DNA from: Platycnemis pennipes
Lineage: Eukaryota > Arthropoda > Insecta > Odonata > Platycnemididae
Direction of reading: 5' to 3'
Length of the DNA stretch: 64,000 nt
NCBI GenBank assembly: GCA_933228895.1
Contig: OW121858.1
Location: 31,147,859 to 31,211,858, forward strand
Position numbers and translations under genes: made by a program. Position 1 is the stretch's first letter, and each line of letters opens with the position of its first letter. This document shows, piece after piece, positions 1 through 64,000 of this stretch. The notes beneath the pieces were generated by a model. The model was given only the letters and a program-made list of their open reading frames with translations, did not search any database and was not told the DNA's origin.

Positions 1-100
1 ATTTAGTTCTTAACGCCTCTATGTGTTGCCGCCAATTCAGTCTATAGTCGAGCGTCATTCCAAGAAACTGTACAGATTCCACGTAAGGGAGTCGTCGCTT
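1..100 (-). pseudogene. Non-LTR reverse transcriptase fragment (RT thumb)
   Basis: Read on the minus strand, the frame contains YVESVQFLGMTLDYRLNW, which matches YVESIRFLGMTLDHRLNW in the longer RT/RNase H element at 14350-16399 of this window. In that protein the segment lies just after the FVDD catalytic loop, in the thumb region. The piece runs off the window start. On the minus strand it lies downstream of the C-terminal zinc-finger piece at 101-460, the reverse of the order in an intact element, so the copy is rearranged or is two abutting copies. Not functional. Confidence 0.7.
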
Positions 101-460
101 AGGCAGTCTTTAATTTGGTCTGGGATCGAATATCTACTTCTAATGCGGGAGTATTGACCACATTCGGTAAGGATGTGCTTTATTGTAAGGGGAGAGTTAC
201 AGTGGGCGCAGCGTGGTAGATTTTTATCTTGTGTAAAGAGGTAGGAGTGCGTAAGGGCAGAGTGCCCTATCCTCATGCGTGTTAGCACTACTTTCTCTCT
301 CCTAATACTCCTGGAAGAAGAGGGCCAAGGGACTGGGACTGCTTTTATTTCACGCAGTTTGTTGTGCTGGGTATCCGTCCAGCATTCATGCCATTCCTTC
401 AGGCCTAACTTCTTTACTCAAGGAATTGAACGGACACTGATCACGCTAATTCTTCATTAA
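101..460 (-). pseudogene. Non-LTR retrotransposon C-terminal zinc-finger fragment
   Basis: The minus-strand frame carries the hallmark C-terminal block of the I/Jockey-like elements of this window: a basic helix (RRE-VV-TRMRIGH), the HSYLFT stretch, and a C-x2-C-x7-H-x4-C zinc finger (CAHCNSPLTIKHILTEC). A frame change near 290 separates the finger from the preceding segment ending in a KLREIK-like motif, which in the intact copy connects RNase H to the finger. In the best copy the finger follows the RNase H domain. At least nine copies of this block occur in the window. Confidence 0.8.
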
Positions 461-3039
461 TGATACTTTTAATCCTATATATTTTCTCATGATTAATTTT
501 ATTTTCATCCTTCCCATTAGTAATAAGAATAGTTTTCCGGACACCATATACATCCCCCAACAACTATAGTGTCTGAGTACTTGTGATTTGTTTCTACTCC
601 CGCCGATTCCATTCAAATAATCGATTATTAAAGTTTCTGGTTCACTATCGACATTTCCGACGAGGTTTCTGCTATCGATGCCATAATCGATTATGACGAA
701 GAATCGATTATGACGAAGAATCGATTATGTTTTCCCATCACCGCACGTGCTTAGAAGTTTAGTTGTCGCCTTGTGTCCTGCCTTAACAGTGCTATCCAGC
801 CTTTTCAAATTACGTACAACACCGTGAGATAACGTCTCACTCACGAGCAGAGAAGTACGTTTTGATCATCTTTTCGAGCAGAAGCTGCAATCTTCTGATC
901 CCAAGGTAAGCTATGAAAGTTTTACTCTGAAAACTTGATCGCTGGCCTTACGTGATCGATTGCCTATCTTGAATTTTCATGTATTTCAATCTCAATATCC
1001 CTCATTTCATGTTATTTTCATCATTTTTGTTGTGTAAAAGGAGGATGTAGGTTCCTATCATTTATATAGTGGGCATGACTCATGAATGTTATTCTTTCAA
1101 TCTTGTTATTGATAAGTGTTTTATCAATTGCTGAAATACGTTAGGAATAATTGTCAAGCAAGCTATTATCATTGAATATTTTAGTTTCTCGTTCATTATC
1201 ACGTAAAAATATATTTGACGAAGCAGGCCGACGCATTAAAATGTAGTATTTAAAGCATGTATATAAGTTGCCATGTGCCTTTATAGGTTAGCCATTTGAA
1301 AGGATGAAAAGTGCCTTTATAACGCAAAATAACTCCACTGAAGTATTTTACGTGAATCACAAAATTGATATCACTATAAATATTTCTATTCTCGAAAATT
1401 TGCATTTGAGCTGCATTGGCCTAGACAAATTCCTTTTGATATCCTCGCTGGCTGTGACATTAATTTTCAGACCCTTATTTAATGTAATATTGTAGAGAAG
1501 GAAACTGGATCACGGTTTCTGCCTCGTCTTATTCGAATCTTCATATTTCTCAATGTTCCACTTTATATGGCTTATTTTTGTGTGTGCATATAAGTGTCTT
1601 GGGAGTAAAGGATATATTGTTCGTTTACGGTAGTAGTTGAAAGTTTTTCTATCAGTTCGGAGAAGTGTACCGTCAGTAGTTGAAAAATGTGGCGAAATAA
1701 TCTGTTTATCAGTAATCCCATTTTGGAACACTTCACAAATCCCCTTCCACAGAAAATAGTATGACTTTCCTTTTGATTCTTCAGTTTAATTCATAGTAAG
1801 GAAGGAGTCTCAAAAGCCTAACTTTAAATAAAATAGCTTGTTTATAAAAAAAGTGGCTTCTTAACATTGTGTATGGCATAGCAGTGGATTAATCTGTTCA
1901 GTTCTGGAGCACCCCATATGAAAAAAATAACCAGTGAGAAATATATAGCTTTTTCTGTCAATTCTAGCTTGATTGTGCGGTTTCAGCTATCATGTTTGGC
2001 ATTTGCAGCAAATCAAAAAAATTCTTCAGCATAACTGGGCTAGTTATTTTATTGTTAGAGTTATTTCAAATTTTCTCCGTGGCATTGTAGGTTTTCCAAA
2101 ATGTTTCTAGATACATCTATTTAATATAGTAGCCCTATAACCTGGATGAGCATAATTGATCTAGTATTATAACCTTAATGTCCATTAGATCTAAGTAGTC
2201 AATGAAGCTAATACTCGCTGTCTCTACTCTTTTCACCCCTTTGTTAACACTCTTGGTAGTCCATAATCATTGATCTATATCTTCCTACCAGGTGCAGTGA
2301 GGAAAAATGTTCCTGGAGCCACAGACAGCGACATTAGGGCCAAGGTCAGCCGGTATCTTACCTGCGCAAACGATCGTCAAGGGGGGAGGAAGGAGAAGAT
2401 TAAAGCAAGATGTGCTGATTAGTAGGATTAGGTTTACCTTGCTACCAATCATTTATATTGGTATCATGAATTCAGTAATCCATTGTAAATAATTGATTTC
2501 GAGTGTGAAATAAAGCCTGTTTTGCTATTCATTTTTTTATCAAATTCTTTTGAATTATTTGATTAATCCAAAAAGACTCCTTCCACTTAGCTCTAATGGT
2601 ATTGAAGCTTAGCTCATGCTTTCATGACTGAAAAATGTATTAGGCTCTTTGAAATTGCATAGTTTAGGATTTTATAAAATGCTTCTCATTTGATCTGTTT
2701 GCTAAAGAGTTAAATTTTGTGTGCACCTAAGCCATAACAACACTCTAGTAAGTTCAATTTTGCTATAGCTATCAACATTCTATTGTGCTCATGATCTTAA
2801 GTGTGTAATCATCCTTGCATTGGTAGACTGAAATAAGCCTTTCTACTCTATGACTTACCTATTGCATTACTCCTTTCACCTATTGTTTAAAATACCAATT
2901 TTAAATTTTAGAGGATGTTTTTATAGCAATTTGTTACCTTATGTTTTTCTACCATTGGCATTAGTTTCCATTTCATTTTTGGACCAGTACCAAATTCAGC
3001 AAACCACTTCTACAATTTGAAAATAACGAATATATTTCG
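461..3039. other. No gene recognised
   Basis: AT-rich, without a reading frame that looks conserved. Short open frames (for example 1304-1495 on plus and 1510-1731 on minus) show no domain or codon bias. The only structured item is a small 17-bp tandem repeat at 685-729. Confidence 0.6.
685..729. repeat. 17-bp tandem repeat, 2.6 copies
   Basis: Unit AATCGATTATGACGAAG repeated at 685-701 and 702-718, with a partial copy at 719-729. Each unit contains the palindrome AATCGATT. No neighbouring gene. Confidence 0.85.
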
Positions 3040-3372
3040 TCAAACGGCACAATGCACCTCAAGAGTGCGGTGCACCTCAACCAAGACTGGGATGTCATGC
3101 AGCATTTTCAGTTTCAGAACCCTTTCACTCTGTGCGGTGCTGCAGGTTTCAATCAGCAGTGAACCGTCTCGTAATTTTTTGGCAGATCTAAGTTCTCCAG
3201 TGACCGAGGCAGACAAAACTTTCCTAATCAGGAAGGGAGATACCTTAGTCAAGGTCTCTCCTTCTTTCTGACATTTCATCAAAAGGTAGCGCTTAAAAGC
3301 TGTTACTGGCAATTCTCGACCACCCGTGTCCGGGCGGGGTTTTTTTAGTGGTGGAGGTTTAGTTCCATCCAT
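3040..3372 (-). pseudogene. Non-LTR retrotransposon ORF1 (gag-like) N-terminal fragment
   Basis: The frame probably starts at the ATG at 3370-3372 (reads MDGTKPPPLKKPRPD). It continues through LLMKCQKEGETLTKVSPFLI, then SVTGELRSAKKLRDGSLLIE, and ends in DIPVLVEVHRTL. The pattern 'SPFLI-K-L ... KKLR-G-LLIE ... L-L-DIPV-V--HRTL' is the RRM-like N-terminal region of ORF1 proteins in Jockey and related arthropod non-LTR elements, which bind element RNA. A stop follows directly at 3040, so the zinc knuckles expected further on are missing. On the minus strand the DNA upstream (3408-3962) is a GC-rich repeat that may be this element's 5' UTR. Confidence 0.65.
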
Positions 3373-3407
3373 CCTTTTGAGATGTTCATCCCCCGGGCTC
3401 CACACCC

Positions 3408-3962
3408 ACCATGGAGCCACACATTTGGGACGCCGCACCGCAAACCGGTGCGGTCGCCAGGGCTACCCGAGGGGATATAGCACCCTAGAGGTGGTTGTCT
3501 GTTTCGGGTTGGGTCTTCGATCCACGGGCCCACCACACCCGTACGTCTCCGGCAGCCCTACGCCGACCCCCACCTCCCTGGCACTCGCCACCGTTAAGCA
3601 TAACGCCACGGAAGCCGATTGACCGGCCGCCCGTTTACAGCGAATCCGGGGCCAAAGAGGGGTATTGGCCCCCAGTCCATACCGGGCATCCGACACCCGG
3701 CTGGGAACGACGGACCTCACCCTCCAGGATCCCCTTCTCATCCTTACGGGTCTTCCCACACGGCAAACATGCGGGTGGATCGCAGGCCAGGTGCTATGGC
3801 CGCACAGAGACAGTTGACCCACAAGACTGTCCAGGCTCAACCCTTACTGGCAATGGGTTTGTTTACGGGGTTGTCTCCCCGCCCTTGTAGGCGCCTCTTA
3901 CAACAAGCAGGGATGCTACGGGAGTATTATCAATCCCCCTACCCGCAGGGGGGCTCAAGAAA
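3408..3962 (-). repeat. GC-rich interspersed repeat, probable 5' UTR of the gag-bearing non-LTR element
   Basis: About 555 bp, much richer in G+C than its surroundings. A second near-complete copy lies at 28184-28700 and partial copies at 10381-10600, 7840-7930, 13355-13460, 18236-18290, 19873-19925 and 23500-23575, all in the same orientation. The most widespread block is the TTACGACAAGCAGGGATACT region. The minus-strand start of ORF1 (3372) follows this block directly, so I read it as a 5' UTR whose outer end is near 3962. The open frames that cross it on both strands are by-products of base composition. A SINE is the alternative. Confidence 0.55.
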
Positions 3963-3965
3963 AAG

Positions 3966-5200
3966 ATTTACGCCAAGCTGACACAAAACACTCCCCATGG
4001 TCACACTGCTCTTGTCCTCATATTACACATTGAGCAGTGGTACTACGGCTTCCGAGAGTGGACCACTGTGCTAGTGGCACAAAAAATAGACCAAACTTAT
4101 GGAGTTAGCCACTTCTCCAAGAACTCGAGGATATTCCGGGACGCACCGCTACTGTCAGCGAGTAAATTCAATCCCCCTGGGATAGCTGATCAGTTCATTT
4201 CTTGGACAGGGCGCCTAGGAGGAAATCAAGGGATATGCCAGAAGTTCTGGACCATTCTAACAATACTTACTCTTAGAATTGTATTGGAAGAAGTTGGTCT
4301 TCCATATGTTGCCACAAGAGCAGGTTATAATCAAGTTATTGCGGTGGTTATACCACATGTGCATCATGATGATGTGACATAGGCCGCCAATAAAGACAGA
4401 TTAAAGGAAGGATTCGGTAGACTGGACCTTCATTAGAAACAGGAAGAGATTTGTTTTGCTTCCAAATGAGATACTACTACAAGGGTGTGATGTGTCCCAA
4501 TGGGCTATAGCTGATAACCAAGGCTGCATCAGGTGGAGAGGATACTAATGCTAGACTTGGGCAAGCTGTGTTCAATGCAATGAATGCAGGGCTAAATATC
4601 AGTGAAACTCTTCATTATCCTCTAGTTGGTACCATGGTAGCGTATGTAGAGGCCTTCTGCCACATTTATCATCTCCCTGGTGGGCCCAGTTTGAAGCACT
4701 CTCCACCAGATGCTTTCGTGCTGCTGCCTATGTTACAGACTGATCTTGAACAACTGCCCTTTGTTCAAATTCCCCATTTCATTTACTCTGGATCCATTGA
4801 CCGAGTCATTGGTGGGCCACCTGGTGGGCCCAGATTGAATCGTCCTCCACCAGATGCTTTGGTGCTATTGCCAATATTACATACTGATCTTGGATATCTC
4901 CCTTTTGTTAACCATTTTATTTACTGGAAACACTTTGATCCATTGACCGAGTCATTGGCAATGCTGAGGGAGCTTTGGGGACAAGAACCAGTATTGCGAC
5001 CCTACATAGCTGAAGCATTGTACCTTGCAATGGAGGAGCCACATATTCCTTAACTAATGCCACAGTTGGCATTGGTTCTCATTCCTTAGAGTATCCATAT
5101 TAAACGCAATGCATCACCTGAAGCCAAGGTAAAGAAATAGGTGGAAAGTTTTTGGGGAAGGAGGCACTTATATCCGATTACAAGAGCTTTTAAAGTCATT
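3966..5200 (+). pseudogene. Multiply broken protein relic, possibly a negative-strand RNA virus nucleoprotein
   Basis: A coding signal runs through several frames. Frame one, with no in-frame stop from about 3966 to 4382, includes the segment from 4068. A second frame resumes around 4418-4548 (contains RFVLLPNEILLQGCDVSQWA). A third is open from about 4537 to 5053 and contains LGQAVFNAMNAGLNISETLH. A weak frame continues to about 5200. Composition is protein-like, with no zinc finger or polymerase motif. The whole looks like one ~400-residue globular protein. The combination suggests to me a nucleoprotein of a mononegavirus or chuvirus type, a class often found endogenised in arthropods, but this is memory-based and not tested. 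No restored protein is given. Confidence 0.4.
4676..4945 (+). repeat. Internal tandem duplication (~135 bp) inside the protein relic
   Basis: Two diverged direct copies, each starting at GGTGGGCCCAG (about 4679 and 4824) and ending near CCATTGACCGAGTCATTGG. Both encode PPDA-VLLP-L-TDL--LPF. The copies keep the reading frame. Confidence 0.75.
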
Positions 5201-5738
5201 TGACTCTCTTTACTGTCACTGTCTGACTATGACTTTTACCACGATAAAGGAATGATTCCTTGTTTATTTTTCTATATCTCTTGCACGTTTACAACTGCTA
5301 CGGAATGCATTGAAAATGCTAGTAAATACAAAAATAATTTTAGTAAACGAAGCCTGAATTAGAGACATTATAAATTCAGCACAAATGCAATCTTTCACAT
5401 TAAATTATGATAATTTAGATTTCTCTATTGTCTTCTGGTAATGTTGCTTCATCAAGTACACAACCAGGGAGTCTATCAGTAATGCAGGGCAGTGGAGCCA
5501 CACACCCCTTCAAGAGGAAGGGGAAAAGGAGTGACATGCTGGCCTATTTGGTGGGCTCCAGGAGGGAGACCATGGAGGCCATGAGAAGGAGATGTCGCCC
5601 TTGAATATCTATGGAGGATAACGGTAGTCATTGAGGGGCGGCGCCATTCCCCCTACCCTCCTATTTTAGTTCCTTCCTCCTGCCCTCCCTATTCCCTCTC
5701 ATTTCACCTCCCTGCCCTAGTCCACCAACTTCCATTCC
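5201..5738. other. No gene recognised
   Basis: AT-rich to about 5450, then more G+C rich with a pyrimidine-rich tract at 5640-5760. No conserved frame seen. Confidence 0.5.
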
Positions 5739-5900
5739 TTCCCCCAGCCTACCTGCTACACTCACATCCCTATGTCCCAGAATCCGGGCACATGATATTG
5801 TACTGGTGAAAATGCCAGATGGGTCCTTACGGAGACTTTATGTTAATAAATAGAAAGTTCTGAGTGTTATTTAATTTTTTTGAGCAGTCCTACTAAATTG
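5739..5900 (-). pseudogene. RNase H-region fragment of a non-LTR element, duplicated at 22379-22560
   Basis: About 160 bp nearly identical to 22379-22560, where the minus strand reads through an RNase H motif related to WVPGH-GI-GNEEAD of the longer element. Here only the SGIFTSTISCAWILGH-like part remains. The shared block also includes the same non-coding flank (AGAAAGTTCTGAGTGTTATT), so the two loci share a common copy rather than independent insertions. Confidence 0.6.
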
Positions 5901-6124
5901 GTTATTGTTCCCTATCTCCCAATATGTGTCCTCTCTTAAAGAAGGTATTAAGTCCAAATTAATAGATTTTATGGAAGAGCCTAGTGAATAAGCAGAGATA
6001 AGAATTGTGGTCTATCAGTTAGTCATCATATTGTGTGGACAACACTAATGCCAATTTTGGAAAAAACAGCATCTCTGTAATTAAAAAAAACAATGATGGT
6101 GTCCGGCACGCATTAGTTGTAGTG

Positions 6125-6679
6125 GTAGGTTTAAAACTTGTAGGGTGCGTCGACGGCTACGTCATTTTGCACCACTACCCATTCTTAGTGGTAAAATTTA
6201 CAAATGTAATAGTAATTATAATAAAAATTGTCTATTGCAGGTATGTCATTTAATAAAAAATTTAAATAGAGTGATTAAAAAAAAGGAGAGGCTTACATTT
6301 TTCTGAATAATCCCGTCTCTTTCATAAATATGATAACTCGGCTTATAACATTAGGGTCGTCTCCTAGGACGGATTTTAGGTCTTCCCCTAAGTTTAGCCG
6401 CCTTCGCGCGTCACGGTATTTGTCACACTCCGTCCGGATATGCCGAATGCTGAGAGGACAGTCGCAGTCATCACACTGAGGACGTTGTTTCTCTTCAGTA
6501 AAGAGAGTAAATGAGGGGGTCAAAGGGCAGTGCCCTATCCTCAAACGTGTTATGACGACTTCCTCTCTTCGGTTGTTCCTGACGGAAGTGGGCCGCACTG
6601 ACGGAAGTGGGCCGCACTGACGGAAGTGGGCCGCACTGACGGAAGAGGGCGGCTTGAGGTCGCCAAGTTTATTCTTTTG
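6125..6679 (-). mobile_element. 5'-truncated non-LTR retrotransposon with 7-bp target duplication
   Basis: The minus strand carries the C-terminal zinc-finger coding end (frame 6293-6580, finger CDDCDCPLSIRHIRTEC), then a 3' UTR ending at 6125 with the family signature GGTGCAAAATGAC..GCCGTCGACGCACCC. TGTAGTG flanks it at 6118-6124 and 6680-6686. The 5' part of the coding sequence contains a small 19-bp tandem repeat (6581-6654) that shifts the frame. Encodes no catalytic domain. Confidence 0.7.
6581..6654. repeat. 19-bp minisatellite, 3.9 copies, inside a retrotransposon
   Basis: Unit GACGGAAGTGGGCCGCACT at 6581-6599, 6600-6618 and 6619-6637, with a partial fourth at 6638-6654. It matches, as a single copy, 14802-14820 in the longer non-LTR element, where the minus strand encodes AWATSVR upstream of the zinc finger. 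The same unit is expanded to about 15 copies at 22566-22864. Confidence 0.9.
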
Positions 6680-6686
6680 TGTAGTG

Positions 6687-7700
6687 CGCATATATTCCTA
6701 GGTTCCCGCCCTAGGACTACCTGTCTCAGGCAAGATTTTAGGTCCTCGTAAGGTACCAGTGTGGACTTACACTCCGTCGTGGAATTTGTGGAATCTTACC
6801 AAGTGATCATTTTTTTAAGGAACTGATGATGGAACAAGGGAAGTAGGTAGTCATATGACTCCATAAGTGAGAAGATATATTTGTGATGCAGATGGCAAGT
6901 AGATGGCCATGAGGTGATCAATTGTTTGATTGACGAAGCTGTGATGGAGACAGCACTTACTCTCTCAAGTCTCTGAAAGGGCTAGGGAACTGATGATGGA
7001 TGAAGGGAAGTAGGTAGTCGTATGACTCCATAAGTGAGAAGATACATTTGTGATGCAGAAAGTGGTGAAGGCAATGGAAGAAGACGATATTGTCCTCAAC
7101 AATGCCATTAAGATTGATTTAATCAATATTCAAACACTGTAGTTGATTATTTGATGATTACTACAAAATAACGTGCAGTAATTCAAGATGCCTGAATGTA
7201 GGAATTAAGCTCAGGAAATCACTGCACATAATGGAGGAGCCAACTTCGTCACAAGTTATCAAGAGCCAAAAATTACTGCCATACATGATTTTTTGTGTAG
7301 AATTATAACTTAACGAATTATACTACAGGGTAGAAATTCCATTCCAATCTTACATTATGTGGGGAGAACAAATGTCTTTCCAGAACAAATGATTAGCACT
7401 AGAGCCCCGGCATAAATGCAGCGCTGTATATACTACACAGCCAATTTAAATTACTTTGACGGCTCCTTGGCCAGGCAGGAACGCTGATCAGGTTCAGAAT
7501 CGACAGTGTACACTGGCACAAAATCGAAATTATTCCATGGAAACAGAAAACTGACGCTGGTATTCCAGGTAAGTCCTGAAGGATATTGGTCGATTGCATA
7601 AGACCGTTTTGACCACGGGTTTGGGTGTTAACCAGGGAGGGTAAAAGTAATAAGATACAGGGTGCACTTTAGGCACCCTGAAACCACACCCTTGTATAGA
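6687..7700. other. No gene recognised
   Basis: Contains an imperfect direct repeat: GGAACTGATGATGGA...GAAGTAGGTAGTC occurs near 6819 and 6988. No conserved coding frame. Confidence 0.5.
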
Positions 7701-7930
7701 ATCTTTAAAGGTACACAAACGAGCTTAGTCGCCTTTGTCCGTTGATTTAAAATATCGAAAACAAGGGGTTTACCCGTTATTTAGAAATTTTTAATCGGGG
7801 ACAGTGACCTGGAAGGCAGTACGAACGCATCCCTTACTGACTCGGGATGGTATCCCCGCCTTCTTACTCCACTTACGACAAGCAGGGATACTGCGGTAGT
7901 ATTCTCAATCCCCCTATCCGCAGGGGGGGT
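7700..7930. repeat. Interspersed repeat block shared with 13251-13460
   Basis: The stretch from GAGCTTAGTCGCC to the poly-G end at 7930 aligns with 13251-13460, sharing TTACCCGTT, TTTTTAATC and CGGGACAGTG landmarks and the ACGACAAGCAGGGATACTGCGG terminus. It ends in the same TTACGACAAGCAGG block as the GC-rich repeats at 3408-3962 and 28184-28700. No gene seen. Confidence 0.65.
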
Positions 7931-8110
7931 GAAGCAGTGAATCCAAGAAGGAAGTCATAGTTAACAATTCCATTCTCAGCAAGCAAGTATTCTTTTATAT
8001 TGCCTATGAGTAGTATGTTAACGAATGGGTTTATTCAGTGCCTCACTTCTATCATTGCTTTCTCTCAGTTTTTGTCAAGGAGTTTAATGTCCCTCATCTG
8101 TAATGTCGTA

Positions 8111-8415
8111 GGTAGGTAGGTTTAAAACTTGTAGGGTGCGTCGACGGCTAGGTCATTTTGCACCACTACCCATTCTTATTAGTAAAAAAGGGAATAGTAA
8201 TAATAATAAAAATTGTCTATCATAGTTATGGCGCGTATTAAAAAAATTGAATAGTGATTTATTATTTTAAAAAAAGTGAGTTATATTTTTCTGTATAGTC
8301 CCGTCTCTTTCAGATATTTGATAACTCGGCTTATAACATTAGGGTCGCCTCCTAGGATGGATTTTAGGTCTCCCCCTAAGTTTAGCCGCCTTCGCGCGTG
8401 TAATGTCTGCCTTGC
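8111..8415 (-). mobile_element. Short non-LTR 3' end with 13-bp target duplication
   Basis: A 305-bp 5'-truncated copy of the same family as 6125-6679. It keeps the 3' UTR signature (8125-8175) and the last coding part (FLKETGLYRK at the end of the minus frame). It is flanked by exact CTGTAATGTCGTA copies at 8098-8110 and 8416-8428. The 3' terminus on the minus strand is a short TACC repeat. A 15-bp stretch at 8401-8415 lies between the recognisable coding end and the duplication and may be untemplated or copied sequence at the 5' junction. Confidence 0.85.
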
Positions 8416-8589
8416 CTGTAATGTCGTAAAGATGAGTTTTTCCAGTAAATGGAGTGTACTTAATGACCTTTTTTGATTGAGTTTCATTAATGTACAATGT
8501 ATTTATTTTCTTGTGTACCTGTAGATGAATTGTTGCCTGCAGAGTCCATTGTTTTATTTTACGATTCATAAATCCATTTCCACATTTTT

Positions 8590-9484
8590 AAGTCAATAAC
8601 TCAACGTTTTGGTGTAGGCCAGTGAGAGGTGTGTGAGAGCAGTGCAGAGGGTGACACGTGCCATTGCAGAGTTGTGCCCCAACTTCATCCTTTGGCCTCA
8701 GGGAGAGAGAGCACAGGATGTAGTCAGGGGTTTTGTGCACATGAGTGGATTCCCTGGCACAATTGTAGAAATTGATGGGACGCATATCAGAATAAGGGCT
8801 CCCAAGGAAAATGCAGAGGGATATGTCAACCGGAAGGATTACCACAGCATGCATTTGCAGGTTAGTCAAAAATCATAAGTCCCATTCTGACTCTTGGTCC
8901 TCGTTTGTGTTTGAATGCATGGTGCTGATACTTAATACAATTTCCATGCGATTCTTTGCAGGCTGTTTGTGATCATCGTGGGATATTCACTCACTGCTTT
9001 GTGGGTCATAGGACTCAGTGCATGATGCACGGGTGTTCAGGCTTTCGAGGGTGAATGATTACCTCGGAGATGCAGTGAAGTTTCCCAATGATACGCACAT
9101 CATTGGGGATGCTGCGTGTGGTCTCCATGGAAATATTCTCATCCCGTTTGCCGACAATGGGCATCTGACACGTAGGCAGAAAAATTATAATTTTTGCCCC
9201 TCATCGGCAAGGATGGTAATCGAGAAGTCCTTTGGCATCATGAAAGGGAGATGGAGGAGCATCCTCAACGAACTAGGAATGTCTCACTCATTCCCTTTCA
9301 CGTCATGGCTGCATGCGTCCTCCACAACATATGTGTAACGCGGCGGGATGCACTTCCATGTGTAGCAGTTGCAGCTGGAGTGGTAGAAGAGCCTATTAAT
9401 GGAAGGGGCATGGAGAATGAAAGGGTCCTGGCAAGGGAGAAGAGGAATGCTGTGTGCAGCTCTCTCTCTCTCTGGGAATTATAA
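8590..9484 (+). pseudogene. HARBI1-like (PIF/Harbinger) transposase pseudogene
   Basis: Residues FPGTIVEIDGTHIRIRAPKE, NAEGYVNRKDYHSMHLQ, then AVCDHRGIFTHCFVGH, VHDARVF, IIGDAACG and MVIEKSFGIMKGRWRSI and finally AACVLHNIC are the characteristic DDE_4 nuclease blocks. The catalytic D (IDGTH), D (GDAACG) and E (IEKSFG) are visible. A GT..AG intron fits at 8861-8961: exon one ends CATTTGCAG, exon two starts GCTGTTTGT, in phase. Another acceptor (TTTTGGTGTAG) precedes about 8611, so an upstream exon is missing or unseen. One frameshift falls near 9015 and another near 9270-9290, so the protein is dead. No Myb-like partner ORF was found nearby. HARBI1-type transposases cut DNA with a DDE catalytic triad. 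Confidence 0.9.
8861..8961 (+). other. Intron in the HARBI1-like pseudogene
   Basis: 101-nt GT..AG intron, donor CAG|GTTAGT and acceptor TTCTTTGCAG|GC. Removing it joins ...YHSMHLQ to AVCDHRG in phase, as expected for the family. Confidence 0.8.
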
Positions 9485-10164
9485 GTGTGTGGACAAAGAT
9501 ATTTTTGGTGTTTTTTATGCTTTGGTGTTTTATCAGGGTGATTATTTTATTTTTTGTCTGCTGTTGTCTTCATTTTTTAAAATAATATCTGCATTTTAAG
9601 CGCTTAACTGTTTTCCGCACTGTACCATACCTGTTTGTAACATGAGACTATTCGATATAATTCCGACTATAGTACAGCCTCAGCCACTGTCAAAAATAAA
9701 AGGTTCGTATCATAAACAAAAGAACATATTTCAATGGAGAAAAGATTTGCAGAAAGGCGGATCTGTGGACGGATTGGTGGAACTCAACAACAAAAGGTTG
9801 GTATCATAAACAAAAGAACTTATATTTGAACGGAGAAAAGAATTGTGGAAAGTCTACTTATGTGAATCGTTTAACTGGAAAGGAAAATTTAAAATTTGTG
9901 GTTTACCCAAATGTTGGTAAATTTGCGTTTAGTGACCTGGATACTAATTTTCATCAAGTGATTGTATTTGAATAGTTCGAAATTAAATATCATTGTGTAT
10001 CTGTTGAAGAGACTTCTTGAGGGCTGAGGGTTTGACTTTCCGTGCCCCAGAGAAATTTACCAATGGCAAAGTTATTAAATGGCGAAAGCCTATTATTTTT
10101 GTAAGTAATTATCTTGATATTGATGACGATGCTTGGCGTTCTAGGTTATTTATAGTAAATTGTA
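9485..10164. other. No gene recognised; imperfect direct repeat
   Basis: Two copies of AAAAGGTTCGTATCATAAACA-type sequence (about 9697 and 9792), each followed by a CGGAGAAAAG-like block, form a ~95-bp direct repeat. No coding frame recognised. Confidence 0.5.
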
Positions 10165-10380
10165 ATGGTCCGTACTTTGAATAAGCAGAAGGCGATGAGA
10201 GAGAGGGGAACGCAAGAGGTGTCGACTGAGAAACCTGGCTCAGAAAACAAGAGTGTTCCATGCACTTCCTGTCCAGAAATGTCCTGGAAAATCAAAGCAA
10301 TGGAGAGCGAGATGAAGGCATTGAGGAGGGAGAATGAATTCTCGATGGAGATGAATAGAAGGCTGAAGGAGAGCATTTGA
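10165..10380 (+). CDS. Small coiled-coil ORF, possible retrotransposon ORF1 fragment
   Basis: 71 residues, basic at the N terminus (MVRTLNKQKAMRERG), then a CTSCPEM motif, then a heptad-like stretch (KIKAMESEMKALRRENEFSMEMNRRLKESI). This layout resembles the PHD/coiled-coil ORF1 at 26494-26890 but without the full finger. A partial copy of the GC-rich repeat follows directly (10381-10600), as expected for composite repeats. Function not recognised; probably not a host gene. Confidence 0.4.
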   Translation: MVRTLNKQKAMRERGTQEVSTEKPGSENKSVPCTSCPEMSWKIKAMESEMKALRRENEFSMEMNRRLKESI

Positions 10381-10600
10381 ACCACCTTTAAGCACAATGC
10401 CACTATAACTGATTGACCGGGATGGCTAGCTCCCGTCAGCTAGGGCGCCAGTTAACAGCGAATCCAGGGCCGAAGAGGGGAAATTGGCCCTTAGTCTATA
10501 CTGGGCATCCGGCACCCGGCTGGGAATCACGAACCTTCAGTATCCCCTTCTCTTCCTTACGGGTCTTTACACCATTCGAGGTGCCACTCGAGTGATGCAA
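10381..10600 (-). repeat. Partial copy of the GC-rich interspersed repeat
   Basis: Aligns with 3600-3770 and 28350-28510 (GAAGCCGATTGACCGG..., GGGCATCCG-CACCCGGCTGGGAA, CCTTACGGGTCTT landmarks). Diverged, ends near 10575. Confidence 0.75.
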
Positions 10601-11410
10601 AAAGTGAGAAATACTTGGCACAAACCTAAGATTCTTTGTCAACATTCTCTTCATTTCTTAGACTATTGACTGGCTTTTTTATTATGTTACCTCTTATGTA
10701 GGTTACTCGATTCTTATACGGAACATTTATCTTACATTAATTTACTTAAGAACATATTTACTTAAGAAAATTTCCGCATTAGCACCCTCAATAAAAACAC
10801 TTGAACTCCTATACCATAACACTTAATTCTTGATTATTGTAGGAATCCTTCAATGTTTTTGTTATTCGGTCAGATTTTTCTTTACACTAAGAGAAATATT
10901 TGTTTCTTTGTTAACTATTTACTCTTTTCTGCAAAGCAATATGCAGCGTTAAATGAGCACAAATGATGAGGAAACCTCGCCAAACAATTGTCTTATGGCC
11001 AAACATAAACAGATTTGGATGTTCTTAGTGAAATGGAATTTAAATGCATAGCAACAGACACCTGCCATCCTATCACGAAGGAATGAAAGTCTTCTAGAAT
11101 AAACAAATTCACACCGTGCCAAATACACTGAGTCATTAGAGCTTTCGTCTGCAAGAGTGAATGCCGACACAAATTATCATGTGGGTAAATATATGTCATG
11201 AATGCGCAACCATGTCGTTTCACATATTCTAAAATGATAGTACCATTCAGGTACAACCTTTTTAAGTCTTATTTTATTCTTCTGTAATTTCTATCCCTAT
11301 ATTTTTTGTTTTCATAATCTTTCTGCACATTTTACATGAGCAATATGGAAGGGAAAATACGATAACCTTTATCTTTACGAGAAGCTGTGGATTGCTACAG
11401 AACTATAGTA
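10590..11410. repeat. Segments shared, in swapped order, with 23155-23410
   Basis: 10595-10745 (GTGAGAAATAC..GCACAAACCTA..) aligns with 23268-23410, and 11318-11410 (TGCACATTTTACATGAGCAA..) with 23155-23255. Between them lies AT-rich DNA with no gene. The order is B-A here and A-B at 23 kb. Confidence 0.6.
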
Positions 11411-11429
11411 ACATAGAACCTCGTTTTAC

Positions 11430-11880
11430 AGAAAGCCGTACTTCCGGTGTAAGGACGCGGCCCAGGCTGTGATCGCCGCTAATGCATGGTTGGGGAAGTT
11501 GGACTTTAAGGACGCATTTTTCCAGTTGCCATTATCGGAGCATTATCGGAGCCGCACAAGCGTCTGGCCCCTGCTACATTTTAGTCGTGGGCCAAATCAG
11601 TGGCTAGTGTTGTTTACAAGGAATTAATTGTGCAACTCATCCCATATCTCGATCACTGGCTATTGGTGTCGTTAGACAACTCAGAGACTGAGAGAAGGAA
11701 CTTTCGTGCTGTGCATTCCTTATTAAGTGTAAACCTAGGTATATGTTTTAATAGTGCTAATTGTATTTTGATTCCATGTCAGCGTTTGTCTTACTTGGGC
11801 GTGATCATTGACACTTTCCAGCAATCCCTGAGATTTAACCCGGCTGCCCTCACCCGCCTTTACACCGCCATATAGTCCAT
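11430..11880 (+). pseudogene. DIRS-like retrotransposon reverse transcriptase fragment
   Basis: The plus strand reads KLDFKDAFFQLPLSE (RT motif A region), then, after a frame change near 11580, YLDHWLLVSLDNSETERRNF where DIRS elements have YLDDWL, and LGICFNSANCILIPCQRLSY followed by LGVIIDT. The series 'YLDDWL ... LG--N--KS-L-P-Q-L-FLG--IDT' is typical of DIRS/Ngaro RTs. The second catalytic aspartate is H here and the frame is broken. No tyrosine recombinase was found downstream. Confidence 0.75.
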
Positions 11881-13250
11881 TATAAGACCTAAGAAACGGA
11901 CAGAATACGAAGGGTTGGTTTAGACCAGTGTCCTCGCAGAACCACAATCACCATGGCAAAAGATCCCCGCACTGCTGGACTTCCAGGCCAGACGACAGAG
12001 AGAGTGGCAGCACTTCACCCACAAGCCAATTGGGGCCAGTTTAGCACTTGGAGAAGGGGATTATGTGGATACCTGAAGCATCTACATCACCATCAGGTCA
12101 GTCCCAAGCACAAGCAGATCCACCACCTGGTGCTGGTACCGTGGAAGGACACAAGGAATACAACACAGAAGATGAGCGTGGTGTTGCAGCTCCATTTACC
12201 GAAGAAGAATGGACTGAGCAGTGTGGATCTGTAAAATCAACTTGTCCACTGTCATTTCATCTGATAAGGAATCAAAGAGGCTTAAGGATACTTCTCCAGA
12301 GCTGGAGACAATGTGAAGATGATACCAAAGTCCTAATGGAAAGCAGACATGACGCACCTTAGATGACTGGTTGTTGGTTTATAGTGACTCATTTGCTGTT
12401 TGCAGGGATGGGTTCCAAGCTGTCTTTGATATTCTCTCTGATGTTCTTAATATTTCGTTTAATGTTCATACATGTCATGCTTCCTCGTCACGTACTTAAC
12501 TACCTACGGGTGGTAGTTAACACGCAGAAAAGCACAGTTGGATACACGCCGCCTGCTCTCGCCCGATCTCATCTCGCTATCTCTGTCATTCCAAGGGTAC
12601 GTGCTTTAAACATTCCATAAATCGCTGGTTATGTGAGCTGGACGATTTACATTTTGAATTAGCCATACCTCTTAATTAATCACACTTATGTTCGTCAAGT
12701 ACACTGGCTACAGAAATGCTAGGATGAAGGACTGTTCCATCAGATACGCCAATGTACAAGTTCCTCAGTGCAATACGCTGGGTACACCGACCCTGCAACA
12801 CCCTGGCAGTGGGTTGCAGTATCTCCACAGCTAGGACTGACGCACAGTGGACCGCTGCCTCATGGGCTTCCGATTTATTTTCGCGGAGGCTGAAGCCGAA
12901 CTTCGTGGAATGCTTCAACTACAACATAATGTACAACAGGTTTCTCATATTGTACTGTATATTGTCAATACCGCTATTTGTTCCACCCTGAGAAAAGGGT
13001 CGGGACTTGTATTCCAATATAAGTACTGTACTATGCACACGAACATAATAAAGTATTCGACGCGCAAAGCGTCCTGGAGGTTCGTCCCTACAGCGGCCCA
13101 TCTCGCCGACCGTCCGCCTAGGACCGCACTGCCCTCTTTTAATGCCTAGGGCTGCCATCTTGGCGGCGCCAAGGGATAAGGGACAGCCAGAAACGCACAA
13201 TTGACGGGACGGCCACGGCCATGATATGCCATAAATTGGGCATCCGACTT
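11881..13250. other. No gene recognised downstream of the DIRS fragment
   Basis: Several overlapping open frames (12048-12362 and 12752-12991 on plus, 12919-13281 on minus) lack recognisable domains. Some may be further decayed DIRS sequence, since an LDT-ending RT fragment precedes them, but I see no catalytic residues. Confidence 0.4.
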
Positions 13251-13460
13251 TAAACACAAAAGGGCCTAGTAGCCTTCGCACGTTGATTAAGTTTCTAAAA
13301 AAGGGGTGTACCCGTTGTTTAGAAGTTTTTAATCCGGGACAGTGGACCCCTAAGACGGTCCGCTCGAATCCCTTGCTGACGTAGCGATTTCTCTCCCCCT
13401 CATAGTCGCTCTTACGACAAGCAGGGATCCTGCGGAAGTGTTCTTAATCCTACCCTCAAG
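13251..13460. repeat. Interspersed repeat block shared with 7700-7930
   Basis: Aligns with 7720-7930 and ends in the TTACGACAAGCAGGGAT block. It leads directly into the duplicated block array that starts at about 13461. Confidence 0.65.
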
Positions 13461-13620
13461 GTGTATTTCCCAAGATATCATCCAACCAGGACTCAAAAGT
13501 TGCATCATGAAATTCATAAGGATTTAGTGGAGCATTTGGATCCCTAGCAACCCTCACCACCACGTGAAAGAAAACGAATAGTGGGGCGCACAGGCAGGAA
13601 GGGCGTGGTCAATCTTCCAA
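13461..13620 (+). repeat. Repeat with a DLVEHL-type reading frame, copy 1
   Basis: Related copies at 18290-18540, 19925-20170 and 23570-23790. They encode YPRYH-TR-QKL-Y-IHEDLVEHLDP followed by SPPRERTN. The D-L-EHL tail resembles the C-terminal end of some DDE_4-type transposases, but the similarity is short. All copies carry lesions, and this one has no long open frame. Confidence 0.45.
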
Positions 13621-13872
13621 GAACAGTCATCATGGATACACAAGACCTCACCTCTGCGAGTGCCGAAGCTCGTTGCGTCACGAGCAGTAGGCGTTCGCTC
13701 TAAGCGCTCAAAAGGGATTCCCCTGCAAAACAGGTTTGAACCTGTCCGTCATACCGTGACCACGCCAGTCCTACTGCAGGAAACGATCGTTGTTGTTGGA
13801 AAGTGAGTGAAGAACAATAGTAGAAGAGTAAACATAGTGGTGTTTACGATATTTATTAATATAGTTACAACG

Positions 13873-14040
13873 CATTAGCATGTTGTATAAGTGCTGTGTT
13901 CCATTGCGCCGAGGAAATTACGACAAGGAGACGAAGGTTTGTGTTTCAGTTTCCCACCGATGAGGCATTGAGGTAGAAATGGCTGAACGCCATACCAAGG
14001 AAAGATTTTCAACCTTCTCCATATTGAAAGGTAAGTATTT
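13873..14040 (+). pseudogene. THAP-domain relic, copy 1
   Basis: Plus-strand frames read KCCVPLRRGNYDKETKVCV, then (after a one-base shift) FSFPTDEALR, stop, KWLNAIPRKDF. C-x2-C spacing, the F-FP and the W with a following basic PRKDF segment match the C2CH THAP zinc finger that binds DNA in P-element-like transposases and cellular THAP proteins. The CEVHF end of the domain is absent. An intron-like GTAAGTATT follows at about 14031, so this is probably a terminal piece of a multi-exon gene or transposon. Copies at 16510-16670 and 20592-20765. Confidence 0.7.
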
Positions 14041-14280
14041 GTGAAGTGTGAATATTATCTAATCTGCATTATTTTATTTTTCTTTATTTTAGCTTCTAAC
14101 CTAAGGGTGTATATTTTAAGTTTCACCGATGTTTTATTATTAAGAATCACTGATTTACTATAATTCACGATGTAGTTGTTAAAATGTCACTTGAATAGGT
14201 TGTGTAAAGTAGTGGTATTATAATTTTTATGCAGTTGAAGAGGTCAGTTTTACGAAGAAAGTTAAAAACTAGCTCAATCT

Positions 14281-14349
14281 TCCTAAGGATTATCCCCTAA
14301 CACTTGAACTATGTCTCCCGGGATATTCAATGTCTCAAGTATTTTCCGG
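14281..14349 (-). pseudogene. Non-LTR C-terminal zinc-finger remnant cut by the 14350-16399 element
   Basis: Corresponds to the region of 16928-17010 and 18545-18625 that ends ..CAAGTATTTTCCGG. Here that sequence stops at TTCCGG and the TAGG-repeat 3' end of the larger element begins. So the larger element sits inside an older copy of the same superfamily. Confidence 0.65.
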
Positions 14350-16399
14350 TAGGTAGGTAGGATTTGGTTTATTGGGTGCGTCGACAGCTGAGGTCATGTT
14401 GCACCACGCACAATCCTGTTTCAATCGCAGTCTTTATACGGCGAGCATTATGGACCTAAAAAATGGGTATATACCATCGTATAATGTGTATAAAAATATA
14501 TTATAACTACAATGTTCTAAAGTTTGTCTAAGAGGTGGGTTTGCCGTAAAAACTGTATTACGTTGTTTACATTCGCTTGGCTGTTACCAAGAACCTGTTG
14601 CAACGTACTAGGAATCCCTAGTTTCTCGCGTGCAGCCCGGTATTTTACACATTCCGTTAGAATGTGATGCACACTCAGAGCAGAGTCGCATTCGTCGCAC
14701 CTCGGTGGAATTTTCTCTTCAGTAAAGAGATACGAGTGCGTCAAGGCGCAGTGGCCTATCCTCAGGCGGGTGATGACGACCTCCTCTTTCCGATTATTTC
14801 GGACAGAAGTGGCCCATGCTGCTGTCGTGGGTTTAATAGCCCGGAGTTTATTATTTGATAGCTCTTCCCAGGTATTTTTCCATTTATTTAGAACCACATT
14901 TCGGAATTTTACTTTGAGGTCTTCCACGGTTACCAAAGGGATTGTGGTATTTGCTTTCTCCAGAGCATCCCTTGCTGCTGAATCGGCCTCTTCATTCCCC
15001 GTTATGCCAACGTGTCCAGGAACCCACATGAATGATATTATTATTCCCTTGATGTAAAGGGAAGCAAGGGCCGTTTGTATTTCCTGGGCAAGAGGATTGC
15101 TAGGGGAGAAACGAGAAATTGCATGGAGTGCGCTAGAAGAGTCAGAGCATATCAAGAATGCCCCACGGCTGCATTTCATTTCGGTTATTGCCATCTTAAT
15201 GGCATACAGTTCTGCCGTAAATACCGAACAGGATGGGTCCAGTTTGGCTTTAACGACTCCGTGGTATGCTGAAACCACAGAGCACCCACAGGAATTCTCC
15301 GACTTTGAACCATCTGTGTAGACGGGGGTGAAATCGCGGAACTTATCTAGGACTTCCCGGAAAAGGCTCTGGTACTCCAAAGCTGTGGTGGAGGATTTGC
15401 GGCAGAGTAAAAGAGTGTTAATAATATCTGGTCTTGGGATTGACCATGGCGGGTGTTTCAGGTACCCGGATGGGTACATGTCAGGAAGATTAAAACCACT
15501 GTGTGTCATAAAATTATTAAAACGTATGCTAATTGGCATTGTGGCCTTTCTCCTTCGGTTAAAAACGTCTAAAAACCGGTGGTTTGTGATCACCTTAAAA
15601 CACGGGTGATTCTTCATTGATAAAATCTTGGCAACATAGTTGCACATCAAAATTTCACGGCGAATCACCAAAGGTGGTTCGCCGGCGTCACAGTAAAGGC
15701 TCAAAATTGGAAATGTTCGGAAAGCACCCGTTGCCAGCCGTAGCCCAGAGTTGTGTACCGATGTAAGCGGTCTTAAATATGACTCCCGTCCTGACGCATA
15801 GATTATTGATCCGTAGTCAAGTCGACTACGGACTAATGACCGGTATAACATCAGCAACGAGGTGCGGTCTGCACCCCATGTTGAATTGCTTAAAAACTTT
15901 AAAATATTTAAAATTTTAAAACACTTATCCCTCAATAAATTTACGTTTCCTCGCCAATTTAAGCGGTGGTCTAGAGTCATCCCCAAGAACCGGATTGATT
16001 CCACATATGGGAGTATCCTTCCATTTAGATGTAGCGTGGGCGGTGCGTGATATCCTCTCAGCCTGTGAAAATGCACGCATTTCGTTTTGTCGGCGGAGAA
16101 CCTAAAGCCGTTTTCGTGGGACCATTGAGAGAGCCTGTTCACAGTGAGTTGAACTAATCTGGCTGCGTTTCCTATTCTTGATGAACGGCAGAAAATTGCC
16201 AGATCATCTACGAAAAGGCAACCCATAACTGGAGATTTTATGCACTCCATCACGTTGTTGATGGCCACGGCGAACAGCGTCACGCTCAATACGGAGCCCT
16301 GTGGTACTCCGTTAGCCTGATAGTGGGCACGAGATAGGAATTTACCTACTCTGACCTTAAACCTCCGACCATTCAAAAAGTTTCGGATAAAAATTGTCC
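14350..16399 (-). mobile_element. 5'-truncated I/Jockey-like non-LTR retrotransposon with RT and RNase H
   Basis: Two kilobases on the minus strand. The 3' UTR runs from 14516 to 14350 and contains the family signature GGTGCAACATGACCTCAGC..GTCGACGCACCC, then a CCTACCTACC-type tail. The coding part is open to the truncation. No exact target duplication was seen: the left flank (TATTTTCCGG) and the right flank (TGTCCGTATTACAC) come from different points of the surrounding duplicated unit, so insertion went with a deletion or later rearrangement. Confidence 0.85.
14517..16399 (-). CDS. Non-LTR retrotransposon polyprotein, C-terminal RT + RNase H + zinc finger
   Basis: About 625 residues open on the minus strand. 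The apparent ATG near 16415 lies in flanking DNA and is not the natural start. RT: NGVPQGSVLS (motif B), LFVDDLAIF (motif C, FVDD), then the thumb with FLGMTLDHRLNW. Motif A and everything upstream (endonuclease, ORF1) are lost. RNase H: YTDGSKSE (D), FTAELYAIKMA (E), ICSDSSSALHAI (D), WVPGHVGITGNEEADSAA (H and D); all catalytic positions are present. C terminus: CDECDSALSVHHILTEC, a C-x2-C-x7-H-x4-C finger. RT plus RNase H in this order fits the I group (I, Nimb, R1, LOA). The intact frame suggests a recent insertion. It cannot retrotranspose by itself. Confidence 0.9.
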
Positions 16400-16509
16400 G
16401 TATTACACTAATCACGCCAGTCCTGCTGCAGGAAGCGATCGTTGTTGTTGGAATATGAGTAGAAGAGTAAACAAAGTGCTGTTTACGATATTTATATATA
16501 TTTAGACTG

Positions 16510-16670
16510 CATCACCACGGTGTATAAAAGCTGTGTTCCATTGCGCCGAGGAAATTACGACAAGGAGACGAAGGTTTGTGTGTTCTAGTTCCCCACCGAT
16601 GAGGCATTGAGGTAGAAATGGGTGAACGCCATACCAAGGAAAGATTTTCAACCTTCTCCATATTAAAAAG
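16510..16670 (+). pseudogene. THAP-domain relic, copy 2
   Basis: Same sequence as copy 1 (13873-14040) with CCVPLRRGNYDKETKVCV, PTDEALR and KWVNAIPRKDF-like segments and the same in-frame stop. Followed by AAAAAG|GTAAGTATT-like donor sequence at about 16668. Confidence 0.65.
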
Positions 16671-16927
16671 TAAGTATTTGTGAAGTGTGAATATTATCTA
16701 ATCTGCATTATTGTATTTTTTCTTTATTTTACCTTCTAACTCAAGTGTGTGTTTTTTAAGTTTCACCGATGTTTTTATTTATTAAGAATCACTGATTTAC
16801 TATAAGTCACGATAATATATGGTTCACGATATAGGTGTTAAAATGTCACTTGAATGGGTAGTGTAAAGTACTGGTATTATAATTTTTATGCTGTTAAAGA
16901 GGTCAGTTTTACGAAGAAAGGTAAAAA

Positions 16928-17130
16928 CTAGCTCAATCTTCCCAAGGATTATCCCCTAACACTTGAACGATGTCTTCCCGGATATTCAATGTCTCAAGTA
17001 TTTTCCGGTATTTATCACACCTCGTCAGGATATGATCCACAGTCAAGTAAGTATATCAGCTATCGGACCGCTGTGGGATCTTATCTTGTGAGAAGGTGTG
17101 AGTAAAGGCAGAGTATTCCTTGCTAAACCG
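16928..17130 (-). pseudogene. Diverged non-LTR C-terminal zinc finger, copy A
   Basis: The minus strand reads LTVDHILTRCDKYRKILETL and NIREDIVQVLGD, plus an upstream FTHTFSQDKIPQRSD segment that corresponds to HSYLFTEEKIPPRCD. A stop breaks the first cysteine pair. Near-identical copies lie at 18570-18760 and 21037-21200. Confidence 0.65.
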
Positions 17131-17248
17131 CGATTCATAAATATGAGTGTGTATTTTAGTTCAACATTGCGATTCTCTCCGTAGATCACCGACGACGCAT
17201 TGCCGGGGCGGTATTTTCAGGGGCGTCTCTTATTGAGATTCGAAGGGA

Positions 17249-17548
17249 GTGAAGGTCATGTCGACGATGAGGAACAGGAAAGTGTTGCTCTTCGTCGGCA
17301 GCAATGATCTTAAGAAAGTGAGTACTGACTACATAATATTATTTGCAGCAATAATGTTACATTTTGAAGTGCATCCATTGTATCGTACCGTTTCTCCCGA
17401 TCAGGGGACGCCTCTGAAAAAGATGAGGCAAATTACGTTCAGCCTATTGAGGATCCTCACAATACGGGGTTGCACGGTGGTGATCCTGGAGATCCTACCT
17501 GCCCCCCGTCTCGTTGCGAGGGTAGGCGCCGGTGGGGATCGTGGGTGA
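17249..17548 (+). pseudogene. SGNH-esterase-like reading frame, copy A
   Basis: 99 residues with RNRKVLLFVGSNDLKK near the start and ILTIRGCTVVILEILPAPR in the second half. GSNDL followed ~60 residues later by 'G-TVVI-E-LPAPR' is like SGNH-hydrolase blocks III and beyond, as in the esterase domain in ORF1 of CR1/L2-type non-LTR elements. The segment between contains GTGAGTACTGAC..TTTGCAG (17318-17348), which looks like a 31-nt intron but reads through in frame. Compared with the copies at 18866-19225 and 21344-21706, a deletion around 17520 removes the codons for ATPEG and shifts the frame. Confidence 0.5.
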
Positions 17549-17559
17549 CGTGGCTTAGG

Positions 17560-18235
17560 GGGTGGCATAAGGGTGAGTATTTGCATCAGTACGGAAGTAA
17601 TTCGTTAATATATATATATTTTTTTTACTAAAAGTTGAATATGAGTGCACTTAAGTACATTCTTTTTTATTATTGATTTTTCATATGACGTACTGTATAG
17701 TTAGCACTTTGCCTGCCAGTCTAAAATTATTAAGAATGGGTACTGCAATACAGGTATTGTTAATTGGGGCACGTATATTCCATTGATTCATATAAATTGT
17801 GAAACAAGAGTTTGTAAGTGATACTGGAGTAAATGCATTATTATTTTAAGTTTTGAGCTGCAAATCCTTATAAGAAGAATCAAAACGAAATGAAGTATCA
17901 TTGAGAAATAAATCCCTACGCTTATATCAAACATACCACGACGTTTACCTATTATAGGTTTTAGGCTTGAGCTGTGAATTTATTCATTGGGATTGGTCGG
18001 GAAACATGGGATATGTGATTAGGGAATGATTAAATTAATTGTAAATGCTTTGTTACCGCACACTACTACGGGTCATTCCATGTGAAATCAACCACAAAAA
18101 ATAGCTTTCGCCTCCCACAGACTCTGATTTTGACGACACTTGGTAAATATGATCCCTTCACCAATGTAACAGGAAAGCCGAAATTCTTTTACACTGCCCA
18201 AGTAATTTTTCAGGTACTTTGAAAAGTTTAGTCGG
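17560..18235. other. AT-rich spacer of the duplicated block
   Basis: No gene. Nearly repeated at 19310-19865. Both contain GGGTCATTCCATGTGAAATC, a common interspersed repeat sequence in arthropods in my experience. Confidence 0.6.
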
Positions 18236-18540
18236 ATCTTACGACAAGCAGGGATACTGAGGAAGTCTTCTTAATCCCCCTACCTCTAGGGTGTATTACC
18301 CAAGATATCATTCAACCAGGATACAAAAGTTATATTACGAAATTCATGAGGATTTAGTGGAGCACTTGGATCCCTCGCGACCCTCACCCCCACGTGAAAG
18401 AACGAATAGTGTGTCGTGTACAGCCAGGAAGGGCGTGACATGCACAATTAAATGGACGTCCACGGCTATGATGAGCCATAAATTGGGCAACCGACTTCAA
18501 AACCATCGCCACGCCGTTGCAAACGGCTTTCAGTGATTCC
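18236..18540 (+). repeat. ACGACAAGCAGG / DLVEHL repeat, copy 2
   Basis: Same as 13395-13620, 19870-20170 and 23507-23790. The open frame 18291-18536 (IHEDLVEHLDPSRPSPPRER) is shared by the copies. The 3' half is a separate module (GCCATAAATTGGGCA..), also seen at 13225. Confidence 0.6.
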
Positions 18541-18569
18541 AGATGAATCTTCCAAAGGTTTATCCACCT

Positions 18570-18760
18570 AACACTTGAACGATGTCTTCCCGGATATTCA
18601 ATGTCTCAAGTATTTTCCGGTATTTATCACACCTCGTCAGGATATGATCCACAGTCAAGTAAGTATATCAGCTATCGGACCGCTGTGGGATCTTATCTTG
18701 TGAGAAGGTGTGAGTAAAGGCAGAGTATTCCTTGCTAAACCGCGATTCATAAATATGAGT
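18570..18760 (-). pseudogene. Diverged non-LTR C-terminal zinc finger, copy B
   Basis: Near-identical to 16928-17130, including the stop near the first cysteine. Confidence 0.6.
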
Positions 18761-18865
18761 GTGTATTTTAGTTCAACATTGCGATTCTCTCCGTAGATCA
18801 CCGACGACGCATTGCTGGGGCGGTATTTTCAGGGGCGTCTCTTATTGAGATTCGAAGGGAGGTGA

Positions 18866-19225
18866 AGGTCATGTCGACGATGAGGAAGAGGAAAGTGTTG
18901 CTCTTCGTCGGCAGCAATGATCTTAAGAAAGTGAGTACTGACTACATAATATTACTTGCAGCAAAAAATGTTACATTTTGAAGTGTATCCATTGTATCGT
19001 ACCGTTTCTCCCGATCAGGGGACGCCTCTAAAATACATGAGGCAAGTTATGTACAGCCTACTGAGGATCCTCACAATATTGGGCTGCACGGTGGTGATCC
19101 TCGAGACCCTACCTGCCCCCCGTCTCGTTGCCACCCCCGAGGGAAGGAGCCGGTGGGGATCGTGGGTGACGTGGCTTAGGGGGTGGCATAAAGGTAAGTA
19201 TTTGCATCAGTACGGAAGTCATTAG
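18866..19225 (+). pseudogene. SGNH-esterase-like reading frame, copy B
   Basis: Contains the GSNDLKK block upstream (about 18911) in a frame interrupted by GTGAGT..TTGCAG and one base change, and then 18956-19225 open with VSPDQGTPLKYMRQVMYSLL and ETLPAPRLVATPEGRSRWGS. Same family as 17249-17548; disrupted. Confidence 0.5.
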
Positions 19226-19269
19226 TTCATATATATATAGGTATATTTACATATATATATAGGTATATT

Positions 19270-19306
<37 letters not shown>
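19226..19306. repeat. AT microsatellite
   Basis: (AT)n tracts interrupted by three GGTATATTTAC-like insertions, then a pure (AT)~17 run. It replaces the shorter AT run found at the same place in blocks A (17611) and C (21707). Confidence 0.9.
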
Positions 19307-19309
<3 letters not shown>

Positions 19310-19865
19310 TACTCAATGTTCAATATGAGTGCACTTTAGTACATTCTTTTTCATTATTGTTTTTTCATATCACGTACTTTATAGTTAGCACCTTGCCTGC
19401 CCGTCTAAAATTATTAAGAATGGGTACTGCAATACAGGTATTGTAAATCTGGGGCACGTACATTCCATTGATTCATATAAATTGTGAAACAAAAGTTTGT
19501 AAGTGATACTGGAGTAAATGCATTATTATTTTAAGTTTTGAGCTGCAAATCCTTATAAGAAGAATCAAAACGAAATGAAGTAGCATTGAGAAATAAATGC
19601 CTACGCTTATATCAAACATACCACGACGTTTACCTTTTAAACATGGGATATGTGATTAGGGTATGATTAAATTAATTGTAAATGCTTTGTTACCGCACAC
19701 TACTACGGGTCATTCCATGTGAAATCAACCACAAAAAATAGCTTTCGCCTCCCACAGACTCTGATTTTGACGACACTTGGTAAATATGATCCCTTCACCA
19801 ATGTAACAGGAAAGCCGAAATTCTTTTACACTGCCCAAGTAATTTTTCAGGTACTTTGAAAAGTT

Positions 19866-20170
19866 TAGTCGGATCTTACGACAAGCAGGGATACTGAGGA
19901 AGTCTTCTTAATCCCCCTACCTCTAGGGTGTATTACCCAAGATATCATCCAACCAGGACACAAAAGTTATATTACGAAATTCATGAGGATTTATTGGAGC
20001 ACTTGGATCCCTCGCGACCCTCACCCCCACGTGAAAGAACGAATAGTGTGTCGTGTACAGCCAGGAAGGGCGTGACATGCACAATTAAATGGACGTCCAC
20101 GGCTATGATGAGCCATAAATTGGGCAACCGACTTCAAAACCATCGCCACGTCGTTGCAAACCGCTTTCAG
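19866..20170 (+). repeat. ACGACAAGCAGG / DLVEHL repeat, copy 3
   Basis: Near-identical to 18236-18540. Confidence 0.6.
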
Positions 20171-20199
20171 TAATTCAAGAGAAGTAGTAGTGTTTGTTA

Positions 20200-20275
20200 T
20201 ATTGGGTGCGTCAACTGCCTGTGTCATTGTGCACCACTCGCAATATAATTCACGCAATAGCCTTTTAAAATAAAA
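20200..20275 (-). mobile_element. Very short non-LTR 3' tail
   Basis: About 75 bp with the 3' UTR signature (GGGTGCGTCAACTGCCTGTGTCATTGTGCACC on plus, broken by substitutions) and nothing else of the element. No clear target duplication. Confidence 0.55.
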
Positions 20276-20591
20276 CACTAATAGGTAGTGTATTGGACTG
20301 GTACTATAAATTATGTGCTGTCAAAGAGGTCAGTTTTAAGAGGAATGTTAAAATCTACGACAATCTTCCCAGGATAGTAATTATGGATATAGAAGGCCTC
20401 ACCACTGCGAATGCCGATGCTCGTTACGTCACGAGCAGTAGCCGTTCGCTCAAAGCGCTCACAAGGGCTTCCCCTGCGAAACAGGTTTGAACGTGTCCGT
20501 ATTACACTAATCACGCCGGTCCTGCTGCAGGAAGCGATCGTTGTTGTTGGAATAGGAGTAGAAGAGTAAAGAAAGTGCTGTTTACGATATC

Positions 20592-20765
20592 TACATATAT
20601 TTAGACTGCATCACCACGGTGTATAAAAGCTGTGTTCCATTGCGCCGAGGAAATTACGACAAGGAGACGTAGGTATGTGTGTTCCAGTTCCCCACCGATG
20701 AGGCATTGAGGTAGAAATGGGTGAACGCCATACCAAGGAGACTTTTTCAACATTCTCCATATTGA
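20592..20765 (+). pseudogene. THAP-domain relic, copy 3
   Basis: As copies 1 and 2, with the same stop in place of the residue before KWVNAIPR. The final phenylalanine segment differs. Confidence 0.6.
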
Positions 20766-21036
20766 AAATTATTTGTGAAGTGTGAATATTATCTATTTTG
20801 CGTTACTTTATTTTTTATTAATTTTACCTTCTAACGCAAGGGTGTATTTAGTAAGTTTCCCTGTTGTTTTTTTTATTAAGAATCACTGATTTACTATAAT
20901 TCACGATAATATATAATTCACGATATAAGTATTAAAATGTCACTTGAATAGGTAGTGTAAAGTACTGGTATTATAATTTTTAAGCTGTTAAAGAGGTAAG
21001 TTTTGCGAAGAAAGTTAAAAACTAGCTCAATCCTCC

Positions 21037-21200
21037 CAAGGATTGTCCCCTAACACTTGAACAAGATCTCCCCGGATATTCAGTGGCTCAAGTACTTTCC
21101 GGTATTTTTCACACCTCGTCCGGATATGATCCACAGTCAAGTAAGTATATCAGATATCGCACCGCTGTGGGATCTTATCTTGTGAGAAGGTGTGAGTAAA
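21037..21200 (-). pseudogene. Diverged non-LTR C-terminal zinc finger, copy C
   Basis: As 16928-17130; slightly more diverged (GTGGCTCAAGTACTTTCCGG). Confidence 0.55.
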
Positions 21201-21343
21201 GGCTAAGTATTCCTTGCTGAACCGCGATTCATAAATATGAGTGTGCATTATAGTTCAACATTGCGATTCTCTCCGTAGAATACCGACGACGCATCGCCGG
21301 GGGGGTATTTTCAGGGGCGTCCCTTACTGAGATTCGGAGGGAG

Positions 21344-21706
21344 GTGAAGGTCATGCCGACGATGAGGAACAGAAAAGTGCTACTCTTCGTCGACAGCAAT
21401 GAACTTAAGAAAGTGAGTACTGACTACATAATATTATTTGCAGCAATAATGTTACATTTTGAAGTGCATCCATTGTATCGTACCGTTTCTCCCGATCAGG
21501 GGACGCCTCTGAAAAAGATGAGGCAAATTATGTTTAGCCTTCTAAGGATTTTGACTATACGGGGCTGCAAGGTGATTATACTCGAGACCCTACCTGCCCC
21601 CCGTCTCGTTGCCACCCCCGAGGGAAGGCGCCGGTGGGGATCGTGGGTGACGTGGCTTAGGGGGTGGCATAAGGGCATTTGCATCAGTACGGAAGTCATT
21701 AGTTAA
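21344..21706 (+). CDS. SGNH-esterase-like reading frame, copy C (longest)
   Basis: 120 residues, uninterrupted: NRKVLLFVDSNELKK (GSND changed to DSNE here), VSPDQGTPLKKMRQIMFSLL, ILTIRGCKVIILETLPAPR, then ATPEGRRRWGSWVTWLRGWH. It is the best-preserved copy in length, but the GSND-like block, the putative catalytic motif, is altered, so it is probably not an active esterase. Related to CR1/L2-type ORF1 esterases by motif only; this is an inference. Confidence 0.4.
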   Translation: MKVMPTMRNRKVLLFVDSNELKKVSTDYIILFAAIMLHFEVHPLYRTVSPDQGTPLKKMRQIMFSLLRILTIRGCKVIILETLPAPRLVATPEGRRRWGSWVTWLRGWHKGICISTEVIS

Positions 21707-21756
21707 TATATATATATTTTTTTTTACTCAATGTTAAATATGAGTGCACGTAAGTA

Positions 21757-22475
21757 CATTTTGCACCACCTACTAATCTATTTTTTTTTAATACATCAAA
21801 AAATGTACCTTTCAGCGTTTTAGTTTTCGGAATATGCTGATATTGAAACTGTGAGATTAACCGAAATAGTTATTATTTTAAAATTTTTTATTATATTTTA
21901 TTAATAATGCTTGTGCAGCGAAAAAAGCTGATGACTTTGGTTATATCGTCTGATATATCCTCAAGGATCCGATCTAAATCTCCCCGGATGTCTAGTCTTT
22001 CACGAGCAGTCCTGTACACTCCGTCAGGATGTGCCTAATGGTGAGAGGAGAGTCGCAATCATCACATCTAGGTTGAATTTTCTAGTGCGTAAACAGGTAG
22101 GAGTGCGTTAGAGTACAATGCCCTATTCTCAGCCTTGTGATGGCGTCCACCTCCCTGCGAAAACTCCGGACAGAAGTGTCCCACGCTGACACATCGGATT
22201 TTATTTCTCGGAGTTTATTATTGGTGGTCCTTTCCCAGAAATCCTTCCACTTTTTCAATGCTAGGCTCCTTAATGTAGACCGAAGGTCCTCTGCGGGTAT
22301 ACTAGTTAGGTTTTCACTGGGATTGATCAATGCATCTTTAGCCGCGCTATCAGCCATCTCGTTTCCGCTAATTTCTATTCCTTCCCCCAGCCTACCTGCT
22401 ACACTCCTATGTCCCAGAATCCAGGCACATGATATTGTACTGGTGAAAATGCCAGATGGGTCCTTAAGGAGACTA
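21757..22475 (-). mobile_element. 5'-truncated non-LTR element (RNase H end + zinc finger)
   Basis: The minus strand reads SGIFTSTISCAWILGH, ISGNEMADSAAKDAL (RNase H end), LKKWKDFWERTTNNKLREI, RRE-DAITRLRIGHCTLTHS, a stop, then CDDCDSPLTIRHILTEC. The stop (TAG at about 22083) splits the finger from the rest. The 3' UTR (21757-21960) matches 41900-42050 but lacks the last ~50 bp of the family end. Confidence 0.75.
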
Positions 22476-22565
22476 TGTTAATAAATCTTACGGAGACTTT
22501 ATGTTAATAAATAGAAAGTTCTGAGTGTTATTTAATTTTTTAAGCAGTCCTACTAAATTAAACTA

Positions 22566-22864
22566 AAGAGGGCCACACTGACGGAAGAGGGCCACACTGA
22601 CGGAAGAGGGCCACACTGACGGAAGAGGGCCACACTGACGGAAGAGGGCCACACTGACGGAAGAGGGCCACACTGACGGAAGAGGGCCACACTGACGGAA
22701 GAGGGCCACACTGACGGAAGAGGGCCACACTGACGGAAGAGGGCCACACTGACGGAAGAGGGCCACACTGACGGAAGAGGGCCACACTGACGGAAGAGGG
22801 CCACACTGACGGAAGAGGGCCACACTGACGGAAGAGGGCCACACTGACGGAAGAGGGCCACACT
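22566..22864. repeat. 19-bp minisatellite, about 15.5 copies
   Basis: Unit GACGGAAGAGGGCCACACT repeated without visible variation. The unit length is not a multiple of three, so all three frames are open on the minus strand and give an artificial FRQCGPLPSVWPSSVSVAL protein. The unit is a variant of the 19-bp segment encoding AWATSVR in the non-LTR elements (14802-14820) and of the 4-copy array at 6581-6654. Confidence 0.95.
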
Positions 22865-23500
22865 TTTTGTTTTGTGCATTTTTTGTAATATGTTGACGAA
22901 TTATGTGATAATAGATATAATAACCACAGAGACAAGTTTTCTCATTTTTCTAGTTGCACTGCCCTACTACCCTATTTCAAAAGGGGTTGAAAAAGAAAAA
23001 TATTATAGGGTAGCGGGGTTTAAAAGTAGGGAGGGTAGGGGCACATGCCTTAGGGTTGGTCATCTCAAGTTTTCATTCAGTAACCAAACGTTGTTCCGCT
23101 GAGCTACCCAACACTGGTTCTCACACCCAATGGATCACTTGGATCCCTTGCAATAGCTTTCCTGCACATTTACATGAGCAAAACGAAGGGGAGAAGCAGT
23201 GACTTCTTTCTCTGCGAGAATCGATGCATTGCTACAAAACCTTAGTAACATAGAACTACTTGAAAGATGATAAGAGTGAGAAATACATAGCACAAACCTA
23301 ACATCAGTGACTTTACATCAACTTTCTATACATTTCTTAGATTTTTGCCTGGCTTACTATGTTGCGTCTTATGTAGTTCCCTTAATTCTTGTACGGAACA
23401 ATCCTCTTACATCCCTTTACTTAAGAGTATAATAAAAGATGCCGGGTTGGCCCATAAGGCTGTCCGGGATCAACCCTTGTTGGCACGGGGTTGTCATTCC
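22865..23500. other. No gene; repeat segments shared with 10.6-11.4 kb
   Basis: See the swapped-order repeats 23155-23255 and 23268-23410. No coding frame recognised. Confidence 0.5.
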
Positions 23501-23790
23501 GCCCTTTTAGTCGCCTCCTACGACAAGCAGGGATACTGCGGGAGTATTTTCAATGCCCCTACCCACAGGAGGTATTACCCAAGATACATTCCAAGATACC
23601 ATCTAACCTGGATACAAAAGTTGCATTATGGCATTCATGAGGATTTAGTGGAGCACTTGGATCCCTGGCGACACTCACCACCACGTGAAAGAAGACGAAT
23701 AGTGTGGCGCACAGCCAGGAAGGGCTGGCTGGCGCAATTAACGAGACAGCCACCAGAGCCTACTATACGCCAAAAATTATACGTCCACGC
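23500..23790 (+). repeat. ACGACAAGCAGG / DLVEHL repeat, copy 4
   Basis: The most complete frame of the four copies (23345-23794 open; IHEDLVEHLDPWRHSPPRER, then RRIVWRTARKGWLAQL). Precise function not recognised. Confidence 0.55.
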
Positions 23791-23799
23791 CTAACATCT

Positions 23800-24660
23800 C
23801 TAAATCAGTACCAGCGACGAATCTTTTAGGTCCAACTCTCACCCAACTTAATCAGAACCCCACCAATGTTAAGAACGAGACCCTGTTCAAGGACTTGATT
23901 TTCAGCGTCGACAAGGATCCATACCCCATTGAAGTACGACTAGAAATGACTAAAAATTTATCCTGCTCAGCTGACATTCACCAACAAATATATGCGCAGA
24001 CAGAAGATGAATCGCCGCACATCGCTTCTCATCTGATCCTGGCAATGCTAGAATATTATAGCACTGTTGTTGCGACATCATATCCAATCAACGCAATGCC
24101 AAGGTCAGCACGGAAGAGAATGCATTCATTACTACCCATGGATATGTGCCCGTTACGCTACCCGAACCTCTCAGGTTGTATTTGTCTGCCATTGGCGACG
24201 TTACAGACGACAAAGGGGTCTTCATCAACATCCCTGACTTCCCAACACATGTGGTCGATGGTGTACGTGGCTTCCACTAAGAAGTCATCCTCGCAGAGAA
24301 CCACGACTTGTACGTGTGAGTATCATGTCTATGTACTTACGCCAAGATGTTGATGAACCATGTTGGCCGACGCGCTGCGCCAGACTAAGAACCCACCAGG
24401 TGCAACCCCGACACAGAACTTATACAGGTATGCCAACGATAAGCGATGCCAACGATAAGCGATGCCAACGATAAGCGATGCCAACGATAAGCGATGCCAA
24501 CGATAAGCGATGCCAACGATAAGCGATGCCAACGATAAGCGATGCCACAGCCGACGTAGTCATGCGTTTTCAAGCGGAAAATGTCACATCACATGCATCC
24601 AACGAAGTCATCCCGACGACAGCGACTAGCACAGTACTGACCAGAGACTTACGTAGATCC
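23800..24660 (+). pseudogene. Unrecognised protein relic with frameshift, interrupted by a minisatellite
   Basis: The frame covering about 23830-24110 reads LGPTLTQLNQNPTNVKNETL, then ...ADIHQQIYAQTEDESPHI. A +1 shift near 24105 leads to a frame with TTHGYVPVTLPEPLRLYLSA and VTDDKGVFINIPDFPTHVVD. After stops the signal continues as KMLMNHVGRRAAPD, is split by the 16-bp repeat (24430-24547), and resumes in 24550-24700. Coherent, non-repetitive protein sequence suggests one ancient ~270-residue gene, perhaps a capsid-like viral protein, but I recognise no family. No restored protein is given. Confidence 0.45.
24430..24547. repeat. 16-bp minisatellite, 7.4 copies
   Basis: Unit ATGCCAACGATAAGCG, exact in all complete copies. 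It expanded from one copy inside the coding relic (the codons for CQR/AND-like residues), destroying its frame. Confidence 0.95.
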
Positions 24661-25400
24661 TTGAAGAATATAAAGATGATAAGGACAGGTCGGGTTAAGT
24701 GGCCCGGTATGCACTTGTTTTCACGGTCCATGAGGAAATGGAAGCAACCTGTTGCTTTCTATATCAGCTTTAGAGGAATCCCCGCAGTTATTTTTGCTGA
24801 CCTCCAAAACGAGGTTTTGGATGCAGTTAAACACTGGACTTGTTGCCACTGCCTGCGACATGGGCCAGAACAACGTGTCGGCTATTCCGTAGCAGAATAT
24901 GAGCCTCCTTACTTTCTTTTCAAAGGGCAGAAAATCTTCACAACTTTCGATCCCCCTGGCTTTCTTCAGAGTATCCGAAACCTTTTGCTGACACACTCCC
25001 TTGAGATACCTGCCAGTAGGGTGATGGGAGACCACAGACTTATGTAGATCATGGAAGTAAGGACAGGCGGCCCGGTATGCACTTGTTTTCATGGTCCATG
25101 AGGAAATGGAAGCAACCCATTGGTTTCTATTTCAGCTTTAGAGGAATCCCTGCAGTTATTCTTGCTGACCTCTAAAAGGAGGTTTTGGATGCAGTTCAGC
25201 ACTGGACTTGCAGTTGTTGCCACTGACTGCGACATGGGCAGGTGTCGGCTCTTCGGTCGCAGATTATGAGACTACTTACTTTCTGTTTAAGGAGCAGAAA
25301 ATCTTCACAAATTTCGATCCCCCTCGCCTCCTTCAGTGTCTCCGAAACCTTTTCATGATACACCCCTTTGAGATACCTGCCCTTAGGGGGAGGCAACGAG
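24648..25400. repeat. ~370-390 bp direct duplication
   Basis: 24648-25037 and 25038-25400 align (GACTTA-GTAGATC, ATGCACTTGTTTTC, TTTCAGCTTTAGAGGAATCCC-type landmarks). Copies differ by small indels. Open frames exist on both strands (24526-25047 plus; 24721-25092 minus) but no family is recognised. Confidence 0.8.
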
Positions 25401-26490
25401 GCAATTCCTATGCTTGCGAAATGGCAACATCTTGTTTCATTGTGCGAGGTGGTGGATTATTTTTCGGAAACGTCAGTATCTATTTGATCATTTAATTCCT
25501 TGTCAAAGGAACATCACAAGAGGCTCATGTTGCTCCTCATAAGAAGAAGAATATATAAAAGTGAGCCTGACAGCAGGGGTAGTAAGACGCCACATTAGGG
25601 AAGCTTTAGGTTACCTCACACAAATGAATAAGGACATTGTTCTTTCCCTAGTTGTCACTATTATCCCATGTCTACGAGTATGGAATTTGCTACTTCTAAC
25701 AGACATTGAAAAGGATGGCTTGGCAACAGCACTCCTTTGTTTGGACGTGGACAAGCTTTTTGATAGTTCAAATTGAGCATAATCTAACAATTGACTCCAA
25801 AAAACACCCTTAAGCATACTATTTTACATGAAAGTGAACATGTGAAATTTTGGAGGATGACATATCCAAAAGTTAAGTTGTTGAAGACTTCAGGCGAAGC
25901 AAAGGAAGTAATTCCTACCTCAAAATTCTGTTGGCTACCAAGCAACAAAGTATGTTCAAACCTCCGGGGCGAGTTGAGGAAAGGATTTTGGCATCTTAAT
26001 GGAAGAAATTTAAATCAGGACCCAGAAGAAAGCGATTTAAATACCTCGATAAGTCACGCTAGAGGCATTGAATTAAGCGCAAGAATCAATTATTTCAATA
26101 TATTAAGGATTTCTGTGACTCTCCGAGCTATAAATAAAAAATAATGATATTATTGTATAAATGGAAAGAAAATATCATGGCTACTAGTAGTGTTTTGGAG
26201 GGATCGGCGCAGTGTAATTTTTCTTCAAACCTATTGAAGGAGCACGACCACGGAAACACGAAAGCAGTCTCCGGATGCTGGCAAGGTTTTTCTCGTGTAC
26301 TGGGACAAAGAGCTCTGTATAACACTTACACAGTGTTCTTGGCTGGGACCATAACATCATATTCCACAGAGGTGAGCCGGATAAGTCCAATGTTTTTAGT
26401 AAACAGGCGAAACAATTTTGTAAGCGGAAGATAGAACTTTTCATGTCCAAAAGACCATTTTAGCTGTTGTTTAAGCTTCATGTGATGGAC
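25401..26490. other. No gene recognised
   Basis: Short open frames (25561-25776 plus, 25791-26144 plus, 26184-26450 minus) without recognisable domain. Confidence 0.45.
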
Positions 26491-26493
26491 AAG

Positions 26494-26890
26494 ATGGCGC
26501 CCGGCGTTGCTGAAGTGATTAACAACCCAATAAAAAATATCGTAAAATAAAGTAAAAATAACGGAAATAAGTGTAAATATTGTGAAAGGGGAGTTTTAAG
26601 AGGAATTTACTGCGTTGAGTGTCCATACCGGGTATACAGTAAATGCGCACGCACTAATCTGAACAAAATCAAGGACCGTGAATGGCGTTGCGAAATATGC
26701 ACGCAGGAAACTAGATTTAACAAGCTGAGAAGTGACGTCGGATTGAAAGAGAAAACTTTCATTTCTCTGCAAAAGGAAATAGAAGAACTCGTAATGCGGA
26801 ACGTAGTTCTTGAAAATGAGAAGTTGGAGCCAATGAAAAAAGTGACCGCAGCCATCATTACAAAGTATAAGACTACAGTATATATCCCAC
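26494..26890 (+). pseudogene. PHD-finger / coiled-coil ORF1 fragment of a CR1/L2-like element
   Basis: A candidate start ATG lies at 26494, but a TAA at about 26548 interrupts the frame, which then reads CKYCERG, IYCVECPYRVYSKCARTNL and REWRCEICTQET: a C4-H/C-C3 array of PHD type with the characteristic W before the last C-x2-C. It continues into a coiled coil (LQKEIEELVMRNVVLENEKL). PHD finger plus coiled coil is the N-terminal layout of CR1/L2-group ORF1 proteins, whose C-terminal domain is an SGNH esterase (compare 21344-21706). The coiled-coil end (ENEKLEPMKKVTAA) is duplicated at 42985-43020. Bases 26890-28150 belong to repeat family B. Confidence 0.6.
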
Positions 26891-28150
26891 CATGTGATAT
26901 TTCTGGAGAAATAAACTTATTATTCAAAATATCTTATGCAAAGATGACTTTATTTTGGGGAGACTGGAACAAATTATTACTCAAGTAGTCTCCAACTTCT
27001 AATGGGGGGAAGAGGGGGAAGGGGGAAGCTCAATGAGTGACCTTTGTCGGACCAATCCCACAGATCCTTCCGGCTTGCGGAGAGGGCACAGTGGGTCTTG
27101 CCCGTGGTCACTCCCTAGCCTACGCTCTAGGCCCTAGCGAGGGGACCCAAACTGGTCCCCGGGAGTGCAAGGAGGTCCAGAGAGGCCCTCTCTTCCCTGG
27201 AGAGCCAGCGTGGGACGACCGTCATTGGGGCCGCAGGACCGGCACCACTCGGAGCTAAGAAGGAGGGACTCGGTTAGCCTCCCCCTCCAAGTGCCCAGCT
27301 GCGTCAACTGCGGAGACTCCCGTGTCTATATCAATCAATGCTCCAGTCAATGGCACACCATTTTAGTACCCCCCCGTTAGGTAAGAAAGACACCAATTAT
27401 GCCCTTAGTTCTTTCACAAAAAGCATCCGTCTTCTCCAACAGGACTCTCCTAGCAACATCCCAACACCCAATCTGATTTATTATTATCACAAAAAAAGCT
27501 AGAAGCAGGCGACATACCAGGTTTGTAACACATTATATCACATTTACAAATTATATATTCTTTACATCACTAGTCCCCACAAGATATCTTGCAGACACCT
27601 TGATCAACCTTCTCTTCCACAAAAAGCAGCTGATTGAATCCTCTCTCAAGGATTCTCTTAGCAAGATCGCAGGACTCAAAAGTGAACAATCATTATTCTC
27701 CTCACGTAAAAAGCTGGCAGTTTGTAACATGCCAGGTTTGCAACGAAACTTGCATTCACAAATTACATCAAATCAAACACCCATTACATCAAAACACGCC
27801 AATTTTTTGCAATTTCCGTGGAAATGCAGGCGTTTATGGGAAAGCTCCTAATAGCTTTGTGCTGGTCCCAATAAGGTACCTTGGTGGACACCTATGTTGC
27901 TCAGCTCCTCCAAAAAGTAAATTATTATTACAATCATGTAAAGTGCTGCAAGCTTGCGACACGCCAGGTTTGCAACTGATGAATGACTGTTACAAATTAA
28001 ATATTTTGTAGATAAAATCACACAATTTGTTTTGGATTTATCCTTGGAAACTGGACATTATAGGGGTATGCTCAAGTAGCTTTGATAAAAAGCTGGTCCC
28101 CATACGGTACCTTGCGGACATTGCTGTCATTCTTATTTTTCTCCGAAAAG
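26890..28150. repeat. Repeat family B, copy 1, with internal ~230-bp tandem units
   Basis: Shared with 44470-46260: CAATGAGTGACC, CTTGCGGAGAGGGCACAGTGG, GGCCCTAGCGAGGGGACCC and then satellites with CATGCCAGGTTTGCAAC and TAGCTTTG--CTGGTCCC landmarks. The satellite units repeat at about 27850 and 28078. No coding evidence. Confidence 0.75.
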
Positions 28151-28183
28151 CAGCTATTTAAATTCTCATCACACTTCACCATG

Positions 28184-28700
28184 GAGCCACATATTCGGGA
28201 CGCCACACCGCAAACCGGTGCGGTTGCCAGGGCTACCCGAGGGGATATAGCACCCTAGAGGTGGTTGTCTGTTTCGGGTTAGATCGTACGTCTCCGACAG
28301 CCCTACGCAGACACCCACCCCCCTGGCACTCGCCACCGAACGTATCGGAAGCCGATTGACCGGGAGTGGCTAGCTCCCGGCCGCCCGTTTACAGTGAATA
28401 CGGGGCCGAAGAGGGGTATTGGCCCGTAGTCCATACCGGGCATCCGACACCCGGCTGGGAACCACGGACCTCACCCTCCAGATCCCCTTGTCCTCCTTAC
28501 GGGTCTCCGCACACGGCAAACATGCGGGTGGACCGCAGGCCAGGTGCTATGGCCGCACACAGACAGTTAACCCACAAGACTGTCCGGGCTCAACCCTTGT
28601 TGGCTCTGGGTTTGTTTTCGGGGTTGCCTCCACGCCCTTTCAGTCGCCTCTTACGACAAGCAGGGATACTGCGGGTGTATTCTCAAAGCCCTTACCCGCC
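28184..28700 (-). repeat. GC-rich interspersed repeat, copy 2
   Basis: Aligns with 3408-3962 with a small deletion near 28285. No ORF1 follows it on the minus strand; the DNA below 28184 is repeat family B. Confidence 0.8.
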
Positions 28701-28857
28701 AGAGGAAGGGGTAAATGAATCACGAATCTCAAGTGATTTCTCATATTGGACACCAAGTATTTTTTTGTTTTTATCACACGAGAGCTCTGTTTAAAATATG
28801 TGGCACGTCATAAATCTTACGTATTTTGTGGAAATGAATTTTTACTTTGTTTCATAG

Positions 28858-28983
28858 GATAATAGAGTTCCCAACTTCAAACATTCGGAGCTAAACAAAG
28901 AAGAAATTAATCCACCTGCAAAATTGGATTCCTTGGCTTCTTCAGCGCCATCTATTAAATCAAAAGTACTCACAGTGTTAGAG
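28858..28983 (+). CDS. Candidate host exon (phase 0) upstream of the tandem units
   Basis: 42 codons open between TTTGTTTCATAG| at 28857 and GAG|GTATGTT at 28984. Reads DNRVPNFKHSELNKEEI...SIKSKVLTVLE. A downstream acceptor (TTTACAG|ATTCTTTCT at 36887, 38836, 40724) opens a phase-0 exon ILSKATLASVGVDR..., so the two join in frame. Family not recognised. The exon occurs once, while its partner occurs in three copies because the tandem duplication begins at 29267. Single-copy status, splice sites and matching phase make this the best candidate for host coding sequence in the window. Confidence 0.5.
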
Positions 28984-29389
28984 GTATGTTCATCCTCTTG
29001 CCGTTGTGCATAGAATTCAAAGAAACACAGTAGCTCAGGGAATATGAAAATAAATTATAAGTTTTATTTGAATAGTTAAATTATGGGAAAATTCATTAGT
29101 TTTTCGGGACAAATATTTTTTTTGGGGAAAGTTCCATATATATGGTTTTGATTTCCTTTCGTCTAATCTGAAGCACAGTGTCTTTCTCAATGGACGAGTC
29201 ATTGTGAAGGTCAACTTTCTTGATATGTGGAGTATTTTATGACATCTTTTTATTAAAAAAATAGATTGACTTGCCCTGAGAACCAATATCTATTTGAAGG
29301 CGCATAAAAAGACTTTATGGTAAGAAATGCTTAATAGTTTATTTGCTAGATACATTGTAATTTATTTGAAACCATGGAAATTACGAATT

Positions 29390-29629
29390 ATGTTTAGTTT
29401 TATGCGGTTGCTTATTGCCTTTCCGTTGCTTCCTGTAGCCTCCGCATCAAGAGCGACTGACTTCAATTCGTCTCCGCAAGCCGACTCATCGCGTTCTACT
29501 GATTTCACAACATCACCAGCAATTGAACCAGTGACATTGACAACTTCGTCAGCAATAGAAGCAAAAGTGATAGCTACATATTTACAGTCATCAAGTCAAA
29601 TGACACAGGGAACAAGTGACGATGATTTT
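29390..29629 (+). pseudogene. Secreted Ser/Thr-rich protein, unit 1 copy, cut by the composite insertion
   Basis: Reads MFSFMRLLIAFPLLPVASAS as a signal peptide, then a Ser/Thr-rich region. It stops in ..GTSDDDF where the composite element enters; the missing EEERVT-like end is at 36526. An extra G near 29376 also shifts the original start, so this copy uses the second ATG. Confidence 0.6.
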
Positions 29630-29831
29630 TGTTAGAGGTTAAATAATATCTTGAGATATCGGCTTTAAACTAAGATGTTTTAATCACGAGTCTCAGACAC
29701 ATCCAAATTCCAATTTACAAATTGAACGACTGACAGAGAGTTGACAACAACAATATAGATAAATAGTTACTGACATAAATAGCAACATATGTTGCCAACC
29801 CATATTTATGTATTAGATTACAACTCTAACA
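29630..29831 (-). repeat. Copia LTR, inverted, left end of the composite
   Basis: Reverse complement of the 202-bp LTR at 35474-35675 and 36324-36525, with a few substitutions that mix those of the two. Begins TGTTAGAGGTTAAAT on plus. Confidence 0.9.
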
Positions 29832-30086
29832 CCCTCACTTAATCTAATAGGTATATATATATAAATCATTAAGATTCTGCAACCAGTGCTTTCTTCCTGT
29901 CATATGGACCGTAGCTCCGGAGTAGATGAACCAGTCAGCTTCACTCGCGATGTGTTTGGCTCCCAAGGCTGCCACAGAGAGAAGAGTTCTCTCCTTTTTC
30001 ATCGCCGTACTCGGTACAGCTGATGGTCCTTGTGCAGTCCTGGACCCATGCGATGAACCGCTACTGTGTGTCTCGTAGTTCCATCT
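29832..30086 (-). pseudogene. Inverted deleted-copia internal fragment (gag/protease region)
   Basis: Minus strand matches 36067-36323: AGATGGAACTACGAG..., the protease-like DWFIYSGATVHMTGRKH segment (active-site D changed to Y compared with the full copy), the AATCTTAATGATTTATA deletion junction, then the polypurine region. It ends on the left at the LTR. Confidence 0.85.
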
Positions 30087-30107
30087 CTCCACAAAAAGCC
30101 CTGCCTC
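30085..30107. repeat. Snap-back repeat arm, paired with 30500-30522
   Basis: 23 nt that are the exact reverse complement of 30500-30522 inside the viral gene (core AGGCAGGGCTTTTTGTGG). The arm lies precisely between the inverted copia arm and the viral 5' end, with a 2-nt overlap (CT, 30085-30086) with copia. Confidence 0.95.
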
Positions 30108-30111
30108 TTAC

Positions 30112-30122
30112 ACACAGAGACG
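30112..30122 (+). other. Phenuivirus-like genome-segment terminus
   Basis: ACACAGAGACG, followed 18 nt later by the start codon of the glycoprotein frame. Phenuiviruses share ACACAAAGAC or ACACAGAGAC at the 5' end of the coding-sense strand of each segment. Preceded by TTAC (30108-30111), which could be untemplated or cap-derived. Confidence 0.7.
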
Positions 30123-30140
30123 AGACAGCAAATTAGCAAC

Positions 30141-31256
30141 ATGCGATTTAGTGTGGTCATGGTGGTTGTCGGGATTGCTATCATTGTGGGATCGTGCCCA
30201 ACTTTTCATCAAAGGGGCGGAGAACTCATTGTTGAACCCTGTGTTGATGTGGTGGTGATAGATGATGCATTGGGCAGGAGAATGTCTTCTTGTGAGACCC
30301 CTCTCAGGATTTATGGTAATGCTTATGTGACCTCCGAGGGTTGTGGACAAGCCTTCTTAGGGAAAATTGATTGTGGCTTGTGGTTGAAGTCTGAGCAAAG
30401 AGAGAAAATGGGCTGTGGTTGGCATTATGTGAACCTGGTGTGGATTATTCCTACTCTCTTATTTGCATACATTACTCTCGCCTCCCTATTCTGTCTGAGG
30501 AGGCAGGGCTTTTTGTGGAGAGGGGGTTGTCTAACCAAAACAACTGATAATCATCACATTAGAGTGGGGGTGATGAAGTTCATCTTACTTTCGATGTGCC
30601 TAAAAGAGGTTACAGGATGTGTGGCACCATACAATAGTTTCATGTTAGGATCTAGCATACGAAGGCAGTATGAGTTGTCAGCTGGGGAGTCTATCTGTCT
30701 TGGGGATGAGAAAATTACTCTTGAAGCCGTGGAGGCACATTACCCTTTGGACTTTTTGTATTACACAACCAGCTATCATGTTGAGCAAGGGTGGTCTGAT
30801 TGGCAATGTAGGGGAGGGGCATGTAACATGGACAAGTGCGCAGAATATGGGTCTAGTGGAAAAGTGTTTGAGACTAAGAGCAGTCCTGATGTGACAATGA
30901 AATTCTGTAGGTTTGGTCATGGCTGCTTTCTAGGCACAATCTGCATGTATGACACCTTGAATTTTAAAATGAATATGTCAGGGATACATGAGGTTTATAA
31001 GGCTTCATTTGGAAAAGCTCAAGTTATTCCACTAGTGGATCCTAGTGGCAAGTGCAAAATTGAGTACATTGCTCAATCTAGCTCCACATTCTTTGATGAG
31101 GCCTCCATTGTTGTGGGGGCAAAGACATCTTACTTATGTAGAGCTCCTGCTCTAAGGGGTCAGCCAAGAGTAGGAGCCTTGGGAGATGTCCAAATATTTG
31201 ACTTGGAAGGAGGGAGTTCCATGATGGACTTTACTGGAATTTGGATGTGTCTGTGA
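30141..31256 (+). CDS. Endogenous phenuivirus-like glycoprotein precursor (truncated Gn-Gc)
   Basis: 371 codons, open. Start chosen at 30141 because it opens with a signal peptide (MRFSVVMVVVGIAIIVGSC) just after the viral terminus; the frame is open further upstream only by chance. Residues ~20-96 are a cysteine-rich Gn-like piece, 97-119 a transmembrane helix, ~144-160 a second hydrophobic stretch suitable as Gc signal, and 161-365 a Gc-like ectodomain with many cysteines, including the CRGGACNMDKC motif (223-233) expected of class II fusion proteins in bunyaviruses. Gn is far shorter than the usual ~450-550 residues, and Gc stops less than halfway, without fusion-domain completion, stem or anchor. 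The last ~8 codons and the stop come from copia LTR. Family assignment from motif, layout and terminus; not searched. It cannot make a complete envelope. Confidence 0.75.
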   Translation: MRFSVVMVVVGIAIIVGSCPTFHQRGGELIVEPCVDVVVIDDALGRRMSSCETPLRIYGNAYVTSEGCGQAFLGKIDCGLWLKSEQREKMGCGWHYVNLVWIIPTLLFAYITLASLFCLRRQGFLWRGGCLTKTTDNHHIRVGVMKFILLSMCLKEVTGCVAPYNSFMLGSSIRRQYELSAGESICLGDEKITLEAVEAHYPLDFLYYTTSYHVEQGWSDWQCRGGACNMDKCAEYGSSGKVFETKSSPDVTMKFCRFGHGCFLGTICMYDTLNFKMNMSGIHEVYKASFGKAQVIPLVDPSGKCKIEYIAQSSSTFFDEASIVVGAKTSYLCRAPALRGQPRVGALGDVQIFDLEGGSSMMDFTGIWMCL

Positions 31257-31317
31257 CTCGTTATTAAAACATCTTAGTTTAAAGCCGATATCTCAAGATA
31301 TTATTTAACCTCTAACA
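31233..31317 (+). repeat. 3' part (85 bp, R-U5-like) of a copia LTR
   Basis: Begins at ACTGGAATTTGG and ends TCTAACA. Matches the last 85 bp of the right LTR (GTGACTCGTTATT variant) better than the middle one. The upstream 117 bp of the LTR are replaced by viral sequence. Confidence 0.9.
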
Positions 31318-31332
31318 GGTTATGGGCCCAGG
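31318..31332 (+). other. Copia primer binding site (initiator tRNA-Met, internal)
   Basis: GGTTATGGGCCCAGG directly after the LTR is complementary to the anticodon stem-loop region of eukaryotic initiator tRNA-Met (TGGGCCCATAACC), the half-tRNA primer type used by copia. Repeated at 35676-35690 behind the middle LTR. Confidence 0.85.
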
Positions 31333-31420
31333 TGACCGAAAAGGACCAGTTGTGCTTCAATAGTACTGCAACATTACGCGAGTGCATTTTTTTTTACGTA
31401 TTGTATCGTTAAAGCGAAAA

Positions 31421-34400
31421 ATGGCTGAGGCGTCAGTTGGAATTGGTTTGCCATCCTTAGAAAAATTGGATGGACGGGACAATTACAATATTTGGAAATT
31501 CCAAATGAAGATGTATTTAGTGCACGAAGGGTTGTGGAGTTGCGTTGAAGGCTACGCCGCAGATGACTCATCCACGAGTGAGCAACGAGCGAAACGTGAC
31601 TCGCGAGCTCTAGCCAAGATAGGTCTTACATTAAAACCGTCCGCTATTGCTCACGTGAGGAATGCAGCAACAGCAAAAGAAGCCTGGGAGAATTTAGAAA
31701 AAGCATACGAAGACAAGGGGCTGACCAGACGTTTAGGCTTACATCGGAAGTTATTCTCCGTAAAACTGGACCAATATCCATCCATGGAGGCATATGTGAG
31801 TGACATTATATGCATTGCTCAAAAATTAGCAGATATTAATGCACCGGTAGATGATGAATTCATAGGCGTAATTATGTTAAACGGGTTGCCAGAGGAGTTT
31901 AATCCAATGATAATGGCATTAGAGAGTTCCGGTACGCCAATAACTAGTGATTTTGTTAAATCCAAATTAATTCAGGACAGTCGGTGGGGCCAAAATGACG
32001 AGTCCGCGTTGTGGGCAAAAAGTAAAGGGGTTTCCGGGCGACAATCTGGTAAAGCAGTGCAAGTGGCTAGAAACGAGTCGTCAAATCCGATTAAGTGCTA
32101 CAAATGTGGGAAATTTGGTCACATTAGAGCCAAATGCAGGAGCAGATGGAACTACGAGACACACAGTAGCGGTTCATCGCATGGGTCCAGGACTGCACAG
32201 GGACCATCAGCTGTACCGAGTACGGCGATGAGAAAGGAGAGAACTCTTCTCTCTGTGGCAGCCTTGGGAGCCAAGCACATCGCGAGTGAAGCTGACTGGC
32301 TCATCGACTCCGGAGCTACGGCCCATATGACAGGAAGGAAGGACTGGTTGCAGAATTTCAATGATGATGAAAAAATTAAGGTTACAGTTGCTAACAATGA
32401 TACATTGAATGGAGAAGGTATGGGTAATGTTCCAATTAAGCTTGAAACTGATGATTTGATTAAAAAGATTACAAATGTAATGTATGTTCCTAATCTAGCG
32501 ACAAATTTGATATCAGTGGGTAAGCTTGTTAAAAAAGGTTTTGTTGTTGTATTTAATGAAAATGGTTGCCAAATGTATGATGCCGATGAATGTATTATAC
32601 AAGGGCAAGTTAAAGTAACTGCATCCAATCGAGATGGGATCTATGTATTAGATCAGGCAACAGAGAATGCTTACAGTAGTGTTGTGGTTAAAGAAACTTA
32701 TAATCTATGGCATAGACGATTAGGTCATTTGAATGGTGTTAGTATGAAGCTTTTAAAACATTTTATGGCAGATGGTATTGATTTTTCTGAGGATAGCTAT
32801 GATGAATGTATTCCATGTCTACAGGGTAAACAGACAAGGAAAAGTTTCAAGAAAACTGGGGGAACCAGGGCAAAAGATCTTCTGGAACTGATCCATTCTG
32901 ATTTATGTGGACCTATGTCAGAATCGTCCTGGAGTGGAGCACGGTATATGTTAACTTTAATTGATGATTTTTCTAGAAAAACGTTTGTCTATTTTCTCAA
33001 AACAAAAGATCAGGTTCCAAGAGTATTTGAGGAATTCAGAAAGATGGTTGAAAGACAAACAGGTAAAGTCATTAAGATCCTGAGATCAGATAATGGCAAA
33101 GAATATGTTAATCAGAATTTTAAGAACATTTTAAAGTCACAGGGGATCAGGCATCAGCTCACTGTCCCATACACCCCTGAGCAAAATGGTGTAGCGGAGA
33201 GAGCTAATAGAACCATTATGGAGAAAGTAAGATGCATGCTGGCGGATACAGGCTGTGGAAAGAAACTATGGGCAGAAGCTGCGAATACTGCTGTATACCT
33301 AAACAACAGGTCTCCACACAAGGCAGTAGTGGGAAAAACACCAGAGGAGGTATGGTCAAATAAAAAGGTTAATATTAGTCATTTACGTGTGTTCGGGTGC
33401 ACTGCATACGTTCATGTACCAAAACAATTACGAAAGAAGCTAGATTTTAAAAGTAAACCATATATTTTTGTGGGATATTGTGACGATACTAAGGGTTATA
33501 GGTTGTTGGATCCTGAAAATCCAGGAAAAATTATTAGGGCACGGGATGTAGTGTTTGTAGAACAACCTATGGTAAAGGATAATCATTTGAATATAGAAAA
33601 TCCTTCATTAAGAGAGGGCCAAGAGTATATTCCAATTATGCAGCAAGAAGATGCAGGTGATGAATCTGAGGTAGAGGAGCAAACTGATTATAATAAATCA
33701 TGTGAGGTTGAGGACAGGGAAGGTATCATTATTACTGCTGAATCTGAAGGTGAGACCGACATGGACGAGAGGGAAAGTGCTGACTTAGAGGATGACTTGC
33801 CAGAGGAGGAGGACAGGCGGTATCCAATCAGAGACAGGAAACCTAAGAGGGATGATGATATGGTCTACTCTTTCTATTGTCAAAATTTTGATGATCCTCA
33901 AAGTGTGGAAGATGCCCTTGATAGGTCTGATCATGATCTTTGGAGGAAGGCAATGAAAGATGAATTTGTTTCTCTTCAAAAGAATTGTACGTGGGAGCTA
34001 GTTGACAGGCCAGTTGGAGTCAATGTAGTTAAATGCAAATGGATCTTCAAACTTAAAGAGGGAATTGATGGGTCCATGAGATATAAAGCCAGACTCGTGG
34101 CTAGGGGTTTCTCACAACGATATGGGCAGGACTTCAATGAGACTTTTGCTCCAGTTGTTAGGTTAACGTCAATTAGAATTTTGTTCGCATTAGCTGCACA
34201 GTTTGATTTTGAAATTGATCATGTTGATATTACTACAGCTTTTCTCAATGGGGAACTTGAAGAAATAGTATTCATGGAGCAGCCAAAATGTTTTGTTGAG
34301 AAAGGCAGTGAGGGTAAAGTATGCAAGCTCAACAAGGCAATTTATGGTCTAAAGCAAGCTGCAAGGTCATGGAACCTAAAAGTTCATGATGTTCTGATTA

Positions 34401-35440
34401 ACTGTGGTTATGTTCGAAGTCAGTGTGATAACTGTGTGTATATATTAAGGAAAGATTGTAAAATTGTCATTATTGCCTTACATGTTGATGATTTCTTTAT
34501 ATTTTCAAATTGTAAAGATGAAACTCAGAGAGTAAAGGAGGCAATTTCAAATCGATTTGAAATGAAAGATCTGGGGTCAGTTAAAGAATGCCTTGGCATG
34601 AGAGTAACCCGAGATCGCAAGAATGGGGTAATAAAGCTAGATCAAAGTAATTATTGCAATAAGATTCTTGCACGCTTTGGCAAGGAGGATTGTATTCCAA
34701 TTGGAACCCCAGTAGAAGTAAATGTTAAGCTGGCTAAAGGAAATCCTAATCAAGGAAGAATTGATTCTTACCAAAGATTAATTGGTGCCTTAATGTACCT
34801 TTCTGTATGCACAAGGCCAGACATAGCATTTGCAGTGAGCTACTTGAGTCAGTTCAATTCGTGCAATAATATTGAGCATATGAAGGCTGCTGAACGTGTA
34901 TTAAAGTACCTTAGAGGAACAAGTGATTACTCTCTGACTTTCAAATCTGATAATGAATGTTCTACACCACATACCAAACTAACCGGGTATGTAGATGCTG
35001 ATTGGGGAGGATGTGTTGTAGATAGAAGGTCTTATACTGGTTGTGTTTTGATGTTGAATGGTGGAAGTATCAGTTGGTTCTCCAGAAAGCAAAAATTAGT
35101 CGCTTTAAGTTCTACTGAAGCTGAATATGTGAGTCTTTGTGAGGGTACAAAAGAAATAATGTATGTTAAGGGATTGTTGAAGGAGATGGGAACTGATATT
35201 GGTACAGTGACGTTGTATAATGACAACCAAAGTGCTGAGAAACTAGTGAAAAATCCTGTTTTTCATGGGAGAACGAAGCACATAGAAATAAAGTATCACT
35301 ATGTGAGGGAAATAGCTCAAAAGAAAGAGATAGAAGTTAAGCACATGTCTACGCAGAAAATGCCTGCTGATTTATTAACTAAAGCTATTCCCAAACCAAA
35401 GCACAAATATTGTACAAGGTATATAATGGGGTTGCCTTAA
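31421..35440 (+). CDS. Copia (Ty1/copia) Gag-Pol polyprotein, intact frame
   Basis: 1339 residues from the ATG at 31421 (MAEASVGIG); an upstream ATG at 31382 adds 13 residues without gag similarity. Gag: LDGRDNYNIWKFQMKMYL (UBN2-type), then the CCHC knuckle CYKCGKFGHIRAKC. Protease: WLIDSGATAHMTG (D-S-G). GAG-pre-integrase: LWHRRLGHLNG. Integrase: DLCGPMSESSWSG..TLIDDFSRKTFVYFLKT, RSDNGKEY, NGVAERANRT (D, D, E). RT: KARLVARGFSQRYG.., HVDITTAFLNGELEE, CIPC-independent LHVDDFFIF (VDD). RNase H: YVDADWGGC, SSTEAEYVSL, LYNDNQSAEKL. Gag and Pol are one frame, as in Drosophila copia. No lesion visible, so it could have been active recently. A polypurine stretch (AAGTGAGGG) precedes the 3' LTR. Confidence 0.97.
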   Translation: MAEASVGIGLPSLEKLDGRDNYNIWKFQMKMYLVHEGLWSCVEGYAADDSSTSEQRAKRDSRALAKIGLTLKPSAIAHVRNAATAKEAWENLEKAYEDKGLTRRLGLHRKLFSVKLDQYPSMEAYVSDIICIAQKLADINAPVDDEFIGVIMLNGLPEEFNPMIMALESSGTPITSDFVKSKLIQDSRWGQNDESALWAKSKGVSGRQSGKAVQVARNESSNPIKCYKCGKFGHIRAKCRSRWNYETHSSGSSHGSRTAQGPSAVPSTAMRKERTLLSVAALGAKHIASEADWLIDSGATAHMTGRKDWLQNFNDDEKIKVTVANNDTLNGEGMGNVPIKLETDDLIKKITNVMYVPNLATNLISVGKLVKKGFVVVFNENGCQMYDADECIIQGQVKVTASNRDGIYVLDQATENAYSSVVVKETYNLWHRRLGHLNGVSMKLLKHFMADGIDFSEDSYDECIPCLQGKQTRKSFKKTGGTRAKDLLELIHSDLCGPMSESSWSGARYMLTLIDDFSRKTFVYFLKTKDQVPRVFEEFRKMVERQTGKVIKILRSDNGKEYVNQNFKNILKSQGIRHQLTVPYTPEQNGVAERANRTIMEKVRCMLADTGCGKKLWAEAANTAVYLNNRSPHKAVVGKTPEEVWSNKKVNISHLRVFGCTAYVHVPKQLRKKLDFKSKPYIFVGYCDDTKGYRLLDPENPGKIIRARDVVFVEQPMVKDNHLNIENPSLREGQEYIPIMQQEDAGDESEVEEQTDYNKSCEVEDREGIIITAESEGETDMDERESADLEDDLPEEEDRRYPIRDRKPKRDDDMVYSFYCQNFDDPQSVEDALDRSDHDLWRKAMKDEFVSLQKNCTWELVDRPVGVNVVKCKWIFKLKEGIDGSMRYKARLVARGFSQRYGQDFNETFAPVVRLTSIRILFALAAQFDFEIDHVDITTAFLNGELEEIVFMEQPKCFVEKGSEGKVCKLNKAIYGLKQAARSWNLKVHDVLINCGYVRSQCDNCVYILRKDCKIVIIALHVDDFFIFSNCKDETQRVKEAISNRFEMKDLGSVKECLGMRVTRDRKNGVIKLDQSNYCNKILARFGKEDCIPIGTPVEVNVKLAKGNPNQGRIDSYQRLIGALMYLSVCTRPDIAFAVSYLSQFNSCNNIEHMKAAERVLKYLRGTSDYSLTFKSDNECSTPHTKLTGYVDADWGGCVVDRRSYTGCVLMLNGGSISWFSRKQKLVALSSTEAEYVSLCEGTKEIMYVKGLLKEMGTDIGTVTLYNDNQSAEKLVKNPVFHGRTKHIEIKYHYVREIAQKKEIEVKHMSTQKMPADLLTKAIPKPKHKYCTRYIMGLP

Positions 35441-35473
35441 TGATTTATATATACCTATTAGATTAAGTGAGGG

Positions 35474-35675
35474 TGTTAGAGTTGTAATCTAATACATAAA
35501 TATGGGTTGGCAACATATGTTGCTATTTATGTCAGTAACTATTTATCTATATTGTTGTTGTCAACTCTCCGTCAGTCGTTCAATATGTAAATTGGAATTT
35601 GGATGTGTCTGAGACTCGTGATTAAAACATCTTAGTTTAAAGCCGATATCTCAAGATATTATTTAACCTCTAACA
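35474..35675 (+). repeat. Copia LTR (middle, shared by full and deleted copies)
   Basis: 202 bp, TGTTAG..CTAACA. Acts as 3' LTR of the full body and 5' LTR of the deleted one. Followed directly by a PBS. Confidence 0.95.
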
Positions 35676-35777
35676 GGTTATGGGCCCAGGCGACCGAAAA
35701 GGACCAGTTGTGCTTCAATAGTACTGCAACATTACGCGAGTGCATTTTTTTTACGTATTGTATCGTTGAAGCGAAAA

Positions 35778-36323
35778 ATGGCTGAGGCGTCAGTTGGAAC
35801 TGGTTTGGCATCCATGGAAAAATTGGATGGACGGGACAATTACAATATTTGGACATTCCAAATGAAGATGTATTTAATGCATGAAGGTTGCGTTGAAGGC
35901 TACGCCGCAGATGACACATCCAAATTAATTCAGGACAGTCGGTGGGGCCAAAATGAGGAGTCCGCGTTGTGGGCAAAAAGTAAAGGGGTTTCCGGGCGAC
36001 AACCTGGTAAAGCAGTGCAAGTGGCTAGAAACGTGGGAAATTTGGTCACATTAGAGCCAAATGCAGGAGCAGATGGAACTACGAGACACACAGTAGCGGT
36101 TCATCGCATGGGTCCAGGACTGCACAAGGACCATCAGCTGTACCGAGTACGGCGATGAAAAAGGAGAGAACTCTTCTCTCTGTGGCAGCCTTGGGAGCCA
36201 AACACATCGCGAGTGAAGCTGACTGGTTCATCTACTCCGGAGCTACGGTCCATATGACAGGAAGAAAGCACTGGTTGCAGAATCTTAATGATTTATATAT
36301 ATACCTATTAGATTAAGTGAGGG
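35778..36323 (+). pseudogene. Deleted copia body (gag and protease remnants)
   Basis: Starts MAEASVGTGLASMEKLDGRD like the full copy. One deletion removes most of gag (..LMHEGCVEGYAADDTSKLIQDSR), another removes the zinc-knuckle start and shifts the frame (stop at 36158), and a large one joins the protease part directly to the end of the polyprotein (..AATCTTAATGATTTATA, microhomology AATGAT). No integrase, RT or RNase H. It retains PBS and LTRs, so it could have been moved by enzymes of a full copy. Confidence 0.9.
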
Positions 36324-36525
36324 TGTTAGAGTTGTAATCTAATACATAAATATGGGTTGGCAACATATGTTGCTATTTATGTCAGTAACTATTTATCTAT
36401 ATTGTTGTTGTCAACTCTCTGTCAGTCGTTCAATTTGTAAACTGGAATTTGGATGTGTCTGTGACTCGTTATTAAAACATCTTAGTTTAAAGCCGATATC
36501 TCAAGATATTATTTAACCTCTAACA
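36324..36525 (+). repeat. Copia LTR (right end of the composite)
   Basis: 202 bp, TGTTAG..CTAACA, followed by the ATTTT duplication and the continuation of unit 1. Confidence 0.95.
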
Positions 36526-36886
36526 ATTTTGAAGAGGAACGAGTTACTTGCCCTTGACATACAGGAGACAAGAAGGTATTAATGCACTACATGACTGATT
36601 AGTTTATTTGTACATAAATGCTACCGCAAACTTAAATGAATAACTTCAGCGATGATTCCCGATTACGTTGTTACTTAGATTCAAGCATTAAAATAATGAA
36701 CTGCCCTTTGCCTTGAAAAAGAAAGATTTTAAGTCAAAATGCATTGCTCCAACATTGAGAAATATTTAAAAAATATTTTTATTTTTATCTTTACAGATTC
36801 TTTCTAAGGCAACATTAGCCTCTGTTGGCGTTTTATCTTTACAGATACTATTTTTATAGCCACATTTACTATTTTTATCTTTACAG

Positions 36887-37073
36887 ATTCTTTCAAAGGC
36901 AACATTATCCTCTGTTGGCGTTGATCGTTTTTCGGTCGGAAAAAAATCGAAGCTAGAGGACTCAACGATGTAGAAGTTCTCTTAGAAGATCACCCCTTTG
37001 TAGTGAAAGACTCGAATCAGTATAGGCTACAGCGTGGCGCAAAGAACATAAAAAATTATTTGAGGAACGTTTG
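36887..37073 (+). pseudogene. ILSKATL exon, unit 1 copy
   Basis: Acceptor TTTATCTTTACAG|ATTCTTTC, reads ILSKATLSSVGVDRFSV. One base missing in the AAAAAA tract (about 36947) breaks the frame before the end. The acceptor with its first 48 bases is also triplicated upstream (36797-36850), giving false acceptors. Confidence 0.6.
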
Positions 37074-37256
37074 ATGTCTATTAAATTATTCGTACACAGC
37101 TAATAACTTGAAAAATTTCACTGAATGGCAAAGTTGTCTTTTGGACAGCATCCATCACCGAGAGTATTTAGAGAAGTATTTACAAACAGGCGCATCCTTT
37201 TGAGCGGTTAAAAATTATGCTCAAAATATGGTTCAGATGCTAACATTCACCAAATC

Positions 37257-37475
37257 ATGGGCAGTAAGCGAAACATGGTCCAGGAAAAGAAAAAATATAG
37301 GTCGCTCAACTGCAGTGGAATGATTTCCGAAAATCGAATTCAAGAAAGGTTCCCGAAGAGGACCTTCAACATTTTGCGAGCAAGCATCCTGGAAGAAACT
37401 GACTTAGAGAAAGAGCTGGAAGCAGTTAGGAAGATTGCCGAGATAAATATGGAGGCAGTGGAAGAGGACAGATGA
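37257..37475 (+). pseudogene. Small unrecognised frame (SGMISENRIQ family), unit 1 copy
   Basis: Basic N-terminal half, then FPKRTFNILRASILEETDLE and an acidic helix-like stretch. The same segment is at 39270-39485 and 41150-41330. Family not recognised; shared by units only, so conservation cannot be judged. Confidence 0.3.
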
Positions 37476-37997
37476 TGGTGCATTTAAGGGTACGGGACTG
37501 GTTGGAATTTGCAGGGAAAAGGAAGTGAGAGCACCACCCTCAAACGCCAACGAAACAGTACAACCAAAGTCCTGAGAGCAGAAACGTGGCGGAAGCTTGG
37601 CTCCGTGTCGTTAGATTCCACGGGTGCGTCGCTTTAACGAGAACAGCCCAGAGAAAGGGGAGTCAAAATGAACATGACGACGGAGGAGGTTGTGAAAGCG
37701 GCGCACGTTAAAGCAAAAAAACATTACGTTATACAAGTCGATCGCCATAAAACATCGGCAACCGCAGCGGCGCAGGTGGTTGTCGAAAATTATATTTGGT
37801 TCATCTTTGACAGTAACTTAAAAATGAGAAAAAGTCCTAAATTCCAAAAAAAACAATATATTCCTCACAAACACAGAAGGAAATCGCCACAAAAGATTTT
37901 TTGAAGATATTAATAAGGACATGAAAAAAAGGGGTATGCGTGTGATATGTGCCACTTCCGTTAGGATGTAAGCATCTACAATATCCAGTAGTAGTAG

Positions 37998-38119
37998 TTG
38001 TAAGGGTTCGTCGACGGCTGAGGTCATTTTGCACCGCTTGCTAGTCTATTTTTTTAAAAATATTTATGAATGCATCATAAAACTTACATTTCACGCTTTT
38101 TTTCTGAATATGCTGAGAT
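37998..38119 (-). mobile_element. Non-LTR 3' end at the unit 1/2 junction
   Basis: Family signature GGTGCAAAATGACCTCAGCCGTCGACGAACCC on the minus strand, then 3' UTR cut off at AGAT (38116-38119), where unit 2 begins. Same structure at 39970-40096. Confidence 0.85.
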
Positions 38120-38225
38120 TGACTTGTCCTGAGAACGAATATCTATTTGAAGGCGCAGAAAATGATTTTTTGGTACAAATGCGCAAACATTTGTTTGCTA
38201 GATACATTTTAATTTCTTTGAAACC

Positions 38226-38508
38226 ATGAAATTACGAATTATGTTTAGTTTTATGCGGTTGCTTATTGCCTTTCAGTTGCTTCCTGTAGCCTCCGCATCA
38301 ACAGGGACTGACTTCAATACGTCTCCGCAAGCCGACTAATCACGTTCTACTGATTTCACAACATCACCAGCAATTGAACCAGTGACATTGACAAATTCGT
38401 CAGCAATAGAAGCAAAAGTGACAGCTACATATTTACAGTCATCAAGTCAAATGACACAGGGAACAAGTGACGATGATTTTGAAGAGGAACGAGTTACTTG
38501 CCCTTGAC
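38226..38508 (+). pseudogene. Secreted Ser/Thr-rich protein, unit 2 copy
   Basis: As 40203-40484 but with a TAA after ..SPQAD (about 38338). Confidence 0.65.
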
Positions 38509-38835
38509 ATACAGGAGACAAGAAGGTATCAATACACTACATGACTGATTAGTTTATTTGTATATAAATACTACCGCAAACTTAAATGAATAACTTCAGT
38601 GATGATTCCCGATTACGTTGTTACTTAGATTCAAGCATTGAAATAATGAAATGCCCTTTCCCTTGAAAAAGAAAGATTTTAAGTCAAAATGCATTGCTCC
38701 AACATTGAGTAATATTTAAAAAATATTTTTATTTTTATCTTTACAGATTCTTTCTAAGGCAACGCTGGCCTCTGTTGGTGTTTTATCTTTACAGATACTA
38801 TTTTTATAGACACATTTACTATTTTTAATTTACAG

Positions 38836-39024
38836 ATTCTTTCTAAGGCAATATTAGCCTCTGTTGGCGTTGATCGTTCTTCGGTCAGAAAAAAAATCGA
38901 GGCTAGCGATCTCAACGATGTAGAACTTCTCTTAGAAGATCACCCCTTTGTAGTGAAAGTCTCGAATCAGTATAGGCTACAGCGTGGCGCAAAGAACATA
39001 AAAAATTATTTGAGGAACGTTTGA
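38836..39024 (+). CDS. ILSKATL exon, unit 2 copy (intact, terminal)
   Basis: 62 codons and a stop after the acceptor ATTTACAG|. Reads ILSKAILASVGVDRSSVRKK, then DLNDVELLLEDHPFVV and NQYRLQRGAKNIKNYLRN. Phase 0, matching the donor at 28983. It is the only one of three copies with an unbroken frame, so if the host gene is functional this copy probably supplies its last exon. Resembles a small helical domain; no family recognised. Confidence 0.5.
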   Translation: MLSKAILASVGVDRSSVRKKIEASDLNDVELLLEDHPFVVKVSNQYRLQRGAKNIKNYLRNV

Positions 39025-39057
39025 TGTCTATTAAATTATTCGTACACAGCTAATAAC

Positions 39058-39273
39058 TTGAAAAATCTCACTGAATGGCGCAGTTGTCTTTTTGACACCA
39101 TCCATCACCTTGAGTATTTAGAGAAGTATTTACAAACAGGCGCATCCTTTTGCGCGGTTACAAATTATGCTCAAAATATGGTTCAGGTGCTAACATTCGC
39201 CAAACCATGGGCAGTAACCGAAACATGGTCCAGGAAAATAAAAAATAGAGGTCACTCGACTGCAGTGGAATGA
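39058..39273 (+). CDS. Unrecognised small frame (NLTEWRSCLFD family), unit 2
   Basis: 71 residues: MKNLTEWRSCLFDTIHHLEY..YLQTGASFCAVTNYAQNMVQ..TFAKPWAVTETW. It follows the ILSKATL exon by 33 bp. Open also in unit 3 (40945-41160), broken in unit 1 (37080-37260). Helical, two cysteines, no signal peptide. Could be an unspliced continuation or 3' UTR that happens to be open. Confidence 0.35.
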   Translation: MKNLTEWRSCLFDTIHHLEYLEKYLQTGASFCAVTNYAQNMVQVLTFAKPWAVTETWSRKIKNRGHSTAVE

Positions 39274-39485
39274 TTTCCGAAAATCGAATTCAAGCAAGGT
39301 TTCCGAAGAGGACCTTCAACATTTTGCGAGCAAGCATCCTGGAAGAAACTGACTTAGAGAAAGAGCTGGAAGCAGTTAGGAAATTTGCCGAGATAAATAT
39401 GGAGGCGGTGGAAGAGGACAGTGTTCTCAAAGGGGTGCATTTAAGGGTACGGGACTGGTTGGAATTTGCAGGGAAAAGCAAGTGA
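39270..39485 (+). CDS. Unrecognised small frame (SGMISENRIQ family), unit 2
   Basis: 71 residues starting MISENRIQARFPKRTFNIL, then an acidic coiled-coil-like part ETDLEKELEAVRKFAEINME and a C-terminal VRDWLEFAGKSK. Overlaps the end of the previous frame by 4 bases (ATGA). Family unknown. Confidence 0.3.
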   Translation: MISENRIQARFPKRTFNILRASILEETDLEKELEAVRKFAEINMEAVEEDSVLKGVHLRVRDWLEFAGKSK

Positions 39486-39969
39486 CAGCATCACGCTCAA
39501 ACGCCAAAGAAACAGTACAAGCAAGGTTCTGAGACCAGAAACGTGGCAGGAGCTTGGAAACGTGGCGGGAGCTTGGCTCCGTGTCGTTAGATTCCACGGG
39601 TGCGTCGCTTTAACGAGAAAAGCCTAGAGAAAGGGGATTCATAACGAACATGACGACGGAGGAGGTTGTGAAAGCGGCGCACGTTAAAAGCAAAAAAACA
39701 TTACGTTATACAAGTCGATCGCCATAAAACATCGGTAACCGCAGCGGCGCAGGTGGTTGTCGAAAATGATATTTGGTTTATCTTTGACAGTTACTTAAAT
39801 ATGAGAAAAAGTCCTAAATTCCAAAAAAAAACAATATATTCCTCACAAACACAGAAGGAAATCACCACAAAAGATTTTTTGAAGATATTAATAGGGACAT
39901 GAAAAAAAGGGGTAAGCGTGTGATATGTGCCACTTCCGTTAGGATGTAAGCATCTACAATATCCAGTAG

Positions 39970-40096
39970 TAGTATTTAAAGGGTGCGTCGACGGCTGAGG
40001 TCATTTTGCACCGCTTGCTAGTCTATTTTTTTAAAAATATTTATGAATGCATCATAAAACTTACATTTCACGCTTTTTTTCTGAATATGCTGAGAT
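39970..40096 (-). mobile_element. Non-LTR 3' end at the unit 2/3 junction
   Basis: As 37998-38119; cut off at AGAT (40093-40096). Confidence 0.85.
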
Positions 40097-40202
40097 TGAC
40101 TTGTCCTGAGAACGAATATCTATTTGAAGGCGCAGAAAATGATTTTTTGGTACAAATGCGCAAACATTTGTTTGCTAGATACATTTTAATTTCTTTGAAA
40201 CC

Positions 40203-40484
40203 ATGAAATTACGAATTATGTTTAGTTTTATGCGGTTGCTTATTGCCTTTCAGTTGCTTCCTGTAGCCTCCGCATCAACAGGGACTGACTTCAATACGTC
40301 TCCGCAAGCCGACTCATCACGTTCTACTGATTTCACAACATCACCAGCAATTGAACCAGTGACATTGACAAATTCGTCAGCAATAGAAGCAAAAGTGACA
40401 GCTACATATTTACAGTCATCAAGTCAAATGACACAGGGAACAAGTGACGATGATTTTGAAGAGGAACGAGTTACTTACCCTTGA
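40203..40484 (+). CDS. Secreted Ser/Thr-rich small protein, unit 3 copy (intact)
   Basis: 93 residues. MKLRIMFSFMRLLIAFQLLP is a signal peptide with cleavage likely after ASA. The mature part is ~70% Ser, Thr, Ala and acidic residues, mucin-like, ending EEERVTYP. In the genome each copy is preceded by AT-rich DNA without obvious TATA box. Only this copy lacks lesions. It could be a real secreted product or a fortuitous frame of the repeat unit. Confidence 0.45.
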   Translation: MKLRIMFSFMRLLIAFQLLPVASASTGTDFNTSPQADSSRSTDFTTSPAIEPVTLTNSSAIEAKVTATYLQSSSQMTQGTSDDDFEEERVTYP

Positions 40485-40723
40485 CATACAGGAGACAAGA
40501 AGGTATCAATACACTACATGACTAATTAGTTTATTTGTACATAAATCCTACCGCAAACTTAAATGAATAACTTCAGTGATGATTCCCGATTACGTTGTTA
40601 CTTAGATTCAAGCATTAAAATAATGAAAAGCCCTTTGCCTTGAAAAAGAGAGATTTTAAGTCAAAATGCATTGCTCCAACATTGAGAAATTTTTAAAAAA
40701 TATTTTTATTTTTATCTTTACAG

Positions 40724-40912
40724 ATTCTTTCTAAGGCAACATTATCCTCTTTTGGCGTTGATCGTTCTTCGGTCAGAAAAAAATCGAAGCTAGAGGACTC
40801 AACGATGTAGAAGTTCTCTTAGAAGATCACCCCTTTGTAGTGAAAGACTCGAATCAGTATAGGCTACAGCGTGGCACAAAGAACATAAAAAATTATTTGA
40901 GGAACGTTTGAT
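40724..40912 (+). pseudogene. ILSKATL exon, unit 3 copy
   Basis: As unit 2, with a one-base loss in the A tract (about 40783) that ends the frame at GATGTAG. Confidence 0.6.
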
Positions 40913-40944
40913 GTCTATTAAATTATTCGTACACAGCTAATAAC

Positions 40945-41160
40945 TTGAAAAATCTCACTGAATGGACCAGTTGTCTTTTTGACAGCATCCATCACCTAGA
41001 GGATTTAGAGAAGTATTTACAAACAGGCGTATCCTTTTGCGCGGTTACAAATTATGCTCAAAATATGGTTCAGGTGCTAACATTCGCCAAATCATGGGCA
41101 GTAACCGAAACATTGTCCAGGAAAAGAAAAAATAGAGATCGCTCGACTGCAGTGGAATGA
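40945..41160 (+). CDS. Unrecognised small frame (NLTEW family), unit 3
   Basis: 71 residues, like 39058-39273 with ~10 substitutions, most conservative. Confidence 0.3.
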   Translation: MKNLTEWTSCLFDSIHHLEDLEKYLQTGVSFCAVTNYAQNMVQVLTFAKSWAVTETLSRKRKNRDRSTAVE

Positions 41161-41860
41161 TTTCCGAAAATCGAATTCAAGAAAGGTTTCCGAAGAGGAC
41201 CTTCAACATTTTGCGAGCAAGCATCCTGGAAGAAACTGACTTAGAGAAAGAGCTGGAAGCAGTTAGAAAGATTGCCGAGATAAATATGGAGGCAGTGGAA
41301 GAGGACAGTGTTCTCAAAGGATGGTGCATTTAAGGGTACGGGACTGGTTGGAATTTGCAGGGATAAGGAAGTGAGAGCATCACGCTCAAACGCCAAAGAA
41401 AAGGTACAAGCAAGGTTCTGAGACCAGAAACGTGGCGGGAGCTCGGAAACGTGGCGGGAGCTTGGCTCCGTGTCGTTAGATTCCACGGGTGCGTCGCTTT
41501 AACGAGAACAGCCCAGAGAAAGGGGAGTCAAAATGAACAAGACGACGGAGGAGGTTGTGAAAGCGGCGCACGTTAAAAGCAAAAAAACATTACGTTGTAC
41601 AAGTCGATCGCCATAAAACATCGGCAACCGCAGCAGCGCAGGTGGCTGTCGAAAATTATATTTGGTTCATCTTTGACAGTTACTTAAAAATGAGAAAAAG
41701 TCACAAATATAGTCCAAAAAGTCCCAAACAGTATTTTCCTTATTAACACAGAAGGAAACCACTACAAGATTTTTTGAAGATATTAATAAGGACTTGAAAA
41801 AAGGGGTATGCGTACGATATGTGCCACTTCCGTTGGGATGTTAAAATCTACAATATCCAG

Positions 41861-42399
41861 TAGTAGTAGTTGTAAGGGTGCGTCGACGGCCGAGGTCATT
41901 TCGCCCCTTTTGCTAATCTATTTTTTTTATTTTAAATACATCATAAAATTTACATTTCACGGTTTTTTGTTTTCGAAATATGCTGAGATCGAAATTGTGA
42001 AATTAACCGAAATAGTTATTATTTAAAAATTTTTGATTATATTTTATTAATAAGACTTGTGCAGCGTAAAAAAGCTTATGACTTTGGTTATTTCGTCTGA
42101 TTTATCACCAAGGATGCGATCTCAATCTCCCCGGATGTCTGATCTTTCACGTCAAGCTCGATACACTGTACACTCTGTCAGGATGTGCCTAATGGTGGGA
42201 GGAGAGTCGCAATCATCACATTTAGGTTGAATCTTCTCGTTCGTAAACAGGTAGGAGTGCGTTAGAATACAATGCCCTATTCTCAGTCTTGTGATGGCGA
42301 CCTCCTCCCTGCGAACACTCCGGATAGAAGTGTCCCACGCTGACACATCGCATTTTTTTGCTCGGAGTTTATTGTTCGTAGTCTTTTCCCAGAAATCCT
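41861..42399 (-). mobile_element. 5'-truncated non-LTR element with 14-bp target duplication
   Basis: 539 bp between exact copies of TCTACAATATCCAG at 41847-41860 and 42400-42413. Minus strand: SAWDTSIRSVRREEVAITRL, HCILTHSYLFTNEKIQPKCD and the finger CDDCDSPPTIRHILTEC, then ~270 bp 3' UTR. The ancestral insertion of which parts recur at 37998-38119 and 39970-40096; those copies stop at AGAT and lack the right target duplication. Confidence 0.9.
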
Positions 42400-42980
42400 T
42401 CTACAATATCCAGCCGTAAAGACATGGAGACACGCAATAAGTTGGTCACGTCTTCAAAACACACGGAACAAACAGTCGAAGGCTTACTACCGATTAAGAG
42501 TTAATGAAGAGGCTGTAGCAAATTATCAAGCTGTTCGGGCCCTGACATAAAATGAGATTTCCTGCACGTAATGCAGTATATAGTATTCTAGCTACAGAGT
42601 ATCCGAGATACTATACACTTCAAAACTTTTCTGAAGCAAGAAAAATCTGGCTATTCACGAGAGAATACATAAATATAGAGGAAATCTGGTCGTTGTTCTA
42701 AATATTTATCCTTTGTTGTAATGCCTTAAAGCAACCTCTAACTGTAATTGTATTGTCCATATATAACGTTCCATAATACTATAAGTAATTTCTCGTAACA
42801 GTGTCATTTTATGTTCAATTGGTGACCCTTGTTACATGAACATGTAAGCCAGTATTGCTGTATGTGTAATTTGAAGGTGAACCCAACATCAGGCAAGTGC
42901 CTTCGGGTTCAACTAAAGCTCCAAAATTCTTGTTGTATCATTTTTTGTATTATTATAACTTGCTGGAGCAATAAAATAGT
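42400..42980. other. No gene recognised
   Basis: Right flank of the tandem array. No coding frame of note. Confidence 0.5.
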
Positions 42981-42984
42981 ATCA

Positions 42985-43338
42985 AAAAAATGAGAAGTTG
43001 GAGCCAATGAAAAAAGTGACCGCAGCCACCATTCCAAGTTTCTAGGAAGTTGCTGAATGGAAGTGAAACCTTCATCTTGTGTAACGTGTGCAGTGCATAA
43101 AAGAAATGGTTTCGAGGCGCATTGTGATCTTGAAGGTAACAATATCACGGAACATGAGCAGCACCGTGAGAACTCTCGTATTAAACAAAGACGGGCGGCC
43201 GTCGAAATATACGTGGCGAAATCCAAATGTTGCGGACAATTGAAGGCTGCGCTGCGAAGTGCTGCCGTGCAACAGTGGGGAGAATATTGGAGGGGCAATA
43301 ATAACAAACTAATGCATGGCGTTTTAGTTTGTTGTTAG
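42985..43338 (+). CDS. ORF1-related start and an unrecognised 93-residue frame
   Basis: 42985-43020 repeats the coiled-coil end of the PHD ORF1 (26814-26853). After stops, 43057-43338 is open: MEVKPSSCVTCAVHKRNGFE, NNITEHEQHRENSRIKQRRA and CCGQLKAALRSAAVQQWGEY. Likely retrotransposon-derived, family unknown. Confidence 0.3.
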
Positions 43339-43374
43339 TTAAAACAAGAAATAAAACATGGCGTTTTAGTTTGT

Positions 43375-43650
43375 TCCTTCTCCATCCGGACTTCACGGAC
43401 GGAAGAAGACGTCATTTCCCGTCTAAGAATGGGTCATTGCTTTATAACGCACTCTAACCTCTTCGCAGATGATAATGTAATGCCCCGCTGTGACGAGTAA
43501 GACACATTCTAACAGTGTGCGTAAAATACAAAGACGCGCGCGAAAATCTGAGTATCAGAGGAAACTTGAAGAAAACACTTAGAGATGACCCCAAAATTCT
43601 AGGTTGTGTAACAAGGTTTTTAAAAGAAATTAATCTTTTCAATACCATAT
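43375..43650 (+). pseudogene. Non-LTR C-terminal zinc-finger fragment, plus strand
   Basis: Reads SRTEEDVISRLRMGHCFITH, SNLFADDNVMPRCDE then, after a shift, HILTVCVKYKDAREN..RFLKEINLFN. One of few copies in plus orientation. The second cysteine of the first pair is lost to the frameshift. Confidence 0.7.
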
Positions 43651-44469
43651 GGAATTCCAATGAATATGTTCTTTGCATACATAATAAGGTATCGGCGAAA
43701 GGAGTATTCCAGGAATAGATGTTTACTTCATGGTTTCCATTGCACAACACTTGAACGCTCTATTGGCACTATTATAATTTACGGAAAAGAGCAATGGTGA
43801 ATTGTTGTCAATCACTATCCCTGAATTCGTTATACAAATAGATCTACAGGAAGAATACCTCCAACAGTGATGAGCAGGTATGCGTCACCAACTACTTTCT
43901 AGCAATACCGCCACACATCGATCAGCAGATAATATGAAAACAGGTTTCTCAATATTTGGTTCGCTCATGAAGAGTTGTCTCCTGTCTTTATGGGGGAAGA
44001 GCGGTTTCATAGAGATAGTGTTATACGTGAGATTAACCATGGAATCACCATTAATGATAAGAGACTAGGAACTCTTAGGCTGGCCATATGCTCAGGAAGT
44101 CACTCATTCATGTACAATCTTTAAATGTATTTAATGACATTTGAGTCGCCTTTTTCGATATTCTTGAACATGACTCCTCTTAAGGAAATATCCTACGTAA
44201 ATGTGTTCTATTTGCGGAGACGAAGTCGTTCATTCATGTTCGATTCTTTAATGTTTTTCTTGACATCTAAGTAAGCATTTTCCAAAGCCCTAAACATGTT
44301 ATCGCGGAAAGAAATATCTTATGTAAAGATTGACTTTTTGGTGAGACTGGATAGACTCATGAAGACATAATTTACCCTCTATCTTTAAATTTTAGTGACA
44401 TTTGAGTCAGCTTTTTCATAAGTCCAAAACATGGCACTTCTTAGAGAAAGACTAAAGCATATATCCTAC
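43651..44469. other. No gene recognised
   Basis: Repeated motifs GACATTTGAGTCGCCTTTTTC-like at about 44130, 44260 and 44400 form weak ~130-bp periodicity. Confidence 0.45.
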
Positions 44470-46260
44470 TATATGATATTTCTGGAGAAATTAATTTCAA
44501 TTCAAAACACCTTATGCAAAGGTGACTTTATTATGGGGGATTGGAACAAATTATTACTCAGGGAGTCTCCGACTGCTAATGGGGGGAAGAGGGGGAAGCT
44601 CAATGAGTGACCTTTGTCGGACCAATCCCACCGATCCTTCCGGCTTGCGGAGAGGGCACAGTGGGCCTTGCCCGTGGTCACTCCCTAGCCTACGCTCTAG
44701 GCCCTAGCGAGGGGACCCAAACTGGTCCCTGGGAGTGCAAGGAGGTCCACAGAGGCCCTCTTCCCAGGAGAGCCAGCGTGGGACGACCGTCATTGGGGCC
44801 GCAGAACTGGCACCGCTAGGAGGTGAGAAGGAGGGACTCGGTTAGCCTCCCCCTCCAAGCGCCCAGCTGCGTCAACTGCGGAGACTCCCATCACAATCAA
44901 TCAATGCTCCAGTCAATGGCACACCATTTCAGTGCCCCACCCATAAGGTAAGATGTCCAAGATGTTCTCTGTAGCATCTGCCCTTCCCAACAGGACTCTC
45001 CTAGCAACATCCCAACACCCAGACTGATTAATAACCATGTATAATGCTACAAATTAGTGACATGCAAGGTTTGTAGCACATCAAACCACATTCACGAATC
45101 ATACTCTCATTACATCAAATCTCACAAATGTTTTGCCTTTATCCCCAAGAAGGCAGGCATTATTGAGAAAGCTCTCAAATAGCTTTGATATAATACTGGT
45201 CCACACAATATACCCAGCAGACACCTGTCAATATACTCCTTTACAAAAAGGAGCTGATTGAATTCTCTTGACAAGGATTCTCCTTGCGAGATCACAGGAC
45301 TCAAAAGTGATTAATTCATTATTCTCCTCATTAAAAGAGCTACCAGTTGGCAACATGCCAGGTTTGCACACAACTTGCATTTACAAATTACATCATATCA
45401 AACACCCATTACATCAAAATGCCAATTTTTTGCAATTTCCTTGTAATTGCCAGCATTTTTGGGAAAGCTCCTAAATAGCTTTGTGCTGGTCCCAATAAGG
45501 TACCTTGGTGGACACCTATTTTGCTCAGCTGTTCCACAAAGTGAATTATTATTACAATCATGTAAATTGCTATGAGTGTGCGACAGACCAGGTTAGCAAC
45601 TCATGAATGACATTTGAAAAATTAAATATTCTTTACATCAAATCACACAACTTTTTTCAATTGATCCCTGGAAACTAACACATTTTTGGGGTAAGCTCAG
45701 TTAGCTTTGATAAAAAGCTGGCCCCCATATGGTACCTTGCGGACATTTTTGTCACTCTATTTTTTCCAAAAAAGCATCTGATTAAATCCTCTCCACACTT
45801 CTACTTGAAAGCTCGAAGGACTCAAAAGTGAGCAATTACTATTACCATCATGTTAAATGCTACCAGTTTGCGACATGCCAGGTTTGCAACACAACTTGCA
45901 TTCACAAATTACATCAAATCTAACACCCATTACATCAAGTCGCACAAATTTTTGGCAACTTCATTGTAAATGCAGACATTTTTGAGAAAGCTCTCAAATA
46001 GCTTTAATGCTGGTCCGCATATGGCAGACACCTTTGTTAAACAGCTCTTCCACAGTGAATTATTGTAACAATCACATAAATGGCTACGTTGCAACTTTCC
46101 AGGTGGCAACAAGCACATTAAACACATTCACATATTTGTATTCATTAACATCAAATCGCACAATTTTTTTGCACCCTTCTGTGAAAATACAGATATTTAT
46201 GAGAAAGGGCTAAAAATAGCTTGTCAGGCAATATACTGTGATCCAATATTTGTCACACTA
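44470..46260. repeat. Repeat family B, copy 2, with five ~230-295-bp tandem units
   Basis: Aligns with 26890-28150 from GATATTTCTGGAGAAAT onward. Satellite landmarks TAGCTTTG..GGTCC recur near 45178, 45473, 45703 and 45995, and in weaker form at 46215. No coding evidence. Confidence 0.75.
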
Positions 46261-48315
46261 CTAAGATTATAGTGGATAAAACTGGGCAAATGAAACAATG
46301 TTATTTCTATTGTTAACCTATTGGGAGAAATCCCAAACAGCACATGACCTTAATGTCTAATGTGGTTATGGATACCTTAAACTTTTGTATTTCCTGACTC
46401 AGGGGTATTTCTCTTAAGTCACACACAATGCTATAAGCTGTGCCTATCATCCTTAAAACAGAACAATTTCAATTTTTACTCCAAATATTTTCACTTTTAA
46501 CATTTACGTGCTTTTCAAACCATAGTAGCCTTGTCCCAGCCACTAAAGATGAACTCCCCTATGACTTGATCATATCAATCACTGCAAGGGATAGTAAATT
46601 TAAAAAAAAAATGACTAATCACTAAAATATGTGTTGATATAGTAGGATAGAAGTTTTTCCACAAATGCAGTAGTTATTAATGTATCAGTGTAGTGCTGAA
46701 GATGAAGTATTACTTGTCCAAGTATACGTAAAATATTTGTTCTGATCTGATATTCGATAGTCCTACTTTACCATTGAAATTACTAGAATTAACCAAAATA
46801 GGATCTCTTCCATACAATCCAATATTCATGAAGTCAAATCAGAAATGAACATCATAACTTTCTTCGTGGAACTTCATTTCAGGTCTTCAATTTAACTGCC
46901 ATGACACATGGGCACTGGATCCGACTACGCTGGACTTGTATCTCGTCCATCTCCACTGCCCCAAGCAGAGTTGCGCACAACTGTCGCACCCGGCCAGAAG
47001 GTCATTGCCGACTGATCAAGTCCAAGCACCCACCCTTGAAGAACACCACATCCTCCAATCGTAGCCACTTTCACGGCCATCGGCATCTCGTGATATCATA
47101 TCTGCCCCACATCCACTCCTGGTCCAGCTCCGATTTCGTGATATAGAGCTGGAAAGAGAAATAGATTATTTTTAATTTGATGCATCTACATGATGTACGA
47201 ACAGAGATCATTAGATTAATTGCACAAAAAGTTTTCAAACTGCAGTCGAAGAAAAGGAAAATTATAAATTACAGTCCCTTAACGGGCACCTCCTGAAAAT
47301 GGAGTTTCTCACTCCCCTGAAATGACACCCTTAACCCTTTTCCCGACAGTGGGCCCATCTATCAGCCCTCCATGGCTGGGCAAAAACTGTCGAGGGCCGA
47401 TACATGGGCCGACATGCATTACATCATCATGTGTTTGCAATATTAAATTTCCTTCAAATCACAGACTTCATGAATGAGTTCTTCATCCTCATAAAAACTG
47501 AAATATATCATCAACATTGAGACAAATACATAATTCATACATTAAAATCAAGTGCTTCAAATATATCTAAAATGTATACTGTTACGTTTTTCACGGAAAT
47601 GGGATTGGCGGTGTTCGCAGTCAGTTCGCAGAAAATGATATACAACTTCGGAAAATAACACAGACATGAAAGGTACATAATAAATAAGCATAAAAAAATA
47701 ACGATTAAGTGACAGTAGCCAGTAGGTCAAAGTAAGTGCATGAACACTGGTTAATCATGAAAGTGCATCACAAAATATTGTTTACACTTCCACAACTAAT
47801 CCAACATGCTAATAGCACGATTCCTTTATTGTCTCACATAAGGATTCTACCCTGACAGGCAACATAAACTGATTTATTTCAGCAAAGTGCCATGTGCCAC
47901 AGTGTTTTTAATAATTTTAGTTCGACAATTACGCTTGGTGGTATGGTGGTGGCATGCACCACCACAGTTACCGTAAAATATGAAGTGAAGCCATCACTGT
48001 GGAATGACTCTTTTATTAATGCAAAATGTGTTTGTCAAGCTCAGAGAGAAAACACTTGACTTATTTTAATTTAAAATGTCAAGCGGTATGTTCTTTCATC
48101 AAAAATTTTCCTTATTTTCTTTAAGATACAGTCAACTCCCAATGATCTCTGCACGAGTTGTCTGGGCTACGGATTATCTGTTCCTCGTCAATCTATTTCG
48201 TGTACTGACAGGGGTCTCAAAGTTAAGTTAACTTTTGTTATTTTCCTCCATTCATGACTTTCACTATGGCCCTACCGGCTGGTCCGTTGTCTTAAGGCCG
48301 CTTTACTCGAGACAA
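46261..48315. other. No gene recognised
   Basis: AT-rich. The frame 46901-47146 is open but without recognisable domain. Confidence 0.45.
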
Positions 48316-48503
48316 TTTTTTGTACAATTTCTTGTACACACTCTGTATAAACTGAACGAAATTGTATATTTGTCTGAATGGAATCAGAACACGTTCTGTT
48401 TCCCACTCAGTCATTCAGACAATCGCACAAGTGTTCGTACAATTTGCCGCTCTACACGGAACAAGTCCTCATACAAGCGTTTGTACAAGAAATTGTACAA
48501 AAA
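48316..48503. mobile_element. Fold-back MITE with GTACAA termini (188 bp)
   Basis: Terminal inverted repeats TTTTTTGTACAATTTCTTGTACA (48316-48338, first base optional) and its complement at 48482-48503. Interior also partly palindromic (TTGTCTGAATG / CATTCAGACAA), so the whole can fold into one hairpin. No coding. Confidence 0.8.
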
Positions 48504-49322
48504 CAGTGTTTATAGGAGTTTTTCATTTTCCCTGACTTTTCCAGGATTTCCAGACCATGATTAGTGATTTTCACTGACTTTTGAGCACCTGAATACTCCA
48601 AGATTTCGGCCATTTATAGGGATAAAAGTGGTAGTGAGGAAGCAAAGAAGTCTGAAGTTATGAAAAATTGTAGGTTCATTTTCATATTAATCATATGAAC
48701 TTCCAGTAATAAGAGATCAACAACTTTAAGTCCACAATATAAAAATTATCATTCCTTACATTGATATGCCTTCAGAAAGGGTTTTAATTGCAGAAAAATA
48801 TATGCAAAGAAGGCTAACCTGGCTTTTCCTTCAAACCTGATTTCATGTTGAAGCAGCTCTTTGAATCAATCTTGATTTTTTCTTCCTCACATCCTTCTAC
48901 AAAGTTGGCTAAGTGACTTCAAATTTGACTGACAATAACTTTCTCGTGGCCAGAGGGACAAAGCGAAGCATTCCTGCCGAAATCGCTAGCGAATGAAAAA
49001 GAAAATATGAATGCGCACACCTTTCGCCAATCTTTTCACCAAATCGTGCAAACTATAGCCAGAAAGAACCAGAATAGGTCCCCTGGGCTGCCTCCTCCAC
49101 AGCAAAGCCAGCCTGAGGCCAGTCGTCCCCTCCTTCACCCCTCCCTCCACTCCGATGTGCAGTTTTTGATCTCTTGGCATTTTCAGGTGATAAATTCCAA
49201 AATTTGAACGTTTTGTGATTTTTCCCTGACTACACATTAAATTCCCTGACTTTTCCAGGATTTCCATGACCATTTTCATTTTCCTTGACATTTACAGGTT
49301 TTCCAGGATCCTATAAACCCTG
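48504..49322. mobile_element. Non-autonomous TIR element, 819 bp
   Basis: Ends CAGTGTTTATAGGA and TCCTATAAACCCTG (imperfect inverted repeats). Subterminal CCCTGACTTTTCCAGGATTTCC motifs near both ends. It abuts the GTACAA MITE. No transposase. Target duplication unclear (A-rich flanks). Confidence 0.6.
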
Positions 49323-49444
49323 AAAAGCTTGTATCGTGTAAAGCGACCTTTATGCCAGGCTTTGTGCCGTCACCCGAGGCTCGAGAACATTAATTGTGGC
49401 CAAGGCAGCTCTACTGGATTCTTTATTGTCATAAAATACTATTA

Positions 49445-50055
49445 CAGGGTTTGTTCCAAAAGTGATGCATCGCATTTTTTTCTGACGCGACTGTACGTTG
49501 TAGACCGACCGGAACAGTTGGGGTAGGTGGCGGGGGATCTAAGCATTCCAGCGTTCTGTGTGCCAGTCACCTTCGAGACCTTGGGAGTATGTGGATGCGT
49601 GATATTGTGAACCCCAGTAGTGTGACCTCGTCGAGGTAAAAATGGAGCAATCTCTTCCTGATCAACGAGCAGCAATCAAGTTTTGCGTTAAACTTAAAAA
49701 GATGCCACTGGAAACTTTTCCAACGCTTCAGTAAGCTATCGGGGAAGATTGCCCCTCCCGATGCCAGTCGAACCGAAGGCACCAGATGATCCTGGAGGGC
49801 CGAGAGGACATCACTGATCACGACGTCATCGAAGATCGTGGAAATGACATTGTGCTCATTGTCTTATTTGATCATGAGTACGTGCCTCCTGGAGACCGTA
49901 AGACCTGGAGAGACGTTCAGTTTTACAAGTCAGTGCTCATGAGATTGACACACAGAGTGGCCCGCGTCCGACCCAAGCTCAGGAATTCGTGGAAACTCCA
50001 CCATGACAATGTGCCAGGTCGTAACAATAAACCTTTACAGTGGACCTTTACTTAG
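49445..50055 (+). pseudogene. mariner-like transposase relic with internal deletion
   Basis: 5' end ACAGGGTTTGTTCCAAAAGT is a mariner-type terminus. ATG at 49642: EQSLPDQRAAIKFCVKLKKM (HTH_48), a stop at 49732, then SRCQSNRR in another phase and ILEGREDITDHDV. Much later, LHHDNVPG (the catalytic second-D block HHDNAP) at about 50000. The first D block and the last D block are missing. 3' terminus not found. Confidence 0.75.
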
Positions 50056-50130
50056 TGTAATAATTTTCTGATTCTCAATTTCATCAAAGGGAGGTTCCAC
50101 ATAGTAAGGCCTCAAGTCATTACAAATAAA

Positions 50131-51009
50131 ACAGGGTGGCTACTGATAACCAATTTTCAAATTCCCTGATTTTTCCCCGATGGCTTTACCAATTTCCCTG
50201 ACCGATCGCCAAAAGGTCTACTATTATCGGAATATTTTATTTCTGCTGAATTAAATTTTGAGCGAAATCACGAGGCAATTAGCAACGGCAGCGTCATATT
50301 TAGGAATGTCATATTTGAGGTTGTTTGTGACCTGACTAAATTGCTTTGAGAGGGAGAAATTATTGAATGGCTAAGGGGGCCATTCAATAATTACGTCGAG
50401 CGTGAAAGGTGGGGATGGGAGGAGCTCTTCTTATGCTCTCGATAAGGGGGGCATGGAAATAGAAGATGATCTTATGTAAGATTTTGTTTTCATGTGTAAT
50501 CGGACTTTTATTACCATTTTAATAATCATCGTCTGTATTTTTAGAACTGCAAGCATGTATTTACTACAAGCTAGTGTGCTACATTTACTTCTCGACCTGA
50601 GTCTCGGAAGTTAAAAAAAAATGTGAGGTAAAATCTTCCGAACAACATAGCCTTGGATTCCTTGTGCTGAGCGGAATACACGGTGATCATGAATTTTAAC
50701 ACTACTAGGCAAATATCGCATTAAGGAATAAGAAAAGGGATACAATGTAAGACTCATTCACAACTAAATAACTAAGATTCACAACTGAATGTTCAACGAA
50801 TTGAATTATTCTATGCACTTCAGCGACGGACATTAGTTTTAGTTGATGAAATGTTTTGGTGAAATATGTAAAGGGCGAGAAAGACTGCCCAGTAAACGTA
50901 ATGGCAGAAAAATAACGAGAATTTCCCATCCCAGTTTCTCCCTGACTGTTACGAGAATTCCAATAATTCCCTGACAATTCCAGGTTTTCCCTGACGATCG
51001 CCACCCTGT
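50131..51009. mobile_element. Non-autonomous TIR element, 879 bp, TAAA duplication
   Basis: ACAGGGTGGC..GCCACCCTGT ends with TAAA on both sides (50127-50130, 51010-51013). Interior ends rich in TTCCCTGA motifs, as in 48504-49322, but different terminal sequence. No transposase frame. Confidence 0.7.
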
Positions 51010-51409
51010 TAAAGCACCTGAACAGTCACCGCAAGGGCTGTTACAGTCGGTCCTACCAAAGATCTATTCTGTTCACCAAAATACAGAGGACAGCTTAGGA
51101 TTGAGGACTAAGGCAGAGATTTTAAGAAACACCACTTCTCCTTCGTCTTTTGGAGGAGATATGAAGAGCAGGCAGGAATCTCCAGAGAAGAATCAAAGAC
51201 CGTTCCAAGTATGTGGAAAAAGGTGCCCTCACATCAATTTTTACCGACTTCTTTTACAAAGTGTATGCAATAGTGATTTAAAACAGAGTTTATACACTAT
51301 CCAAGCAACAGAGAAAAGTTTGAGTTCCTTGGAATGTTTGAAATAGTGACGGTGCAACTTAATCGGCTGCATCATGAGACATAGATGAGTCATACTGAAG
51401 ACAACGTTG

Positions 51410-51545
51410 AAGGTAAAATGAATGGGAAGAACGGTATGGGAAGGCCTTGTGTTTGAGGTACGTAGAACAAGTGATGAAGGATGTGAAAGAGAAGAAAAAT
51501 GTAAATATGAAGAGATTAGCTGATAGGAGAATGAGTTTACTCGGA
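51410..51545 (+). pseudogene. RTE-like C-terminal fragment, plus strand
   Basis: NGKNGMGRPC, YVEQVMKDVKEKKNVNMKRL and LADRRM segments across frames match GKGRPRMSYIEQVVKDVKE and MKRLADRR at 63458-63967. Confidence 0.7.
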
Positions 51546-52330
51546 ACCGAAATCCCAATTTTGCACACAAAATCGTTAGATGGAAACGAAAAAAGAATTT
51601 TAGTGAAAGAATTAATCTTCTAACCAGAGCCAATCGCTCATAAATCAAAAATTAAAATCAGTAAAAGGTGACGCCCACTGAAAAAGCTGCTCTGAGATCA
51701 TTGACGTCATTTACTTCAAGTCCTTGACTGCTTTTAGGGAAAGGGAAGGGAGTTGAGGGGGATTCTGGGAAGGTCTGCTCGCACAGATCCAGTATTAACA
51801 TCCACTCCCATTGGCAGAGTCAGCTGTATTATCCCCCATTGCGGTGAGGCGAAGTAGCTTCGCTGGCTCAGTTGTGATTGAACGAAGTGGTTGGCGAACT
51901 AAGTCATATTCACGCCCAGTTTACCTAAATGGGTTAAAAATGTCAGTTTTTCACTGCTCAGAACTCTAGAACTAATTGACGGACCAAAAACAGAAAAATA
52001 CGGGTCTTTTTATTTCACAAACTATCAGATTCGGCAATAAAAATCATGGTAAACGACCCCAGTCAGGTCTGAACAGTCAATCCACGTTAGAGGGTGGTTC
52101 CTTCTTACACTTCCTCCTCTGCTTCTTCTGCTAGCTCTCTCGGGGCATGTATACAACAGGGGCTTTGATGGCGCGAGACACATTGATATGACAGTGATTC
52201 CAGTCGGAAGTGGACTGTGTGGATCATACTATTCCAACCTTTTTCTCTTTGGCATGAAGAAGTTCCACAAAGCAAAGACTGAATTAATCTATTAATTTCA
52301 TTGGTTCAACTATTATGGACCAAAACACTA
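51546..52330. other. No gene recognised
   Basis: No conserved frame or repeat noted. Confidence 0.45.
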
Positions 52331-52339
52331 CACTGTGGG

Positions 52340-52735
52340 ACATCCCAATAGGCATGGGCGATATTGATAATTCAATATCGGGATATGATAATATTAGCAC
52401 ATAGTAAGGTGGCAATAACGACAACTCATATTGTGACGATAAATATCGTCTTATCGTTCCCTGATATTTTACTGGGGCACGAAAAGATATCATGATCATC
52501 ATCATTAGTTAACAATCCTAGAACTGGTTTGACGCAGGTTTCCACTCGATTCTTCTATCGGCCAACCTTTTCATTGTGATAAGATATCGGAGCAAGATAA
52601 ATGTCACTTTAAATATCGCAATAAATATCGTGATCACAATAAAATATCATGTTATCGCATCCCGATAAAATATAACAATATATTATCACGATAAAGGTCA
52701 CGATAAAAGATTGCGATATTGCGCTCGTTCAGTAT
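52340..52735. repeat. ATATCG-rich inverted-repeat element, split by an RTE tail
   Basis: GGCGATATTGATAATTCAAT at the left and TTGCGATATTGCGC at the right, with many ATATCG, ACGATAA and GATAAAATAT motifs between, look like a MITE. Bases 52497-52585 are an RTE 3' end inserted in it. Confidence 0.55.
52497..52585 (-). mobile_element. RTE-like 3' end fragment
   Basis: Matches 63434-63520: ATCATCATTAGTTAACAATCCTA..ATTCTTCTATCGGCCAACC. Ends in the TGATGATGAT-type tail usual for RTE. Confidence 0.8.
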
Positions 52736-53129
52736 TTCACTTAGTATAAATTCTCAGAACAAACGTTTCATGTTTGGCATTTTCCGTGTAGACCAGGCGT
52801 AAGAGGCTGGCACCAAAAGGGTTGAGACATTTGATTTTAAAATTACGTAAATCATTTTTCATCGTCAATTAAAAAGTGAAACATTTCAATGGTGTGACGT
52901 CAAATATTTTCTCTGCATGCCACCAGGTGGAGCTGCGGACCGTGCACGCCACGAATACTTATTAGCAAGTACCTGACGTACATTTATTCAATTAATTTAT
53001 TATCATATACTTTTCTGCACTTTAATTAAAATTATTTATCCAGTTCATCAGGGCTTAAAACTTTCCATTTTCAATTTCCCTGATTTGCAGTCCCAATAAT
53101 TTCCCCAACTTTACATCAGTGGCAAAGCA
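52736..53129. other. No gene recognised
   Basis: AT-rich. Confidence 0.45.
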
Positions 53130-53220
53130 GTTGTACACCCGTCCACAAAAAAATGTTACCACCTCGGAGGCCGAATTTTTCAAAGTCCCGAGTTGAAGGA
53201 GATTTGACAACAGTGCAGCT
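53130..53220. repeat. Inverted copy of 58125-58210
   Basis: TGTACACCCGTCCACAA.., ACCTCGGAGGCCGAATTTTT and GGAGATTTGACAACA are reverse complements of the block at 58125-58210. Confidence 0.85.
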
Positions 53221-53329
53221 CTGTCCTTTTAAATGCCCCGAGCAGCACCAGCACCGAGGCTCGGTCCTCCTCCTTCCCTTGCCATGGTTTGTGGTGTGAC
53301 CCTTCCTCAATGACCTGGAGAGAGATTTT

Positions 53330-54520
53330 TGCGTTGGAGAGGGAGGGCCGCAAAGGTGCCTTGTGACAATTAGTCGGCCCCAAGGAGTGAGGCCTCCCGA
53401 AAAAAGCCTTCTTTTAGATTGCTGCTCGGAGTTACTCCCTTGAAGATGGGTCGCTTAGGTTTCCGCGACTAGGGCTCTTGAGAGAGTGACTACCGAAATG
53501 TAAATGCAGCTCGAAGCAAGAGTTATCATTAACACCGTCGATATTTCTTAGTCTATGTCATTTCCACAACGTTCCAAAATACTCAATTTTTGCCTTTATT
53601 TCGTCGTAGAAAATTTTGATTACATAACATGAATAACATAGATGAATATTGTTATCAGCATTTACATATCTGTTAACGATCGTGTCATTTTTAAATTATC
53701 GGTGAATTATATTTGACTGCGCGATGAGCTCGAAAACTGCGCTTGTATAGTAAATGGCAAAAATACTTACGCTACAACTGGCACATACAGATTTCAACAA
53801 GAAAAGAGAAGACTTATTGGACGTCTTTACGGAATATAAGTGTTAAGTTCCAACCTTATTTGCGTAATAAATTAGGAAAAATTATCGCGGATACAATTAG
53901 AATTTATTTCAAATTACACACCATCCTCGCGCTCTCGCATACTCGTCTGGTTAACTCTTAGAATGAATACTCATCGGCAATTCATATCGTAGTATATGCT
54001 ATTGCAAAAATAAAAAAAAACTCAATAAATAGAAGTATTAAGGAGATTATTAGGAACAGCTTGAACGTCTCTTAGATGCATTGGTCAAAACTCTAAGTGT
54101 TTTCCTATTCGAAGGTCCCTGTTCGAAACCCAGCAGTCCGTACTTGAGTACTGTGTGTACTGGAGTACTACTACCTCTACTCAAAGGTTATAACATTTTC
54201 TCGTATCGTTGAACGGAAATGTGTATTAAGGACAGGACGGATAATTTTACAATGTGACCGGAACACATGCAACGTAATTAGAAGGAATACGTGGAATTAC
54301 TGAACGACTGTGCAAAAAGGCCTAGAAGATTTTTATGGACTCACCCGTGGGATATGCGAGGAGAATATATTGTCGGAGGATTTCGTAGAAACTGTACTGA
54401 CATCTAAAACGGAAACGAGAGTAACAAGGAAATGTGATGGCAACTGAATCTCTCATACTGCTAAGCTTACGCTTAAAATCATCAACCAAGGTATGGAAAA
54501 GAGAGTAATAAATGAATGAG
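53330..54520. repeat. Segmental duplication, copy 1 (partner 55510-56390)
   Basis: Landmarks GGAGTGAGGCCTCCCGAAA, AACACCGTCGATAT-TCTTAG, GTCTTTACGG-ATATAAGT, TGGAATTACTGAAC and TATGGAAAAGAGAG are in the same order in both. Copy 1 has an extra ~220 bp at about 54010-54230. No coding. Confidence 0.85.
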
Positions 54521-54799
54521 GCCGCCTTGTCCGCGATATCTGCTAGAGGACGAGTCATCCAAGCCTGTCATTTATCCCCCTCTGTGACGAAACGTCTCTC
54601 AACGTAATTCTCCTTCGGACTTAAATGTTGGCAGAATACTCCTTTTCAATACTAACCGGGTTACTACATTACTCTCCCTGCTCCATGATCTAACCCCTCT
54701 CTTCTAAATAAATTAAAATCACCCTCCATGCATGCAAAATTTCATTACTCGAGTCTTCTTATGATTTAAGGGGTGACTAGTTGACCAGGGCTTGATCAC

Positions 54800-55110
54800 C
54801 CGCAGACCTTATCAACTTTCCCCTACCTATACACCTGTATCGAGCCCTCCCACCATACCCTCCGAATGTGAATTAAAAAGTGCCGGTGACTACGCACAGC
54901 CTTACGCAACCCCTCTCTCTAATACCACCTCGTCTCATTCCCCGTCCGCTTCTCTCACCAGCACTTTCTCGGTAATGCATGAACTTTGGCTCAGTCTTCT
55001 GTTCTTCCAATTAATTCCTGTTTTACGCAATAGTTCCATTAACCCTTTCCTCTTCACTCTGTCGAAAATATTTTTGAAATTAACAATACACGCAGATACA
55101 TTCTGATTAT
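54800..55110 (-). pseudogene. RTE-like RT-domain fragment
   Basis: Minus strand, with stops: FDRVKRKGLMELLRKTGIN, VLVREADGE, DEVVLERGVA followed by GCA-SPALFNSHSEGMV. Matches RTE 'AFDRV---LM--L---GI' and 'ELGRGVRQGC-LSP-LFN-Y-E', palm motifs A and B region. Confidence 0.7.
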
Positions 55111-55509
55111 ATTCTAATCCTTTCCACTCATTCCAATGATTTTGATTGAAATATTGCTCTCCGATGACAAAATATAAATTTACCTGCAGAAAAAATGTCT
55201 CCTTCCCCTCTCTCCCTCTCCAAGAAAACTACATGCCCAGATATGGGCGATAAGTGACCACGGACCGCTTCGCTGAGGCCCTATTCTTAAATAATGCCGA
55301 GACGGGTATGGGGACGGATGCGTAGATTTTTTCACCTTAAGAATCATCTCCGACACGTTTTATGACACCCACCACTCCATCCAGGACACCTCGGGTCTTC
55401 TTCCTACCGGTTCAAGTCTCTTTCAGGGCCCAAGCACAATGGGTATTTAAGGAGCAGGTAAAGCATGGCGGGTTTTTCCTCTCTTAGGACTGACAAAGGT
55501 GGACAGAGA

Positions 55510-56390
55510 GTTTTGCAGTGGGGGGTGGACCGCAAGGGTGCCCTGCGACAATCGGCTCCGAGGAGTGAGGCCTCCCGAAACGCAGTCTTCTTTTCGATTG
55601 CTGCTCCGAGGGCCTCCCTCGAAGATGATCGTGTAGGTTTCGCGACTGCTGAGAGAGTGACGACCCAAATATGATTGCAGCTGAAGCAAGAGTTGTCATT
55701 AACACCGTCGATATGTCTTAGTCAAAAGCGTTCCCAAAATATTCACAAATACTCCGTTTTTGCCTTCATTTCGTCATAGGAAATAATGAGATCATAAAAT
55801 ATTCGAGATAAGAGCTTGAAAAATGCGCTTGTATAGGAAATGGTAAAAATAATAATGCTATAACTGTTACAGGCAGATTTCGATAACAATAGATAAGACG
55901 TACTGAACGTCTTTACGGCATATAAGTATTAAGTTCCAAGCTTAATTGGGTAATATATTAGGAAAAATTATCGCGGATATATTTAGAATTTCTTTCAAAT
56001 TACATACAATCCTCGCACTCTCGCATACTCGCCTGGTTATTTCTTAGAATGAATACTCATCGGCAATTCATATCGCAGTATATGCTACTTGAAATATAAA
56101 AAAATGACAGGACGTGTAATTCTGCAATATGATCAGAACACATTCAACGTAATTATAAGGAATACTTGGAATTACTGAACTACTGAGCAGAGAGGTCGGA
56201 GGATTTTTATGGGCTCGCTTGTAGGATATGCAAGGAGAATATACTGTCGGAGTATTCGAAGAAACTGTATTGCCATCTAAAACGAAAATGAGAGTAATAA
56301 GGGAATGCGAAGACTACTGAATCTCTCATGCTGCTACGTTGGTGCTTATAAACATCAATCGATGTATGGAAAAGAGAGCAATGAATTTCT
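55510..56390. repeat. Segmental duplication, copy 2
   Basis: See 53330-54520. The copy is followed by 56430-57030, another RTE fragment, while copy 1 is followed by a different RTE part. Confidence 0.85.
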
Positions 56391-56429
56391 AGGTGAGGAT
56401 CAATTCATATTTTCCAAGGGAATTAAACA

Positions 56430-57030
56430 CGTGATGTGATTGCAGTGATGAGAATCATTATTATCATTATTTTTGGTTCCACACACTGTCCCTCTTCAGC
56501 CCCCTATACCTCCCATCATTTTATCCAAGGTACCCGTTCTTCGCCTCACTCTACCCCGTTTAACCAATATTCTTCACTTAATCACATATTTCAATTCACC
56601 CTAGCCCTTTTCGTCTTTTCTATTGATCAATCAAAATTCTTTCCTCTCCTACCATTTCTAATACTTCATCATTTGTCCTCCTTTTGACCCACTTCAATTT
56701 CTCCATCCTTCTCCATACTCACATCTTAAAAGCTCTGAGTATATTTCCATCTTCGTTCCACGAAGCCTATGTTCGAGCGTCATATAGTGCCACGTTCCAT
56801 ATCAAACTTTTCGCTAGTATTTTCTACTTCCCTACTTAACACCCCTGTCAACAGCTCACGTCTACGACTAAAAGCTTATCTTGCTAATACAATCTTCTTT
56901 CTCCTCCTGTCCTCCTCCTGTCATCAATGCTGCTATACCCCTTTTTCTCCAATACACTACTTAAATAGCGGAAGGTGGAAATGTGAAGAAATGGAGAGCC
57001 TGTCCAAATTCAAACCTTGCTTGGAATAGC
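56430..57030 (-). pseudogene. RTE-like C-terminal fragment
   Basis: Minus strand segments VWRRMEKLKWVKRRTNDEVLEM, VGEERILIDR, KRRKG across frames correspond to CYRRMMKIKWIDRVTNEEVL and VGEKRSVLKTIKRRR of 63458-63967. Many stops. Confidence 0.65.
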
Positions 57031-58124
57031 GCGTATAACAGCACATTTGTAGATCTGTAGTTCATTTCTCGGATGAGTTTTTTTTGTTGTGATCTGTCTT
57101 GATTCTATTTTCACCACCTGCTTACTGTTTGGGGTTGTGGGTATCATAAAACATGCCGGGAATGTTTCTGAGGGTGAAAAAATATAGACCGACTTCTGAA
57201 CGTATCGGAATTATTTCCGAAGGTAGGGTATATCGGCTAAGCGCTCAAAGGCTTCTCTGATTAAGCCGTTTTATGCAAATGTCTTTTAGAGAGAATTAGG
57301 TAATGAGGCTGGAAAAACTTCTACTTTGTAAGAATCTCGGCCAACGTAAGCCGATAGCTATTGATTTTCAGAAATTAATGGCTTTTGAATAAAGTTCCAG
57401 GAGTTCAAGCGTTACAAAAATACTGAAGATCATATTAGCAGCTGATCTAATTTCATTTAGACGTAATACATGAGCAGTTGAAGCAGTGATCAATTGAAAA
57501 AAACTACGGAATAATAAAACTAAGGCTTTCTGTTTACACCTTCCTAAGACTTTCTTCACACCTACGCTCTGCGACATGAACGTTGGATGAATCTGAGTTA
57601 ATTGGTGACTTAGTGATCAATAAATGTAGGCGTTTTGAAGTGTTAAGTTTAGAGGACATAAAATTTAAACCAGAACATTACATATTTTACGGTCTTATAA
57701 TACCCGTGGAAGCGCAACGACCATTTAGCACGTTAATAATTGCCCTCGGAAAATCGTCCGGTTGTCATAGGACTCCAAAGTGGTCTCGGAATAAATGTTA
57801 GGTATTTTCGAAAGAGGTTATAAAGCGAGTGTCATTTTCTATTATTTTTCTAGTAGAAATGTGGAGAGAAGTGATTGGAACTCATATCGTGCCCCTTCTC
57901 CCGTTCTGTGACCACGGGTACGTATGTGTCTCGGGCGACTCGTCTTCTAGCAGATATCCTGGACAGGCATGACCACTGAGAAGATGGTCTTGAGTCAAGG
58001 CGGTCTGCCCTGGTTGTTCACTTGAAAAAGTGTGAAAAGGGAATTGTTCTCGGGGGAAGGGTACCCCCAATAAATGGCGAGAGCAGCGAGAGCTCTGGGC
58101 ATTTAAACTCTGCGCCAAGGGACA
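57031..58124. other. No gene recognised
   Basis: Open frame 57583-57801 has no recognisable domain. Confidence 0.45.
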
Positions 58125-58210
58125 GTGTTGTCAAATCTCCTTCAACTCGGGACTTAGAAAAATTCGGCCTCCGAGGTGGTAACATTTTATTGTGGACGGG
58201 TGTACATATA
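58125..58210. repeat. Inverted copy of 53130-53220
   Basis: See there; separates 58 kb DNA from unrecognised sequence up to 58535. Confidence 0.85.
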
Positions 58211-58537
58211 GGGATGTTATGGAAAAACGCAGCAAGGGATATTGTGAAATAAAATTTATTTACTCCAGGAAAGTAATGTATTCCAGTCGAAATTCAAAAA
58301 CAAAACAAAGGACGAGCAGACCAAGCAGCCAGATACCGAGCGAGATGCCAAGTCGGCGCTACCACGTGCCGCACAGCCAGGACGGCAACAAAATGCGCAA
58401 CTCGCTGCTCGAGCACAGCAATGCTCCGTGCGTTCAACCACGATTTTCATCTTTTAAAACAATAGTTGCCTTTTTCATCTGTCAATCAAGACATGGAAAA
58501 AATGCAACCCCAGATGGAATACCCGAGAGTAAAATCC

Positions 58538-58994
58538 CTAAACAAAACCATGATCTGGACCTGGTGATTTGTTTTTACTAATGCTTTTTAACTGCTGCTC
58601 TATTCCTCGACATGAAATGTTTATTTCGGGCATTTGCTCACTGAAAGTGTTCGGCAGTGGTTCCACTGCGTTGTGTGACGATGAGATGAATACGCTTTGG
58701 AAGAAGGTGTTTAAAGTATTGGCTTTTTCTACACTGCTGGTGACTCTAATTCCTATATCATGTTTAATTGTGAGCACTGTGGACCTATTTCTCTCCTGAA
58801 GCTCTCTCACATATGACTTTAGAATTACTATCTAAATATTGTCCTAACATCTTGCTCCTGAAATGTGGTAACGCATGCCGGCATGATTTCCTTGCTAATG
58901 CTCTCGATTTTTTATAGTTTTGAACTAACTCATTTTTTTCCTCTACCGATAGACCCCGTCCTGCGTTTTTCATCCTAGCGTGGCATTTATGCAT
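58538..58994 (-). pseudogene. CR1/Jockey-like fragment between endonuclease and RT
   Basis: Minus frame 58785-58994 (YKKSRALARKSCRHALPHF, linker region) and 58538-58810 (LNTFFQSVFISS, IEQQLKSISKNKSPGPDH). 'F-SVF ... L---KSPGPDG' is the conserved start of the RT domain. RT motifs A-C are absent; the frame ends two residues after SPGPD. A 75-bp piece (58628-58700) is repeated at 59105-59175. Confidence 0.75.
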
Positions 58995-59104
58995 TATGTA
59001 GCGTTTATGTTCCTTATAATTATTGCAAATTTTAGCAACAAAAAAATGTGCACAAGCAGCCTACATAAACTTCAAACGACATTTTCGAAAGAGGAATTTT
59101 GAGG

Positions 59105-59175
59105 GCATTTGCTCACTGAAAGTGTTCGGCAGTGGTTCCACTGCGTTGTGTGACGATAAGTTGAATATGCTTTGA
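59105..59175 (-). repeat. Second copy of part of the CR1-like fragment
   Basis: GGGCATTTGCTCACTGAAAG..GTGTGACGAT is near-identical to 58628-58700, with a small change at the end. Confidence 0.85.
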
Positions 59176-60049
59176 AACACTAGTTTCAACTGAAATATTA
59201 GCTTTCTCAGAGATGAGCCTCAATGAAGACCTTGCATACTGTGCTATTTAACCACTAACTGTTGCACAGACATTTAAAAGTGACTGTATTGTGATTGATG
59301 ATTCATAAGTTGCGACTGTTATCCAACATTAATCAAGTAAAACACATTAGTGAAGTTTTTGTCAATACAAAATGGAGAAAGTTAACTTGGATTGACATGC
59401 ATCCTGTATTTTGTTGTGTTCTGTAAAGCAACAATCAAGTTATCCCCAGCAATGATTGATAAGTGCTACGAATTCCTTAAAATATTCTGTTTAAAAAAAT
59501 ATATTTTTCTTATCAGGAGAAAAACAACCTGCCCATAAAAAATGTTTTTATTTTTGCACTTATTATGTACTACATTCATGTCATGAATATTTGTTTAGAC
59601 ATAGAAAACAGTTCACACAAGCATTTCATCACACTTGAAGGAAGACCCAACACTGACTACCAGAGTAGTGAAAAGGAAATTTTTTTTGGTATATCAAATT
59701 TTTTTTTAACAACAAAGCAAGCAAAAAGCCATGAATTTTATTTTTACAGGTGGTGGGTCATATCTTAAGGAATATTAGAAAAAATAATTTAGCTTGATTC
59801 ACATACTGCCTTAGGTCAATTTTTGATGTGTTATAGAACCATGTTTTTGACACCAAATTTTCTAAAATCTTATGAAACATATGAATTTAGAGAATTTTCA
59901 ATATCCCTTAGGATATTTTTCAATTAGTATTTGGAATCCTCATGACTTCTATAGTAAACCTGCAAATTTTCATAAGAATTGGATGAAAAGTATGGCTGAG
60001 ACAAATAATTTCCCTCTGGAGGTACAAGTGCCTTTGGAGACCGCATTCA
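59176..60049. other. No gene recognised
   Basis: AT-rich, ends at the TTAA of the piggyBac element. Confidence 0.5.
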
Positions 60050-60053
60050 TTAA

Positions 60054-62225
60054 CCCTCCAGCGGGCGCGCTGTGGCACAAAGTGCAACATTGTGCCGTTT
60101 CGTTCTCACGTTATTAATATTAGAAGGTCAGTGAACCAAACGCACCAATTATTCCTTCTTTGTATCATTATGAAGATTTCTATTTGTAATTCAAGCGCAA
60201 GGCTTCTCGTATTTCGTAATAAAACGAATAAGTAGCTGAACTGGTCGTCTTTGTTGCACTCTGTGCAACGCGCGCCTGGTGATGAAATTCGATTCCATAG
60301 TGGCACTTATTGATCAACATTGTTTATTTCTGTACGATGTAGTGTGAGGTGAGTAGGTAGGAACACATGAGTTTTCACCATTCCTTCTCTGAATCAGGTT
60401 GAGCTAACAGCTAAACGTATGGTGTGTAGAAGCAGCTGTATGTGGAGAGAAAAACTTTTGGAAATTGACCTGTGGCATTCTTTCCGACGCGAGCCCTATG
60501 ATGTATATTTTTAGGAATAATTTCCATTGCATATTTTGTTGTCCTTTTTATGGGTTTACTATGATCTAGAAAAATTCAGAAGCTAATCATCATACTGCTT
60601 AGGGCACGAAGATCATTACCGACGAAGACTATCTGAGGGCTACAACACTACAACAGCTGTCAGACGAGGAACAGGAAGTTGAGGAAAGTGATGATACGGA
60701 TGTGGAGGAAAATTTGGTGATCACGGCAGAGACTGATGAAACTACGTCTATTGGTGACATGGAAGAACCTACTATTGCTGAAGATTGTGATGGTGAGAAC
60801 AATTATTTTTTTGGAAAAGTGGATAAATCTTGCTAGTGGAAAAAACTTCTTTTTCCGGTGCTACAAAGATAAAGCGCAAAAACATTATAAAATCACTCCC
60901 AGTGAAAAAACTCTGGGCAAGAAATACACCTGATTAGGCTGCGGCTTTCCTAAAATGTATAGATATAGACATGATTGATGAAATTGTGATGCAAACAAAC
61001 AAGTACATTCAAACTAAAATTGCTGATGTCCACTATTCAAGGGATAGGGATTGTACCGAAACAACAAGAACAGAATTTTTGGCTGTACTGGGTATACTTT
61101 TTCTAATTGGCATAAAAAAAGGTCATCATGCAAATGCTTTAGAATTGTGGAGTGCAGATGGATCAGGAATGCAAATTCTAAGGGCTGCTATGAGTTACAA
61201 ATGATTTTTGTTTATTCTGCGATCAATAAGATTTGACGATAGGACGTGTAGGGATTTCCGAAAACAAACAGATAAATTAGCTGCAATCCGAACAATAATA
61301 GACTCTTTCATAGGAAATTGTCAAAAAACATATGAGTGAATTTGTGACAATTGACGAAATGTTGCAACCATTTAGAGGCCGTTGCAGTTTCATTCAATAT
61401 ATACCGAGCATACCCGCGAAATACGGGATAAAGTTATATGCTATGTGTGATGCCAAAACATTCTTCACCAATATTCTCGAAGTGTATTGCGGGAAGCAGA
61501 TGAATGGTCCATATTTAGTTTCAAACTCACCAGTAGACGTTGTCAAGAGGCTTATAAGATCAATAGAGGCATCTAATCGTAATCTAACAACAGATAACTG
61601 GTATACTAGTTATCCTCTTGCCAAGCACCTCCTTACAAAAAACATTACAACCATTGGCACGCTGAAAAAAAATAAAAGAGAGATTCCGCCTGAATTTTTG
61701 CCAAACAAGACGCGCGCTGTAGGGTCATCTCTCTACGGGTTTCAGAAAGACATTACACTCCTTTCATATGTTACAAAGAACAAGGCGGTGTTTTTGATTT
61801 CAAAAATGCATGATGAGGGGATTACAGATGAAGGTTCAAATAAACCATGTATTGTATTAGATTATAATGCAACGAAAACAGGTGTCGACACAGTTGACCA
61901 AATGTGTAGTTTGTATCCTGTGTCCAGAATTACGAAAAGGTGGCCATTAGTTTTATTTATTAGATTTTTGGACATCGCAGGAATCAATGCTCACATATTA
62001 TATAGGGCAAACCATCCTACGGATAAACATTGCAGGAGAACATTCCTGAAAACCTGAAAAATCTGTATTTTATGTCTAAACTATGTAAAGTTCTATTAAT
62101 AAAATAAGGAAAGGAATGTACGCTTCTTAATTCGAGTTTTTGTTATTAATATCAGCGGAAAACCAAGTGTTGCACTGAGTGCCACGCGCGCCCGCTAGTG
62201 TCAGAGAATAGGGCCTGCTGGAGGG
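60054..62225 (+). mobile_element. piggyBac-family element with TTAA duplications
   Basis: 2172 bp between TTAA at 60050-60053 and 62226-62229. Ends CCCTCCAGC and GCTGGAGGG. A subterminal inverted repeat (CGGGCGCGCTGTGGCACAAAG at 60061 and GTTGCACTGAGTGCCACGCG at 62169) is placed asymmetrically, at the very end on the left and ~30 bp in on the right, as is usual for piggyBac. Confidence 0.92.
60601..62057 (+). pseudogene. piggyBac transposase, broken
   Basis: N-terminal acidic part 60601-60831 (TDEDYLRATTLQQLSDEEQE ..), stop, then a disturbed segment to about 60960. Frame 60971-61330 (IADVHYSRDRDCTETTRTEF, LAVLGILFLIGIKKG) has a TGA at 61202. After a shift near 61330, 61332-62057 is open for 241 residues: [15 protein letters not shown] (first D), [17 protein letters not shown] (second D), then [11 protein letters not shown], and [18 protein letters not shown] (third D). 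The cysteine-rich C-terminal domain of longer piggyBac proteins is absent; the frame ends soon after the core. Catalyses TTAA-specific cut and paste in intact relatives; this copy is inactive by at least three lesions. Confidence 0.9.
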
Positions 62226-62229
62226 TTAA

Positions 62230-63430
62230 AAAAACTGCAGTTTCACCCAAAATTCAAATGGTCGTGAAAAAAAAAACTATTAGAGATAGCCAAGAAATAT
62301 TTTACACTGTTCCATTCCTACATGGAAGGATGAAAATTGCCAAGTTTCATCCAAATCGGAGTCGGTGGGTGTCATGCCTGGATGAACTGACATGGAATGA
62401 CCCTAATCTTTCCAGAGCTTTGTTTTGGGAATACCAACTCAGATAGCCTTGAAATATTTCGACAATGGGCAATGGTAATCTGCTCTTTTTGCTTGAACGA
62501 TACTTACTAGGAAATGGAGAGGCACTTTCATCAATATGTACCGTGGATATAGCGGAGAATATTCAAATAGCGAATAGTTAGTGTGTCCATTTACTGTGTG
62601 GACACCTGTAATATATTGCTCTATTCATATTTTATGTTATTAAACTGCCATGGGAATATCCACTTCAAAACTGTTAATGCCCATCATTACTCGATTTTAC
62701 TGCGGGAGTGATCAAGCATCTGGGGTGCAGTCAGGGGATCGATTGGGCCTGAATTCTTTCATGGCATACAAATTGATTAAGTAATCCCACAGTTAGGGTT
62801 TCTGTTTTACCGTAAAGCTGCAAAAAAAGAATGAATTGATAAAGTAAAGATGTATATTGTTGAAAGTTCAAATATGCCCAAAGAAGAACACTCGAGGCCA
62901 CCAAATCGACGAGACGCTCCTCGACTGCTAGCCACCCGCTCACCTCACGGAGAGCAGCTTCATAAATGAACATCAATTTCTCAAAAGCTATTGCGAGTAC
63001 CAGGCTAAAACTTTCGAAAAAACTAATTCATATCTCTATCAACAAATCACTCACAGACACCATGTAAGTTTTTGCCTTAGAACGGAACTTATCAGGACAC
63101 TGAAAATTCCATCTCCCCGAGCACGAAATTCCTGACGCGCTTGGCCAATTTTTAAAATTTTTTAATTCTGAGCATTACCACAGATTTTTAAAGAACATAT
63201 TCGTCATTAGAAGGCTTTGATACTTCACAGCAAAAAAAATTCATAGCTCTAAGATGGAGATGAAGGGAGGCATGGCAATTTTGATTTTAAAAATTCTACT
63301 CATTCGAAAAACCGGCTTTTTCGTTTTTTTTTTGAGTTTACAATGAGACATTCTGCAATAATGAGAAAATATTTTTACAGAAAAACCAGTAACATTCCAC
63401 CATTCGAAATATATTTTTATTTAAGAATTT
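62230..63430. other. No gene recognised
   Basis: AT-rich; short open frames without domain. Confidence 0.5.
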
Positions 63431-63433
63431 TTT

Positions 63434-63967
63434 CATCATCATCAAGGGTCAACAATCCTAGGATTGGTTTGATGCAGCCCTCCACTCGATTCTTCTATCG
63501 GCCAACCTCTTCATACCAAGGTAGTTCCTCTCTTTCACATCCTTTACGACCTGTTCTATGTAACTCATACGTGGCCTGCCTTTTCCAATCTTCCCGTTCA
63601 CTTTTCCCTCTAAGACGATTGTCTTCATCAGGCCATCGTGTCTTAAGATATGGCCGATTAGGTTGTCCCGTCTTCTTTTTATAGTTTTCAGTACACTTCT
63701 CTTTTCTCCCACTCTTCTTAGGACTTCTTCATTTGTCACTCGGTCGATCCATTTTATCTTCATCATTCGTCGATAGCACCATATTTCGAATGCTTCCACC
63801 CTTTTCTTCTCCGCTGCTGTCATTGTCCATGCCTCACTGCCATAAAGGAACATGCTCCAGATATACGTTTTAATGAATTTCTTCCTCACTTCCAAGCTTG
63901 TATTTCCAGCTGTTATTAGATTCTTCTTTTGATAGAATGCCCTCTTTGCCTGGGCTATTCTACTCAC
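63434..63967 (-). mobile_element. RTE-like non-LTR element, C-terminal part, runs off the window
   Basis: The minus frame 63458-63967 is open for 169 residues: KFIKTYIWSMFLYGSEAWTM, FEIWCYRRMMKIKWIDRVTN, RRRDNLIGHILRHDGLMKTI, GKGRPRMSYIEQVVKDVKE, MKRLADRRIEWRAASNQS. This is the conserved C-terminal region of RTE-clade proteins, after the RT domain. The ATG at 63967 is internal to the family, so the protein continues beyond 64000. Short 3' UTR and TGATGATGATGA tail (63431-63442). The clean frame suggests the youngest RTE copy here; the fragments at 51410, 52497, 54800 and 56430 are older. Confidence 0.9.
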
Positions 63968-64000
63968 TATTTCTTTCTTGCTTCGTCCATCATTGGTTAC

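Follow-up and report, generated by a model that had tools for sequence, protein, structure and literature searches.

The question raised by this locus is how a fragment of an RNA-virus glycoprotein gene came to lie beside a copia retrotransposon. The entry of RNA-virus genes, above all envelope genes, into genomes and LTR elements has mostly been inferred from end products. For the belpaoviruses, it is described as unclear whether splicing brought the phenuivirus-like env into the ancestor or whether reverse transcriptase (RT) took it up as a substrate (PMC9094657).

The window (the whole stretch of 64,000 nucleotides analysed) was re-read at each junction. The order of the parts, the coordinates 29630-36525 and the ATTTT duplication were found as originally predicted (Table 1). 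They form a single 6,896-bp insert, and the pre-insertion site, GACGATGATTTTGAAGAGG, occurs twice in the window, in the two sister units for which an empty site had been claimed. Some parts of the prediction required amendment. The inverted arm does contain an LTR, but it is longer than proposed: the whole 202-bp LTR is followed by 255 bp from the 3' region of a deleted copia, and 29630-30086 corresponds in reverse complement to 36071-36525. Over 457 aligned columns, the differences between these two stretches are one TA unit and three sites in the LTR; in the deleted-copia portion (29832-30086 against 36071-36323) there are no substitutions, and only the TA unit is different. The viral gene is also present, but only as a 5' fragment whose frame stops within the LTR. 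The partial LTR comprises LTR positions 118-202. The viral piece sits upstream of this truncated 5' LTR, not downstream of pol inside one LTR pair, and the inner LTR is common to the complete and the deleted copia. The patch at 30085-30107 matches 30500-30522 in inverted orientation, exactly over 23 nt, whereas a match longer than 12 nt was obtained in 0/1000 shuffles. The overlap at the switch between deleted copia and virus is 2 nt (AG). On either side of the insert, the outermost sequence is the U5 end of an LTR. Neither this feature nor the 23-nt patch was part of the original prediction.

Table 1. Features of the insert and of its empty target sites, in window coordinates
Feature	Position	Strand	Remark
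Left target-site duplication (TSD) ATTTT	29625..29629	.	
Complete 202-bp copia LTR, inverted, U5 end outermost	29630..29831	-	
Inverted 3' part of deleted copia, putative left minus-strand cDNA	29832..30086	-	Reverse complement of 36071-36323
Inverted viral patch, 23 nt, complement of 30500-30522	30085..30107	-	AG overlap with deleted-copia arm
TTAC, 4 nt at polarity switch	30108..30111	.	
Viral segment; first bases are the phenuivirus-like antigenome terminus ACACAGAG	30112..31232	+	
Open frame, 371 codons and stop, Gn-like then Gc-like (Cys at 30618)	30141..31256	+	Weakly Phlebovirus_G2-like
Partial LTR, LTR positions 118-202, R-U5 like	31233..31317	+	100% to right LTR, 85 nt
Complete copia interior, PBS-like GGTTATGGGCCCAG at start	31318..35473	+	
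Single open gag-int-RT frame of complete copia	31421-35440	+	
Inner LTR	35474..35675	+	
Deleted copia interior, non-autonomous family member	35676..36323	+	
Right LTR, U5 end facing out	36324..36525	+	Haplotype with many exact genomic copies
Right TSD ATTTT	36526..36530	.	
Empty target site ATTTT, sister unit 1	38476..38480	.	
Empty target site ATTTT, sister unit 2	40453..40457	.	

In the complete element, integrase precedes RT in one gag-pol frame (PF14223 at 28-191, PF00665 at 489-585 and PF07727 at 855-1098). Copia elements use an internal initiator-tRNA-Met site as primer; here the PBS-like sequence follows two LTRs and is a putative primer site. The LTRs are of the TG...CA type, and an exact 5-bp TSD was found at the insert and at 45/53 other family loci, a sample skewed to close LTRs because the best 40 of 328-329 candidates were scored in the LTR searches. 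The remaining eight loci had no exact TSD or were unbounded (L039, which is imperfect, L067, L070, L071, L074, L075, L077 and the copia at C4:102836143). For L014, in which the first LTR base is changed, L027, L044, L045, L073 and the full copia elements, the TSD was established by inspection of the flanks and not by script. Among the 45 bounded insertions, 43 had U3...U5 ends (eight being solo LTRs), none had U3...U3 ends and two had U5...U5 ends, which, given the skew of the sample, is not a genome-wide rate. These two, L012 (TSD TAGAT) and L038 (TSD TTTTC), are virus-free, and their joins, read by eye, show microhomology of 5 nt and of 6 of 7 nt. All three U5...U5 inserts contain one polarity switch, and both sides are antisense when read from their own U5 end. 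Other virus-free chimeras of the family also carry exact TSDs (L027+L090, L045/L063 and L073+L088).

LTR ends and a TSD of the element's type delimit the viral-RNA copy, as in LTR-mediated retroposition. No poly-A was found at the insert ends, which are LTRs, and with a 5-bp TSD the features of LINE-type insertion are absent. The claim of one event, with RT template switching followed by the action of integrase, is borne out by the single TSD pair, the empty sites and the LTR-derived ends, and it is also favoured by the virus-free chimeras. Because both ends are U5, the product reads best as a tail-to-tail join of two minus-strand cDNAs. We consider it likely that two tRNA-primed minus-strand cDNAs both switched to viral RNA, were joined 3'-to-3' and were integrated by the copia integrase.

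A copia-family particle would have contained full-length copia RNA, deleted-copia RNA and plus-sense RNA of the viral glycoprotein segment (mRNA or antigenome); the presence of all templates in one particle, their order and mutual priming are proposed here from the arrangement of the parts. Two minus-strand cDNAs would have started from tRNA primers. The left one would have copied the LTR and about 255 nt of deleted-copia RNA, switched to viral RNA at the 2-nt overlap and copied 23 nt. The right one would have copied deleted copia, LTR and full copia to about 17 nt from the presumed RNA 5' end (LTR 118), and then, after switching to viral RNA, 1.1 kb as far as the viral 5' terminus. Their 3' ends would have met, each being extended on the other, and the resulting linear duplex with two U5 ends would have been inserted by integrase with a 5-bp duplication. 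Some points count against this scheme. TTAC at the join is not assigned to a template. In addition, ordinary priming degrades the copied R-U5 RNA ends, and the scheme therefore needs more RNA molecules than a dimer.

A self-priming hairpin of the right cDNA accounts for the 23-nt patch about as well. In such a snapback, the right cDNA would fold on its own viral stretch, copy 23 nt and jump to the deleted-copia minus strand. The inverted match does continue beyond 23 nt, to 34 nt at 91%, and a hairpin occurs inside the TSD-bounded insert L073. However, the pairing at the fold-back point does not stand out, since 27/1072 positions score equally, and a snapback is unnecessary for L012 and L038. 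This account is possible, though we hold it to be less than evenly probable.

Alternatively, an existing copia-LTR-deleted-copia tandem provirus could have supplied a single read-through RNA as template for the right cDNA, in which case only the viral and left-arm switches were made in the particle; this is unlikely, although such a parent may have been lost, left out of the assembly or carried on another haplotype. Tandems with three LTRs do integrate as units in the family: L027+L090 is LTR-del-LTR-del-LTR with TATTT on both sides (156 bp between the stretches, in L027, being unread), and C6:16300630 is a second junction of the del-LTR-del kind. However, the eight remaining copia 3' ends in the scored set of 40 terminate at query 420-430, the LTR end. 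At C10:88320298, a copia with 100% identity over 2,901 nt proved to be an ordinary element, flanked by its own TSD (ATAAT) and with no deleted copia in the following 1.3 kb. Among the best 40 of 342 candidates, the junction of full-length copia, LTR and deleted copia was found only in the three copies of the insert described below. Because no other such tandem was present among the 40 scored, the junction probably arose in the same event. The exact haplotype of the inner LTR was likewise found only in this insert among the best 40 of 328 candidates scored; it recurs in each copy's inner LTR and in the left LTR of two copies, a pattern compatible with a shared template or with subsequent conversion and of no diagnostic value.

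A similarly low probability is assigned to nuclear end-joining of separate DNAs (cDNAs and viral vDNA), the product of which would then have been inserted by integrase. End-joining also produces short microhomologies at joins, but it fails to predict the polarity rule common to the inserts or junctions at or near RNA 5' ends, namely LTR 105-118 and the viral terminus. In four inserts, U5-bearing partial LTRs begin at 118, 114, 105 and 112, close to a single presumed RNA 5' end. Other partial LTRs do not end near the RNA start and count against the proposed scheme: they begin at 8 in L071 and at 3 in L067 and L077, L053 holds 1-138, and L045 and L073 hold U3 pieces (1-40, 1-59 and 1-29).

The viral part opens with ACACAGAG, 8 nt located 29 nt upstream of the ATG; this is one end of the segment only, the other terminus lying outside the insert. 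The same terminus is given for 5/18 segments in Table 2 of PMC4031632, including the M segments of SFTSV and HRTV, with which the sequence at 30112 agrees. The only Pfam match of this piece was Phlebovirus_G2 (E 0.0076), at 15.7 bits, below the gathering cut-off of 22.9. Shuffles with fixed Cys matched Phlebovirus_G2 in 0/6 cases and other families in 2/6, at E 0.12 and 0.23; therefore, E 0.0076 is not far above noise. The AF2 model of the 212-aa Gc-like piece (pLDDT 38) was too poor to use. No viral relatives were found by protein search with the 371-aa query at E up to 0.01 or with the fragment padded with X at E up to 1, no useful ones were found in the IMG/VR scan or PDB, and NCBIfam gave nothing useful, with one chance match at E 0.24. 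Because no relative was found for placement in a tree, the source is called phenuivirus-like rather than a member of the family. The captured RNA appears to derive from a phenuivirus-like virus, the family assignment being weak, and the captured sequence is read, with the same weakness of assignment, as the 5' part of a Gn-Gc-like gene, open over 371 codons. The weak homology and the lack of a viral relative in the protein and viral searches would suit a host or retroelement env-like gene. That origin is nevertheless quite improbable: an RNA-virus-like terminus precedes the ATG, there are just three genomic matches, all within the insert, and CpG is strongly depleted relative to the rest of the window (observed/expected 0.21, a value equally low in 1/607 window tiles outside the region).

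Nested independent insertions with a later inversion, or ectopic LTR recombination, would explain inverted and direct LTRs lying together, and conversion between LTRs is probable. Differing TSDs at the inner elements, which had been named as grounds for rejecting a single event, were sought; among the 13 possible units tested, only the whole insert had a flanking 5-bp duplication, and none of the 12 inner units did. With one TSD pair and a shared inner LTR, nesting is very improbable.

The search for the same junctions elsewhere in the genome, suggested with the original prediction, gave three matches to the viral segment, all in copies of the insert with the same junctions and TSDs and all within duplicated blocks. 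All three lie on a single contig, at distances of 0.36 and 0.72 Mb. Their viral parts have 0 differences in 1148 nt, and insert and flanks align together without a break over 20.8 kb (99.5%) and 16.2 kb (99.1%). These data indicate one integration, afterwards duplicated twice together with its flanks. Large inverted arms are difficult to assemble and the assembly sequence alone was examined, but an insert whose viral DNA and junctions recur identically in three duplicated blocks, each copy having its own small differences, can hardly be an assembly chimera, the least probable explanation of all. The insert looks young, since its arms are without substitutions except at three LTR sites and the viral part is identical in the three copies.

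The left LTR varies at two sites among the three copies; therefore, conversion has probably affected it. Apart from a stretch of 36-38 kb in one of them, the copies show few private differences, in a star-like pattern, and the three copies therefore do not fix the ancestral state of the left LTR. A two-parent LTR mosaic with a crossover at the RNA 5' end, which predicts TT-alpha LTRs on deleted copia, was considered and dropped. Deleted-copia pairs carry the exact right-LTR type (in a search with the right LTR as query, a biased sample), the window's left LTR has no other exact copy among the 40 scored and differs between the three copies, and the ordinary insertions L079, L081 and L082 have mixed haplotypes. 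Because the right-LTR haplotype is common on deleted-copia pairs and mixed haplotypes occur, the templates cannot be phased from the LTR variants.

The insert resembles the LCMV x IAP integration (Geuking et al. 2009, as described in PMC3205384), in which recombination between an LTR-retrotransposon and a non-retroviral RNA virus was followed by integration; that was an experimental infection, whereas here a genome-assembly insert has two retrotransposon RNAs, readable junctions and U5 ends. Aedes cells contain a CFAV/Ty3-gypsy EVE and episomal SINV-Ty1/Ty3 hybrid DNA, Ty1 hybrids included, likewise joining an arthropod LTR element to an RNA virus, and copy-choice was proposed; these involve a flavivirus and an alphavirus, and U5...U5 ends are not part of the description in PMC6797480. 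LTR-mediated retroposition of cellular mRNA (Tan et al. 2016, as summarised in PMC5408686) shares in-particle template switching at microsimilarities and insertion by integrase, unlike the viral RNA, two retrotransposon RNAs and tail-to-tail minus strands proposed here. Atlas virus belpaoviruses are LTR elements with phenuivirus-like Gn-Gc sequence, but their working env ends a BEL/Pao polyprotein, whereas the present 5' fragment is truncated and upstream of the copia body (PMC9094657). Anakin ties a chuvirus glycoprotein to BEL-Pao, with another virus family and many copies rather than one event (PMC7642597). AeBunya1 of Aedes aegypti is bunyavirus-like sequence within a full-length Pao-Bel element, another LTR superfamily, and its junctions are not part of the account in PMC5497376. 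An env-bearing LTR element of the belpaovirus or Anakin type would be expected in many copies made by transposition, whereas the three copies here are duplicates of one insertion.

The insert shows an RT route for a glycoprotein fragment base by base, with a readable order of switches, and virus-free relatives with the same ends accompany it in the same genome. The signature (U5...U5 ends, one polarity switch and an element-type TSD) is countable in any genome. On balance, we lean towards the view that reverse transcription in this copia family regularly takes a side route: two tRNA-primed minus strands are joined 3'-to-3', polypurine-tract priming of the plus strand is bypassed and the product is integrated by two U5 ends. 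If so, strands would be free to end on any RNA in the particle, the route would naturally trap viral RNA, and an envelope gene could land beside a retrotransposon in one step.

The composite insert comprised 6,896 bp (29630 to 36525) and disrupted the small open frame of an array unit. The sequence of the flanks joined across it, GACGATGATTTTGAAGAGG, was found intact in both sister units of the tandem array, and among 13 units tested, a 5-bp duplication was present in one, where it flanked the whole insert only. The original prediction of a single target-site duplication (TSD) pair around the composite and of an empty site in two sister units was thus borne out. The TSD together with two empty sites places the case beyond chance without statistics. 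The 23-nt inverted viral match was longer than that in all 1000 of 1000 shuffles, the longest of which was 12 nt, and over 457 columns the inverted arms differed by one TA unit and at three LTR sites. The array itself extended over 29263-41500 with units of about 1.95 kb, each with a small secreted-like open frame; sister unit 1 carried an in-frame stop.

Components of the composite insert and its flanking duplications (LTR positions are numbered along the 202-bp LTR)
Feature	Position	Description
Left TSD	29625-29629	ATTTT
LTR	29630-29831	inverted, 202 bp
Deleted-copia 3' end	up to 30086	inverted, 255 bp
Viral patch	30085-30107	inverted, 23 nt
TTAC	between inverted viral patch and sense viral segment	
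Viral segment	30112-31232	sense orientation
Partial LTR	31233-31317	LTR positions 118-202
Copia interior	between partial LTR and inner LTR	complete, one open frame
Inner LTR	35474-35675	
Deleted copia	35676-36323	
Right LTR	36324-36525	
Right TSD	36526-36530	ATTTT

Normal elements of the family started with TGTTAGAGTT (U3) and ended with ACCTCTAACA (U5). The insert started with TGTTAGAGGT, the reverse complement of the U5 end, and its other end was also U5. The family was abundant: each LTR search returned 328-329 first-look candidates, of which the best 40 were scored each time. A census was taken of 53 distinct other loci, a non-random sample representing the best-scoring part of the family: 27 from the fetched stretches L011-L050 (after removal of eight loci that were the insert's own copies and merging of both LTRs of one element), 21 from L067-L087 and five full copia loci (contigs C10, C2, C6, C11 and C4) retrieved as LTR stretches. 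An exact 5-bp TSD was present at 45 of the 53 loci (26/27, 15/21 and 4/5, respectively). Among these 45 loci, 43 were U3...U5 (including eight solo LTRs), two were U5...U5 and none was U3...U3, with three loci that had an altered end base being assigned by LTR orientation. One U5...U5 locus was a 612-bp insert without virus (L012, 1501-2112; TSD TAGAT), and the other was a 956-bp insert (L038, 1501-2456; TSD TTTTC) consisting of deleted copia with an inverted R-U5 replacing the 5' LTR.

L012, L038 and the insert each contained one polarity switch, and everything from an outer end to the switch was antisense when read from that end. The left side of L012 consisted of the LTR and polypurine region; its right side ran through U5-R to LTR 114, jumped at a GTAAA microhomology to deleted copia 309 and continued back to the PBS and the last LTR bases, and the sides joined at TCTAA (read by eye). 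One side of L038 contained the LTR, deleted copia, PBS and about 14 nt of U5, the other ran through U5-R to LTR 105, and the join was GTTAAAT/GTTCAAT (read by eye). In the insert, the LTR, deleted copia and 23 nt of virus lay left of the switch, while the LTR, deleted copia, LTR, copia, R-U5 to LTR 118 and 1.1 kb of virus lay to its right. One polarity switch with antisense sequence from each end is the structure expected if a pair of tRNA-primed minus strands were joined at their 3' ends, and such joining would account for the occurrence of U5...U5 in the absence of U3...U3. The TTAC join may have arisen either in this way or by snapback, with one cDNA folding back on itself.

U5-bearing partial LTRs started at positions 118, 114, 105 and 112 in four inserts, the last being L061 (C3:72808630), where a 3' LTR (1-196) was followed by a second R-U5 (112-202). 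All four starts lay close to TCAGTC at LTR 99-104, an initiator-like motif. Partial LTRs off this pattern started at position 8 (L071) or 3 (L067 and L077), and L045, L073 and L053 carried U3-side LTR pieces, off the RNA-5'-end pattern. Strand transfer is normal at the RNA 5' end, and we take the copia/virus switch to have occurred at or near it. Since R-U5 ends were copied although they are degraded under ordinary priming, it is likely that more RNA molecules than a dimer took part.

The copia reading of 1,338 aa (from codon 2) contained Retrotran_gag_2, rve and then RVT_2, which is the copia order. A 100% copy of interior 32500-35400 (2,901 nt) was found at C10:88320298. The element there is ordinary, its LTRs match and its TSD is ATAAT, and its leader is somewhat different from that of the insert; neither deleted copia nor virus was present there in the stretches seen. 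Deleted copia is a non-autonomous relative; LTR-del-LTR units of it, each about 1,050 bp long, occurred at many loci. Further chimeras were LTR-del-LTR-del-LTR with TATTT on both sides (L027+L090; 156 bp between the stretches unread), LTR-del-LTR[1-40]-copia, in which deleted copia and copia were fused via LTR nt 1-40 within one TSD pair, CCTTT (L045/L063, C3:13461564-13465880), and an insertion with three full LTRs, several LTR pieces, an internal U3 hairpin and CATTT on both sides (L073+L088, C10:99637592). Therefore, template switching followed by integration is recurrent in this copia family, virus-free cases included. Among the best 40 of 342 candidates, the copia-LTR-deleted-copia junction was matched at full length by the three insert copies only, and eight other copia 3' ends stopped at the LTR end. 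The junction was therefore probably formed in the same event, although it may have been inherited from a lost parent. At another locus (L070+L089, C1:37219139), an LTR with 40 nt of leader was fused with a piece of copia pol in antisense orientation, and the remainder of the 5.7 kb read contained no further LTR or family match.

A search of the host assembly, which totals 1.79 Gb in 88 contigs, yielded three matches to the viral segment, each at 100%. The three lie on contig C12, the window copy at 31.178 Mb and the others at 31.534 and 32.250 Mb. These copies shared the same insert and TSD and had no differences in the viral part; the copia interior varied at six sites and the left LTR at two. 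Their flanks were co-duplicated: one copy gave a single alignment of 20.8 kb (99.5%), and the other gave single alignments of 16.2 kb (99.1%) and 11.5 kb (99.9%). The empty site was also present in each of the two other stretches. Considering the shared insert, TSD and duplicated flanks, it can be concluded that one insertion was later duplicated, and it is very unlikely that a chimera arose once during assembly. At left-LTR sites 29720 and 29735, both of which distinguish the right LTR from the inner LTR, the window had T and T and the other two copies had C and A, as in the inner LTR; judging from these bases, the difference between the copies probably reflects local conversion between LTRs. 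Long blocks around the three positions were in triplicate at about 99% identity or more, and the 32.250 Mb copy had about 70 private differences in the 36-38 kb stretch, resembling conversion between array units.

The viral segment began with ACACAGAG, with an ATG 29 nt downstream. According to an excerpt of PMC4031632, this is the antigenome-sense 5' end in 5 of 18 phlebovirus segments, including the SFTSV and HRTV M segments, and that of the others listed is ACACAAAG. The viral frame can be read as two parts, the first short, Gn-like and containing a hydrophobic stretch, the second Cys-rich and Gc-like. The sole Pfam match of the latter was Phlebovirus_G2, in which residues 28-111 aligned collinearly to profile positions 52-135; its score of 15.7 bits (E 0.0076) was under the curated cut-off, 22.9. 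Of six Cys-fixed shuffles, none matched this family and two matched other families (E 0.12 and 0.23). The CpG observed/expected ratio of the segment was 0.21, equally low in 1 of 607 window tiles outside the region. Sequence searches found no homologue. The captured gene is described here as phenuivirus-like rather than as a phenuivirus.

Chimeras of retrotransposons and RNA viruses are of an established kind. Excerpts of earlier work describe an LCMV-IAP chimera (PMC3205384), SINV-Ty1/Ty3 chimeras and a CFAV/Ty3 EVE (PMC6797480), EVEs near LTR elements, with a bunyavirus-like EVE within a full-length Pao-Bel (PMC5497376), and LTR-mediated retroposition of mRNA (PMC5408686, summary). As far as seen, the combination of two retrotransposon RNAs with a phenuivirus-like glycoprotein piece in one insert is new, as is the base-level record of the junctions; the U5...U5 form with virus-free relatives also appears new, as far as seen in a literature search not aimed at U5...U5 integrants. 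Unlike a working env element, the insert has a truncated viral piece and a copia without its 5' U3, and it is therefore not such an element. The insert is relevant to a question described as open in the excerpted part of PMC9094657.
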